From: Arenicola marina
Lineage: Eukaryota; Annelida; Polychaeta; Arenicolidae
Assembly (NCBI GenBank): GCA_964019135.1
Contig: OZ025257.1
Location: 461,501 to 525,500 of the forward strand
Reading direction: 5' to 3'
Length of the DNA stretch: 64,000 nucleotides
Shown here: in pieces, positions 1-64,000 of the stretch
Layout of the letters: every line of letters begins with the position of its first letter
How positions within the stretch are numbered: position 1 is the first letter of the stretch
Made by a program: the position numbers and the translations under genes
Notes under the pieces: model-generated
Databases searched by the model: none
What the model saw: only the letters and a program-made list of their open reading frames with translations
What the model was told of the DNA's origin: nothing

Positions 1-335
1 CGGGGGGGGGGGGGGGGCACAGGTTGCACGTGGCCCCCCTTTCAGACCCTAATATGTATATATCTGTGCACCCCCCCGCGCCGTTCCCATTCTGTGCCAC
101 CTCGCCAGGGGTGGGGAGAGGGAACAGGGGGTACGTGCTCTTATTGTGCCCCCCCCCCGCCGTTCCCATTCTGTGCCACCTCGCCAGGGGTGGGGAGAGG
201 GAACAGGGGGTACGTGCCCTTCCCTTTCAGACCCCAAGATATACCTAACCCCCTCCCCTACCCCTTTAAAATTATGTTATTGTGAAACAATTTATTGTGC
301 CCCCCCCCTTTCAAGAATTCCTGCAAACGCCCCTG
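1..335. mobile_element. MITE-like element A, left end cut by the window
   Basis: Non-coding, with long G and C runs. Its right end (AATTCCTGCAAACGCCCCTG, ending at 335) matches the right end of element B at 680 with one mismatch. Its left part (G-run, then GGCACA and CACGTGGCCCCCC) resembles the start of B after the terminal repeat. A 79-bp internal segment containing CCGTTCCCATTCTGTGCCAC is tandemly duplicated at about 64-226. There is no transposase. The reading as a non-autonomous DNA transposon rests on comparison with element B. The open frames here are short and overlap on both strands, so I do not treat them as genes. Confidence 0.5.
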
Positions 336-406
336 ACGAGGGCTCAAATACGGTGATTTACCAACTTGCAGACTATGACCGAACGAAAAGTGTTCGACCC
401 CGTACG

Positions 407-680
407 CATGGGCGTGTCCGGGGGGGGGGGGGGCAATGATCAGGGGGCACGTGCCTCCCCTTTCAGATCTAGGATATATATCTGTGCTCCTCTCCCTTTT
501 CAAATTATGTGCCCTCCCTTCCCTCTCAGACCCTATGGTATACCTTACCCCCCCCCCCCCTGTTTCAAATTCTGTGAACAACGGTCACATGGGTCTCAGT
601 ATTCTACACACATATTTAATGTTTGTGTGCACCCCCTTTGTGCCCCCCCCCCCTTTTAAGAATTCCTGCACACGCCCCTG
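407..680. mobile_element. MITE-like element B with imperfect terminal inverted repeats and 5-bp TSD
   Basis: The left end reads CATGGGCGTGTCCGG (407-421). The reverse complement of the right end reads CAGGGGCGTGTGCAGG, so about 12 of the first 15 positions agree as terminal inverted repeats. GTACG flanks both sides (402-406 and 681-685), which fits a 5-bp target-site duplication. The body is only 274 bp, is rich in G and C runs and has no coding capacity. That is what a miniature inverted-repeat transposable element looks like. The superfamily is not assigned; a 5-bp TSD with CA..TG termini does not decide it. Confidence 0.6.
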
Positions 681-685
681 GTACG

Positions 686-860
686 TATTGGTTGTGCCCC
701 CGCCCCCCGATCGCAACAACCTTCCTAAGCCTGTGCGGGTGTGTTTAAGATTAATTAATGTTCTGCTTGTTACTTGTGCATCACATGAAAGCAAGAGGAA
801 TTTGTTTAGGCATTGCCTCTTTCCTAATTTGAACATAAAATATGTTTAAGCCAAGAGTCA
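686..860. other. short AT-richer spacer
   Basis: Ordinary-looking sequence between element B and the 83-bp array. I see no gene, RNA or repeat in it. Confidence 0.5.
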
Positions 861-1895
861 TTTCAGAGCTACTGCGTGTCATTCCAATTGGACATGACAG
901 CAGTGGCTATAGATGTGACAGATACACTGATGACGACGTCACTAACTGTGCGATAGGCCTGCCTAAGTTCATGCGTAAGCTAAGTGTGGCTATAGATGCG
1001 ACAGATACATTGATGACGACGCCACTAACTGTGCGATGGGCCTGCCACAGTTTATGTGTAAGCTAAGTGTGGCTATAGATGTGACAGATACACTCATGAC
1101 GACACAGCTTACTGTGCGGTAGGCCTGCCACAGTTCATGCGTAAGCTAAGTGTGGCTATAGATGTGACAGATACACTCATGACGACACCGCTAACTGTGC
1201 GATGGGCCTGCCACAGTTCATGCGTAAGCTAAGTGTGGCTATAGATGTGACAGATACACTCATGACGACGCCACTAACTGTGCGATGGGCCTGCCTAAGT
1301 TCATGCGTAAGCTAAGTGTGGCTATAGATGCGACAGATACACTGATGACGACGCCACTAACTGTGCGATAGGCCTGCCACAGTTCATGCGTAAGCTAAGT
1401 GTGGCTATAGATGTGACAGATACACTCATGACGACGCCACTAACTGTGCGATGGGCCTGCCTAAGTTCATGCGTAAGCTAAGTGTGGCTATAGATGCGAC
1501 AGATACACTGATGACGACGCCACTAACTGTGCGATAGGCCTGCCACAGTTCATGCGTAAGCTAAGTGTGGCTATAGATGTGACAGATACACTGATGACGA
1601 CGCCACTAACTGTGCGATGGGCCTGCCACAGTTCATGCGTAACCTAAGTGTGGCTATAGATGTGACAGATACACTGATGACGACGCCACTAACTGTGCGA
1701 TGGGCCTGCCTAAGTTCATGCGTAAGCTAAGTGTGGCTATAGATGTGACAGATACACTGATGACGACGCCACTAACTGTGCGATGGGCCTGCCACAGTTC
1801 ATGCGTAAGCTAAGTGTGGCTATAGATGTGACAGATACACTCATGACGACACCACTAACTCTGCGATGGGCCTGCCACAGTTCATGCGTAAGCGC
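860..1895. repeat. 83-bp tandem repeat, about 12 copies
   Basis: The marker GTGGCTATAG recurs at 903, 986, 1069, 1152, 1235, 1318, 1401, 1484, 1567, 1650, 1733 and 1816, which is exactly 83 bp each time. Units differ by a few substitutions and fall into subtypes (GCCTAAGTTC versus GCCACAGTTC; GATGCGACAG versus GATGTGACAG) that partly alternate. The period is not a multiple of three and frames are closed. It is a non-coding minisatellite or satellite, with no similarity I can see to the other arrays. Confidence 0.95.
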
Positions 1896-3292
1896 GACTT
1901 AGCCACAAATAAGTACAACATTTTATTTCTGGGCAAGAAACAGGAGACACACCTTGTGATTGAGAATACTGCGGCTAAGAGTGGAAGAAAGGGAGTTTTT
2001 CGTGCGCGCGTGCGTTTTGGGTTTGAGGCGTAGAGTGCGTCGTACGTTACTATAACATGTGACCAGAAGTAATAAAAGTAATAAAGGAGAAAAGCAGAGA
2101 CCCATTACTTGCCATCCGACCCAAGACAAAACAGTCCAGTTGATTAAATTCGGTGTTTTCCCCGTATAGGAACGACAAACAGGCCGTAAAATACGCGTTT
2201 ATTACGCAAATATCAGAGCCAAGGAGCAAGAATGAGAGGTATTATCGTCCTGGAGCCGACAGGCATGGGGTCTTCAGAGACCAATGAGCGTCCCTTGTCA
2301 GTCATGACGTCATTTCCGGCGGGATATCGTGTTGCATTGGCCGGTTGCTTTGAGAGAAGATTGCCCTTTGTCTGACCATCATCGGCCATCAGAGATTAAT
2401 GTTCTGTGTCCCCAGAGGTTCGACATAGAGGCCCGCACCTTGCTACGCCCCCAGGCCACGACAGGCCTTACCCACGGCAGCCCCCCCCACCCTCCACCCC
2501 ATCTCAACAGGTCCCACATACAGACCGCGTCCTCACAGACGCTCCCACGAGGTCCTACCCACAGCATCCCGTCCCCAACTCACCCACAACAGAACCTACC
2601 CCCTCAAGGCTCCAAACAACCATACTCCACCCCCCAGCCACCCTGCCGCCGGGCTCCCCCAAAGCCTATACCGCCAGACCCTACCCAGGGGGTCCCGTAG
2701 ACGTAGGCGGTCTGTGGCCGTGGGTCACGTGGGTCACGTGAGCCACGTGGGCCGCCCAAACACCGCGTGTTTGCGTTGTGCATCGTCAATAGCCTCGTAC
2801 GGCGCATGCGTAAAACTGCATCTCCGGCGGTGTCTCCCCGTGGAGGGTCATAGGTCACAGAGAGACACTCAAACAGAGAAACACTCTGCAGCACACTCTT
2901 TATTGTGGGGAAATTGCCAGTACCAGAGGATGACACACTTCATAAGGGGGGCGGGGGATGAAAAAGGGTGGTGGAAGGGTGGTGAGTGTACTGGAGGCTG
3001 AAGGCTCTAGTGCAAGATGTACGTCAGCTTGACACGGGTCTACACACTTCGTCAGCTTGCCCATTGCTCAAGTTACAGATCGGTTTAGGTGTGACCATAT
3101 TACCACTCTAGTTTAGCGTTGTAATGAAGCAGCGTGATAGCACATTGGTTGAGGTCCGAACATAAATTCATGACGGCCACACTGACTACCATGGTCCATG
3201 ACGTCCACAGTCGGCAGAACTTGAGAGATGTCACTGACCATGAGCACCAACATCATCATAGAGAGTGGGTGAACCCCTGGCAGCAGGACAGC
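1896..3292. other. inter-array spacer with an E-box triplet
   Basis: Mostly single-copy sequence. It has a short AAGTAATAA-type microsatellite around 2067-2090 and a C-rich stretch at 2450-2690. Three CACGTG boxes lie at 9-bp spacing (2726, 2735, 2744). Moderate open frames run through the C-rich stretch on both strands, but I found no recognisable domain. I call no gene here. Confidence 0.5.
2726..2749. promoter_or_regulatory. three CACGTG E-boxes spaced 9 bp apart
   Basis: CACGTG occurs at 2726-2731, 2735-2740 and 2744-2749. This palindrome is the core site for bHLH-ZIP factors such as the Myc/Max, USF and MiT families. Regular 9-bp spacing suggests either a short tandem duplication or a homotypic cluster. 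Function is inferred. Confidence 0.45.
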
Positions 3293-3740
3293 CAAGCGGA
3301 TATAGTGAATACAAGACAGGTAAACTGACACCTGATGTAGTAAATACAAGACATGCAAACTGGTTCCTGATGTAGTACTTACAAGACAGGCAAACTGGTT
3401 CCTGATGTAGTAAATACAAGACAGGCAAACTGATTCCTAATGCAGTAAATACAAGATAGGCAAGCTGATTCTTGATGTAGTAGATACAAGATAGGCAAGC
3501 TGATTCTTGATGTAGTAAATACAAGACAGGCAAACTGTTTCCTTAATGTAATAAATACAAGACAGGCAAATTGGTTCATGATGTAGTAGATACAAGACAG
3601 GCAAGCTGTTAGTTGCTTTCTGGTGTAGTAAATACAAGACAGGCAAGCTGATTCCTGATGTAGTAAATACAAGACAGGCAAACTGATACCTGATGTAGTA
3701 AATACAAGACAGGCAAGCTAATTCCTGATGTAGTTAACAC
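3293..3740. repeat. 35-bp tandem repeat, about 12-13 copies
   Basis: TGATGTAGTAAATACAAGAC-type units repeat at 35-bp steps, for example TGATGTAG at 3333, 3368 and 3403. A few units carry small indels. On the minus strand all three frames read the same 35-residue period (motif LPVLYLLHQ), so the open frames are a property of the unit. Non-coding minisatellite. Confidence 0.93.
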
Positions 3741-4732
3741 AAGCCAGTCTGAAAGTTCAAATGGTCTTCCTTTCGGGACACTGGTGGAGTATCTGAAAAC
3801 ACAAGGCCACAGAGATGTACCTATAGGTGTTGAGGTTACACGGCTTTATGGTAGATAACACTGCTATTATAGGGCGATGTCGGGCTCCACACCAGAGCCA
3901 CGCCACAGTTGTGGAGCCCGGATGTATTCTTGCAGGAATGTGGCGCCGCCTGCCGGCGCTGACAGGTGCCACTCAAGGAGAGCGCAGCTGGCGAGGCTCG
4001 TCAGGCGTCTGCCCGGCGGTGGCAATGGCGGCCAACAACAAACAACAAACAACACAGGCACCTGGCTGGAATAGCATTGCCAACCAACGACTGATAGTGG
4101 TTATGGTTGCATGGGGAAGGCGGGGGGGTGGGGGGCGGCAGGTTCCCAGTGAGGGAATTACAGCGGGGAGGGTGAGCCATGAACAGGTTTCTGGCCTCCA
4201 CTGGGAGCACGATAAAGGGCATGTCGACGTGAGTTATCACAGCCATAGAAGGGTCAATGACAGGGTCAAGGAAAGGTCAATGACATGGTCAATGAAAGGG
4301 TCAATGACAGGTCAATGACAGGTAAGGGTAAATGAAAGGGTCAGTGAAAGGTTATAACATTACAGAAAATACAACGTAGAACATCCCAGGATCATGTCGT
4401 CAAGGGGAGTGAACGCGCCACTAATTGTGCTCTGCTGCCCTCAAGGCTATTAATGCCAACCACGTGGTCCTGGGTGAAAAACATCTTCATTTGCCCCGTA
4501 GTGACTTGGTCTACAAAGTAAATGTTCTGGGTGGCGGGGAGCGGGAGATCAGGACTCAGTCCGTCAGGAAATCAATCCGCGTCTAGCTGCGGGAAGCACG
4601 TGACTGCTGTCGTCATGCCAACAAGCATTGTGCCCCCATACGTGTACTAAACGTTTATGGGACACCTCCAGTATTGTGTATCACAAGCTCCTGGCGAGAG
4701 GAAGGTGGCTACCGTTCCGTTCTGTAGTTTGA

Positions 4733-4751
4733 CACGTGACCCAGCCACGTG
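4733..4751. promoter_or_regulatory. paired CACGTGAC E-boxes
   Basis: CACGTGAC occurs at 4733 and again at 4746, 13 bp apart. Two further single boxes lie within 300 bp upstream (4461, 4597). This resembles a homotypic bHLH-ZIP cluster. Function is inferred from motif only. Confidence 0.4.
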
Positions 4752-5212
4752 ACTCAGAGATTGGTTCCAGTCCGACATGCATCTCGGCGTCTGTCTGTGT
4801 GTCTCCTACACCAACACTGGCATCACAACGCCACTGCAGCTTCACCGTCACGTTACAGGGACCGTGCCGTGGTCTAGAGGTGGATTAGAGGAGAGGGGAG
4901 GGAAGAGGGCTTTTGGGATAGAGGGATAGAGGGTACAGAGGTGGGTGGAACCGGAAAACATGTTACAGACAGGGGTACAGGGGGTATAGGGGGTACATGG
5001 GAACAGGGGGCGCAGGGGTGTAGGGGGTTCATGGGTACAGAGGGTATATAGGGTTGGGGTGATGTTGGCAGTGTTGGAGGGGTACAGATTTATACAGGAC
5101 TATAGGGATTCAAGGGTAAAGACTCGGGGTTGCCCCCCCCCCCCGCCCACGACACCCCAGAACCCCATGTCGCCTCTAGTCTCGATGCGCACCATTTCGC
5201 GTCAGTTTCGGC

Positions 5213-5222
5213 ACCGGAAGTG
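5213..5222 (+). promoter_or_regulatory. ETS-family site ACCGGAAGTG
   Basis: An exact match to the classical ETS/GABP consensus lies in a CpG-rich stretch, about 60 bp before a CACGTG box at 5279. ETS sites in CpG-rich DNA are typical of TATA-less metazoan promoters. No transcript start can be fixed from sequence. Confidence 0.4.
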
Positions 5223-5817
5223 ACCTCCCGCGGGGGTCGTTGCCGCCTCCGGGAGTCGCTAATCGTTCAATCACTGGCCACGTGATCGCTCCCCAGACTA
5301 CAGTCAATAGCCGAAACCCTGCCCCAGGCACTGCAACCCTCGCGCAAGTCGCGCATTTCACTTCTCCCTTCTACCCCCATCCCCGTCACCCCACCCCTAG
5401 ACTCTCATCATTTTGGCGAATAACAAACAACGTAGTATAGTCACAAGGGGCGCAGCAAGGTGAAGGTCGCGGATAATATCTTAGGAAGCCAGGACTAAAA
5501 CCACTTAAGACCCCCACACCCCCCGGCCCCGGTCCCCTGCCCCAATGTTTCTGATTGGGCCAAAAAATGAGCAAAACAAGTGACTCCTTAAACCAAGACT
5601 CAAGAACACAAGGCGAGATGGAATCAATAGTGGGTATCTGACACCGCCCCCCGCCATCCCCCCCGTCCTGTGGTAGCGGCCATAGAGTGTCAGACCAAGG
5701 AACAAGTGTAGTGGGCCGGTCACGTGGGTTAGAACGTCATGACACAACAAATATACACTCTAAGGCGCCAGGGTAACTTCAGCCAATCCCAAGCCTTTCA
5801 CACAATGTTAGCCATCA

Positions 5818-8800
5818 GCGGACTGAGGGGGCGGGGCTTGTGGTCGTCAGGTCTCCATCCACGACATTGGAGGACTGAGAGGGAGGGGCTTGTGGTCGCC
5901 AGGCCTTCATCCACGACATTGGTGGATTGAGGGGGCGGGGCTTGTGGTCGTTAAATCTCCATCTATGGCATTGATGAACTGAGGGAGTGGGGCTTGTGGT
6001 CCCCAGGTCAACATCCACGACATAGGTGGATTAGGGGGCGGGGCGTGTGGTCTTTTAGGTCTCCATCCACTACATAGGTGGACTGAGGGGGCGGGGCTTG
6101 TGGTCGGCAGGTCTCCATCCACGACATGGTGGATTGAGGGGGCGGGGCTTGTGGTCGTCAGGTCTCCATCCACGACATTGGTGGACTGAGGGGGTGGGGA
6201 TTGTGGTCGTCAGGTCTTCATCCACGACATTGGAGGACTGAGGGGGCGGGGCTTGTGGTCGTCAGGTCTCCATCCACGACATTGGTGTATTGAGGGGGCG
6301 GGACTTGTGGTCGTCAGGTCTCCATCCACGACATTGATGGATTGAGGGGGCGGGGCTTGTGGTCGTCAGGTCTCCATCCACGACATTGGTGGATTGAGGG
6401 GGCGGGGCTTGTGGTCGTCAGGTCTTCATCCACGACATTGGTGGACTGAGGGGGTGGGGCTTGTGGTCGTCAGGTCTTCATCCAAGACATTGGTAGACTG
6501 AGGGGGTGGGGCTTGTGGTCGTAAGGTCGTCACCCACGACATTGGGGGACTGAGGGGGTGGGGCTTGTGGTCGTCAGGTCTCCATCCACGACATTGGTGG
6601 ATTGAGGGGGCGGGGCTCGTGGTCGTCAGGTCTCCATCCACGACATTGGTGGATTGAGGGGGCGGGGCTTGTGGTCGTCAGGGCTTCATCCACGACATTG
6701 GAGGACTGAGGGGGCGGGGCTTGTGGTCGTCAGATCTCCATCCACGACATTGGTGGATTGAGGGGGCGGGGCTGGTGGTCGTCAGGTCTCCCTCAACGAC
6801 ATGGTGGACGGAGGGGGCGGGGCTTGTGGTCGTCAGGTCTCCATCCACGACATAGGTGGACTGAGGGGGCGGGGCTTGTGGTCGCTAGGTCTCCATCCAC
6901 GACATTAGGGGATTGAGGGGGCGGGGCTTGTGGTCGTCAGGTCTCTCTCCACGACATGGTGGACGGAGGGGGCGGGGCTTGTGGTCGTCAGGTCTCCATC
7001 CACGACATAGGTGGACGGAGGGGGCGGGGCTTGTGGTCGTCAGGTCTCCATCCACGACATTGGTGGATTGAGGGGGCGGGGCTGGTGGTCGTCAGGTCTC
7101 CCTCCACGACATGGTGGACGGAGGGGGCGGGGCTTGTGGTCGTCAGGTCTCCATCCACGACATAGGTGGACTGAGGGGGCGGGGCTTGTGGTCGTCAGGT
7201 CTCCATCCACGACATTGGTGGATTGAGGGGGCGGGGCTGGTGGTCCTCAGGTCTCTCGTCACGACATTGGTGGATTGAGGGGGCGGGGCTTGTGGTCGTC
7301 AGGTCTCCATCCACGACATTGGTGGATTGAGGGGGCGGGGCTTGTGGTCGTCAGGTCTCCCTCCACGACATGGTGGACGGAAGGGGCGGGGCTTGTGGTC
7401 GTCAGGTCTCCATCCGCGACATAGGTGGACTGAGGGGGCGAGGCTGGTTTTCGTCAGGTCTCCCTCCACGACATGGTGGACGGAGGGGGCGGGGCTTGTG
7501 GTCGTCAGGTCTCCATCCACGACATAGGTGGACTGAGGGGGCGGGGCTTGTGGTCGTCAGGTCTCCATACACGACACTGGTGGATTGAGGGGGCGGGGCT
7601 TGTGGTCGTCAGGTCTCCCTCCACGACATGGTGGACGGAGGGGGCGGGGCTTGTGGTCGTCAGGTCTCCATCCACGACATAGGTGGACTGAGGGGGCGGG
7701 GCTTGTGGTCGTCAGGTCTCCATCCACGACATTGGTGGATTGAGGGGGCGGGGCTGGTGGTCGTCAGGTCTCCCTCCACGACATGGTGGACGGAGGAGGC
7801 GGGGCTTGTGGTCGTCAGGTCTCCATCCACGACATAGGTGGACTGAGGGGGCGGGGCTTGTGGTCGTCAGGTCTCCATTCACGACATTGGTGGATTGAGG
7901 GGGCGGGGCTGGTGGTCGTCAGGTCTCCCTCCACGACATGGTGGACGGAGGGGGCGGGGCTTGTGGTCGTCATGTCTCCATCCACGACATTGGTGGATTG
8001 AGGGGGCGGGTCTTGTGGTCGTCAGGTCTCCATCCACAACATTGGTGGATTGAGGGGGCGGGGCTTGTGGTCGTCAGGTCTCCCTCCACGACATTGGACG
8101 ACTGAGGGGGCGGGGCTTGTGGTCGTCAGGTCTCCCTCCACGACATTGGACGATTGAGGGGGTGGGGGTGGACACGACATTAGTGGACTGAGGGGGTGGG
8201 GTTTGTGGTCGCCAGGTCTTCATCCACGACATTGGTGGATTGAGGGGGCGGGGCTTGTGGTCGTCAGGTCTCCATCCACGACATTGGTGGATTGAGGGGG
8301 CGGGGCTTGTGGTCGTCAGGTCTCCATCCACGACATTGGTGGATTGAGGGGGCGGGGCTTGTGGTCGTCAGGTCTTCATCCACGACATTGGAGGACTGAG
8401 GGGGCGGGGCTTGTGGTCGTCAGATCTCCATCCACGACATTGGTGGATTGAGGGGGCGGGGCTGGTGGTCGTCAGGTCTCCCTCCACGACATGGTGGACG
8501 GAGGGGGCGGGGCTTGTGGTCGTCAGGTCTCCATGCACGACATTGGTGGATTGAGGGGGCGGGGCTTGTGGTCGTCAGGTCTTCATCCACGACATTGGTA
8601 GACTGAGGGGGTGGAACTTGTGGTCGTCAGGTCGTCATCCACGACATTGGAGGACTGAGGGGGTGGGGCTTGTGGTCGTCAGGTCTCCATCCACGACATT
8701 GGTGGATTGAGAGGGCGGGGCTTGTGGTCGTCAGGTCTCCATCCACGACATTGGTGGATTGAGGGGGCGGGGCTTGTGGTCGTCAGGTCTTCATCCACGA

Positions 8801-11800
8801 CATTGGAGGACTGAGGGGGCGGGGCTTGTGGTCGTCAGATCTCCATCCACGACATTGGTGGATTGAGGGGGCGGGGCTGGTGGTCGTCAGGTCTTCCTCC
8901 ACGACATGGTGGACGGAGGGGGCGGGGTTTGTGGTCGACAGGTCTCCATCCACGACATAGGTGGACTGAGGGGGCGGGGCTTGTGGTCGGCAGGTCTCCA
9001 TCCACGACATTGGTGGATTGAGGGGGCGGGGCTTGTGGTCGTCAGGTCTCCCGCCACGACATGGTGGACGGAGGGGGCGGGGCTTGTGGTCGTCAGGTCT
9101 CCATCCACGACATAGGTGGACTGAGGGGGCGAGGCTTGTGGTCGTCAGGTCTCCATCCACGACATTGGTGGATTGAGGGGGCGGGGCTGGTGGTCGTCAG
9201 GTCTCCCGCCACGACATGGTGGACGGAGGGGGTGGGGCGTGTGGTCGTCAGGTCGTCATCCACGACATTGGAGGACTGAGGGGGTGGGGCTTGTGGTCGT
9301 CAGGTCTCCATCCACGACATTGGTGGATTGAGGGGGCGGGGCTTGTGGTCGTCAGGTCTCCATCCACGACATTGGTGGATTGAGGGGGCGGGGCTTGTGG
9401 TCGTCAGGTCTCCCTCCACGACATGGTGGACGGAGGGGGCGGGGCTTGTGGTCGTCAGGTCTCCAGCCGCGACATAGGTGGACTGAGGGGGCGGGCTTGT
9501 GGTCGGCAGGTCTCCATGCACGACATTGGTGGACTGAGGGGGCGGGGCTGGTGGTCGTCAGGTCTCCCGCCACGACATGGTGGACGGAGGGGGCGGGGCT
9601 TGTGGTCGTCAGGTCTCCATCCACGACATAGGTGGACTGAGGGGGCGAGGCTTGTGGTCGTCAGGTCTCCATCCAAGACATTGGTGGATTGAGGGGGCGG
9701 GTCTTGTGGTCGTCAGGTCTCCATCCACAACATTGGTGGATTGAGGGGGCGGGGCTTGTGATCGTCAGGTCTTCATCCACGACATTGGAGGACTGAGGGG
9801 GTGGGGCTTTTGTTCCGCAGGTCTCCATCCACGACATTGGTGGATTGAGAGGGCGAGGCTTGTGGTCGTCAGGTCTCCATCCACGACATGGTGGACGGAG
9901 GGGGCGGGGCTTGTGGTCGTCAGGTCTCCATCCACGACATTGGTGGATTGAGGGGGCGGGTCTTGTGGTCGTCAGATCTCCATCCACGACATTGGTGGAT
10001 TGAGGGGGCGGGGCTTGTGGTCGTCAGGTCTCCCTCCACGACATGGTGGACGGAGGGGGTGGGGCTTGTGGTCGTCAAGTCTTCATCCACGACATTGGTA
10101 GACTGAGGGTGTGGGGCTTGTGGTCGTCAGGTCGTCATCCACGACATTGGAGGACTGAGGGGGTGGGGCTTGTGGTCGTCAGGTCTCCATCCACGACATT
10201 GGTGGATTGAGGGGCGGGGCTTGTGGTCGTCAGGTCTCCATCCACGACATTGGTGGATTGAGGGGGCGGGGCTTGTGGTCGTCAGGTCTTCATCCACGAC
10301 ATTGGAGGACTGAGGGGGCGGGGCTTGTGGTCGTCAGATGTCCATCCACGACATTGGTGGATTGAGGGGGCGGGGCTTGTGGTCGTCAGGTCTCCCTCCA
10401 CGACATGGTGGACGGAGGGGGCGGGGCTTGTGGTCGTCAGGTCTCCATCCACGACATAGGTGGACTGAGGGGGCGGGGCTTGTGGTCGTCAGGTCTCCCT
10501 CCACGACATGGTGGACGGAGGGGGCGGGGCTTGTGGTCGTCAAGTCTGCATCCACGACATAGGTGGACTGAGGGGCGGGCTTGTGGTCGTCAGGTCTCCA
10601 TCCACGACATTGGTGGATTGAGGGGGCGGGGCTGGTGGTCGTCAGGTCTCCCGCCACGACATGGTGGACGGAGGGGGCGGGGCTTGTGGTCGTCAGGTCT
10701 CCATCCACGACATTGGTGGACTGAGGGGGCGGGGCTTGTGGTCGTCAGGTCTCCATCCACGACATTGATGGATTGAGGGGGCGGGGCTGGTGGTCGTCGG
10801 GTCTCCCTCCACGACATGGTGGACGGAGGGGGCGGGGCTTGTGGTCGTCATGTCTCCATCCACGACATTGGTGGATTGAGGGGGCGGGGCTTGTGGTCGT
10901 CAGGTCTCCCTCCACGACATTGGACGACTGAGGGGGTGGGGGTGGACACGACATTGGTGGACTGAGGGCGTGGGGCTTGTGGTCGTCAGGTCTCCATCCA
11001 CGACATAGGTGGACTGAGGGGGCGGGGCTTGTGGTCGTCAGGTCTCCATCCACGACATAGGTGGACTGAGGGGGCGGGGCTTGTGGTCGTCAGGTCTCCC
11101 TCCACGACATTGGACGACTGAGGGGTGGGGGTGGACACGACATTGGTGGACTGAGGGCGTGGGGCTTGTGGTCGTCAGGTCTCCATCCACGACATAGGTG
11201 GACTGAGGGGGCGGGGCTTGTGGTCGTCAGGTCTCCATCCACGACATTGATGGATTGAGGGGGCGGGGCTGGTGGTCGTCGGGTCTCCCTCCACAACATG
11301 GTGGACGGAGGGGGCGGGGCTTGTGGTCGTCATGTCTCCATCCACGACATTGGTGGATTGAGGGGGCGGGGCTTGTGGTCGTCAGGTCTCCCTCCACGAC
11401 ATTGGACGACTGAGGGGGTGGGGGTGGACACGACATTGGTGGACTGAGGGCGTGGGGCTTGTGGTCGTCAGGTCTTCATCCACGACATTGGTAGACTGAG
11501 GGGGTGGGGCTTGTGGTCGTCAGGTCTCCATCCACGACATAGGTGGACTGAGGTGGCGGGGCTTGTGGTCGTCAGGTCTCCATCCACGACATAGGTGGAC
11601 TGAGGGGGCGAGGCTTGTGGTCGTCAGGTCTCCATCCACGACATTGGTGGATTGAGGGGGCGGGTCTTGTGGTCGTCAGGTCTCCATCCACGACATAGGA
11701 GGACTGAGGGGGCGGGGCTTGTGGTCATCAGGTCTCCATCCACGACATTGGTGGATTGAGGGGGCGGGGCTGGTGGTCGTCAGGTCTCCCTCCACGACAT

Positions 11801-12520
11801 GGTGGACGGAGGGGGCGGGGCTTGTGGTCGTCAGGTCTCCCTCGACGACATTGGACGACTGAGGGGGCGGGGCTTGTGGTCGTCAGGTCTCCCTCCACGA
11901 CATGGTGGACTGAGGGGCCGGGGCTTGTGGTCGTCAGGTCTCCATCCACGACATGGTGGACTCCACGACATGGTGGACTGAGGGGGCGGGGCTTGTGGTC
12001 GTCAGGTCTCCCTCCACGACATTGGACGACTGAGGGGGCGGGGCTTGTGGTCGTCAGGTCTCCCTCCACGACATTGGACGACTGAGGGGGTGGGGGTGGA
12101 CACGACATTGGTGGACTGAGGGCGTGGGGCTTGTGGTCGTCAGGTCTCCATCCACGACATAGGTTGACTGACTGAGGGGGCGGCGCTTGTGGTCGTCAGG
12201 TCTCCATCCACGACATTGGTGGATTCAGGGGGCGGGGCTGGTGGTCGTCAGGTCTCCCTCCACGACATGGTGGACGGAGGGGGCGGGGCTTGTGGTCGTC
12301 AGGTCTCCATCCACCACATGGTGGACTGAGGGGGCGGGGCTTGTGGTCGTCAGGTCTCCCTCCACGACATTAGACGACTGAGGGGGCGGAGCTTGTGGTC
12401 GTCAGGTGTCCCTCCACGACATTGGACGACTGAGGGGGTGGGGGTGGACGACTGAGGGGGTCGTCAGGTATCCATCTACGACAATGGAGGACTGAGGGGG
12501 TAGGGTTTGTGGTCTCCATC
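5818..12520. repeat. 52-bp GC-box minisatellite, about 128 copies
   Basis: The unit contains CATCCACGACATTGGTGG, GAGGGGGCGGGGC and TTGTGGTCGTCAG. Units are 52 bp, with frequent 51-bp variants in which CATTGG becomes CATGG. Most units carry GGGGCGGGGC, a perfect Sp1/KLF GC box. Higher-order structure is clear: around 7470-8000 a 155-bp three-unit block recurs (landmarks at 7473, 7628, 7783; also 8906 and 9061). A variant with GTGGGGGTGGACACGACAT recurs at about 10940, 11130, 11420 and 12090. The open frames on both strands are short products of the repeat. The edges degenerate into flanking sequence. Confidence 0.97.
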
Positions 12521-12830
12521 AATCATTCTGATACCATCAAGTATTTTCCCTGCTACGTAAGATGCAGTTCGTTATTAACTGATCAAATGTCTCCCCTATG
12601 TCACAATTGTTTTTGCTTGATGACATTGCAGCCTTTGAACATGTATCAATCTCCATTATTCTCTCGCATTATCCACGAGGGGCGCCTTCGTGATCTGCAG
12701 CTCGTATGAACATTGACGTTCAACCTACTAAGAAAACCTTAGATAATATTAGTTTTATTGAACAATGTCTTTAGATGGCATTTATTGTGTTGATTTTTCA
12801 ATGCAGCAACGTGACAATGGGAGTCACAAT
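12521..12830. other. AT-richer spacer, no gene seen
   Basis: Single-copy sequence between the 52-bp and 18-bp arrays. I see no RNA gene, no strong motif and no credible exon. Confidence 0.5.
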
Positions 12831-14767
12831 GTGGAATAGTTTTGTCTGTGGCACAGTTACCGCCTGTGGAATGGTTCCAGTATGTGGAATAGCTCCTGTA
12901 TGTGGAGTAGCTTCTGTCTGTGGAATAGCTCCTGTCTGTGGAATAGTTCCAGTCTGTGGAGTAGCTCCTGTCTGTGGAATAGTTCCAGTCTGTGGAATAG
13001 TTCCAGTCTGTGGAGTAGCTCCTGTCTGTGGAATAGTTCCAGTCTGTGGAGTAGCTCCTGTCTGTGAAATAGCTCCTGTCTGTGGAATAGCTCCAGTCTG
13101 TGGAATAGCTCCTGTCTGTGGAATAGTTCCAGTCTGTGGAGTAGCTCCTGTCTGTGGAATAGTTCCAGTCTGTGGAATAGCTCCAGTCTGTGGAATAGTT
13201 CCAGTCTGTGGAGTAGCTCCAGTCTGTGGAACAGCTCCTGTCTGTGGAATAGCTCCAGTCTGTGGAATAGCTCCTGTTTGTGGAATAGTTCCAGTCTGTG
13301 GAGTAGCTCCTGTCTGTGGAATAGTTCCAGTCTGTGGAATAGCTCCAGTCTGTGGAATAGTTCCAGTCTGTGGAGTAGCTCCTGTCTGTGAAATAGCTCC
13401 TGTCTGTGGAATAGCTCCAGTCTGTGGAATAGCTCCTGTCTGTGGAATAGTTCCAGTCTGTGGAGTAGCTCCTGTCTGTGGAATAGTTCCAGTCTGTGGA
13501 GTAGCTCCTGTCTGTGGAATAGTTCCAGTCTGTGGAGTAGCTCCTGTCTGTGAAATAGCTCCTGTCTGTGGAATAGCTCCAGTCTGTGGAATAGCTCCTG
13601 TCTGTGGAATAGCTCCAGTCTGTGGAGTAGCTCCTGTCTGTGGAATAGTTCCAGTCTGTGGAGTAGCTCCTGTCTGTGGAATAGTTCCAGTCTGTGGAGT
13701 AGCTCCTGTCTGTGAAATAGCTCCTGTCTGTGGAATAGCTCCAGTCTGTGGAATAGCTCCTGTCTGTGGAATAGCTCCAGTCTGTGGAGTAGCTCCTGTC
13801 TGTGGAATAGTTCCAGTCTGTGGAGTAGCTCCTGTCTGTGGAATAGTTCCAGTCTGTGGAGTAGCTCCTGTCTGTGAAATAGCTCCTGTCTGTGGAATAG
13901 CTCCAGTCTGTGGAATAGTTCCAGTCTGTGGAATAGCTCCAGTCTGTGGAATAGTTCCAGTCTGTGGAGTAGCTCCTGTCTGTGGAATAGCTCCAGTCTG
14001 TGGAATAGCTCCAGTCTGTGGAATAGTTCCTGTCTGTGGAATAGCTCCAGTCTGTGGAATAGTTCCAGTCTGTGGAGTAGCTCCTGTCTGTGGAATAGCT
14101 CCAGTCTGTGGAATAGCTCCTGTCTGTGGAATAGCTCCAGTCTGTGGAATAGTTCCAGTCTGTGGAGTAGCTCCTGTCTGTGAAATAGCTCCAGTCTGTG
14201 GAATAGTTCCAGTCTGTGGAATAGCTCCAGTCTGTGGAATAGTTCCAGTCTGTGGAATAGCTCCTGTCTGTGGAATAGTTCCAGTCTGTGGAATAGCTCC
14301 TGTCTGTGGAATAGCTCCAGTCTGTGGAATAGTTTCAGTCTGTGGAGTAGCTCCAGTCTGTGGAACAGCTCCTGTCTGTGGAATAGCTCCTGTCTGTGGA
14401 ATAGCTCCAGTCTGTGGAATAGCTCCAGTCTGTGGAATAGCTCCAGTCTGTGGAATAGCTCCAGTCTGTGGAATAGTTCCAGTCTGTGGAGTAGCTCCTG
14501 TCTGTGGAATAGCTCCTGTCTGTGGAATAGCTCCTGTCTGTGGAATAGCTCCAGTCTGTGGAGTAGCTCCTGTCTGTGGAATAGCTCCAGTCTGTGGAGT
14601 AGCTCCTGTCTGTGGAATAGCTCCAGTCTGTGGAGTAGCTCCTGTCTGTGGAATAGCTCCAGTCTGTGGAATAGCTCCAGTCTGGAATAGTTCCACTCTG
14701 TGGAATAGCTCCCGGCTGTGGAATAGTTCCCACGGTAGAGCAGTTCACGTCCATGGAATAGTTCCCC
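12831..14767. repeat. 18-bp minisatellite (TGTGGAATAGCTCCAGTC), about 107 copies
   Basis: Units differ at a few fixed positions: AATAG/AGTAG, GCTCC/GTTCC, CCAGTC/CCTGTC and GGAAT/GAAAT. Because 18 is a multiple of three, the plus strand is open from 12775 to 14772 (665 residues, VCGIAP repeated) and the minus strand from 14696 to 12798 (632 residues, QTGAIP repeated). Neither looks constrained. The common variants change Ile to Val and Ala to Val on plus, and Ile or Ala to Thr on minus. A 2-bp loss near 14683 shifts the plus frame inside degenerate terminal units. I regard both frames as fortuitous, although the plus frame has an ATG and a short hydrophobic start outside the array. Confidence 0.93.
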
Positions 14768-16165
14768 CGTAAGGCAGATTATCTATAGACGAGTGACAAC
14801 ATCAAGTGTCACATCGATTTTCTGCGTCGAGATGCAGTAATAAATCTTTTTTTTTTCCTATTGTCTGCTTTCTTCGCATAAAATAATAGTAAACTGAGTG
14901 ATTAAAGGACAGAAAATTGGGGCCAGAGAGAGACTGATGGGGTGGGTGTTGGGGGATGGAGTGGCAGTGGGGGGCTAGGACTAAGCGCCCCGTTCCACCC
15001 AGGCGCCGCCGTCCTCCCCGCCAAGGTGTCTGAGTAAGGAGCACGTGGCCGGGGGCTGACGGGCTGCCCCGACCTGCGCACACATATCGAACACCCGAGC
15101 AAACAAGTAGGTTTAACGGATCGCTTTGATCGCGCAGGCCAGATAGCCATGGAGCTACATTACCCGAGGACTTCCTAAAGACCGGAGTCTACGGGCTACC
15201 GCAGCGACACCCAGCGGCCTGATCGGTCACCGCGCTACACACGCGGCTCGCTTCCGCCTCGCGACCAACCAACTCGTCAATATAATGCCATCCGCTTTCA
15301 TCCGCTATCCTAATGGCTGCACTTACATCACGTGTTGCGGCCATATACAACCGCAGGGATCTCTGTTTAATCGTAGAGCAGGATCCATCATTGTGAAAAG
15401 GGGATTGGGGCGTGGGGGAGCAGGCGGCTGGGGGGTAGGGCGGAGGACGGCGTGGGGGATGAGATATCGGAGGGGACAGGGGAGGGATTAGCCTGGGAGG
15501 CCGTCCCCCTAAGATGGGGCGGCCTCTGGGTGGGGGGGGGGGGGTGGGGGGGGATCCCCAATAAGTTCAGCTGGTAATGGAGCGGGTAGGGGTGGGGGGA
15601 ACGCTATGGGTATGAGTGGTAACAAAGGATGCATCAGTTTCGAAACTCAATACTCGGTCCGGCGGCACCCGCCATCTTGAAATATTTACATCCTACAAAA
15701 CTTTGCTTCTTGCCTTGTTGCAGGTAGACCTGTGTTGTCTGTGTGCACCGCCCACCAACTCTACCCTCCCCCCCAACCAATCCCCCTTTTCCCCAACTCC
15801 TGAGCCCCCCCCCCCCCTCCGCGGTTTCAATGTACTGTGTACAACGCCCCCCCCCCAAAAAAAACACACACACATCAATGTACTGTGAACCAATCAAACG
15901 GATTTCACCATGATCACTATCCTCTATTTTCGCCCACCCTGCTTATCGCCAGCCACAGCGCAGTATAAAACACAGTAACAGTAATGCCGTTATAATAAAT
16001 TAGTCAATTACTCAGGAGGTGGAGCGGCCCGCCCCGATGAATCACTAGCACAGTCTGAGACAATGGAGGATGTCACATGACCCGGCACGGAGCCCCATGT
16101 GGACCCCGTGTCCGGCGCCGGCGACACGCGAGCCCAGACCACGCTCCCCCACCCCGACTTTCTCC
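14768..16165. other. CpG-rich spacer with homopolymer tracts
   Basis: Single-copy sequence that is CpG-rich around 14990-15290. It holds CACGTG at 15042 and 15329, a G-run around 15531-15552 and a C-run around 15808-15821. A YY1-like CCGCCATCTTG lies at 15669-15679; on the minus strand it overlaps an ATG opening a 13-codon frame. Possible regulatory island. No credible protein or RNA gene. Confidence 0.5.
15669..15679 (-). promoter_or_regulatory. YY1-like site (CAAGATGGCGG on the minus strand)
   Basis: The sequence matches the strong YY1 consensus, built around the ATGG core. In animal promoters this motif often sits at or just downstream of the transcription start and can include the initiator ATG, as it does here (M-A-G-A-A-G, then a stop after 13 codons). 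Functional use is inferred. Confidence 0.4.
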
Positions 16166-19100
16166 CTGGCCATCCCTAGCACTAGCCATTCCCGCTCCTG
16201 TCATCCACCCCCCTGGCCATCCCCGCCCTGGCCATCCCTGCTCCTGTCATCCCCCGCCCTGGCCATCCCCCGCCCTGGCCACCCCCGCTCCTGTCATCCC
16301 CCGCCCTGGCCATCCCCGCTCCTGTCATCCACCCCCCTGGCTATCCCCGCCCTGGCCATCCCCGCCCTGGCTATCCCCCGCCCTGGCCATCCCCCGCCCT
16401 GGCCATCCCCGCCCTGGCCATCCCCGCCCTGGCCATCCCCGCTCCTGTCATCCCCCGCCCTGGCCATCCCCGCCCTAGCCATCCCCGCCCTGGCCATCCC
16501 CGCCCTGGCCATCCCCGCTCCTGTCATCCCCCGCCCTAGCCATCCCCGCCCTAGGCATCCCCGCCCTAGCCACCCCCCGCCCTGGCCATCCCCGCTCCTG
16601 TCATCCACCCCCCTGGCTATCCCCGCCCTGGCCATCCCCGCCCTGGCTATCCCCCGCCCTGGCCATCCCCCGCCCTGGACATCCCCGCCCTGGCCATCCC
16701 CGCCCTGGCCATCCCCGCTCCTGTCATCCCCCGCCCTGGTCATCCCCGCCCTAGCCATCCCCGCCCTGGCCATCCCCGTCTTGGCCATCCCCGCTCCTGT
16801 CATCCCCCGCCCTGGCCATCCCCGCCCTGGCCATCCCCGCCCTGGCCATCCCCGCCCTGGCCATCCCCGCTCCTGTCATCCCCCGCCCTAGCCATCCCCG
16901 CCCTAGCCATCCCCCGCCCTGGCCATCCCCGCCCTGGCCATCCCCGCCCTGGCCATCCCCCGCCCTAGCCATCCCCGCCCTGGCCATCCCCGCCCTAGCC
17001 ATCCCCCGCCCTGGCCATCCCCGCCCTGGCCATCCCCGCTCCTGTCATCCACCCCGCTGGCTATCCCCGCCCTGGCCATCCCCGCCCTGGCCATCCCCGC
17101 CCTGGCCATCCCCGCCCTGGCCATCCCCGCCCTGGCCATCCCCGCCCTAGCCATCCCCGCTCTGGCCATCCCCCGCCCTGGCCATCCCCCGCCCTGGCCA
17201 TCCCCGCCCTAGCCATCCCCGCCCTGGCCATCCCCGCCCTGGCTATCCCCGCCCTGGCCATCCCCGCCCTAGCCATCCGCGCCCTGGCCATCCCCCGCCC
17301 TGGCCATCCCCGCCCTGGCCATCCCCCGCCCTGGCCATCCCCGCCCTGGCCATCCACCGCCCTGGCCATCCCCGCCCTGGCCATCCCCGCCTGGCCATCC
17401 CCCGCCCTGGCCATCCCCGCTCCTGTCATCCACCCCCCTGGCTATCCCCGCCCTGGCCATCCCCGCCCTGGCCATCTCCGCCCTGGCCATCCCCGCCCTG
17501 GCCATCCCCGCCCTGGCCATCACCGCCCTAGCCATCCCCCGCCCTGGCCATCCCCCGCCCTGGCCATCCCCGCCCTGGCCATCCCCGCCCTAGCCATCCC
17601 CGCCCTAGCCATCCCCGCCCTGGCCATCCCCGCCCTGGCCATCCACACCCCTGGCTATCCCCGCCCTGGCCATCCCCGCCCTGGCCATCCCCGCCCTGGC
17701 CATCCCCGCCCTAGCCATCCCCGCCCTGGCCATCCCCGCCCTGGCCATCCCCGCCCTAGCCATCCCCGCCCTGGCCATCCTCGCCCTGGCCATCCCCGCC
17801 CTAGCCATTCCCGCCCTAGCCATCCCCGCCCTGGCCATTCCCCGCCCTGGCCATCCCCCGCCCTGGCCATTCCCCGCTCTGGCTATCCCCGCCCTGGCCA
17901 TCCCCGCCCTAGCCATCCCCGTCCTAGCCATCCCCGCCCTGGCCATCCCCCGCCCTGGCCATTCCCCGCCCTGGCCATCCCCCGCCCTGGCCATCCCCGC
18001 CCTGGCCATCCCCGCCCTAGCCATCCCCGTCCTAGCCATCCCCGCCCTGGCCATCCCCCGCCCTGGCCATCCCCGCCCTGGCCATCCCCCGCCCTGGCCA
18101 TCCCCGCCCTGGCCATCCCCGCCCTGGCCATCCCCCGCCCTGGCCATCCCCGCTCCTGTCATCCACCCCCCTGGCTATCCCGCCCTGGCCATCCCCGCCC
18201 TGGCCATCCCCGCCCTAGCCATCCCCGTCCTAGCCATCCCCGCCCTGGCCATCCCCCGCCCTGGCCATCCCCGCCCTGGCCATCCCCCGCCCTGGCCATC
18301 CCCGCCCTGGCCATCTCCGCCCTGGCCATCCCCGCCCTGGCCATCCCCGCCCTGGCCATCACCGCCCTAGCCATCCCCCGCCCTGGCCATCCCCCGCCCT
18401 GGCCATCCCCGCCCTGGCCATCCCCGCCCTAGCCATCCCCGCCCTAGCCATCCCCGCCCTGGCCATCCCCGCCCTGGCCATCCACCCCCCTGGCTATCCC
18501 CGCCCTGGCCATCCCCGCCCTGGCCATCCCCGCCCTGGCCATCCCCGCCCTAGCCATCCCCGCCCTGGCCATCCCCGCCCTGGCCATCCCCGCCCTAGCC
18601 ATCCCCGCCCTGGCCATCCCGCCCTAGCCATTCCCGCCCTAGCCATCCCCGCCCTGGCCATTCCCCGCCCTGGCCATCCCCCGCCCCTGGCCATTCCCCG
18701 CTCTGGCTATCCCCGCCCTGGCCATCCCCGCCCTAGCCATCCCGTCCTAGCCATCCCCGCCCTGGCCATCCCCCGCCCTGGCCATTCCCCGCCCTGGCCA
18801 TCCCCCGCCCTGGCCATCCCCGCCCTGGCCATCCCCGCCCTAGCCATCCCCGTCCTAGCCATCCCCGCCCTGGCCATCCCCCGCCCTGGCCATCCCGCCC
18901 TGGCCATCCCCCGCCCTGGCCATCCCCGCCCTGGCCATCCCCGCCCTGGCCATCCCCCGCCCTGGCCATCCCCGCTCCTGTCATCCACCCCCCTGGCTAT
19001 CCCCGCCCTGGCCATCCCCGCCCTGGCCATCCCCGCCCTAGCCATCCCCGTCCTAGCCATCCCCGCCCTGGCCATCCCCGCCCTGGCCATCCCCGCCCTG

Positions 19101-19600
19101 GCCATCCCCCGCCCTGGCCATCCCCGCCCTGGCCATCTCCGCCCTGGCCATCCCCGCCCTGGCCATCCCCGCCCTGGCCATCACCGCCCTAGCCATCCCC
19201 CGCCCTGGCCATCCCCCGCCCTGGCCATCCCCGCCCTGGCCATCCCCGCCCTAGCCATCCCCGCCCTAGCCATCCCCGCCCTGGCCATCCCCGCCCTGGC
19301 CATCCACCCCCCTGGCTATCCCCGCCCTGGCCATCCCCGCCCTGGCCATCCCCGCCCTGGCCATCCCCGCCCTAGCCATCCCCGCCCTGGCCATCCCCGC
19401 CCTGGCCATCCCCGCCCTAGCCATCCCCGCCCTGGCCATCCTCGCCCTGACCATCCCCGCCCTAGCCATTCCCGCCCTAGCCATCCCCGCCCTGGCCATT
19501 CCCCGCCCTGGCCATCCCCCGCCCTGCCATTCCCCGCTCTGGCTATCCCCGCCCTGGCCATCCCCGCCCTAGCCATCCCCGTCCTGGCCATCCCCGCCTT
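16166..19600. repeat. 15/16-bp C-rich minisatellite (CCATCCCCGCCCTGG), about 225 copies
   Basis: The 15-bp unit CCATCCCCGCCCTGG is mixed with a 16-bp form carrying one extra C and with TAGCCAT and CTCCTGTCATCCAC variants. The punctuating variant GCTCCTGTCATCCACC marks longer blocks: it lies at 17419, 18152 and 18974. CCATCTCCG lies at 17472 and 18311, with the shorter CCATCTCC again at 19133. Blocks of about 0.73-0.84 kb are therefore tandemly repeated. On the minus strand the unit gives runs GGGG and GGG separated by 1 and 7 nt, a G-quadruplex pattern. The frames (MARAG, GRGWP, AIPAL) are low-complexity by-products. Confidence 0.96.
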
Positions 19601-20424
19601 AGTCCCCAGACCCCCCCCCCACCCCCACCCCCATCCCCACCGCCAAACCCGGTCGCCCCAGCCTGACAAATGCAACTTTTTGTGCTGGCACCGACGACAC
19701 AAAACAAGGACTTCCCCCGCCAGACTGGCTCCGTGGCCTCGTACGGGTCACGTGATTCTGGCCGCAGCAGAAGGGGTGCGCGGGACTGAGCGAGCGGTGG
19801 GAGAGGACGGCCTTTGGGGTTTTCGCCCGCTGTACGAAATCGACGCCGCCTACTCGGCGTGGAGGGAGGGGTGTGAGGGCGTGAGGGGGTGAGGCGGGGG
19901 TGAGGGTGAAGCGGCGGGTAGGGGTGATTTGGAGCTGTCTAAGACGGTGTCTTTTACAAAGTACGGCCACTGCCAAAATAACATGAAGTTTTTTGCTGCA
20001 GAACAGTGGGAATTACCATAGAGCTTATCTCTGTCGCGGACAATTTCCTCAAATAGGCCTGTGATTTGGCAAGCGTCATGGCTCGCTAGGACGCAATGTC
20101 GCCCAAAGTACAACACTAGAAAGGTCAAATGATTACAGGGGTTGCAAAGTGACCTAAGGGGTGTAACCTGAGAGGTGACCTAGGAGAGGTGACCTGGGCT
20201 AGGTGACCTGGGAGAGGTGACCGGTCCTATGGCAGTGGTCCAATATGGCCGCCGCAAGGATAGTATTGATTATCTCAATCTTGATACAACTTGAGACAAT
20301 AGTGACATCATTGAGGACATGACGCATTGACAGGGATACCCGGACACTCACCTGCACATCCTCCCGTCCTCACACCCTGACACCCTCCCAGCCACCCACC
20401 CTCCCATCGCGACCGTATTCGGTG
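19601..20424. other. spacer with short GTGACC repeats
   Basis: Mostly single-copy sequence. It contains a C-run at about 19610-19640, CACGTG at 19749, and degenerate GAGGTGACCTGGG repeats at about 20150-20222. A GGCCGCC-containing motif lies at 20241-20256. I see no credible gene; the open minus frame at 19599-19976 has no ATG start. Confidence 0.5.
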
Positions 20425-20725
20425 GATCGGAAGCTGGTACATTGGAAGCTGGAGACACCGGAAGCTGGAAACGCCGGAATCTGGAGGAACCGGAAGCTGG
20501 AAGAACCGAAAGCTGGCACACCGGAAGCTGGCATACCGGAAGCTGGCACACGAGAAGCTGGCACACCGGAAGCTGCAGGCATCGGAAGCTGGAGGAACCG
20601 GTAGCTGGAGACGCGGGAAGCTGGAGACACCAGAAGCTGGCACAACGAAAGCTATAAATACCGGAAGCGGGCACATCGGAAGCTGGCACACCGGAAGCTG
20701 GAGACACCGGACGCTGGAGACCGAG
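20425..20725. repeat. 15-18-bp degenerate repeat (GGAAGCTGG core), about 18-20 copies
   Basis: GGAAGCTGGCACACC and GGAAGCTGGAGACACC units alternate with substitutions and small indels. All frames on both strands are by-products (SFRCASF, PEAGTPEAG). An older, more diverged array than its neighbours. Confidence 0.9.
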
Positions 20726-21205
20726 ATGGGTGTCGGGAACAAGGATGCGAGAGGTGTAGACTCGATCTGCATATTCCTGTGGAGTGTCGTCTTGGGAAGT
20801 TTGCTGTCTGATTGGTCTGCAGCTTGTGGCTAGCATACACAATGAACCCCCGACCACGCCAGCCCACAGCAGCCTTAACTCTTATTTGCATTCCGTTGCC
20901 GTCTGCCAGCTGCGGAATTAATCTCCATCGACAGAGGGCACTGTGATGCCTCCGCCGGCAATCTGAGAACCGGGTAGCGAGATTTAGTGTCTCATATTGC
21001 AGAGTCCAGGAAACGATTGAATAACGAGACGTTGACTTCTCGGATCACTTACACGCGTTGGGAGTCCAAGACTCCGCGAGAGTTCGAGGAGCGCCGTGCG
21101 ATTTGACAGCCAAGGTCAATCAATAATATCGGACATGGGCAGCATCCCTCAGTTATTGTGCCGTCTGGGTAGAAAAACGACAGCAAACATGTTCTAGGCT
21201 GTCCC
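20726..21205. other. spacer, no gene seen
   Basis: Single-copy sequence of mixed composition between the GGAAGCTGG array and the 60-bp repeat. Its last part (from 21153) contains the end of the minus-strand hexapeptide frame. Confidence 0.45.
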
Positions 21206-24200
21206 GAGTCGACGTGTCCTTGGCGGGCGATAATAAGGAACAAAACTGTCCTGCCTGAGCCGCCTGAATAAGCGTATCCTTGGCGGGCGATAATAAGGAA
21301 CAAAACTGTCCCGCCTGAGCCGCCTGAGTAAGCGTATACTTGGCGGGCGATAATACGGAACAAAACGAGTGGGAATCGTGTTTATGGCTTTTCTGGACTG
21401 TCACGCCATGAAACAGCCTCACGTCATGAAACAGTCTCACGTCATGAAACAGCCTAACACCATGGAACAGTCGCACGTCATGGAACAGCCTCACGTCATG
21501 GAACAGTCTCACGCCATGAAACAGCCTCACGTCATGGAACAGTCTCACGTCATGAAACAGCCTAACATCATGGAACAGTCGCACGTCATGGAACAGCCTC
21601 ACGTCATGGAACAGCCTCACGTCATGAAACAGCCTCACGTCATGGAACAGTCTCACGTCATGAAACAGCCTAACATCATGGAACAGTCGCACGTCATGGA
21701 ACAGCCTCACGTCATGGAACAGTCTCACGCCATGAAACAGCCTCACGTCATGAAACAGCCTAACATCATGGAACAGTCGCACGTCATGGAACAGCCTCAC
21801 GTCATGGAACAGCCTCACGTCATGGAACAGTCTCACGCCATGAAACAGCCTCACGTCATGAAACAGCCTAACACCATGGAACAATCGCACGTCATGGAAC
21901 AGCCTCACGTCATGGAACAGTCTCACGTTATGGAACGGCCTCACGTCATGAAACAGTCTCACGCCATGAAACAGCCTCACGTCATGAAACAGTCGCACGT
22001 CATGGAACAGTCGCACGTCATGGAACAGCCGCACGTCATGGAACAGCCTCACGTCATGAAACAGCCTCACGTCATGAAACAGTCTCACGTTATGAAACAG
22101 CCTAACATCATGGAACAGTCGCACGTCATGGAACAGCCTCACGTCATGAAACAGCCTTACGTCATGAAACAGTCGCACATCATGGAACAGTCGCACATCA
22201 TGGAACAGCCTCACGTCATGAAACAGTCGCACATCATGGAACAGTCGCACGTCATGGAACAGCCGCACGTCATGGAACAGCCTCACGTCATGAAACAGCC
22301 TCACGTCATGAAACAGTCGCACGTCATGGAACAGTCGCACGTCATGGAACAGCCTCACGTCATGAAACAGTCGCACATCATGGAACAGTCGCACGTCATG
22401 GAACAGCCGCACGTCATGGAACAGCCTCACGTCATGAAACAGCCTTACGTCATGAAACAGTCGCACGTCATGGAACAGCCTCACGTCATGAAACAGCCTC
22501 ACGTCATGAAACAGTCGCACATCATGGAACAGTCGCACGTCATGGAACAGCCGCACGTCATGGAACAGCCTCACGTCATGAAACACCCTCACGTCATGAA
22601 ACAGTCTCACGTTATGAAACAGCCTAACATCATGGAACAGTCGCACGTCATGGAACAGCCTCACGTCATGAAACAGCCTTACGTCATGAAACAGTCTCAC
22701 GTCATGAAACAGCCTCACGTCATGGAACAGTCGCACGTCATGGAACAGCATCACGTCATGAAACAGCCTCACGTCATGAAACAGTCTCACGTCATGGAAC
22801 AGTCTCACGTCATGGAACAGCCTCACGTCATGAAACAGTCTCACGTCATGGAACAGTCTCACGTCATGGAACAGCCTCACGTCATGAAACAGTCTCACGT
22901 CATGGAACAGTCTCACGTCATGGAACAGCCTCACGTCATGAAACAGCCTCACGTCATGAAACAGTCTCACGTCATGGAACAGTCTCACGTCATGGAACAG
23001 CCTCACGTCATGAAACAGTCTCACGTCATGGAACAGTCTCACGTCATGGAACAGCCTCACGTCATGAAACAGTCTCACGTTATGGAACAGCCTCACGTCA
23101 TGGAACAGCCTCACGTCATGAAACAGTCTCACGTCATGGAACAGCCTCACGTCATGAAACAGCCTCACGTCATGGAACAGTCTCACGCCATGAAACAGCC
23201 TCACGTCATGAAACAGCCTCACGTCATGAAACAGCCTAACATCATGGAACAGTCGCACGTTATGGAACAGCCTCACGTCATGGAACAGCCTCACGTCATG
23301 AAACAGTCTCACGTCATGGAACAGTCTCACGCCATGAAACAGCCTCACGTCATGAAACAGCCTCACGTCATGAAACAGCCTAACATCATGGAACAATCGC
23401 ACGTCATGGAACAGCCTCACGTCATGGAACAGTCTCACGTTATGGAACGGCCTCACGTCATGAAACAGCCTCACGTCATGGAACAGTCGCACGTCATGAA
23501 ACAGCCTTACGTCATGAAACAGTCTCACGTCATGAAACAGCCTGACATCATGGAACAGTCGCACGTCATGGAACAGCCGCACGTCATGGAACAGCCTCAC
23601 GTCATGAAACAGTCTCACGTCATGGAACAGCCTCACGTCATGAAACAGCCTCACGTCATGGAACAGTCTCACGCCATGAAACAGCCTCACGTCATGAAAC
23701 AGCCTCACGTCATGAAACAGCCTGACATCATGGAACAGTCGCACGTCATGGAACAGCCGCACGTCATGGAACAGCCTCACGTCATGAAACAGTCTCACGT
23801 CATGGAACAGCCTCACGTCATGAAACAGCCTCACGTCATGGAACAGTCTCACGCCATGAAATAGCCTCACGTCATGAAACAGCCTCACGTCATGAAACAG
23901 CCTCACGTCATGAAACAGTCTCACGTTATTAAACAGCCTAACATCATGGAACAGTCGCACGTCATGGAACAGCCTCACGTCATGAAACAGCCTTACGTCA
24001 TGAAACAGTCTCACGTCATGAAACAGCCTCACGTCATGGAACAGTCGCACGTCATGGAACAGCATCACGTCATGAAACAGCCTCACGCCATGGAACAGTC
24101 TCACGCCATGAAACAGCCGCACGTCATGGAACAGCCTCACGTCATGAAACAGCCTCACGTCATGAAACAGTCTCACGTTATTAAACAGCCTAACATCATG

Positions 24201-26450
24201 GAACAGTCGCACGTCATGGAACAGCCTCACGTCATGAAACAGCCTTACGTCATGAAACAGTCTCACGTCATGAAACAGCCTCACGTCATGGAACAGTCGC
24301 ACGTCATGGAACAGCATCACGTCATGAAACAGCCTCACGCCATGAAACAGTCTCACGTTATGGAACAGCCTCACGTCATGAAACAGCCTCACGTCATGAA
24401 ACAGTCTCACGTCATGGAACAGTCTCACGTCATGGAACAGCATCACGTCATGAAACAGCCTCACGTCATGAAACAGTCTCACGTCATGGAACAGTCTCAC
24501 GTCATGGAACAGCCTCACGTCATGAAACAGCCTCACGTCATGAAACAGCCTCACGTCATGAAACAGTCTCACGTCATGAAACAGCCTCACGTCATGGAAC
24601 AGTCTCACGTCATGGAACAGCCTCACGTCATGGAACAGCCTCACGTCATGAAACAGTCTCACGTCATGAAACAGTCTCACGTCATGGAACAGCTTCACGT
24701 CATGGAACGGCCTCACGTCATGAAACAGCCTCACGTCATGAAACAGTCTCACGTCATGGAACAGTCTCACGTCATGGAACAGCCTCACGTCATGAAACAG
24801 CCTCACGTCATGAAACAGCCTCACGTCATGAAACAGTCTCACGTCATGAAACAGCCTAACATCATGGAACAGTCGCACGTCATGGAACAGCCTCACGTCA
24901 TGAAACAGCCTCACGTCATGAAACAGCCTCACGTCATGAAACAGTCTCACGTCATGAAACAGCCTAACATCATGGAACAGTCGCACGTCATGGAACAGTC
25001 TCACGTCATGAAACAGCCTTACGTCATGAAACAGTCTCACGTCATGAAACAGCCTAACATCATGGAACAGTCGCACGTCATGGAACAGTCGCAAGTCATG
25101 GAACAGCCTAACGTCATAAAACAGCCTCACGTCATAAAACAGTCTCACGCCATGAAACAGCCTAACATCATGGAACAGTCGCACGTCATGGAACAGCCGC
25201 ACGTCATGGAACAGCCTCACGCCATGAAACAGTCTCACGTTATGGAACAGCCTCACGTCATGAAACAGCCTCACGTCATGAAACAGTCTCACGTCATGGA
25301 ACAGTCTCACGTCATGGAACAGCCTCACGTCATGAAACAGCCTCACGTCATAAAACAGTCTCACGTCATGGAACAGTCTCACGTCATGGAACAGCCTCAC
25401 GTCATGAAACAGTCTCACGTCATGAAACAGTCTCACGTCATGAAACAGCCTAACATCATGGAACAGTCGCACGTCATGGAACAACCTAACGTCATGAAAC
25501 AGCCTCACGTCATGAAACAGTCTCACGTCATGAAACAGCCTCACGTCATGAAACAGCCTAACATTATGGAACAGTCGCACGTCATGGAACAACCTCACGT
25601 CATTGAACAGCCTCACGTCATGAAACAGGATCACGTCATGAAACAGTCTCACGTCATGAAACAGCCTAACATTATGGAACAGTCGCACGTCATTAAACAG
25701 CCTCACGTCATGAAACAGGATCACGTCATGAAACAGTCGCACGTCATGAAACAGTCTCACGTCATGAAACAGCCTCACGTCATGAAACAGCCTCACGTCA
25801 TGGAACAGTCTCACGTCATAAAACAGCCTCACGTCATGGAACAGTCGCACGTCATGGAACAGCCTCACGTCATGAAACAGCCTCACGTCATGAAACAGCG
25901 TCACGTCATGGAACAGCCTAACATCATGGAACAGTCGCACGTCATGGAACAGCCTCACGTCATGAAACAGCCTTACGTCATGAAACAGTCGCACGTTATG
26001 GAACAGCCTCACGTCATGAAACAGTCTCACGTCATGAAACAGCCTCACGTCATGAAACAGTCTCACGTCATGAAACAGCCTCACGTCATGGAACAGCCTC
26101 ACGTCATGAAACAGCTTCACGTCATGAAACAGTCTCACGTCATGAAACAGCCTCACGTCATGGAACAGTCGCACGTCATGGAACAGCCTCACGTCATGAA
26201 ACAGTCTCACGTCATGAAACAGCCTAACATCATGGAACAGTCGCACGTCATGGAACAGCCTCACGCCATGGAACAGCCTCACGTCATGGAACAGCCTCAC
26301 GTCATGGAACAGTCGCACGTCATGGAACAGTCTCACGTCATGAAACAGCCTTACGTCATGAAACAGTCTCACGTCATGAAACAGCCTCACGTCATGAAAC
26401 AGCCTCACGTCATGAAACAGCTTCACGTCATGAAACAGTCGCACAGTCAT
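21153..26450 (-). CDS. candidate giant hexapeptide-repeat protein (RLFHDV)n, 1765 residues
   Basis: A single uninterrupted minus-strand frame starts at an ATG (26450) and ends at TAA just past the 60-bp repeat. An in-frame TAA lies ten codons upstream of the ATG, so the frame is bounded. Residues 4 to about 1685 are some 280 tandem copies of RLFHDV, followed by 2.7 copies of a 20-residue repeat (FCSLLSPAKDT...AAQAGQ) and a short tail with two adjacent Cys. There is no signal peptide or membrane segment. The notable point is codon-level variation. Arg appears as AGG, AGA, CGA and CGG, Phe as TTT/TTC, Asp as GAC/GAT, Leu as CTG/TTG/CTA, and Val with all four third bases. Replacements (HGV, HNV, FYD, KLF) occur in a minority of units. 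The plus-strand frame instead changes K/E, P/S and H/N/Y/D throughout and has one stop. I recognise no family. It may be a real repetitive protein or exon, or satellite DNA that happens to vary this way. Confidence 0.42.
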   Translation of the reverse strand: MTVRLFHDVKLFHDVRLFHDVRLFHDVRLFHDVRLFHDVRLFHDVRLFHDVRLFHDVRLFHGVRLFHDVRLFHDVRLFHDVRLFHDVRLFHDVRLFHDVRLFHDVRLFHDVKLFHDVRLFHDVRLFHDVRLFHDVRLFHDVRLFHDVRLFHNVRLFHDVRLFHDVRLFHDVRLFHDVRLFHDVTLFHDVRLFHDVRLFHDVRLFHDVRLFYDVRLFHDVRLFHDVRLFHDVRLFHDVRLFHDVILFHDVRLFNDVRLFHNVRLFHDVRLFHDVILFHDVRLFNDVRLFHDVRLFHNVRLFHDVRLFHDVRLFHDVRLFHDVRLFHDVRLFHDVRLFHDVRLFHDVRLFHDVRLFHDVRLFHDVRLFYDVRLFHDVRLFHDVRLFHDVRLFHDVRLFHDVRLFHNVRLFHGVRLFHDVRLFHDVRLFHDVRLFHGVRLFYDVRLFYDVRLFHDLRLFHDVRLFHDVRLFHDVRLFHDVRLFHDVRLFHDVRLFHDVRLFHDVRLFHDVRLFHDVRLFHDVRLFHDVRLFHDVRLFHDVRLFHDVRLFHDVRLFHDVRLFHDVRLFHDVRLFHDVRLFHDVRPFHDVKLFHDVRLFHDVRLFHDVRLFHDVRLFHDVRLFHDVRLFHDVRLFHDVRLFHDVRLFHDVRLFHDVRLFHDVRLFHDVRLFHDVMLFHDVRLFHDVRLFHDVRLFHDVRLFHNVRLFHGVRLFHDVMLFHDVRLFHDVRLFHDVRLFHDVRLFHDVRLFHDVRLFHDVRLFNNVRLFHDVRLFHDVRLFHDVRLFHGVRLFHGVRLFHDVMLFHDVRLFHDVRLFHDVRLFHDVRLFHDVRLFHDVRLFHDVRLFNNVRLFHDVRLFHDVRLFHDVRLFHGVRLFHDVRLFHDVRLFHDVRLFHDVRLFHDVRLFHDVRLFHDVRLFHDVRLFHDVRLFHGVRLFHDVRLFHDVRLFHDVRLFHDVRLFHDVRLFHDVRLFHDVRLFHDVRLFHDVRLFHDVRLFHDVRLFHDVRPFHNVRLFHDVRLFHDVRLFHDVRLFHDVRLFHDVRLFHGVRLFHDVRLFHDVRLFHDVRLFHNVRLFHDVRLFHDVRLFHDVRLFHGVRLFHDVRLFHDVRLFHDVRLFHDVRLFHDVRLFHNVRLFHDVRLFHDVRLFHDVRLFHDVRLFHDVRLFHDVRLFHDVRLFHDVRLFHDVRLFHDVRLFHDVRLFHDVRLFHDVRLFHDVRLFHDVRLFHDVRLFHDVRLFHDVMLFHDVRLFHDVRLFHDVRLFHDVRLFHDVRLFHDVRLFHDVRLFHNVRLFHDVRVFHDVRLFHDVRLFHDVRLFHDVRLFHDVRLFHDVRLFHDVRLFHDVRLFHDVRLFHDVRLFHDVRLFHDVRLFHDVRLFHDVRLFHDVRLFHDVRLFHDVRLFHDVRLFHDVRLFHDVRLFHDVRLFHDVRLFHDVRLFHDVRLFHDVRLFHDVRLFHDVRLFHNVRLFHDVRLFHDVRLFHDVRLFHDVRLFHDVRLFHDVRLFHGVRLFHDVRPFHNVRLFHDVRLFHDVRLFHGVRLFHDVRLFHGVRLFHDVRLFHDVRLFHDVRLFHDVRLFHDVRLFHGVRLFHDVRLFHDVRLFHDVRLFHDVRLFHDVRLFHDVRLFHDVRLFHDVRLFHDVRLFHDVRLFHDVRLFHGVRLFHDVRLFHDVRLFHGVRLFHDVRLFHDVRLFHGVTVQKSHKHDSHSFCSVLSPAKYTLTQAAQAGQFCSLLSPAKDTLIQAAQAGQFCSLLSPAKDTSTRDSLEHVCCRFSTQTAQ
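21206..21367. repeat. 60-bp tandem repeat, 2.7 copies
   Basis: TTGGCGGGCGATAATA recurs at 21220, 21280 and 21340, exactly 60 bp apart. On the minus strand it stays in frame with the adjacent 18-bp array and gives a 20-residue repeat containing FCSLLSPAKDT and AAQAGQ. It is therefore included in the candidate coding region. Confidence 0.92.
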
Positions 26451-26455
26451 ACAGC
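21399..26455. repeat. 18-bp minisatellite (CACGTCATGAAACAGCCT), about 281 copies
   Basis: The unit CACGTCATGAAACAGCCT recurs without length change over 5 kb. Common alternatives are CATGGAACAG, CAGTCT, CAGTCG and AACATCATG. There are essentially no indels, unlike most other arrays here, so the frame is held throughout. Most units contain ACGTCA, that is TGACGT on the minus strand, a CRE-like half site. The plus strand is also open as MKQPHV/MEQSHV, except for one TAG at 23862-23864. Degenerate copies continue to about 26487. Confidence 0.97.
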
Positions 26456-26509
26456 AGTGTGACGTCGTGAAACAGCCTTACGTTTGGTAAAGACCTGCGC
26501 GCGTCGCCA

Positions 26510-26755
26510 CTTGTACTAACAGATATTACCCCTGTAACATACCCTCACCTCACCCCTTCTACTAACAGATGATATTCCTCTACCATACCCTCACCTCACC
26601 CCTTGTACTAACAGATGATATTCCTATACCATACCCTCACCTCACCCCTTGTATTAACAGATGATATTCCTATACCATACCCTCACCTCACCCCTTGCAT
26701 TAGCATATGTTACCCCTGTAACATACCCTCACCTCACCCCTTGTATTAACTGGTA
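26510..26755. repeat. 46-bp tandem repeat, about 5 copies
   Basis: Units contain TGTACTAACAGAT, ATTCCTATACC and CATACCCTCACCTCACCCC, repeating at about 46-bp steps. Non-coding. Confidence 0.88.
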
Positions 26756-26934
26756 TCTCTTGCATCACACTGCCGACCACCCTGCCAAGAGATAACTGTG
26801 AGCCGCGAAGGAAGCAAACACTGCTACAAGACAAGTGAGGTACAACCGGTTGTTTCCCTGTGGAGTGTGCCTCTCTCTGGGTGGTCAAGGCGCCATGGCA
26901 TTATTCTCCCTGTCCCTATATTCATGTAGCACTG

Positions 26935-26947
26935 CATTAACACTACT
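26935..26947. repeat. left target-site duplication of the SINE
   Basis: CATTAACACTACT, identical to the copy at 27211-27223. Confidence 0.9.
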
Positions 26948-27210
26948 GGGGCCGGCGCGACAGCTCAGTGGGTTAGAGCGCTCGCATTGAGTGCTCTGGT
27001 CACCTGAGAGCCTAACGGCACGTGAGTCGGTGGTTCGAGCCCTGCTGTGGCCATATCTGTCTGGTCGCAGGATAAAGATCCCATGTCTTTCTTCGTAAAG
27101 AGTAGGGGGTTACCCCCGGGGACATGGCTCCACTCTCCCTTCCTTCTCCCATTGACGCGATATAACCAAAAGTGGTTAAAGCGTCCTGAATAACCAACCA
27201 ACCAACCAAC
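26948..27210 (+). mobile_element. tRNA-derived SINE with 13-bp TSD
   Basis: The head carries a Pol III A-box-like CAGCTCAGTGG (26961-26971) and a B box GGTTCGAGCCC (27032-27042). About 140 bp of non-tRNA body follows, ending in (CCAA)n. A perfect 13-bp target-site duplication, CATTAACACTACT, flanks it at 26935-26947 and 27211-27223. A perfect TSD suggests a fairly recent insertion by LINE machinery. Pol III internal promoters drive such elements. The A-to-B spacing is longer than in a plain tRNA, so this is not a functional tRNA gene. The family name is not assigned. Confidence 0.88.
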
Positions 27211-27223
27211 CATTAACACTACT
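27211..27223. repeat. right target-site duplication of the SINE
   Basis: CATTAACACTACT, directly after the CCAA tail. Confidence 0.9.
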
Positions 27224-27269
27224 AAACCGTCAGGCTCAGGGCCTTCAATGAAGTCACAAGGAAAAATAT

Positions 27270-27425
27270 TTGCTCTTCCTAAAAGAGAAATAGTTGTATA
27301 TTTCTCCCTAAAAGAGAAATAGTTGTATATTTCTCCCTAAAAGAGAAATAGTTGTATATTTCTCCCTAAAAGATAAATACTTGTTCTTCGTCAAGGAGAA
27401 ATAATTCTTCTTAAAAGCGAATTAG
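27270..27425. repeat. 29-bp AT-rich tandem repeat, about 4-5 copies
   Basis: CTAAAAGAGAAATAGTTGTA recurs at 29-bp steps (27279, 27308 and onward), then decays into diverged copies. Non-coding. Confidence 0.88.
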
Positions 27426-27488
27426 TTGTTATTCAGGGTCTCTCACCAGGAAAAGATATGTATCACCTGGTATCCTTGACAACGTTAA

Positions 27489-29504
27489 TTACCACTGCGA
27501 ATGGGATACTGAAAGTGGAAACAGGAAGTGCATTGTGACGTCACTCACCGACACTTTGCGAGCGCCTTTGGCTTTGCCGTTACCATGGGGAGCGCTGGAG
27601 TTGGTGAGTTGGAGGGTGACGAGGGGAATGCTGGCGCAGAGGTTGGCCTGTCGCATAGCCTGGGCCAGGATGTGACCTCTCACCGAGATCCCCTCATCCC
27701 CCTCCCCAGGCCGGGCCAGCCACCCTCGCCCCGCCCTCACCACCACCGGTTCAGACGGGCAGGGGGCCGAGCACCCCGGCGTCGGCACATCCCAGGGGTG
27801 CGTATCCTGAGAAGCTGCATGCTGCGAGGATATATCCCGGGAGGATTTAACCTGGGAGGTTGTATCCTGGGAGGTTGTATCCTGGGAGGTTGTATCCTGG
27901 GAGGTTGTATCCTGGGAGGTAGTATCCTGGGAGGTTGTATCCTGGGGGGTTTTATCCTGGGAGGTTGTATCCTGGGAGGTTGTATCCTGGGAGGTTGTAT
28001 CCTGGGAGGTTGTATCCTGGGAGGTAGTATCCTGTGACGCTATTTCCTGTAAGGCTATATCCTGGGAGGCTATATCCCGTGACGTCACACGCCTGGAGCT
28101 CATATCTTGGCAGGTCATATCTTTAGAGATCACATTATTAAAGGTCACATCCTTAGAGGTCGCATCAATTGAGGTCACACAGTTGATGCCATTACTTTCA
28201 TTAGGATGTGATATCCCACCAGTGACCCCACCAGTGACACCACCAGTGACCCCATCAGTGACCCCATCAGTGACCCCATCAGTGACCCCATCAGTGACCC
28301 CATCAGTGACCCCATCAGTGACCCCATCAGTGACCCCACCGGAGACACCACCAGTGACCCCATCAGTGACCCCACCGGAGACAGAAGAAGGTGGGTAGTA
28401 ATCCGGCAGGTGGCGCGGCATTAGCAGTAATCCAGATTGGAGAGCGAGTTGATTCAGGGGTCCGAGAGTAGCAGGCCCCTGTGACTGGCCTCCGGTCCCC
28501 TTGGGCGGCTGCTGCTGCTTCAGGCCCTGGCGGTCACTGTGATCGCTGTAGTGGAGACTGTGGTCGAGACTGTGGTCGAGACTGTGAGGGTTGTGGATAT
28601 TGTGGCCTAGGGTGTTGTTGTGGCCCGGGCTGTGGGTGTTATGGCCTTGGATGGTGTTGTGGCCGTGGATGGTGTTGTGGCCGTGGCTGTGGGTGTTGTT
28701 GTGGCCGTGGCTGTGGCTGTTGTGGCTGTGGGTGTTGTGGCCCTGGCTGTGGCTGCGGCTGCCACTGCGTAAGAAGAGCGCGCGGAGGCCTTGCAATGCT
28801 GTGCAGTGGGCGGGCGGGCTGGCAGTGGGTGGCGGGCCGGCTCCGGACCGCTGCCAGGAGCCTGACACCCCTCGGCCTGGTACAGGGCTGACCGACCGTT
28901 GGGGCCGGAACTCCACTCTCCTGACAGACTGGGCACCTGTGGAGTGGTCAGTGCCACAGGGCGGGGTCACGTCAGGGGCAGGGTAGGGGGAGGGGTTTCC
29001 GCTGCCGCCAGAGGGCTGGTTCCCACCCACAGTCACAGCGTCGCTATCTCTCTTCTGGTTACCACGCTGTGTGTGAAGCTCAGCGCCACCTAGAGCATGT
29101 AGAGTGAGACTTTGGCTGACGCCTGACTCAGCACTATTCCCCGGGAGTGCGGCCACCACTCCCTCACCCCCAAGGCGTGCGGTGTCCGGCATGACACGCC
29201 CTCGCGCGCGGCCCCCTCCCCCAGTGGCAGCCAGCGGGGTGGTGGGTCGCAGTGACTGGCCGGGTTGGGGTGTCCCACGGGGAGAGGGTTGGGGTGTCCC
29301 ACGTGGAGAGGGTTGGGGTGTCCCGGATAGGGAAGGTTGGGGTGTCCCGTGACCCCCCAGACGCGGGACCAGGGCTGGGCAGGGGTGTGAGGGCTGGGGG
29401 CATGGGGAGGGGTTCGGGCAGCCCAGCCCCGGGCAATCCCGGCCTGTGGGGACCCCCCTGAGGCGTGGCCCGCACTCCTGCCACAAACCGTCTTCACTCT
29501 CCAT
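27489..29504 (-). CDS. hypothetical low-complexity protein or exon, 671 residues
   Basis: The minus-strand frame runs from ATG (29504) to TAA (27489). Its N-terminal part is Pro/Gly-rich, with four GTPQPSPR-like octads (24-bp DNA repeat at 29262-29352). A His/Asn-rich tract of SHGHN and IHGHN type follows (about 28550-28760), then GVTD tetrads (12-bp repeat, 28211-28385), then SQDTT pentads (15-bp repeat, 27801-28080). The non-repetitive C-terminal region contains RGHILAQAMRQANLCASIPL and a basic patch GKAKGARK. Stretches with no repeat, about 250 codons at 28760-29500 and 110 at 27489-27830, also stay open, which argues against pure chance. I recognise no domain. TAG ACA immediately precedes the ATG, so the true 5' end could instead be a splice acceptor. 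The region could be a large exon, a pseudogene or a chance frame. Confidence 0.45.
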   Translation of the reverse strand: MESEDGLWQECGPRLRGVPTGRDCPGLGCPNPSPCPQPSHPCPALVPRLGGHGTPQPSLSGTPQPSPRGTPQPSPRGTPQPGQSLRPTTPLAATGGGGRARGRVMPDTARLGGEGVVAALPGNSAESGVSQSLTLHALGGAELHTQRGNQKRDSDAVTVGGNQPSGGSGNPSPYPAPDVTPPCGTDHSTGAQSVRRVEFRPQRSVSPVPGRGVSGSWQRSGAGPPPTASPPAHCTALQGLRALFLRSGSRSHSQGHNTHSHNSHSHGHNNTHSHGHNTIHGHNTIQGHNTHSPGHNNTLGHNIHNPHSLDHSLDHSLHYSDHSDRQGLKQQQPPKGTGGQSQGPATLGPLNQLALQSGLLLMPRHLPDYYPPSSVSGGVTDGVTGGVSGGVTDGVTDGVTDGVTDGVTDGVTDGVTDGVTGGVTGGVTGGISHPNESNGINCVTSIDATSKDVTFNNVISKDMTCQDMSSRRVTSRDIASQDIALQEIASQDTTSQDTTSQDTTSQDTTSQDTTSQDKTPQDTTSQDTTSQDTTSQDTTSQDTTSQDTTSQVKSSRDISSQHAASQDTHPWDVPTPGCSAPCPSEPVVVRAGRGWLARPGEGDEGISVRGHILAQAMRQANLCASIPLVTLQLTNSSAPHGNGKAKGARKVSVSDVTMHFLFPLSVSHSQW
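27801..28080. repeat. 15-bp tandem repeat (GGTTGTATCCTGGGA), about 15 copies
   Basis: Homogeneous copies at 27858-28030 with diverged copies on both sides. In the minus-strand frame they encode SQDTT. The other frames are open too, so the repeat alone is not evidence of coding. Confidence 0.92.
28211..28385. repeat. 12-bp tandem repeat (CCATCAGTGACC), about 14 copies
   Basis: CCATCAGTGACC units with CCACCAGTGACC and CCGGAGACACCA variants. They encode GVTD on the minus strand inside the 671-residue frame. Confidence 0.92.
28550..28760. repeat. GTGTTGTGGCC / CGTGGCTGTGG short repeats
   Basis: Degenerate 6-, 12- and 18-bp steps of TGTGGCCGTGG and GGGTGTTGTGG. On the minus strand they give the His/Asn-rich SHGHN tract. 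Confidence 0.8.
29262..29352. repeat. 24-bp tandem repeat, about 3.8 copies
   Basis: GGTTGGGGTGTCCCACG units repeat at 24 bp and encode GTPQPSPR-like octads on the minus strand. Confidence 0.85.
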
Positions 29505-29507
29505 TGT

Positions 29508-30452
29508 CTACCCAATCATCACCAGGTGTCGCCCTAGTATGTAGCCGCGTGGACCACGGACGCCATCAACAAAGGACCGCTTCACGCACCTTCCGTGCCA
29601 CGCAAGGCACTTCGGTCTGTCCGATGTGTCTCCCTGTATCCTCTGCCGGATCAGGCAAGACACGTCAGCGGTGTCTAGAGTTATTCTCTGCTGGATCAGG
29701 CAAGAAACTCCAGCGGTGTCTAGAGTTATTCTCTGCTGGATCAGACAAGACACTCCAGCGGTGTCTAGAGTTATTCTCTGCTGGATCAGACAAGACACTC
29801 CAGCGGTGCCTAGAGTTATTCTCTGCTGGATCAGGCAAGACACGTCAACGGTGTCCAGAGTTATTCTCCACTGGATCAGACAAGACACGCCAGCGGTGTC
29901 CAGAGTTATTCTCCACTGGATCAGACAAGACACGCCAGCGGTGTCCAGAGTTATTCTCTGCTGGATCAGGCAAGACACGTCAACGGTGTCCAGAGTTATT
30001 CTCCACTGGATCAGACAAGACACGCCAGCGGTGTCCAGAGTTATTCTCCACTGGATCAGACAAGACACGCCAGCGGTGTCCAGAGTTGTTCTCCACTGGA
30101 TCAGACAAGACACGATAGCGGTGTCCAGAGTTATTCTCCACTGAATCAGACAAGACACGCCAGCGGTGTCCAGAGTTATTCTCCACTGGATCAGGCAAGA
30201 CACGCCAGCGGTGTCCAGAGTTATTCTCCACTGGATCAGACAAGACACGCCAGCGGTGTCTAGAGTTATTCTCCACTGGATCAGGCAAGACACGCCAGCG
30301 GTGTCCAGAGTTATTCTCCACTGGATCAGGCAAGACACGCCAGCGGTGTCCAGAGTTATTCTCCACTGGATCAGGCAAGACACGCCAGCGGTGTCCAGAG
30401 TTATTCTCCACTGGATCAGGCAAGACACGCCATAGCTGTCATGGTTCGAGTT
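29508..30452 (-). pseudogene. open frame without ATG over a 45-bp repeat, in frame with the next ORF
   Basis: The minus frame is open from after a TAG at 30453-30455 to a TAG at 29508-29510 and has no ATG at its head; its first possible non-ATG start is GTG at 30428. It translates the 45-bp array as 15-residue repeats (CLIQWRITLDTA core) and then about 45 residues of unique sequence. Its TAG stop is followed by ACA and then the ATG of the 671-codon frame in the same phase. One stop thus separates two halves of a roughly 985-codon frame. It could be a broken gene, an exon pair or coincidence. Some unit differences are silent here (TGT/TGC, CTG/CTA, GGC/GGA, ATC/ATT), but others change residues (W/Q, G/D). 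Confidence 0.25.
29636..30437. repeat. 45-bp tandem repeat, about 18 copies
   Basis: Units contain CAGAGTTATTCTCCACTGG, ATCAGACAAGACAC and CAGCGGTGTC. The left units carry CTGCTGGATC and the right ones CCACTGGATC, so subtype changes along the array. No length changes are obvious. Confidence 0.95.
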
Positions 30453-30809
30453 CTAGTCAGTGAGGAGGGAATCTGACCGTTTTCGTTAGCTTCCTTTTCC
30501 GTCTTCACAACAAAAATATAAACTAATAATCTGATAATTTTCCGCCATATTCGCCGTCCGCATTGGGCACAAGGGCCAAATAGAGCTGTAGGGGGCTGGA
30601 GAGAGCTGTTGGAGGGCCGGCGAGAGCTGAGCCGAAGTGACTGGAGGCAGTGAGGCAGTGGGCCGACCACCGGTGCCGTCTGGTGTACTCGCCCCGTTCT
30701 GGCGTGGGGAGAACATTGTTTTCTTGCCCGGCCCGGCGCGTCCGCCACGAGGGTCCTGGGACCCGACAGCCAGGTCGATGTGATCACCGACCGTGGCGTG
30801 CCCATATAT
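30438..30809. other. spacer with a YY1-like CCGCCATATT
   Basis: Single-copy sequence. CCGCCATATTC lies at 30542-30552; on the minus strand it contains an ATG that opens a 20-codon frame (M-A-E-N...). No credible gene otherwise. Confidence 0.4.
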
Positions 30810-31435
30810 CGACATGCACCCCACCCCCCGGCCCCTCATTGCCCTGCTCCTACACCCCACCCCCGGCCCCTGGTCGGCATTCCCCCTACACCCCAACCCC
30901 GGCCCCTCATCGCCCAAACCCTACACCCCACCCCTGGCCCCTCATCGCTCAGCCCGTAAACCCCACCCCGGCCCCTGGTCGACATGCCCCCTACACTCCA
31001 CCCCCGGCCCCTAGTCGGCATGCCCCCTACACCCCACCCCCTGCCCCTGGTCGGCATGCCCCCTACAGCCCCGGCCCCACCCTCCTCATCAACCTACCCC
31101 TACAGCCCCGGCCCAACCCTCCTCATCAACCTACCCCTACAGCCCCGGCCCCACCCTCCTCATCAACTTACCCCTTCCCCCATTGTGCCCCACCCCTCAC
31201 CTCTCACCCCTCATCCTCACTCCTCACCCCTCAGCCATCACCCCTCACCCCTCAACCATCACCCCTCACCCCTCGGCCATCACCCCTCAGCCATCATCCC
31301 TCACCCCTCACACCTCACCACTCATCCCTCACCGCTCACCCCTCACCCCTCACCCCTCACCCCTCACCGCTCACCACTCAGCCCTCATCCCTCACCCCTC
31401 ACCCCTCACCCCTCACCCCTCACCCCTCGCGCCCT
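30810..31435. repeat. compound C-rich repeats (about 36-bp, 33-36-bp, then 8-10-bp)
   Basis: Three zones. First, CCCGGCCCCTGGTCGGCATG-type units of about 36 bp (30815-31070). Second, CTCCTCATCAACCTACCCC-type units of about 33-36 bp, about three copies (31060-31175). Third, CCCCTCA-type 8-10-bp repeats (31190-31435). All frames are low-complexity and I call none coding. Confidence 0.88.
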
Positions 31436-31592
31436 ATCATGGGTGCTGCCAGTGAGTTAACGTTATGGGCACCGGGAACGAACCACGACGAGGATGTCAT
31501 TCAGCATAATGCTCCACCTGTTCCGTCATGGGAGGCGCGTTCATTGGCTGACTGGTGCCACGTCTCCAGGCCGCGAGAGGCAGAGGGGAACG

Positions 31593-34500
31593 GGGTGTTG
31601 TGAAGGGCTTTGTGGGGTAACGGGGTATTGTGAAGGTCTTTGTGGGGTAACGGGGTATTGTGAAGGTCTTTGTGGGGTAACGGGGTATTGTGAAGGTCTT
31701 TGTCAGGTAACGGGGTATTGTGAAGGTCTGTAAGGTAACGGGGTATTGTGAAGGTCTTTGTCAGGTAGCGGGGTATTGTGAAGGTCTTTGTGGGGTAACG
31801 GGGTACTGTGAAGGTCTTTGTGAGGTAACGGGATATTGTGAAGGTCTTTGTCAGGTAACGGGGTATTGTGAAGGTCTTTGTGGGGTAACGGGGTATTGTG
31901 AAGGTCTTTGTGAGGTAACGGGGTATTGTGAAGGTCTTTGTGAGGTAACGGGGTATTGTGAAGGTCTTTGTGAGGTAACGGGGTATTGTGAAGGTCTTTG
32001 TGAGGTAACGGGGTATTGTGAAGGTCTTTGTGAGGTAACGGGGTATTGTGAAGGTCTTTGTCAGGTAACGGGGTATTGTGAAGGTCTTTGTTGGGTAACG
32101 GGGTATTGTGAAGGTCTTTGTGAGGTAACGGGGTATTGTGAACGGGGTATTGTGAAGGTCTTTGTGAGGTAACGGGGTATTGTGAAGGTCTTTGTTGGGT
32201 AACGGGGTATTGTGAAGGTCTTTGTGAGGTAACGGGGTATTGTGAAGGTCTTTGTCAGGTAACGGGGTATTGTGAAGGTATTTGTCAGGTAACGGGGTAT
32301 TGTGAAGGTCTTTGTGAGGTAACGGGGTATTGTGAAGGTCTTTGTCAGGTAACGGGGTATTGTGAAGTTCTTTATGGGGTAACGGGGTATTGTAAAAGTC
32401 TTTGTGAGGTAACGGGGTACTGTGAAGGTCTTTGTGAGATAACGGGGTATTGTGAAGGTCTTTGTGGGCTAACGGGGTATTGTGAAGGTCTTTGTGGGGT
32501 AACGGGGTATTGTGAAGGTCTTTGTCAGGTAACGGGGTATTGTGAAGGTCTGTAAGGTAACGGGGTATTGTGAAGGTCTTTGTCAGGTAACGGGGTATTG
32601 TGAAGGTCTTTATGGGGTAACGGGGTATTGTAAAAGTCTTTGTGAGGTAACGGGGTACTGTGAAGGTCTTTGTGAGATAACGGGGTATTGTGAAGGTCTT
32701 TGTGGGCTAACGGGGTATTGTGAAGGTCTTTGTGGGGTAACGGGGTATTGTAAAGATCTTTGTCAGGTAACGGGGTATTGTGAAGGTCTTTGTCAGGTAA
32801 CGGGGTGTTGTGAAGGTCTTTGTGGGGAACGGAGTATTGTGAAGGTCTTTGTGAGGTAACGGGGTATTGTGAAGGTCTTTGTGGGGTAACGGGGTATTGT
32901 GAAGGTCTTTGTGAGGTAACGGGGTATTGTGAAGGTCTTTGTGAGGTAACGGGGTATTGTGAAGGTTTGTGATGTAATGGTATATTGGGAAGGTCTGTGA
33001 GGTAACGGGGTATTGTGAAGGTTTTTGTGAGGTAACGGGGTATTGTGAAGGTCTTTGTGGGGTAACGGGGTATTGTGAAGGTCTTTGTCAGGTAACGGGT
33101 TATTGTGAAGGTCTTTGTCAGGTAACGGGGTGTTGTGAAGGTCTTTGTCAGGTAACGGGGTATTGTGAAGGTCTTTATGAGGTAACGGGGTATTGTGAAG
33201 GTTTTTGTCAGGTAACGGGGTATTGTGAAGGTCTTTGTCAGGTAACGGGGTATTGTGAAGGTCTTTGTGAGGTAACGGGGTATTGTGAAGGTCTTTGTCA
33301 GGTAACGGGGTGTTGTGAAGGTTTTGTGAGGTAACGGGGTATTGTGAAGGTCTTTGTGAGGTAACGGGTATTGTGAAGGTCTTTGTGAGGTAACGGGATA
33401 TTGTGAAGGTTTTTGTGAGGTAACGCGGTATTGTGAAGGTCTATGTGGGGAAACGGGATATTGTGAAGGTCTTTGCCACGTCTCCAGGCCGCGAGAGGCA
33501 GAGGGGAACGGGGTATTGTGAAGGTCTTTGTGAGGTAACGCGGTATTGTGAAGGTCTTTGTGGGGTAACGGGGTATTGTGAAGGTCTTTGTGGGGTAACG
33601 GGGTATTGTGAAGGTCTTTGTGGGGTAACGGGGTATTGTGAAGGTCTTTGTGGGGTAACGGGGTATTGTGAAGGTCTTTGTCAGGTAACGGGTTATTGTG
33701 AAGGTCTTTGTTAGGTAACGGGGTGTTGTGAAGGTCTTTGTCAGGTAACGGGGTATTGTGAAGGTCTTTATGAGGTAACGGGGTATTGTGAAGGTTTTTG
33801 TCAGGTAACGGGGTATTGTGAAGGTCTTTGTGAGGTAACGGGTATTGTGAAGGTCTTTGTCAGGTAACGGGGTATTGTGAAGGTCTTTGTGAGGTAACGG
33901 GGATTGTGAAGGTCTTTGTCAGGTAACGGGGTATTGTGAAGGTCTTTGTAAGGTAACGGGGTATTGTGAAGGTCTTTGTGAGGTAACGGGGTATTGTGAA
34001 GGTCTTTGTGGGGTAACGGGTATTGTGAAGGTCTTTGTAAGGTAACGGGGTATTGTGAAGGTCTTTGTGAGGTAACGGGGTATTGTGAAGGTCTTTGTGG
34101 GGTAACGGGGTATTGTGAAGGTCTTTGTAAGGTAACGGGGTATTGTGAAGGTCTTTGTGGGGTAACGGGGTATTGTGAAGGTCTTTGTAAGGTAACGGGG
34201 TATTGTGAAGGTCTTTGTGAGGTAACGGGGTATTGTAAAGGTCTTTGTGAGGTAACGGGGTATTGTGAAGGTCTTTGTCAGGTAACGGGGTATTGTGAAG
34301 GTCTTTGTGAGGTAACGGGGTATTGTGAAGGTCTTTGTGAGGTAACGGGGTACTGTGAAGGTCTTTGTGAGATAACGGGGTATTGTGAAGGTCTTTGTGG
34401 GCTAACGGGGTATTGTGAAGGTCTTTGTGGGGTAACGGGGTATTGTGAAGGTCTTTGTCAGGTAACGGGGTATTGTGAAGGTCTGTAAGGTAACGGGGTA

Positions 34501-37500
34501 TTGTGAAGGTCTTTGTCAGGTAACGGGGTATTGTGAAGGTCTTTATGGGGTAACGGGGTATTGTAAAAGTCTTTGTGAGGTAACGGGGTACTGTGAAGGT
34601 CTTTGTGAGATAACGGGGTATTGTGAAGGTCTTTGTGGGCTAACGGGGTATTGTGAAGGTCTTTGTGGGGTAACGGGGTATTGTGAAGGTCTTTGTCAGG
34701 TAACGGGGTATTGTGAAGGTCTTTGTCAGGTAACGGGGTGTTGTGAAGGTCTTTGTGGGGAACGGAGTATTGTGAAGGTCTTTGTGAGGTAACGGGGTAT
34801 TGTGAAGGTTTTGTGGGGTAACGGGGTATTGTGAAGGTCTTTGTGAGGTAACGGGGTATTGTGGAGGTCTTTGTGAGGTAACGGGGTATTGTGAAGGTTT
34901 GTGATGTAATGGTATATTGGGAAGGTCTGTGAGGTAACGGGGTATTGTGAAGGTTTTTGTGAGGTAACGGGGTATTGTGAAGGTCTTTGTGGGGTAACGG
35001 GGTATTGTGAAGGTCTTTGTCAGGTAACGGGTTATTGTGAAGGTCTTTGTCAGGTAACGGGGTGTTGTGAAGGTCTTTGTCAGGTAACGGGGTATTGTGA
35101 AGGTCTTTATGAGGTAACGGGGTATTGTGAAGGTTTTTGTCAGGTAACGGGGTATTGTGAAGGTCTTTGTCAGGTAACGGGGTATTGTGAAGGTCTTTGT
35201 GAGGTAACGGGGTATTGTGAAGGTCTTTGTCAGGTAACGGGGTGTTGTGAAGGTTTTGTGAGGTAACGGGGTATTGTGAAGGTCTTTGTGAGGTAACGAG
35301 TATTGTGAAGGTCTTTGTGAGGTAACGGGATATTGTGAAGGTTTTTGTGAGGTAACGCGGTATTGTGAAGGTCTATGTGGGGAAACGGGATATTGTGAAG
35401 GTCTTTGCCACGTCTCCAGGCCGCGAGAGGCAGAGGGGAACGGGGTATTGTGAAGGTCTTTGTGAGGTAACGCGGTATTGTGAAGGTCTTTGTGGGGTAA
35501 CGGGGTATTGTGAAGGTCTTTGTGGGGTAACGGGGTATTGTGAAGGTCTTTGTGGGGTAACGGGGTATTGTGAAGGTCTTTGTGGGGTAACGGGGTATTG
35601 TGAAGGTCTTTGTCAGGTAACGGGTTATTGTGAAGGTCTTTGTTAGGTAACGGGGTGTTGTGAAGGTTTTTGTCAGGTAACGGGGTATTGTGAAGGTCTT
35701 TATGAGGTAACGGGGTATTGTGAAGGTTTTTGTCAGGTAACGGGGTATTGTGAAGGTCTTTGTGAGGTAACGGGTATTGTGAAGGTCTTTGTCAGGTAAC
35801 GGGGTATTGTGAAGGTCTTTGTGAGGTAACGGGGATTGTGAAGGTCTTTGTCAGGTAACGGGGTATTGTGAAGGTCTTTGTAAGGTAACGGGGTATTGTG
35901 AAGGTCTTTGTGAGGTAACGGGGTATTGTGAAGGTCTTTGTGGGGTAACGGGGTATTGTGAAGGTCTTTGTAAGGTAACGGGGTATTGTGAAGGTCTTTG
36001 TGAGGTAACGGGGTATTGTGAAGGTCTTTGTGGGGTAACGGGGTATTGTGAAGGTCTTTGTAAGGTAACGGGGTATTGTGAAGGTCTTTGTGGGGTAACG
36101 GGGTATTGTGAAGGTCTTTGTAAGGTAACGGGGTATTGTGAAGGTCTTTGTGAGGTAACGGGGTATTGTAAAGGTCTTTGTGAGGTAACGGGGTATTGTG
36201 AAGGTCTTTGTCAGGTAACGGGGTATTGTGAAGGTCTTTGTGAGGTAACGGGGTATTGTGAAGGTCTTTGTGAGGTAACGGGGTATTGTGAAGGTCTTTG
36301 TGGGGTAACGGGGTATTGTGAAGGTCTTTGTAAGGTAACGGGGTATTGTGAAGGTCTTTGTGAGGTAACGGGGTATTGCGAAGGTCTTTGTAAGGTAACG
36401 GGGTATTGTGAAGGTCTTTGTGAGGTAACGGGGTATTGTGAAGGTCTTTGTCAGGTAACGGGGTATTGTGAAGGTCTTTGTGGGGTAACGGGGTATTGTG
36501 AAGGTCTTTGTAAGGTAACGGGGTATTGTGAAGGTCTTTGTGAGGTAACGGGGTATTGTGAAGGTCTTTGTGGGGTAACGGGGTATTGTGAAGGTCTTTG
36601 TAAGGTAACGGGGTATTGTGAAGGTCTTTGTGGGGTAACGGGGTATTGTGAAGGTCTTTGTAAGGTAACGGGGTATTGTGAAGGTCTTTGTGAGGTAACG
36701 GGGTATTGTAAAGGTCTTTGTGAGGTAACGGGGTATTGTGAAGGTCTTTGTCAGGTAACGGGGTATTGTGAAGGTCTTTGTCAGGTAACGGGGTATTGTG
36801 AAGGTCTTTGTGAGGTAACGGGGTATTGTGAAGGTCTTTGTGGGGTAACGGGGTATTGTGAAGGTCTTTGTAAGGTAACGGGGTATTGTGAAGGTCTTTG
36901 TGAGGTAACGGGGTATTGCGAAGGTCTTTGTAAGGTAACGGGGTATTGTGAAGGTCTTTGTGAGGTAACGGGGTATTGTGAAGGTCTTTGTCAGGTAACG
37001 GGGTATTGTGAAGGTCTTTGTGGGGTAACGGGGTAATGTGAAGGTCTTTGTAAGGTAACGGGGTATTGTGAAGGTCTTTGTGGGATAACGGGATATTGTA
37101 AAGGTCTGTGAGGTAACGGGGTATTGTGAAGGTCTTTGTCAGGTAACGGGGTATTGTGAAGGTCTTTGTAAGGTAACGGGGTATTGTGAAGGTCTTTGTG
37201 AGGTAACGGGATATTGTGAAGGTCTTTGTGAGGTAACGGGGTATTGTGAAGGTCTTTGTGAGGTAACGGTGTATTGTGAAGGTCTTTGTGAGGTAACGGG
37301 GTATTGTGAAGGTCTTTGTGAGGTAACGGGATATTGTGAAGGTCTTTGTGGGGTAACGGGGTATTGTGAAGGTCTTTGTGAGGTAACGGGGTATTGTGAA
37401 GGTCTTTGTGAGGTAACGGGGTATTGTGAAGGTCTTTGTGAGGTAACGGGGTATTGTGAAGGTCTTTGTGAGGTAACGGGGTATTGTGAAGGTATTTGTG

Positions 37501-37550
37501 AGGTAACGGGGTATTGTGAAGGTCTTTGTCAGGTAACGGGGTATTGTGAA
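31593..37550. repeat. 30-bp minisatellite (GGGTATTGTGAAGGTCTTTG), about 198 copies
   Basis: GGGGTATTGTGAAGGTCTTTG plus a variable dinucleotide and GGTAAC gives the 30-bp unit. Variation centres on the base pair after CTTTGT (GA, GG, CA, AA, TT). Indels break the frames often, so the plus frame (YCEGLCEVTG) appears only in pieces. A block of about 1932 bp is duplicated: 32542-33714 matches 34475-35646. A 540-bp block near 36170-36920 is also repeated. A 39-bp piece of left-flank sequence (from 31557) reappears inside the array at 33475 and 35407. Confidence 0.97.
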
Positions 37551-37968
37551 GAGGGTGGGGCGGCCTATGACAGAGGGTAGGGTGGCCTATGGCAGAGGGT
37601 AGGGTGGCCTATGGCATAGGGCAGGGCGGCCTATGACAGAGGGTGGGGCGGCCAATGGCAGAGGGTGGGGCGGCCTATGACAGAGGGTAGGGTGGCCTAT
37701 GGCAGAGGGTAGGGTGGCCTATGGCAGAGGGCAGGGCGGCCTATGACAGAGGGTGGGGCGGCCTATGGCAGAGGGTGGGGCGGCCTCTGACAGAGAGTGG
37801 GGCGGCCTATGGCAGAGGGTGGGGCGGCCTATGGCAGAGGGTGGGGTGGCCTATGGCAGAAGGTAGGGCGGCCTATGGCAGAGGGTTTAGCGGGCCTATG
37901 ACAGAGGGTTTGGCGCCCTATGGCAGAGGGTGGGGCGGCCTATGGCAGATGGTTTGGCGGCTGAAAAG
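37551..37968. repeat. 22-bp minisatellite (GGGGCGGCCTATGGCAGAGG), about 19 copies
   Basis: GGGGCGGCCTATGGCAGAGG units with GACAG/GGCAG and GGTAGGGTGG variants. The array starts directly where the 30-bp array stops, with no spacer. Confidence 0.94.
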
Positions 37969-38169
37969 CGTTGATAGAGACGACAACTTGAGCTCCGGAA
38001 GGGAGTCAGGGCCGGCATGGCAACAGCTGGGGGCGATGCCCGGTGGGCTGTGTGGGCGGGGCGGGCCGCCATCTTTGTCCGGAGGCCTACCTCACCCGAT
38101 CGATCCGCTCGTCCTGACACCACGCGAGTCGTTAGGACATTACATTAATATAACCGCCGTCTGCCATCC
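37969..38169. other. short CpG-rich spacer with a YY1-like site
   Basis: Single-copy sequence with GCCGCCATCTTTG (CCGCCATCTTT at 38066-38076), close to the YY1 consensus, and CCGGAGG nearby. No gene. Confidence 0.45.
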
Positions 38170-39532
38170 ATGGCCAGAATACAGGCCACACTGGACTCCC
38201 CCATCAATACAGGCCACACTGGACTCCCCCATCAATACAGGCCACAATGGACTCCCCCATCAATACAGGCCACACTGGACTCCCCCATCAATACAGGCCA
38301 CACTGGACTCCCCCATCACTACAGGCCACACTGGACTCCCCCATCAATACAGGCCACACTGGACTCCCCCATCAATACAGGCCACACTGGACTCCCCCAT
38401 CAATACAGGCCACACTGGACTCCCGCATCAATACAGGCCACACTGGACTCCCCCATCACTACAGGCCACACTGGACTCCCCATCAATACAGGCCACACTG
38501 GACTCCCCCATCAATACAGGCCACACTGGACTCCCCCATCACTACAGGCCACACTGGACTCTCGCATCAATACAGGCCACACTGGACTCCCCCATCACTA
38601 CAGGCCACACTGGACTCCCCCATCAATACAGGCCACACTGGACTCCCCCATCAATACAGGCCACACTGGACTGCCCCATCAATACAGGCCACACTGGACT
38701 CCCCCATCACTACAGGCCACACTGGACTCTCGCATCAATACAGGCCACACTGGACTCCCCCATCAATACAGGCCACACTGGACTCCCCCATCAATACAGG
38801 CCACACTGGACTCTCCCATCAATACAGGCCACACTGGACTCCCCCATCACTACAGGCCACACTGGACTCTCGCATCAATACAGGCCACACTGGACTCCCC
38901 CATCAATACAGGCCACACTGGACTCCCCCATCAATACAGGCCACACTGGACACCCCCATCAATACAGGCCACACTGGACTCCCCCATCAATACAGGCCAC
39001 ACTGGACTCCCCCATCAATACAGGCCACACTGGACTCTCGCATCAATACAGGCCACACTGGACTCCCCCATCAATACAGGCCACACTGGACTCCCCCATC
39101 AATACAGGCCACACTGGACTCCCCCATCAATACAGGCCACACTGGACTCCCCCATCAATACAGGCCACACTGGACTCCCCCATCAATACATGCCACACTG
39201 GACTCCCCCATCAATACAGGCCACACTGGACTCCCCATCAATACAGGCCACACTGGACTCCCCCATCAATACAGGCCACACTGGACTCCTCCATCAATAC
39301 AGGCCACACTGGACTCCCCCATCAATACAGGCCACACTGGACTCCCCCATCAATACAGGCCACACTGGACTCCCCCATCAATACAGGCCACACTGGACTC
39401 CCGCATCAATACAGGCCACACTGGACTCCCCATCTCTACAGGCCACACTGGACTCCCCCTTCAATACAGGCCACACTGGACTCCCGCATCAATACAGGCC
39501 ACACTGGACTCCCCCATCAATACAGGCCGATC
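38170..39532. repeat. 28-bp minisatellite (ACAGGCCACACTGGACTCCC), about 48 copies
   Basis: ACAGGCCACACTGGACTCCC plus CCATCAAT forms the unit. Variants are CATCACT, CTCGCATC and a 27-bp form. All three plus frames are open throughout, because none of the frames of the unit contains a stop on that strand. No frame is favoured, so I call none coding. Confidence 0.96.
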
Positions 39533-39975
39533 GACCCGCAGTACCGCCGCGTCCCGCAGGTGGCTCGACCTGCGCGGCCCCTGATCCGTAATGTAGGGCC
39601 AGTTAACTGCCCTGGATTAACTTAAGCAATCCGCATCAAGGAGCGTTTGATAGAGGTGCTTATGATGGGATAGCGATGCCCGCAACATCAGTCAGTAGCT
39701 AGTAGACGGAATGAGCAGTGACACTTGACAGGGTGGTGGCGTGGGCGGCGCCAGCTGAGCAGCAGTTACTATAGCCGCCCCCCCCCCCCCCCTTCCCTCC
39801 CACCCACACCTCCACCTGGGTCCAGCACGCTGTTGTTGAGACAGCAAGTGGCGTGGGTGCCGCGAAGGCAGCAGGCAGCCCACAGTCTCTGACTGCCATC
39901 ACCGCACTGCTCAACACTGAGGTTAGTGAGCAGTGGGCTTGTGGTAAGCCGGATCGATGGCTAGTTGGAAAAGCA
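39533..39975. other. spacer, no gene seen
   Basis: Mixed sequence with a C-run at about 39778-39792 and CCCACCCACACC. No RNA, motif cluster or exon that I can support. Confidence 0.5.
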
Positions 39976-40835
39976 TCTCTAGGATCCCGGGGCGGCCCAC
40001 CACCAACACAGTATCTGTAGGATCCTGGGGCCGCCTACCACCAACACAGTATCTGTAGGATCCTGGGGCCGCTTACCATCAACACAGTATCTGTAGGATC
40101 CCGGGGCGGCCCACCACCAACACAGTATCTGTAGGATCCCGGGGCGGCCCACCACCAACACAGTATCTGTAGGATCCTGGGGCCGCCTACCACCAACACA
40201 GTATCTGTAGCATCCTGGGGCCGCTTACCATCAACACAGTATCTGTAGGATCCTGAGGCCGCCTACCACCAACACAGTATCTGTAGGATCCTGGGGCCGC
40301 CTACCACCAACACAGTATCTGTAGGATCCCGGGGCCGCCTACCACCAACACAGTATCTGTAGGATCCTGGGGCCGCCTACCACCAACACAGTATCTCTAG
40401 GATCCCGGGGCCGCCTACCACCAACACAGTATCTGTAGGATCCTGGGGCCGCCTACCACCAACACAGTATCTGTAGGATCCCGGGGCCGCCTACCACCAA
40501 CACAGTATCTGTAGGATCCTGGGACCGCCTACCACCAACACAGTATCTCTAGGATCCCGGGGCCGCCTACCACCAACACAGTATCTGTAGGATCCCGGGG
40601 CCGCCTACCACCAAGACAGTATCTGTAGGATCCTGGGGCCGCCTACCACCAAGACAGTATCTCTAGGATCCCGGGGCCGCCTACCACCAACACAGTATCT
40701 GTAGGATCCTGGGGCCGCCTACCACCAACACAGTATCTGTAGGATCCTGGGGCCGCCTACCACCAGCACAGTATCTGTAGGATCCTGGAGCCGCCTACCA
40801 CCAACACAGTATCTGTAGGAAGACCTGATTAATTG
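39976..40835. repeat. 38-bp minisatellite (CACAGTATCTGTAGGATCC), about 22 copies
   Basis: CACAGTATCTGTAGGATCC followed by TGGGGCCGCCTACCACCAA or the CGGGG variant. Most units contain GGATCC. Its last unit runs into the 32-bp array through a shared GGAAGACC. Confidence 0.95.
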
Positions 40836-43530
40836 ACATTCTTGGAGAGTAAGACCAGACTAACTTTACATTCTTGGAAAGGAATACCAGACTAACTTTA
40901 CATTCTTTGGGGGGAAGACCAGACTAACTTTACATTCTTTGGGAGGAAGACCAGACTAACTTTACATTCTTGAAGAGGAAGACCAGACTAACTTTACATT
41001 CTTGGAGAGGAAGACCAGACTAACTTTACATTCTTTGGGAGGAAGACCAGGCTAACTTTACATTCTTTGGGAGGAAGACCAGACTAACTTTACATTCTTT
41101 GGGAGGAAGACCAGACTAACTTTACATTCTTTGGGAGGAAGACCAGACTAACTTTACATTCTTGGAGAGGAAGACCAGACTAACTTTATATTCTTGGAGA
41201 GGAAGACCAGACTAACATTACATTCTTTGGGGGGAAGACCAGACTAACTTGACATTCTTTGGGAGAAAGACCAGACTAACTTTACATTCTTTGGGAGAAA
41301 GACCAGACTAACTTTACATTCTTTGGGAGGAAGACCAGACTAACTTTACATTCTTTGGGAGGAAGACCAGACTAACTTTACATTCTTTGGGAGGAAGACC
41401 AGACTAACTTTACATTATTGGGGAGGAAGACCAGACTAACTTTACATTCTTTGAGTGGAAGACCAGACTAACATTACATTTTTGGGGGGGAAGACCAGAC
41501 TAACTTTACATTCTTTGGGAGAAAGACCAGACAAACTTTATATTCTTGGAGAGGAAGACCAGACTAACTTTACATTCTTTGGGAGGAAGACCAGACTAAC
41601 TTTACATTCTTTGGGGGGAAGACCAGACTAACTTTATATTCTTGGAGAGGAAGACCAGACTAACTTTACATTCTATGGGAGGAAGACCAGACTAACTTTA
41701 CATTCTTGGAGAAGAAGACCAGACTAACTTTATATTCTTGGAGAGGAAGACCAGACTAACGTTACATTATTGGGGAGGAAGACCAGACTAACTTTATATT
41801 CTTGGAGAGGAAGACCAGTCTAACTTTATATTCTTGGAGAGGAAGACCAGACTAAGTTAACATTCTTTGGGTGGAAGACCAGACTAACTTTATATTCTTG
41901 GAGAGGAAGATCATACTAACTTTACATTCTTTAGGTGGAAGACCAGGCTAACTTTACATTCTTTGGGAGGAAGGCCAGACTAACTTTACATTCTTTGGGA
42001 GGAAGACCAGACTAACTTTACATTATTGGGGAGGAAGACCAGACTAACTTTACATTCTTTGAGTGGAAGACCAGACTAACATTACATTTTTTGGGGGGAA
42101 GACCAGACTAACTTTACATTCTTTGGGAGAAAGACCAGACTAACTTTACATTCTTGGAGAGGAAGACCAGACTAACTTTACATTCTTTGGGAGGAAGACC
42201 AGACTAACTTTACATTCTTTGGGGGGAAGACCAGACTAACTTTATATTCTTGGAGAGGAAGACCAGACTAACTTTACATTCTATGGGAGGAAGACCAGAC
42301 TAACTTTACATTCTTGGAGAAGAAGACCAGACTAACTTTATATTCTTGGAGAGGAAGACCAGACTAACGTTACATTATTGGGGAGGAAGACCAGACTAAC
42401 TTTATATGCTTGGAGAGGAAGACCAGTCTAACTTTACATTCTTGGAAAGGAAGACCAGACTAACTTTACATTCTTTGGGTGGAAGACCAGACTAACTTTA
42501 TATTCTTGGAGAGGAAGATCAGACTAACTTTACATTCTTTAGGTGGAAGACCAGGCTAACTTTACATTCTTTGGGAGGAAGACCAGGCTAACTTTACATT
42601 CTTTGGGAGGAAGACCAGGCTAACTTTACATTATTGGGGAGGAAGACCAGACTAACTTTACATTACTGGAGAGGAAGACCAGACTAACTTTATGTTCTTG
42701 AAGACGAAGACCAGGCTAACTTTACATGATTTGGGAGGAAGACCAGACTAACTTTACATACTTTGGGAGGAAGACCAGGCTAACTTTACATCATTGGGGA
42801 GGAAGACCAGACTAACTTTACATTCTTGGAGAGGAAGACCAGACTAACTTTATATTCTTGGAGAGGAAGACCAGACCAACTTCATATTCTTGGAGAGGAA
42901 GACCAGACTAACTTTACATTCTTGGAGAGGAAGACCAGACTAACTTTACATTCTTTGGGAGGAAGACCAGGCTAACTTTACATTCTTTGGGAGGAAGACC
43001 AGACTAACTTTACATTCTTTGGAGGAAGACCAGATTAACTTTACATTCTTTGGGAGGAAGACCAGGCTAACCTTACATTCTTTGGGAGGAAGATCAGACT
43101 AACTTTACATTTTTTTGGAGGAAGACCAGACTAACTTTACATTATTGGGGAGGAAGACCGGACTAACTTTACATTATTGGGGAGGAAGACCAGACTAACT
43201 TTACATTATTGGGGAGGAAGACGAGACTAACTTTACATTCTTTGGGAGGAAGACCAGACTAACTTTACATTATTGGGGAGGAAGACCAGACTAACTTTAT
43301 ATTCTTGGAGAGGAAGACCAGATTAACTTCACATTCTTTGGGAGGAAGACCAGACTAACTTTACATTCTTGGAGAAAAAGACCAGACTAACTTTATATTC
43401 TTGGAGAGGAAGACCAGACTAACTTAGCATTCTTTGGGTGGAAGACCAGACTAACTTTACATTCTTGAAGAGGAAGACCAGTCTAACGTTACATTCTTGG
43501 AAAGGAAGACCAGACTAACTTTACATTCTT
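40836..43530. repeat. 32-bp minisatellite (GGAAGACCAGACTAACTTTA), about 84 copies
   Basis: GGAAGACCAGACTAACTTTA with CATTCTTTGGGA or CATTCTTGGAGA. A 608-bp block (19 units) is repeated: TACATTATTG at 41411 and 42019, and TTGAGTGG at 41451 and 42059. Stops occur in most frames; non-coding. Confidence 0.96.
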
Positions 43531-44011
43531 GGAGAAAGAAAATGAACAAAAACAGAATCCTCCAGAAGCAACGTGACACATAGCGGACGATTGAGACCTC
43601 AAACAGAGGCTTGTCAGTGACCACTTATCAGTGACGAGCCATGTGGGCGACACGCCATATTCTTCTGTGTTTATCCGCTAACTTTCCTCAGTGACGATGC
43701 CTGAGTAGAACCGGGGAGTTCTAATCTGAGTAAGTTTTATAGTTTCCTTTCCTTTCCAGAATTTGAAGAGGGAGGAAAGTTATGTCGTGTAGAAACCAAC
43801 CTACATGCTTTCTTTCATGCTGAGATTCACCCCCTCGACAACATGTGCCTATGTACAGCGTCAAAGCTCCTTCTTGTGACACCATAGAGTAGCTTCCAAA
43901 AAGCGCGTGAAGTAAATAGATTCCTCGGGGAAGAGAAGTAATGCAGATCGCATTGAGACATAAGACAAGTAATGTAGATTCCTGGTAAGAAAGAAAAGAA
44001 GCAGCGTACAT
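43531..44011. other. spacer with a CGCCATATTC motif, no gene seen
   Basis: Single-copy sequence between the 32-bp and 61-bp arrays. Two overlapping minus frames extend in from the array but share no recognisable feature. CGCCATATTC lies at 43653. Confidence 0.45.
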
Positions 44012-47000
44012 TCCTCGTGTGTGTCGGGTATTGCGGATCTCTCCCCCTATCTCCCCCTGTGTATAATGTGATACACACTGTGTGTCGGGTATTGCGGATC
44101 TCTCCCCCTCTCTCCCCCTGTGTATAATGTGATACACACTGTGTGTCGGGTATTGCGGATCTCTCCCCCTCTCTCCCCCTGTGTATAATGTGATACACAC
44201 TGTGTGTCGGGTATTGCGGATCTCTCCCCCTATCTCCCCCTGTGTATAATGTGATACACACTGTGTGTCGGGTATTGCGGATCTCTCCCCCTATCTCCCC
44301 CTGTGTATAATGTGATACACACTGTGTGTCGGGTATTGGGGATCTCTCCCCCTCTCTCCCCCTGTGTATAATGTGATACACACTGTGTGTCGGGCATTGC
44401 GGATCTCTCCCCCTCTCTCCCCCTGTGTATAATGTGATACACACTGTGTGTCGGGTATTGCGGATCTCTCCCCCTATCTCCCCCTGTGTATAATGTGATA
44501 CACACTGTGTGTCGGGCATTGCGGATCTCTCCCCCTATCTCCCCCTGTGTATAATGTGATACACACTGTGTGTCGGGCATTGCGGATCTCTCCCCCTCTC
44601 TCCCCCTGTGTATAATGTGATACACACTGTGTGTCGGGCATTGTGGATCTCTCCCCCTCTCTCCCCCTGTGTATAATGTGATACACACTGTGTGTCGGGC
44701 ATTGCGGATCTCTCCCCCTATCTCCCCCTGTGTATAATGTGATACACACTGTGTGTCGGGCATTGCGGATCTCTCCTCCTCTCTCCCCCTGTGTATAATG
44801 TGATACACACTGTGTGTCGGGTATTGGGGATCTCTCCCCCTATCTCCCCCTGTGTATAATGTGATACACACTGTGTGTCGGGCATTGCGGATCTCTCCCC
44901 CTATCTCCCCCTGTGTATAATGTGATACACACTGTGTGTCGGGTATTGCGGATCTCTCCCCGTATCTCCCCCTGTGTATAATGTGATACACACTGTGTGT
45001 CGGGTATTGCGGATCTCTTCCCCTATCTCCCCCTGTGTATAATGTGATACACACTGTGTGTCGAGTATTGCGGATCTCTCCCCCTATCTCCCCCTGTGTA
45101 TAATGTGATACACACTGTGTGTCGGGCATTGCGGATCTCTCCCCCTATCTCCCCCTGTGTATAATGTGATACACACTGTGTGTCGAGTATTGCGGATCTC
45201 TCCCCCTATCTCCCCCTGTGTATAATGTGATACACACTGTGTGTCGGGCATTGCGGATCTCTCCCCCTATCTCCCCCTGTGTATAATGTGATACACACTG
45301 TGTGTCGGGCATTGCGGATCTCTCCCCCTATCTCCCCCTGTGTATAATGTGATACACACTGTGTGTCGAGTATTGCGGATCTCTCCCCCTATCTCCCCCT
45401 GTGTATAATGTGATACACACTGTGTGTCGAGTATTGGGGATCTCTCCCCCTATCTCCCCCTGTGTATAATGTGATACACACTGTGTGTCGGGCATTGCGG
45501 ATCTCTCCCCCTATATCCCCCTGTGTATAATGTGATACACACTGTGTGTCGAGTATTGCGGATCTCTCCCCCTATCTCCCCCTGTGTAGTGATACACACT
45601 GTGTGTCGAGTATTGCGGATCTCTCCCCCTATCTCCCCCTGTGTATAATGTGATACACACTGTGTGTCGGGTATTGCGGATCTCTCCCCCTATCTCCCCC
45701 TGTGTATAATGTGATACACACTGTGTGTCGGGTATTGGGGATCTCTCCCCCTATCTCCCCCTGTGTGTAATGTGATACACACTGTGTGTCGGGTATTGCG
45801 GATCTCTCCCCCTATCTCCCCCTGTGTATAATGTGATACACACTGTGTGTCGGGTATTGGGGATCTCTCCCCCTATCTCCCCCTGTGTATAATGTGATAC
45901 ACACTGTGTGTCGGGTATAGCGGATCTTTCCCCCTATCTCCCCCTGTGTATAATGTGATACACACTGTGTGTCGGGTATTGCGGATCTCTCCCCCTATCT
46001 CCCCCTGTGTATAATGTGATACACACTGTGTGTCGGGCATTGCGGATCTCTCCCCCTATCTCCCCCTGTGTATAATGTGATACACACTGTGTGTCGGGTA
46101 TTGCGGATCTCTCCCCCTATCTCCCCCTGTGTATAATGTGATACACACTGTGTGTCGGGTATTGCGGATCTCTCCCCCTATCTCCCCCTGTGTATAATGT
46201 GATACACACTGTGTGTCGGGCATTGCGGATCTCTCCCCCTATCTCCCCCTGTGTATAATGTGATACACACTGTGTGTCGGGTATTGCGGATCTCTCCCCC
46301 TATCTCCCCCTGTGTATAATGTGATACACACTGTGTGTCGGGCATTGCGGATCCCTCCCCCTATCTCCCCCTGTGTATAATGTGATACACACTGTGTGTC
46401 GGGTATTGCGGATCTCTCCCCCTATCTCCCCCTGTGTATAATGTGATACACACTGTGTGTCGAGTATTGCGGATCTCTCCCCCTATCTCCCCCTGTGTAT
46501 AATGTGATACACACTGTGTGTCGGGTATTGCGGATCTCTCCCCCTATCTCCCCCTGTGTATAATGTGATACACACTGTGTGTCGGGCATTGCGGATCTCT
46601 CCCCCTATCTCCCCTGTGTATAATGTGATACACACTGTGTGTCGGGTATTGCGGATCTCTCCCCCTATCTCCCCCTGTGTATAATGTGATACACACTGTG
46701 TGTCGGGCATTGGGGATCTCTCCCCCTATCTCCCCCTGTGTATAATGTGATACACACTGTGTGTTGGACATTGCGGATCTCTCCCCCTATCTCCCCCTGT
46801 GTATAATGTGATACACACTGTGTGTCGGGTATTGCGGATCTCTCCCCCTATCTCCCCCTGTGTATAATGTGATACACACTGTGTGTCGGGCATTGGGGAT
46901 CTCTCCCCCTATCTCCCCCTGTGTATAATGTGATACACACTGTGTGTTGGACATTGCGGATCTCTCCCCCTATCTCCCCCTGTGTATAATGTGATACACA

Positions 47001-50000
47001 CTGTGTGTCGGGTATTGCGGATCTCTCCCCCTATCTCCCCCTGTGTATAATGCGATACACACTGTGTGTCGGGTATTGGGGATCTCTCCCCCTATCTCCC
47101 CCTGTGTATAATGTGATACACACTGTGTGTCGGGCATTGCGGATCTCTCCCCCTATCTCCCCCTGTGTATAATGTGATACACACTGTGTGTCGGGTATTG
47201 CGGATCTCTCCCCCTCTCTCCCCCTGTGTATAATGTGATACACACTGTGTGTCGGGCATTGGGGATCTCTCCCCCTATCTCCCCCTGTGTATAATGTGAT
47301 ACACACTGTGTGTCGGGTATTGTGGATCTCTCCCCCTATCTCCCCCTGTGTATAATGTGATACACACTGTGTGTCGGGTATTGGGGATCTCTCCCCCTAT
47401 CTCCCCCTGTGTATAATGTGATACACACTGTGTGTCGGGCATTGCGGATCTCTCCCCCTATCTCCACCTGTGTATAATGTGATACACACTGTGTGTCGGG
47501 TATTGCGGATCTCTCCCCCTATCTCCCCCTGTGTATAATGTGATACACACTGTGTGTCGGGTATTGGGGATCTCTCCCCCTATCTCCCCCTGTGTATAAT
47601 GTGATACACACTGTGTGTCGGGTATTGGGGATCTCTCCTCCTATCTCCCCCTGTGTATAATGTGATACACACTGTGTGTCGGGTATTGCGGATCTCTCCC
47701 CCTATCTCCCCCTGTGTATAATGCGATACACACTGTGTGTCGGGTATTGGGGATCTCTCCCCCTATCTCCCCCTGTGTATAATGTGATACACACTGTGTG
47801 TCGGGCATTGCGGATCTCTCCCCCTATCTCCCCCTGTGTATAATGTGATACACACTGTGTGTCGGGTATTGCGGATCTCTCCCCCTATCTCCCCCTGTGT
47901 ATAATGTGATACACACTGTGTGTCGGGTATTGGGGATCTCTCCCCCTATCTCCCCCTGTGTATAATGTGATACACACTGTGTGTCGGGTATTGGGGATCT
48001 CTCCCCCTATCTCCCCCTGTGTATAATGTGATACACACTGTGTGTCGGGTATTGGGGATCTCTCCCCCTATCTCCCCCTGTGTATAATGTGATACACACT
48101 GTGTGTCGGGTATTGCGGATCTCTCCCCCTATCTCCCCCTGTGTATAATGTGATACACACTGTGTGTCGGGTATTGGGGATCTCTCCCCCTATCTCCCCC
48201 TGTGTATAATGTGATACACACTGTGTGTCGGGTATTGGGGATCTCTCCCCCTATCTCCCCCTGTGTATAATGTGATACACACTGTGTGTCGGGTATTGGG
48301 GATCTCTCCCCCTATCTCCCCCTGTGTATAATGTGATACACACTGTGTGTCGGGTATTGGGGATCTCTCCCTCTATCTCCCCCTGTGTATAATGTGATAC
48401 ACACTGTGTGTCGGGTATTGCGGATCTCTCCCCCTATCTCCCTCTGTGTATAATGTGATACACACTGTGTGTCGGGTATTGCGGATCTCTCCCCCTATCT
48501 CCCCCTGTGTATAATGTGATACACACTGTGTGTCGGGTATTGGGGATCTCTCCCCCTATCTCCCCCTGTGTATAATGTGATACACACTGTGTGTCGGGTA
48601 TTGGGGATCTCTCCCCCTATCTCCCCCTGTGTATAATGTGAAACACACTGTGTGTCGGGCATTGCGGATCTCTCCCCCTATCTCCCCCTGTGTATAATGT
48701 GATACACACTGTGTGTCGGGCATTGCGGATCTCTCCCCCTATCTCCCCCTGTATATAATGTGATACACACTGTGTGTCGGGCATTGCGGATCTCTCCCCC
48801 TATCTCCCCCTGTGTATAATGTGATACACACTGTGTGTCGGGCATTGCGGATCTCTCCCCCTATCTCCCCCTGTGTATAATGTGATACACACTGTGTGTC
48901 GGGTATTGCGGATCTCTCCCCCTATCTCCCCCTGTGTATAATGTGATACATACTGTGTGTCGGGCATTGCGGATCTCTCCCCCTATCTCCCCCTGTGTAT
49001 AATGTGATACACACTGTGTGTCGGGCATTGCGGATCTCTCCCCCTATCTCCCCCTGTGTATAATGTGATACACACTGTGTGTCGGGCATTGCGGATCTCT
49101 CCCCCTATCTCCCCCTGTGTATAATGTGATACACACTGTGTGTCGGGTATTGGGGATCTCTCCCCCTATCTCCCCATGTGTATAATGTGATACACACTGT
49201 GTGTCGGGCATTGCGGATATCTCCCCCTATCTCCACCTGTGTATAATGTGATACACACTGTGTGTCGGGTATTGCGGATCTCTCCCCCTATCTCCCCCTG
49301 TGTATAATGTGATACACGCTGTGTGTCGGGCATTGGGGATCTCTCCCCCTCTCTCCCCCTGTGTATAATGTGATACACACTGTGTGTCGGGCATTGCGGA
49401 TCTCTCCCCCTATCTCCCCCTGTGTATAATGTGATACACACTGTGTGTCGGGCATTGCGGATCTCTCCCCCTATCTCCCCCTGTGTATAATGTGATACAC
49501 ACTGTGTGTCGGGCATTGCGGATCTCTCCCCCTATCTCCCCCTGTGTATAATGTGATACACACTGTGTGTCGGGCATTGCGGATCTCTCCCCCTATCTCC
49601 CCCTGTGTATAATGTGATACACACTGTGTGTCGGGCATTGCGGATCTCTCCCCCTATCTCCCCCTGTGTATAATGTGATACACACTGTGTGTCGGGCATT
49701 GCGGATCTCTCCCCCTATCTCCCCCTGTGTATAATGTGATACACACTGTATGTCGGGTATTGGGGATCTCTCCCCCTATCTCCCCATGTGTATAATGTGA
49801 TACACACTGTGTGTCGGGCATTGCGGATATCTCCCCCTATCTCCACCTGTGTATAATGTGATACACACTGCGTGTCGGGTATTGCGGATCTCTCCCCCTA
49901 TCTCCCCCTGTGTATAATGTGATACACACTGTGTGTCGGGCATTGGGGATCTCTCCCCCTCTCTCCCCCTGTGTATAATGTGATACTCACTGTGTGTCGT

Positions 50001-51185
50001 GTATTGGGGATCTCTCCCCCTATCTCCCCCTGTGTATAATGTGAAACACACTGTGTGTCGGGCATTGCGGATCTCTCCCCCTATCTCCCCCTGTGTATAA
50101 TGTGATACACACTGTGTGTCGGGCATTGGGGATCTCTCCCCCTCTCTCCCCCTGTGTATACTGTGATACACACTGTGTGTCGGGTATTGGGGATCTCTCC
50201 CCCTATCTCCCCCTGTGTATAATGTGACACACACTGTGTGTCGGGTATTGCGGATCTCTCCCCCTATCTCCCCCTGTGTATAATGTGATACACACTGTGT
50301 GTCGGGTATTGGGGATCTCTCCCCCTATCTCCCCCTGTGTATAATGTGATACACACTGTGTGTCGGGCATTGCGGATCTCTCCCCCTATCTCCACCTGTG
50401 TATAATGTGATACACACTGTGTGTCGGGCATTGGGGATCTCTCCCCCTCTCTCCCCCTGTGTATAATGTGATACACACTGTGTGTCGGGCATTGCGGATC
50501 TCTCCCCCTATCTCCCCCTGTGTATAATGTGACACACACTGTGTGTCGGGTATTGCGGATCTCTCCCCCTATCTCCCCCTGTGTATAATGTGATACACAC
50601 TGTGTGTCGGGTATTGGGGATCTCTCCCCCTATCTCCCCCTGTGTATAATGTGATACACACTGTGTGTCGGGCATTGCGGATCTCTCCCCCTATCTCCAC
50701 CTGTGTATAATGTGATACACACTGTGTGTCGGGTATTGGGGATCTCTCCCCCTCTCTCCCCCTGTGTATAATGTGATACACACTGTGTGTCGGGCATTGC
50801 GGATCTCTCCCCCTATCTCCACCTGTGTATAATGTGATACACACTGTGTGTCGGGTATTGGGGATCTCTCCCCCTCTCTCCCCCTGTGTATAATGTGATA
50901 CACACTGTGTGTCGGGCATTGCGGATCTCTCCCCCTCTCTCCCCCTGTGTATAATGTGATACACACTGTGTGTCGGGTATTGGGGATCTCTCCCCCTCTC
51001 TCCCCCTGTGTATAATGTGATACACACTGTGTGTCGGGCATTGCGGATCTCTCCCCCTCTCTCCCCCTGTGTATAATGTGATACACACTGTGTGTCGGGT
51101 ATTGCGGATCTCTCCCCCTCTCTCCCCCTGTGTATAATGTGATACACACTGTGTGTCGGGTATTGGGGATCTCTCCCCCTATCCC
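44012..51185. repeat. 61-bp hairpin-forming minisatellite, about 118 copies
   Basis: The unit includes TGTGTGTCGGGTATTGCGG, ATCTCTCCCCCTATCTCCCC and TGTGTATAATGTGATACACA. The last part is a perfect 7-bp inverted repeat (TGTGTAT and ATACACA) around a 6-nt loop. It is followed by ACACACTGTGTGT, another self-complementary stretch. Variants include GGCATT/GGTATT, GCGG/GGGG and TATCTCC/CTCTCC. Higher-order repetition is visible: CCCCATGTG recurs 610 bp apart (10 units), TTGGACATTG 183 bp apart (3 units) and TGCGATACAC 671 bp apart (11 units). The minus-strand open frames (CVSHYTQGE) arise from the repeat. Confidence 0.97.
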
Positions 51186-51207
51186 CCCCGGTGTTTACCG
51201 CTGCACA

Positions 51208-52880
51208 CTCGCTGGGGGTCCGGTACCTCAGTCAGCAGTCAGCAGGCCGCGGCTGGGGGTCCGGTACCTCAGTCAGCAGTCAGCAGGCCGCGGCTGGGGG
51301 TCCGGTACCTCAGTCAGCAGTCAGCAGGCCGCGGCTGGGGGTCCGGTACCTCAGTCAGCAGTCAGCAGGCCGCGGCTGGGGGTCCGGTACCTCAGTCAGC
51401 AGTCAGCAGGCCGCGGCTGGGGGTCCGGTACCTCAGTCAGCAGTCAGCAGGCCGCGGCTGGGGGTCCGGTACCTCAGTCAGCAGTCAGCAGGCCGCGGCT
51501 GGGGGTCCGGTACTTCAGTCAGCAGTCAGCAGGCCGCGGCTGGGGGTCCGGTACCTCAGTCAGCAGTCAGCAGGCCGCGGCTGGGGGTCCGGTACCTCAG
51601 TCAGCAGGCCGCGGCTGGGGGTCCGGTACCTCAGTCAGCAGTCAGCAGGCCGCGGCTGGGGGTCCGGTACCTCAGTCAGCAGTCAGCAGGCCGCGGCTGG
51701 GGGTCCGGTACTTTAGTCAGCAGTCAGCAGGCCGCGGCTGGGGGTCCGGTACCTCAGTCAGCAGTCAGCAGGCCGCGGCTGGGGGTCCGGTACCTCAGTC
51801 AGCAGTCAGCAGGCCGCGGCTGGGGGTCCGGTACCTCAGTCAGCAGTCAGCAGGCCGCGGCTGGGGGTCCGGTACCTCAGTCAGCAGTCAGCAGGCCGCG
51901 GCTGGGGGTCCGGTACCTCAGTCAGCAGTCAGCAGGCCGCGGCTGGGGGTCCGGTACCTCAGTCAGCAGTCAGCAGGCCGCGGCTGGGGGTCCGGTACCT
52001 CAGTCAGCAGTCAGCAGGCCGCGGCTGGGGGTCCGGTACCTCAGTCAGCAGTCAGCAGGCCGCGGCTGGGGGTCCGGTACTTCAGTCAGCAGTCAGCAGG
52101 CCGCGGCTGGGGGTCCGGTACCTCAGTCAGCAGTCAGCAGGCCGCGGCTGGGGGTCCGGTACCTCAGTCAGCAGGCCGCGGCTGGGGGTCCGGTACCTCA
52201 GTCAGCAGTCAGCAGGCCGCGGCTGGGGGTCCGGTACCTCAGTCAGCAGTCAGCAGGCCGCGGCTGGGGGTCCGGTACTTTAGTCAGCAGTCAGCAGGCC
52301 GCGGCTGGGGGTCCGGTACCTCAGTCAGCAGTCAGCAGGCCGCGGCTGGGGGTCCGGTACCTCAGTCAGCAGTCAGCAGGCCGCGGCTGGGGGTCCGGTA
52401 CCTCAGTCAGCAGTCAGCAGGCCGCGGCTGGGGGTCCGGTACCTCAGTCAGCAGTCAGCAGGCCGCGGCTGGGGGTCCGGTACCTCAGTCAGCAGTCAGC
52501 AGGCCGCGGCTGGGGGTCCGGTACCTCAGTCAGCAGTCAGCAGGCCGCGGCTGGGGGTCCGGTACCTCAGTCAGCAGTCAGCAGGCCGCGGCTGGGGGTC
52601 CGGTACCTCAGTCAGCAGTCAGCAGGCCGCGGCTGGGGGTCCGGTACCTCAGTCAGCAGTCAGCAGGCCGCGGCTGGGGGTCCGGTACCTCAGTCAGCAG
52701 TCAGCAGACCGCGCCTGGGGGTCCGGTACCTCAGTCAGCAGTCAGCAGGCCGCGGCTTGGGGTCCGGTACCTCAGTCAGCAGTCAGCAGGCCGCGGCTGG
52801 GGGTCCGGTACCTCAGTCAGCAGTCAGCAGATCGCGGCTGGGGGTCCGGTACCTCAGTCAGCAGTCAGCAGGCCGCTGCC
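51208..52880. repeat. 41-bp minisatellite with KpnI and SacII palindromes, about 41 copies
   Basis: The unit contains GGGGGTCCGGTACCTCAGTC, AGCAGTCAGCAGG and CCGCGGCT. Copies are nearly identical. Two 34-bp units (at 51591 and 52158) lack one 7-bp AGTCAGC. The variants GGTACTTCAG (near 51511 and 52078) and CTTTAG (51711 and 52278) show that a 567-bp block (13 x 41 + 34) was duplicated. Long plus frames (SAGRGWGSGTS) are open only because the unit lacks stops. Confidence 0.97.
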
Positions 52881-53445
52881 ACGAGGACAACGCACAGGAT
52901 CACGTTATCTGGTTCCGGTTTCACTTCGGTAAGATAAACCAAACGCCCGTAATGGTAACCAAGGATACGATAAACCATAATAACGACCTTAGGTCATTAG
53001 TCTAAAGTCATCCGGTTAACATGCGTATATCAGGCCATGGATACCACACAACAACAGAGTGTATCGGCGCCAGAGAGCCGTTATATTGAGACAACGTAAT
53101 GCTGCCAAACAGTCATATAAAGAAAACGTTAGGGGTAGAGTGAATGGCGGAGCCATCTATTATCATTAATCGGCCTCGATATCTATCTGCCATATAGAGA
53201 TACAATTAATTCGGTTAATGATACAGGTCACATCCGAGCAGAGATATCCAGTGTCATTAGACGCTCTCTCTATATATGTCAGATATATATAGAGACCTAC
53301 AATAACACTGTGTGGCTCTATATAAACTCTGAACATACGAGACAGCTAAGAGGCCGCTACTGATTAAATGAATGCGTGGATAGCAGGCAATGGAACCTGA
53401 CAGCGCCATATAACATATAACATTGGAACACCAGAAACATTCAAG

Positions 53446-53583
53446 ATGGCGGAACAGATACTGCGCCTCAGAATGAAGGTCGTTGGAGCTGAGGGCGACA
53501 CATTGTCTGAACCAATCAGGGATGTGTCAGTTTGGGTTCGTCCCAGGGGAACGTCTGACAGATCGGACCCCGACACGTTGTGA
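53446..53583 (+). CDS. possible 45-codon ORF with good start context
   Basis: ATG at 53446 has A at -3 and G at +4, a favourable Kozak context, and sits inside a YY1-like CAAGATGGCGG. The frame starts MAEQILRLRMKVVGAEGDTL, contains EPIRDVSVWVRPRG and ends at TGA. No family is recognised, and the length is within chance for one frame. It might be a small peptide gene, or a first exon whose splice donor lies before the TGA. TATA-like sequence lies about 150 bp upstream. Confidence 0.2.
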   Translation: MAEQILRLRMKVVGAEGDTLSEPIRDVSVWVRPRGTSDRSDPDTL

Positions 53584-53828
53584 GACGATAAATGGCTAAT
53601 TTGTGAGGATAACACGTGGAACTAGCTCAACAGGAACAAATACGGGTCTCTTTCAGTGGGAACTCTCTCCATCGTGAAGTCTTAAAGGGAACTCTCCTTC
53701 CGTTATGGAGTCCCACAGTGGAATTGTTTGTGTTATGGAGTCCTAATGCGGCATATCTTTTCATAGCAATATTTTCTGTTTTATCTGGTTATTATAACTT
53801 TGGTTGAGTTGGCAGCTGGCGACTCTAT

Positions 53829-53848
53829 CACGTGACCATAACCACGTG
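53829..53848. promoter_or_regulatory. paired CACGTG E-boxes
   Basis: CACGTG occurs at 53829 and 53843, each followed by AC, 14 bp apart. The layout resembles the pair at 4733/4746. Function is inferred. Confidence 0.4.
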
Positions 53849-54539
53849 ACAAGCTCCAACCAGTCTGCAAAGTGGCATTTGATTGGAAGAGAAAGTTGGA
53901 TCTGGGATTTACGATAAAAGTGGTTTGTCACAGGGTGGGTCATCAATGGGTTGGTGTGAGCCCTGATGCGTGGCCGAGGCCCAGTAATCGAGGCGACGAG
54001 ATACGCCGGGAGCCGGGCTTCGGGAAACCTTCTGATAGACGTCATTGATCAACTCCGGATGTTCTCCAGCCCGCAGTGCCCTCCAGCGACGGAGAGTGAC
54101 ATTCCTGTGCGGAAGCGGCCGCCCTGAGGCTCGCCTGGTCGAGTCGCCATAAAGCCCGCCCCTCCGTTCATCCCTGGCCATCGTTCAGCTCGGCCAGCCA
54201 TTAAACCCACAACCACAGTGACTGGCGGGACCGGCAATCCTTGCCCTATATTTTATCGATATTCGCTGCCTGCCATCCGGTTGTGACACATATCGAGGGT
54301 GGTGGGGGGGGGGTATCTGGACGGGGGGGGGGGGGGTCGTAGGATCCACCATGTTGCTTCATAGATCAGCGCAAGTAAAAGGGAAGAGGCGGCACGCTGT
54401 CTGCACCGAGCGGTCGGGTCGTTGTCTCAGGTCGAGATACGGGCCAGCGGGGTGAGTGGTTCAAGTTGAGTCGAATAATAAAAATATAGGAGAGGAGCGT
54501 TAACACATGAAAGATGGCTTGCAGGGAAATAAACACATC

Positions 54540-57500
54540 AGAGCCTGAAGGGAGATAAACGGATCAGAGATAGTCAGAAGGGAGATAAACAGATCAGAGA
54601 TAGTCAGAAGGGAGATAAACATATCATAGTCAGAAGGGAGATAAACAGATCAGAGATAGTCAGAAGGGAGATAAACAGATCAGAGATAGTCAGAAGGGAG
54701 ATAACAGATCAGAGATAGTCACAATTGAGATAAACAGATCAGAGACAGGCAGAAGGGAGATAAACAGATCAGAGATAGTCACAATGGAGATAAACAGATC
54801 AGAGACAGGCAGAAGGGAGATAAACGGCTTAGAGATAGTCCAAAGGGAGATAAACAGATCAGATATAGTCGGAAGGGAATTAAACATATCAGACATAGTC
54901 AGAAGGGAGATAAGTGGATTAGAGATAGTCAGAAGGGAGATAACAGATCAGAGATAGTCACAATGGAGATAAACAGATCAGAGACAGGCAGAAGGGAGAT
55001 AAACAGATCAGATATAGGAAGAAGGGAGATAAACAGATCAGAGATAGTCAGAAGGGAGTTAAACAGATCAGAGATAGTCACAATGGAGATAAAGAGATAC
55101 GGATCAGAGATAGTCAGAAGGGAGATAAAAAGATCAGAGATAGTCACAATGGAGATAAACAGATCAGAGACAGGCAGAAGGGAGATAAACAGATCAGAGA
55201 TAGTCACAATGGAGATTAACAGATCAGAGATAGTCAAAAGGGAGATAAACAGATCACAGATAGTAAGAAGGGAGATAAACATATCAGACTTAGTCAGAAG
55301 GGAGATAAACAGATCAGAGATAGTCAGAAGGGAGATAAACAGATCAGAGATAGTCACAATGGAGATAAACAGATCAGAGACAGGCAGAAGGGAGATAAAC
55401 AGATCAGAGATAGTCAGAAGGGAGATAAACATATCAGACTTAGTCAGAAGGGAGATAAACAGATCAGAGATAGTCACAATGGAGATAAACAGATCAGAGA
55501 CAGGCAGAAGGGAGATAAACAGATCAGAGACAGGCAGAAGGGAGATAAACAGATCAGATATAGGCAAAAGAGAAGTCAACATATCAGAAGTAGTCAGAAG
55601 GGAGATAAACAGATCCGAGATAGTCATAAAGGAGATAAACGGATTAGAAATAGTCAAAAGGGAGATAAACAGATCAGAGATAGTCAGAAGGGAGATAAAC
55701 GGCTTAGAGATAGTCCAAAGGGGGATAAACAGATCAGATATAGTCGGAAGGGAAATAAACATATCAGACATAGTCAGAAGGGATATAAACAGATCAGAGA
55801 TAGTCAGAAGGGAGATAACAGATCAGAGATAGTCACAATGGAGATAAACAGATCAGAGACAGGCAGAAGGGAGATAAACAGATCAGATATAGGAAGAAGG
55901 GAGATAAACAGATCAGAGATAGTCAGAAGGGAGTTAAACAGATCAGAGATAGTCACAATGGAGATAAAGAGATACGGATCAGAGATAGTCAGAAGGGAGA
56001 TAAAAAGATCAGAGATAGTCAGACGGGAGATAAACAGATCAGAGATAGTCAGAAGGGAGATGAACAGATCAGAGATAGTCAGTAGGGAGATAAACCGATC
56101 AGAGATAGTCACAATGGAGGGTATGCAGATCAGAGATAGTCAGAAGGGAGATGAACAGATCAGATATAGTCAGAAGGGAGATAACAGATCAGAGATAGTC
56201 ACAATGGAGATAAACAGGGAGATAAACAGATCAGATATAGGCAGAAGGGAGATAAACAGATCAGAGATAGTCAGAAAGGAGATAAACAGATCAGAGATAG
56301 TCAGAAGGGAGATAAACAGATCAGAGGTAGTCAGAAGGGAGATAAACATATCATAGTCAGAAGGGAGATAAACAGATCAGAGATAGTCAGAAGTGAGATA
56401 AACAGATCAGAGATAGTCAGAAGGGAGATAAACAGATCAGAGATAGTGAGAAGGGAGATAAACAGATCAGAGATAGTCACAATGGAGATAAAGAGATACG
56501 GATCAGAGATAGTCAGAAGGGAGATAAAAAGATCAGAGATAGTCAGACGGGAGATAAACAGATCAGAGATAGTCAGAAGGGAGATGAACAGATCAGAGAT
56601 AGTCAGTAGGGAGATAAACCGATCAGAGATAGTCACAATGGAGGGTATGCAGATCAGAGATAGTCAGAAGGGAGATGAACAGATCAGAGATAGTCAGAAG
56701 GGAGATAACAGATCAGAGATAGTCACAATGGAGATAAACAGGGAGATAAACAGATCAGATATAGGCAGAAGGGAGATAAACAGATCAGAGATAGTCAGAA
56801 AGGAGATAAACAGATCAGAGATAGTCAGAAGGGAGATAAACAGATCAGAGGTAGTCAGAAGGGAGATAAACATATCATAGTCAGAAGGGAGATAAACAGA
56901 TCAGAGATAGTCAGAAGTGAGATAAACAGATCAGAGATAGTCAGAAGGGAGATAAACAGATCAGAGATAGTGAGAAGGGAGATAAACAGATCAGAGATAG
57001 GCCGAAGGGAGATAAACAGATCATACTCAAAAGGGAGATGAACAGATCAGAGATAGTTAGAAAGGAGATAACAGATCAGAGGCAGGCAGAAGGGAGATAA
57101 ACAGATCAGATATAGGCAGAAGGGAGATGAACAGATAAGAGATAGTCAGAAGGGAGATCAACAGATCAGAGGTAGTCAGAAGGAAGATAAACATATCATA
57201 GTCAGAAGGGAGATAAACAGACCAGAGAGAGTCAGAAGGGAGATAACAGATCCGAGATAGTCACAATGGAGATAAACGGATTAGAAATAGTCAAAAGGGA
57301 GATAAACAGATCAGAGATAGTCAGAAGGGGGATAAACGGTTTAGAGATAGTCCAAAGGGAGATAAACAGATCAGATATAGTCGGAAGGGAAATAAACATA
57401 TCAGACATAGTCAGAAGGGAGATAAGTGGATTAGAGATAGTCAGAAGGGAGATAACAGATCAGAGATAGTCACAATGGAGATAAACAGATCAGAGACAGG

Positions 57501-60500
57501 CAGAAGGGAGATAAACCGATCAGAGACAGGCAGAAGGGAGATAAACAGATCAGATATAGGAAGAAGGGAGATAAACAGATCAGAGATAGTCAGAAGGGAG
57601 TTAAACAGATCAGAGATAGTCACAATGGAGATAAAGAGATACGGATCAGAGATAGTCAGAAGGGAGATAAAAAGATCAGAGATAGTCAGACGGGAGATAA
57701 ACAGATCAGAGATAGTCAGAAGGAAGATAAACATATCATAGTCAGAAGGGAGATAAACAGACCAGAGAGAGTCAGAAGGGAGATAACAGATCCGAGATAG
57801 TCATAAAGGAGATAAACGGATTAGAAATAGTCAAAAGGGAGATAAACAGATCAGAGATAGTCAGAAGGGGGATAAACGGTTTAGAGATAGTCCAAAGGGA
57901 GATAAACAGATCAGATATAGTCGGAAGGGAAATAAACATATCAGACATAGTCAGAAGGGAGATAAGTGGATTAGAGATAGTCAGAAGGGAGATAACAGAT
58001 CAGTGATAGTCACAATGGAGATAAACAGATCAGAGACAGGCAGAAGGGAGATAAACCGATCAGAGACAGGCAGAAGGGAGATAAACAGATCAGATATAGG
58101 AAGAAGGGAGATAAACAGATCAGAGATAGTGAGAAGGGAGTTAAACAGATCAGAGATAGTCACAATGGAGATAAAGAGATACGGATCAGAGATAGTCAGA
58201 AGGGAGATAAAAAGATCAGAGATAGTCAGACGGGAGATAAACAGATCAGAGATAGTCAGAAGGGAGATGAACAGATCAGAGATAGTCAATAGGGAGATAA
58301 ACCGATCAGATTTAGTCACAATGGAGGGTATACAGATCAGAGATAGTCAGAAGGGAGATGAACAGATCAGATATAGTCAGAAGGGAGATAACAGATCAGA
58401 GATAGTCACAATGGAGATAAACAGGGAGATAAACAGATCAGATATAGGCAGAAGGGAGATAAACAGATCAGAGATAGTCAGAAAGGAGATAAACAGATCA
58501 GAGATAGTCAGAAGGGAGATAAACAGATCAGAGGTAGTCAGAAGGGAGATAAACATATCTTAGTCAGAAGGGAGATAAACAGATCAGAGATAGTCAGAAG
58601 TGAGATAAACAGATCAGAGATAGTCAGAAGGGAGATAAACAGATCAGAGATAGTCAGAAGGGCGATAAACAGATCAGAGATAGGCAGAAGGGAGATAAAC
58701 AGACCAGAGAGAGTCAGAAGGGAGATAAACATATCAGACTTAGTCAGAAGGGAGATAAACAGATCAGAGATAGTCACAATGGAGATAAACAGATCAGAGA
58801 CAGGCAGAAGGGAGATAAACATATCAGAGACAGGCAGAAGGGAGATAAACAGATCAGATATAGGCAAAAGAGAAGTCAACATATCAGAAGTAGTCAGAAG
58901 GGAGATAAACGGATTAGAGAAAGTCAGAAGGGAGATAAACAGATCCGAGATAGTCATAAAGGAGATAAACGGATTAGAAATAGTCAAAAGGGAGATAAAC
59001 AGATCAGATATAGGCAAAAGAGAAGTCAACATATCAGAAGTAGTCAGAAGGGAGATAAACGGCTTAGAGATAGTCCAAAGGGAGACAAACAGATCAGATA
59101 TAGTCGGAAGGGAAATAAACATATCAGAGATAGTCAGAAGGGAGATAACAGATCAGAGATAGTCACAATGGAGATAAACAGATCGGAGACAGGCAGAAGG
59201 GAGATAAACAGATCAGAGACAGGCAGAAGGGAGATAAACAGATCAGATATAGGAAGAAGGGAGATAAACAGATCAGAGATAGTTAGAAGGGAGTTAAACA
59301 GATCAGAGATAGTCACAATGGAGATAAAGAGATACGGATCAGAGATAGTCAGAAGGGAGATAAAAAGATCAGAGATAGTCAGACGGGAGATAAACAGATC
59401 AGATATAGGCAAAAGAGAAGTCAACATATCAGAAGTAGTCAGAAGGGAGATAAACAGATCCGAGATAGTCATAAAGGAGATAAACGGATTAGAAATAGTC
59501 AAAAGGGAGATAAACAGATCAGAGATAGTCAGAAGGGAGATAAACAGATCAGAGGTAGTCAGAAGGAAGATAAACATATCATAGTCAGAAGGGAGATAAA
59601 CAGACCTGAGAGAGTCAGAAGGGAGATAACAGATCAGAGATAGTCACAATGGAGATAAACAGATCCGAGATAGTCATAAAGGAGATAAACGGATTAGAAA
59701 TAGTCAAAAGGGAGATAAACAGATCAGAGATAGTCAGAAGGGGGATAAACGGCTTAGAGATAGTCCAAAGGGAGATAAACAGATCAGATATAGTCGGAAG
59801 GGAAATAAACATATCAGACATAGTCAGAAGGGAGATAAGTGGATTAGAGATAGTCAGAAGGGAGATAACAGATCAGAGATAGTCACAATGGAGATAAACA
59901 GATCAGAGACAGGCAGAAGGGAGATAAACCGATCAGAGACAGGCAGAAGGGAGATAAACAGATCAGATATAGGAAGAAGGGAGATAAACAGATCAGAGAT
60001 AGTCAGAAGGGAGTTAAACAGATCAGAGATAGTCACAATGGAGATAAAGAGATACGGATCAGAGATAGTCAGAAGGGAGATAAAAAGATCAGAGATAGTC
60101 AGACGGGAGATAAACAGATCAGAGATAGTCAGAAGGGAGATGAACAGATCAGAGATAGTCAATAGGGAGATAAACCGATCAGATTTAGTCACAATGGAGG
60201 GTATACAGATCAGAGATAGTCAGAAGGGAGATGAACAGATCAGATATAGTCAGAAGGGAGATAACAGATCAGAGATAGTCACAATGGAGATAAACAGGGA
60301 GATAAACAGATCAGATATAGGCAGAAGGGAGATAAACAGATCAGAGATAGTCAGAAAGGAGATAAACAGATCAGAGATAGTCAGAAGGGAGATAAACAGA
60401 TCAGAGGTAGTCAGAAGGGAGATAAACATATCTTAGTCAGAAGGGAGATAAACAGATCAGAGATAGTCAGAAGGGAGATAAACAGATCAGAGGTAGTCAG

Positions 60501-63500
60501 AAGGGAGATAAACATATCTTAGTCAGAAGGGAGATAAACAGATCAGAGATAGTCAGAAGTGAGATAAACAGATCAGAGATAGTCAGAAGGGAGATAAACA
60601 GATCAGAGATAGTCAGAAGGGCGATAAACAGATCAGAGATAGGCAGAAAGGAGATAACAGATCAGAGGCAGGCAGAAGGGAGATAAACAGACCAGAGAGA
60701 GTCAGAAGGGAGATAAACATATCAGACTTAGTCAGAAGGGAGATAAACAGATCAGAGATAGTCACAATGGAGATAAACAGTTCAGAGACAGGCAGAAGGG
60801 AGATAAACATATCAGAGACAGGCAGAAGGGAGATAAACAGATCAGATATAGGCAAAAGAGAAGTCAACATATCAGAAGTAGTCAGAAGGGAGATAAACGG
60901 ATTAGAGAAAGTCAGAAGGGAGATAAACAAATCCGAGATAGTCATAAAGGAGATAAACGGATTAGAAATAGTCAAAAGGGAGATAAACAGATCAGAGATA
61001 GTCAGAAGGGAGATAAACGGCTTAGAGATAGTCCAAAGGGAGACAAACAGATCAGATATAGTCGGAAGGGAAATAAACATATCAGAGATAGTCAGAAGGG
61101 AGATAACAGATCAGAGATAGTCACAATGGAGATAAACAGATCGGAGACAGGCAGAAGGGAGATAAACAGATCAGAGACAGGCAGAAGGGAGATAAACAGA
61201 TCAGATATAGGAAGAAGGGAGATAAACAGATCAGAGATAGTCACAATGGAGATAAAGAGATACGGATCAGAGATAGTCAGAAGGGAGATAAAAAGATCAG
61301 AGATAGTCAGACGGGAGATAAACAGATCAGAGATAGTCGGAAGGGAGATGAACAGATCAGAGATAGTCAGTAGGGAGATAAACCGATCAGAGATAGTCAC
61401 AATGGAGGGTATACAGATCAGAGATAGTCAGAAGGGAGATTGACAGATCAGAGATAGTCAGAAGGGAGATAACAGATCAGAGATAGTCACAATGGAGATA
61501 AACAGATCAGAGACAGGCCGAAGGGAGATAAGCAGATCAGATATAGGCAGAAGGGAGACAAACAGATCAGAGGTAGTCAGAAGGGAGATAAACAGATCAG
61601 AGACAGGCAGAAGGGAGATAAACAGATCAGAGATAGTCAGAAGGGAGATAAACAGATCAGAGACAGGCAGAAGGGAGATAAACGGATCAGAGATAGGCAG
61701 AAAGGAGATAAACAGATCATAGTCAGAAAGGAGATAAATAGATCAGAGATAGTCAGAAGGAAGATAAACAGATCACAGATAGTCAGAAGGGAGATAAACA
61801 GATCACAGATAGTCAGAAGGGGATAAACAGATCAGATATAGTCAGAAGAGAGATACATATCATAGGCAGAAGGGAGATAAACAGATCAGAGATAGTCAGA
61901 AGGAAGATAAACAGATCAGAGATAGTCAGAAGGGAGTTAAACAGATCAGAGATAGTCACAATGGAGATAAAGAGATACGGATCAGAGATAGTCAGAAGGG
62001 AGATAAAAAGATCAGAGATAGTCAGACGGGAGATAAACAGATCAGAGATAGTCGGAAGGGAGATGAACAGATCAGAGATAGTCAGTAAGGAGATAAACCG
62101 ATCAGAGATAGTCACAATGGAGGGTATACAGATCAGAGATAGTCAGAAGGGAGATTGACAGATCAGAGATAGTCAGAAGGGAGATAACAGATCAGAGATA
62201 GTCACAATGGAGATAAACAGATCAGAGACAGGCCGAAGGGAGATAAGCAGATCAGATATAGGCAGAAGGGAGACAAACAGATCAGAGGTAGTCAGAAGGG
62301 AGATAAACAGATCAGAGACAGGCAGAAGGGAGATAAACAGATCAGAGATAGTCAGAAGGGAGATAAACAGATCAGAGACAGGCAGAAGGGAGATAAACGG
62401 ATCAGAGATAGGCAGAAAGGAGATAAACAGATCATAGTCAGAAAGGAGATAAATAGATCAGAGATAGTCAGAAGGAAGATAAACAGATCACAGATAGTCA
62501 GAAGGGAGATAAACAGATCACAGATAGTCAGAAGGGGATAAACAGATCAGATATAGTCAGAAGAGAGATACATATCATAGGCAGAAGGGAGATAAACAGA
62601 TCAGAGATAGTCAGAAGGGAGATAGACGGATCAGAGATAGTCAGGAGAGAGATAAACAGATCAGAGATAGTCAGAAGGGAGATAAACAGATCAGAGACAG
62701 TCAGAAGGGAGATAAACAGATCCGAGACAGACAGAAGGGAGAAAAACATATCAGAGATAGGCAGAAGGGAGATAAGCGGATCAGAGATAGTCAGAAGGGA
62801 GATAAACAGATCAGAGATAGTCAGAAGGGAGATAAACAGATCAGAGATAGGGAGAAGGGAGATAAACAGATCATAGTCAAAAGGGAGATAAACAGATCAG
62901 CGATAGTCAGAAAGGAGATAAAAGATAAGAGACAGGCAGAAGGGAGATAAACAGATTAGATATAGGCAGAAGGGAGATAAACAGATCAGAGATAGTCAGA
63001 AAGGAGATAAACAGATCAGAGATAGTCAGAAGGGAGATAAACAGATCAGAGGTAGTCAGAAGGGAGATAAACATATCGTAGTCAGAAGGGAGATAAACAG
63101 ATCAGAGATAGTCAGAAGTGAGATAAACAGATCAGAGGTAGTCAGAAGGGAGATAAACAGATCAGAGATAGTCAGAAGGGAGATAAACAGATCAGAGATA
63201 GGCAGAAGGGAGATAAACAGATCATAGTCAAAAGGGAGATGAACAGATCAGAGATAGTCAGAAAGGAGATAACAGATCAGGGGCAGGCAGAAGTGAGATA
63301 AACAGATCAGAGATAGTCAGAAGGGAGATAAACAGATCAGAGATAGGCAGAAGGGAGATAAACAGATCATAGTCAAAAGGGAGATGAACAGATCAGAGAT
63401 AGTCAGAAGGGAGATAAACCGATCAGAGATAGTCACAATGGAGGGTATACAGATCAGAGATAGTCAGAAGGGAGATGAACAGATCAGAGATAATCAGAAG

Positions 63501-64000
63501 GGAGATAACAGATCAGAGATAGTCACAATGGAGATAAACAGGGAGATAAACAGATCAGATATAGGCAGAAGGGAGATAAACAGATCAGAGATAGTCAGAA
63601 GGGAGTTAAACAGATCAGAGATAGTCACAATGGAGATAAAGAGATACGGATCAGAGATAGTCAGAAGGGAGATAAAAAGATCAGAGATAGTCAGACGGGA
63701 GATAAACAGATCAGAGATAGTCAGAAGGGAGATGAACAGATCAGAGATAGTCAGTAGGGAGATGAACCGATCAGATTTAGTCACAATGGATGGTATACAG
63801 ATCAGAGATAGTCAGAAGGGAGATGAACAGATCAGATATAGTCAGAAGGGAGATAACAGATCAGAGATAGTCACAATGGAGATAAACAGGGAGCTAAACA
63901 GATCAGATATAGGCAGAAGGGAGATAAACAGATCAGAGATAGTCAGAAGGGAGTTAAACAGATCAGAGATAGTCACAATGGAGATAAAGAGATACGGATC
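54540..64000. repeat. 30-bp GATA-motif minisatellite, about 315 copies, continues past the window
   Basis: GAGATAAACAGATCAGAGAT plus AGTCAGAAGG forms the unit. Variants include GAGACAGGCAG, GATATAGGCAG, GTCACAATGG, a 1-bp shorter GATAACAGATC and the marker AAAGAGATACGG. AAAGAGATACGG appears about every 0.35-1.7 kb and marks higher-order blocks. A block of about 715 bp is directly repeated (61492 and 62207 start matching 76-codon frames). Frames on plus (REINRSEIVR) and minus (LLTISDLFIS) are cut often by the 1-bp variants, so I treat the array as non-coding. Each standard unit carries AGATAA and AGATAG. Confidence 0.97.

Follow-up and report, generated by a model that had tools for sequence, protein, structure and literature searches.

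The 18-bp tandem array that reads as RLFHDV hexads on the minus strand is probably a non-coding minisatellite, situated in a minisatellite-packed region near a chromosome end of Arenicola marina. The window, i.e. the whole stretch of 64,000 nucleotides analysed in this study, corresponds to C10:461501-525500 of a genome of 867 Mb in 762 contigs. (CTAACC)n repeats are present at C10:2501-5000, and the chromosome end is about 0.46 Mb from the window. Minisatellites fill most of the 64 kb, as indicated by 86 TRF rows with many different periods. Like non-coding minisatellites (VNTRs), the array has an 18-bp tandem unit, a length of 5 kb, interspersed unit variants, many neighbours of unrelated unit or period, and a location near a chromosome end. 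Unlike them, its variation is unusually concentrated at positions that are silent in one frame. The array and the features around it are listed in Table 1.

Table 1. The RLFHDV array, its open frames, and the adjoining repeats (window positions)
Feature	Position	Strand	Description
Minisatellite	21402..26441		280 units x 18 bp, plus-strand consensus CACGTCATGAAACAGCCT, 0 internal indels
Decayed array edge	26442..26483		19-bp degenerate stretch (26442-26460), then a shifted unit; TRF array end at 26483
60-bp repeat	21213..21366		2.6 copies; neighbours the array and is read within the tail of the minus frame
46-bp repeat	26510..26750		5.2 copies; directly upstream on the minus strand; period not 3n
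Stop-to-stop open frame	21153..26477	-	1774 codons (stop counted in the coordinates); (RLFHDV)n and an 82-codon tail
Only in-frame ATG upstream of the array	26448..26450	-	Context TGCTGTATGAC, weak
Single stop interrupting the plus frame (HVMKQP)n	23862..23864	+	TAG

Within the window (1-64000), arrays of period 7 to 156 bp adjoin one another almost without gaps, and the GC skew flips strongly from array to array. A tRNA scan of the window found none.

The in-register units (21402-26441) comprise 42 distinct sequences; they are arranged head to tail, homogenised, and of a length within the range of about 10-100 bp by which minisatellites are recognised. The unit-walking program used for the cross-array comparison counted 279 of the 280 units. 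The preliminary description of about 280 units without a frame break holds for 21402-26441. It does not hold beyond 26441, where the edge unit (26461-26478), identical at 16 of 18 positions, is displaced in register by 1 bp. The last base of this unit is overlapped by the upstream stop that closes the frame (minus TAA, 26480-26478). The frame therefore does not pass through the whole array, its outermost recognisable unit being off-frame, which counts against a coding repeat, though this unit could lie outside an exon.

Columns 2, 7, 8, 11, and 12 are invariant across the 280 units, as might be seen if the unit were kept for a role at the DNA or RNA level, e.g. as an array of protein-binding sites, with the silent pattern as a by-product. 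The unit contains CGTCA/TGACG, which we take to be a CREB/ATF-like half site. However, CGTCA is unprotected (27 units vary at column 4, 17 at column 5, and 13 at column 6), the invariant columns are few and scattered, and an Rfam scan of the window returned no family at the gathering score. Such a role appears extremely improbable.

The minus open frame is almost coextensive with the array, and the end of the frame is the end of the array. A long open frame is to be expected automatically, since the unit length is divisible by 3 and three of the six frames of the consensus are, by chance, free of stops. Exact RLFHDV is encoded by 231 of the 280 units. As described earlier, the single plus-strand TAG is silent on the minus strand (column 13, C to T; CTG to CTA). 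Long frames are also found in other arrays of the same genome (1667, 895, 859, 2326, and 1771 codons). The intact frame through 280 units would fit a coding repeat, and the complete lack of indels places the array toward the low end for this genome. No register break was found in 20 of 49 compared arrays of period 3n, including the RLFHDV array, a proportion that is biased upward because similarity or long frames guided the choice of the places that supplied 37 of the 49. Among arrays of at least 1 kb in places not chosen in this way, one of eight of period 3n and three of 13 of other periods were without a break; therefore, arrays of period 3n keep their register no better than others. Overall, neither the openness of the array nor its absence of indels is unusual for this genome.

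Many arrays of 18-bp and 54-bp units on C9, C4, C6, C13, and C17 (including L034-L046) have open frames of 800-3262 codons. One 54-bp array (C6:14703000-14712000) has a divergence of 0.8% per site and no break.

The silent bias that had drawn attention to the array is present. There are 424 variant cells and 20 distinct variants in the 280 units, and 369 of the cells (87%) are silent in minus frame 0, in agreement with the earlier statement that the commonest unit differences are synonymous on the minus strand. In the other five frames, 4, 4, 7, 17, and 43% of the cells are silent. The six-frame count against a shuffled null, which had been proposed as a check, gave p = 0.0086 for cells in minus frame 0 (columns permuted within the same base, best of six frames), and reruns gave 0.0088, 0.009, 0.0097, and 0.007 (range 0.007-0.010). 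This bias would be accounted for by a genuine coding repeat, i.e. a minus-strand exon or intronless gene in which about 280 RLFHDV hexads form a beta-solenoid and purifying selection lets silent changes spread. On the whole of the evidence, we consider this explanation unlikely.

Collapsing shared duplications, after which an equal ratio of silent to replacement changes was to refute the suggestion of the preliminary description, tells mostly against that suggestion. When each distinct variant is counted once, nine of 20 are silent (p 0.24, best of six frames). All five variants that exceed 17 units are silent (2.2 expected); among the remaining 15, four are silent against 5.3 expected, and among the rare variants (nine units or fewer) four of 13 are silent against 4.8 expected, so that no silent excess of the kind a coding repeat would produce is seen there. 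Silent variants are commoner than replacement variants (Mann-Whitney p 0.023), which speaks against a non-coding array. Linkage among the five common variants, which occur in a second unit type, is partial, with phi values of 0.80 for 1A-4A, 0.64 for 4A-18G, 0.53 for 1A-18G, and 0.43 for 16T-18G, and of only 0.09 for 10G-16T. The silent excess thus stems from five common, partly linked variants. At column 1, the fourfold site of Val, all three silent alternatives are present, which likewise speaks against a non-coding array. Silent sites vary very unevenly: column 7 (His third base) varies in none of the 280 units and column 13 (Leu third base) in one, which argues against a coding repeat. The spread of replacements does so as well, the commonest being D to G in 17 units and D to N in 13.

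The array was compared with others of the same genome. From 55 arrays given, the comparison set retained the 49 of period 3n in which 15 or more cells vary. The six that were left out had fewer than 15 variant cells; in three of these, the silent fraction is 0.86 on 14 cells, 0.89 on 9 cells, and 1.0 on 4 cells, with p 1.0. The 30-bp array at 31589-37551 was included in the set (p 0.62). Among the 49, the RLFHDV array, which had itself been singled out for its pattern before testing, has the highest silent fraction (0.87; next 0.79 and 0.62) and the second-lowest p. A 54-bp array, L040 (220-2511; C6:4178220-4180511), ranks first with the lowest p (0.002-0.003). The third-lowest (0.02) belongs to L043, which reaches a silent fraction of 0.79 and cannot hold one frame because it contains 15 offsets of 14 or 16 bp. 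Altogether, two of the 49 arrays have p <= 0.01 (0.5 expected) and four have p <= 0.025 (1.2 expected). In L040, the frame VGISSV is open for 859 codons, and three other frames are long too.

Of the neutral simulations matched for divergence and variant number, only three of 1808 reached 0.87 silent (one of 910 with the RLFHDV unit and two of 898 with a random unit), a rarity that speaks for a coding repeat. In another neutral run, in which 75 of 1050 simulations were divergence-matched, none of the 1050 reached this value. Therefore, chance does not comfortably account for a single array considered by itself, while it is acceptable for the best of dozens; this look-elsewhere effect across the 49 arrays weighs against the coding reading.

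Gene features of quality were not found in the scanned flanks. In a simple consensus look at the minus strand, none of the 12 AGs in 26600-26401 has more than 9 of 18 upstream pyrimidines as a splice acceptor, and no AATAAA or ATTAAA is present at 21200-19601. The next best genome match of the 82-residue tail has an E value of 0.006, and it has no better relative in the genome. The start or acceptor, the poly-A signal, and the unique flanks with relatives by which a coding gene is recognised were accordingly not seen in this look. A bacterial promoter scan of 26400-27500, which is uninformative for this genome, gave matches at shuffle level only. Mucins, involucrin, and silk genes are among the known coding repeats. 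With coding minisatellites such as the Prdm9 zinc-finger array (PMC3890296), the RLFHDV array shares a period of 3n and a frame open through all units. However, the genes that carry coding minisatellites are expressed, have relatives, and flank the array with unique coding sequence. The suggestion that the array may be a giant repetitive protein or exon retains a real silent bias on the minus strand, and is opposed for the most part by the collapsed variants, by the absence of gene features in the scanned flanks, and by a frame-broken array that is 0.79 silent.

At the protein level, the Pfam family PF20854 (LED_rpt) matches the minus frame with 59 bits on 120 residues and 124-127 bits on 300 residues (cut-off 59 bits), compared with 28.3 bits on the plus frame and at most 28.9 bits on nine shuffled hexads, so that residue order matters. 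The family was matched in none of 14 control genomes. In this genome, however, it fires at many minisatellites (at least 170 matches), several of which have repeated in-frame stops. The match was rejected as evidence of a protein family and is not diagnostic, because arrays with 5-7 in-frame stops also exceed the cut-off. A match of Phage_spike (70 bits) to a frame of a 45-bp array in the window was taken as a similar artefact.

When 240 residues of the minus frame were modelled by AlphaFold2 without an alignment, a beta-solenoid was predicted (pLDDT 70.9, pTM 0.58), while the plus frame gave no structure (pLDDT 37.2, pTM 0.10). The prediction for the minus frame alone is consistent with a coding repeat; however, in the four lower-ranked models the mean falls from 61.9 to 22.1, and a hexad in which polar residues alternate with non-polar ones would presumably model as a solenoid whether or not it is made. 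In a Foldseek search of the PDB, two of 308 matches had E <= 0.001; they are generic beta-helices, with TM <= 0.45 among the 50 matches listed. A DNA search for related arrays found six weak places elsewhere in the genome, and tblastn of the genome gave at least 145 rows (150 of 6126 candidates scored). The best-matching array among those listed, on C17, has 65% identity over 106 residues and two TGA. The matching arrays were rejected as homologues and taken as convergent because those inspected differ in their 18-bp unit or in period. It is unlikely that the hexads make up a giant beta-solenoid protein of a kind not yet described, captured from a minisatellite and now selected for its hexad.

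A non-coding minisatellite may have arisen as follows. Entire 18-bp units would have been copied, one at a time or several together, and this copying, by conversion, slippage, or unequal exchange, would have both enlarged and homogenised the array. The two main unit types, CACGTCATGAAACAGCCT and AACATCATGGAACAGTCG, which are presumably old, differ at five columns that are silent, apparently by chance, in one frame. Most of the variation would then reflect the mixing and copying of these two types, so that one chance event would be counted hundreds of times. We infer that the minus frame is not translated.

Upstream of the array, a 672-codon open frame on the minus strand (27489-29507) runs across several different short repeats. 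Ten of the 12 TRF consensus lengths inside it are multiples of 3, compared with 32 of 74 elsewhere in the window. It has matches in the genome only for its SQDTT-type repeat part (residues 410-601). No Pfam family exceeded its cut-off on this frame, and silent bias is absent in its two main arrays. Judged by anatomy, the RLFHDV frame is the weaker exon candidate of the two. The 672-codon frame is unrelated to it but shares its strand, and because most of the repeats inside have a period of 3n, it also lends something to a coding reading of the RLFHDV array. A short minus frame at 26965-27336, ending ATAGLEPPTHVPLGSQVTRALNASALTH, has no Pfam match and gives the impression of being a fragment of some interspersed element.

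Where most differences between the units of a tandem array come from a few linked variants, an intact frame with a silent bias can be only weakly indicative of coding. The combination of permuted columns, collapsed variants, and control arrays from the same genome is a test that is applicable to other arrays. If the RLFHDV frame were coding after all, it would represent a very large and simple repeat protein, caught soon after its birth from a minisatellite.
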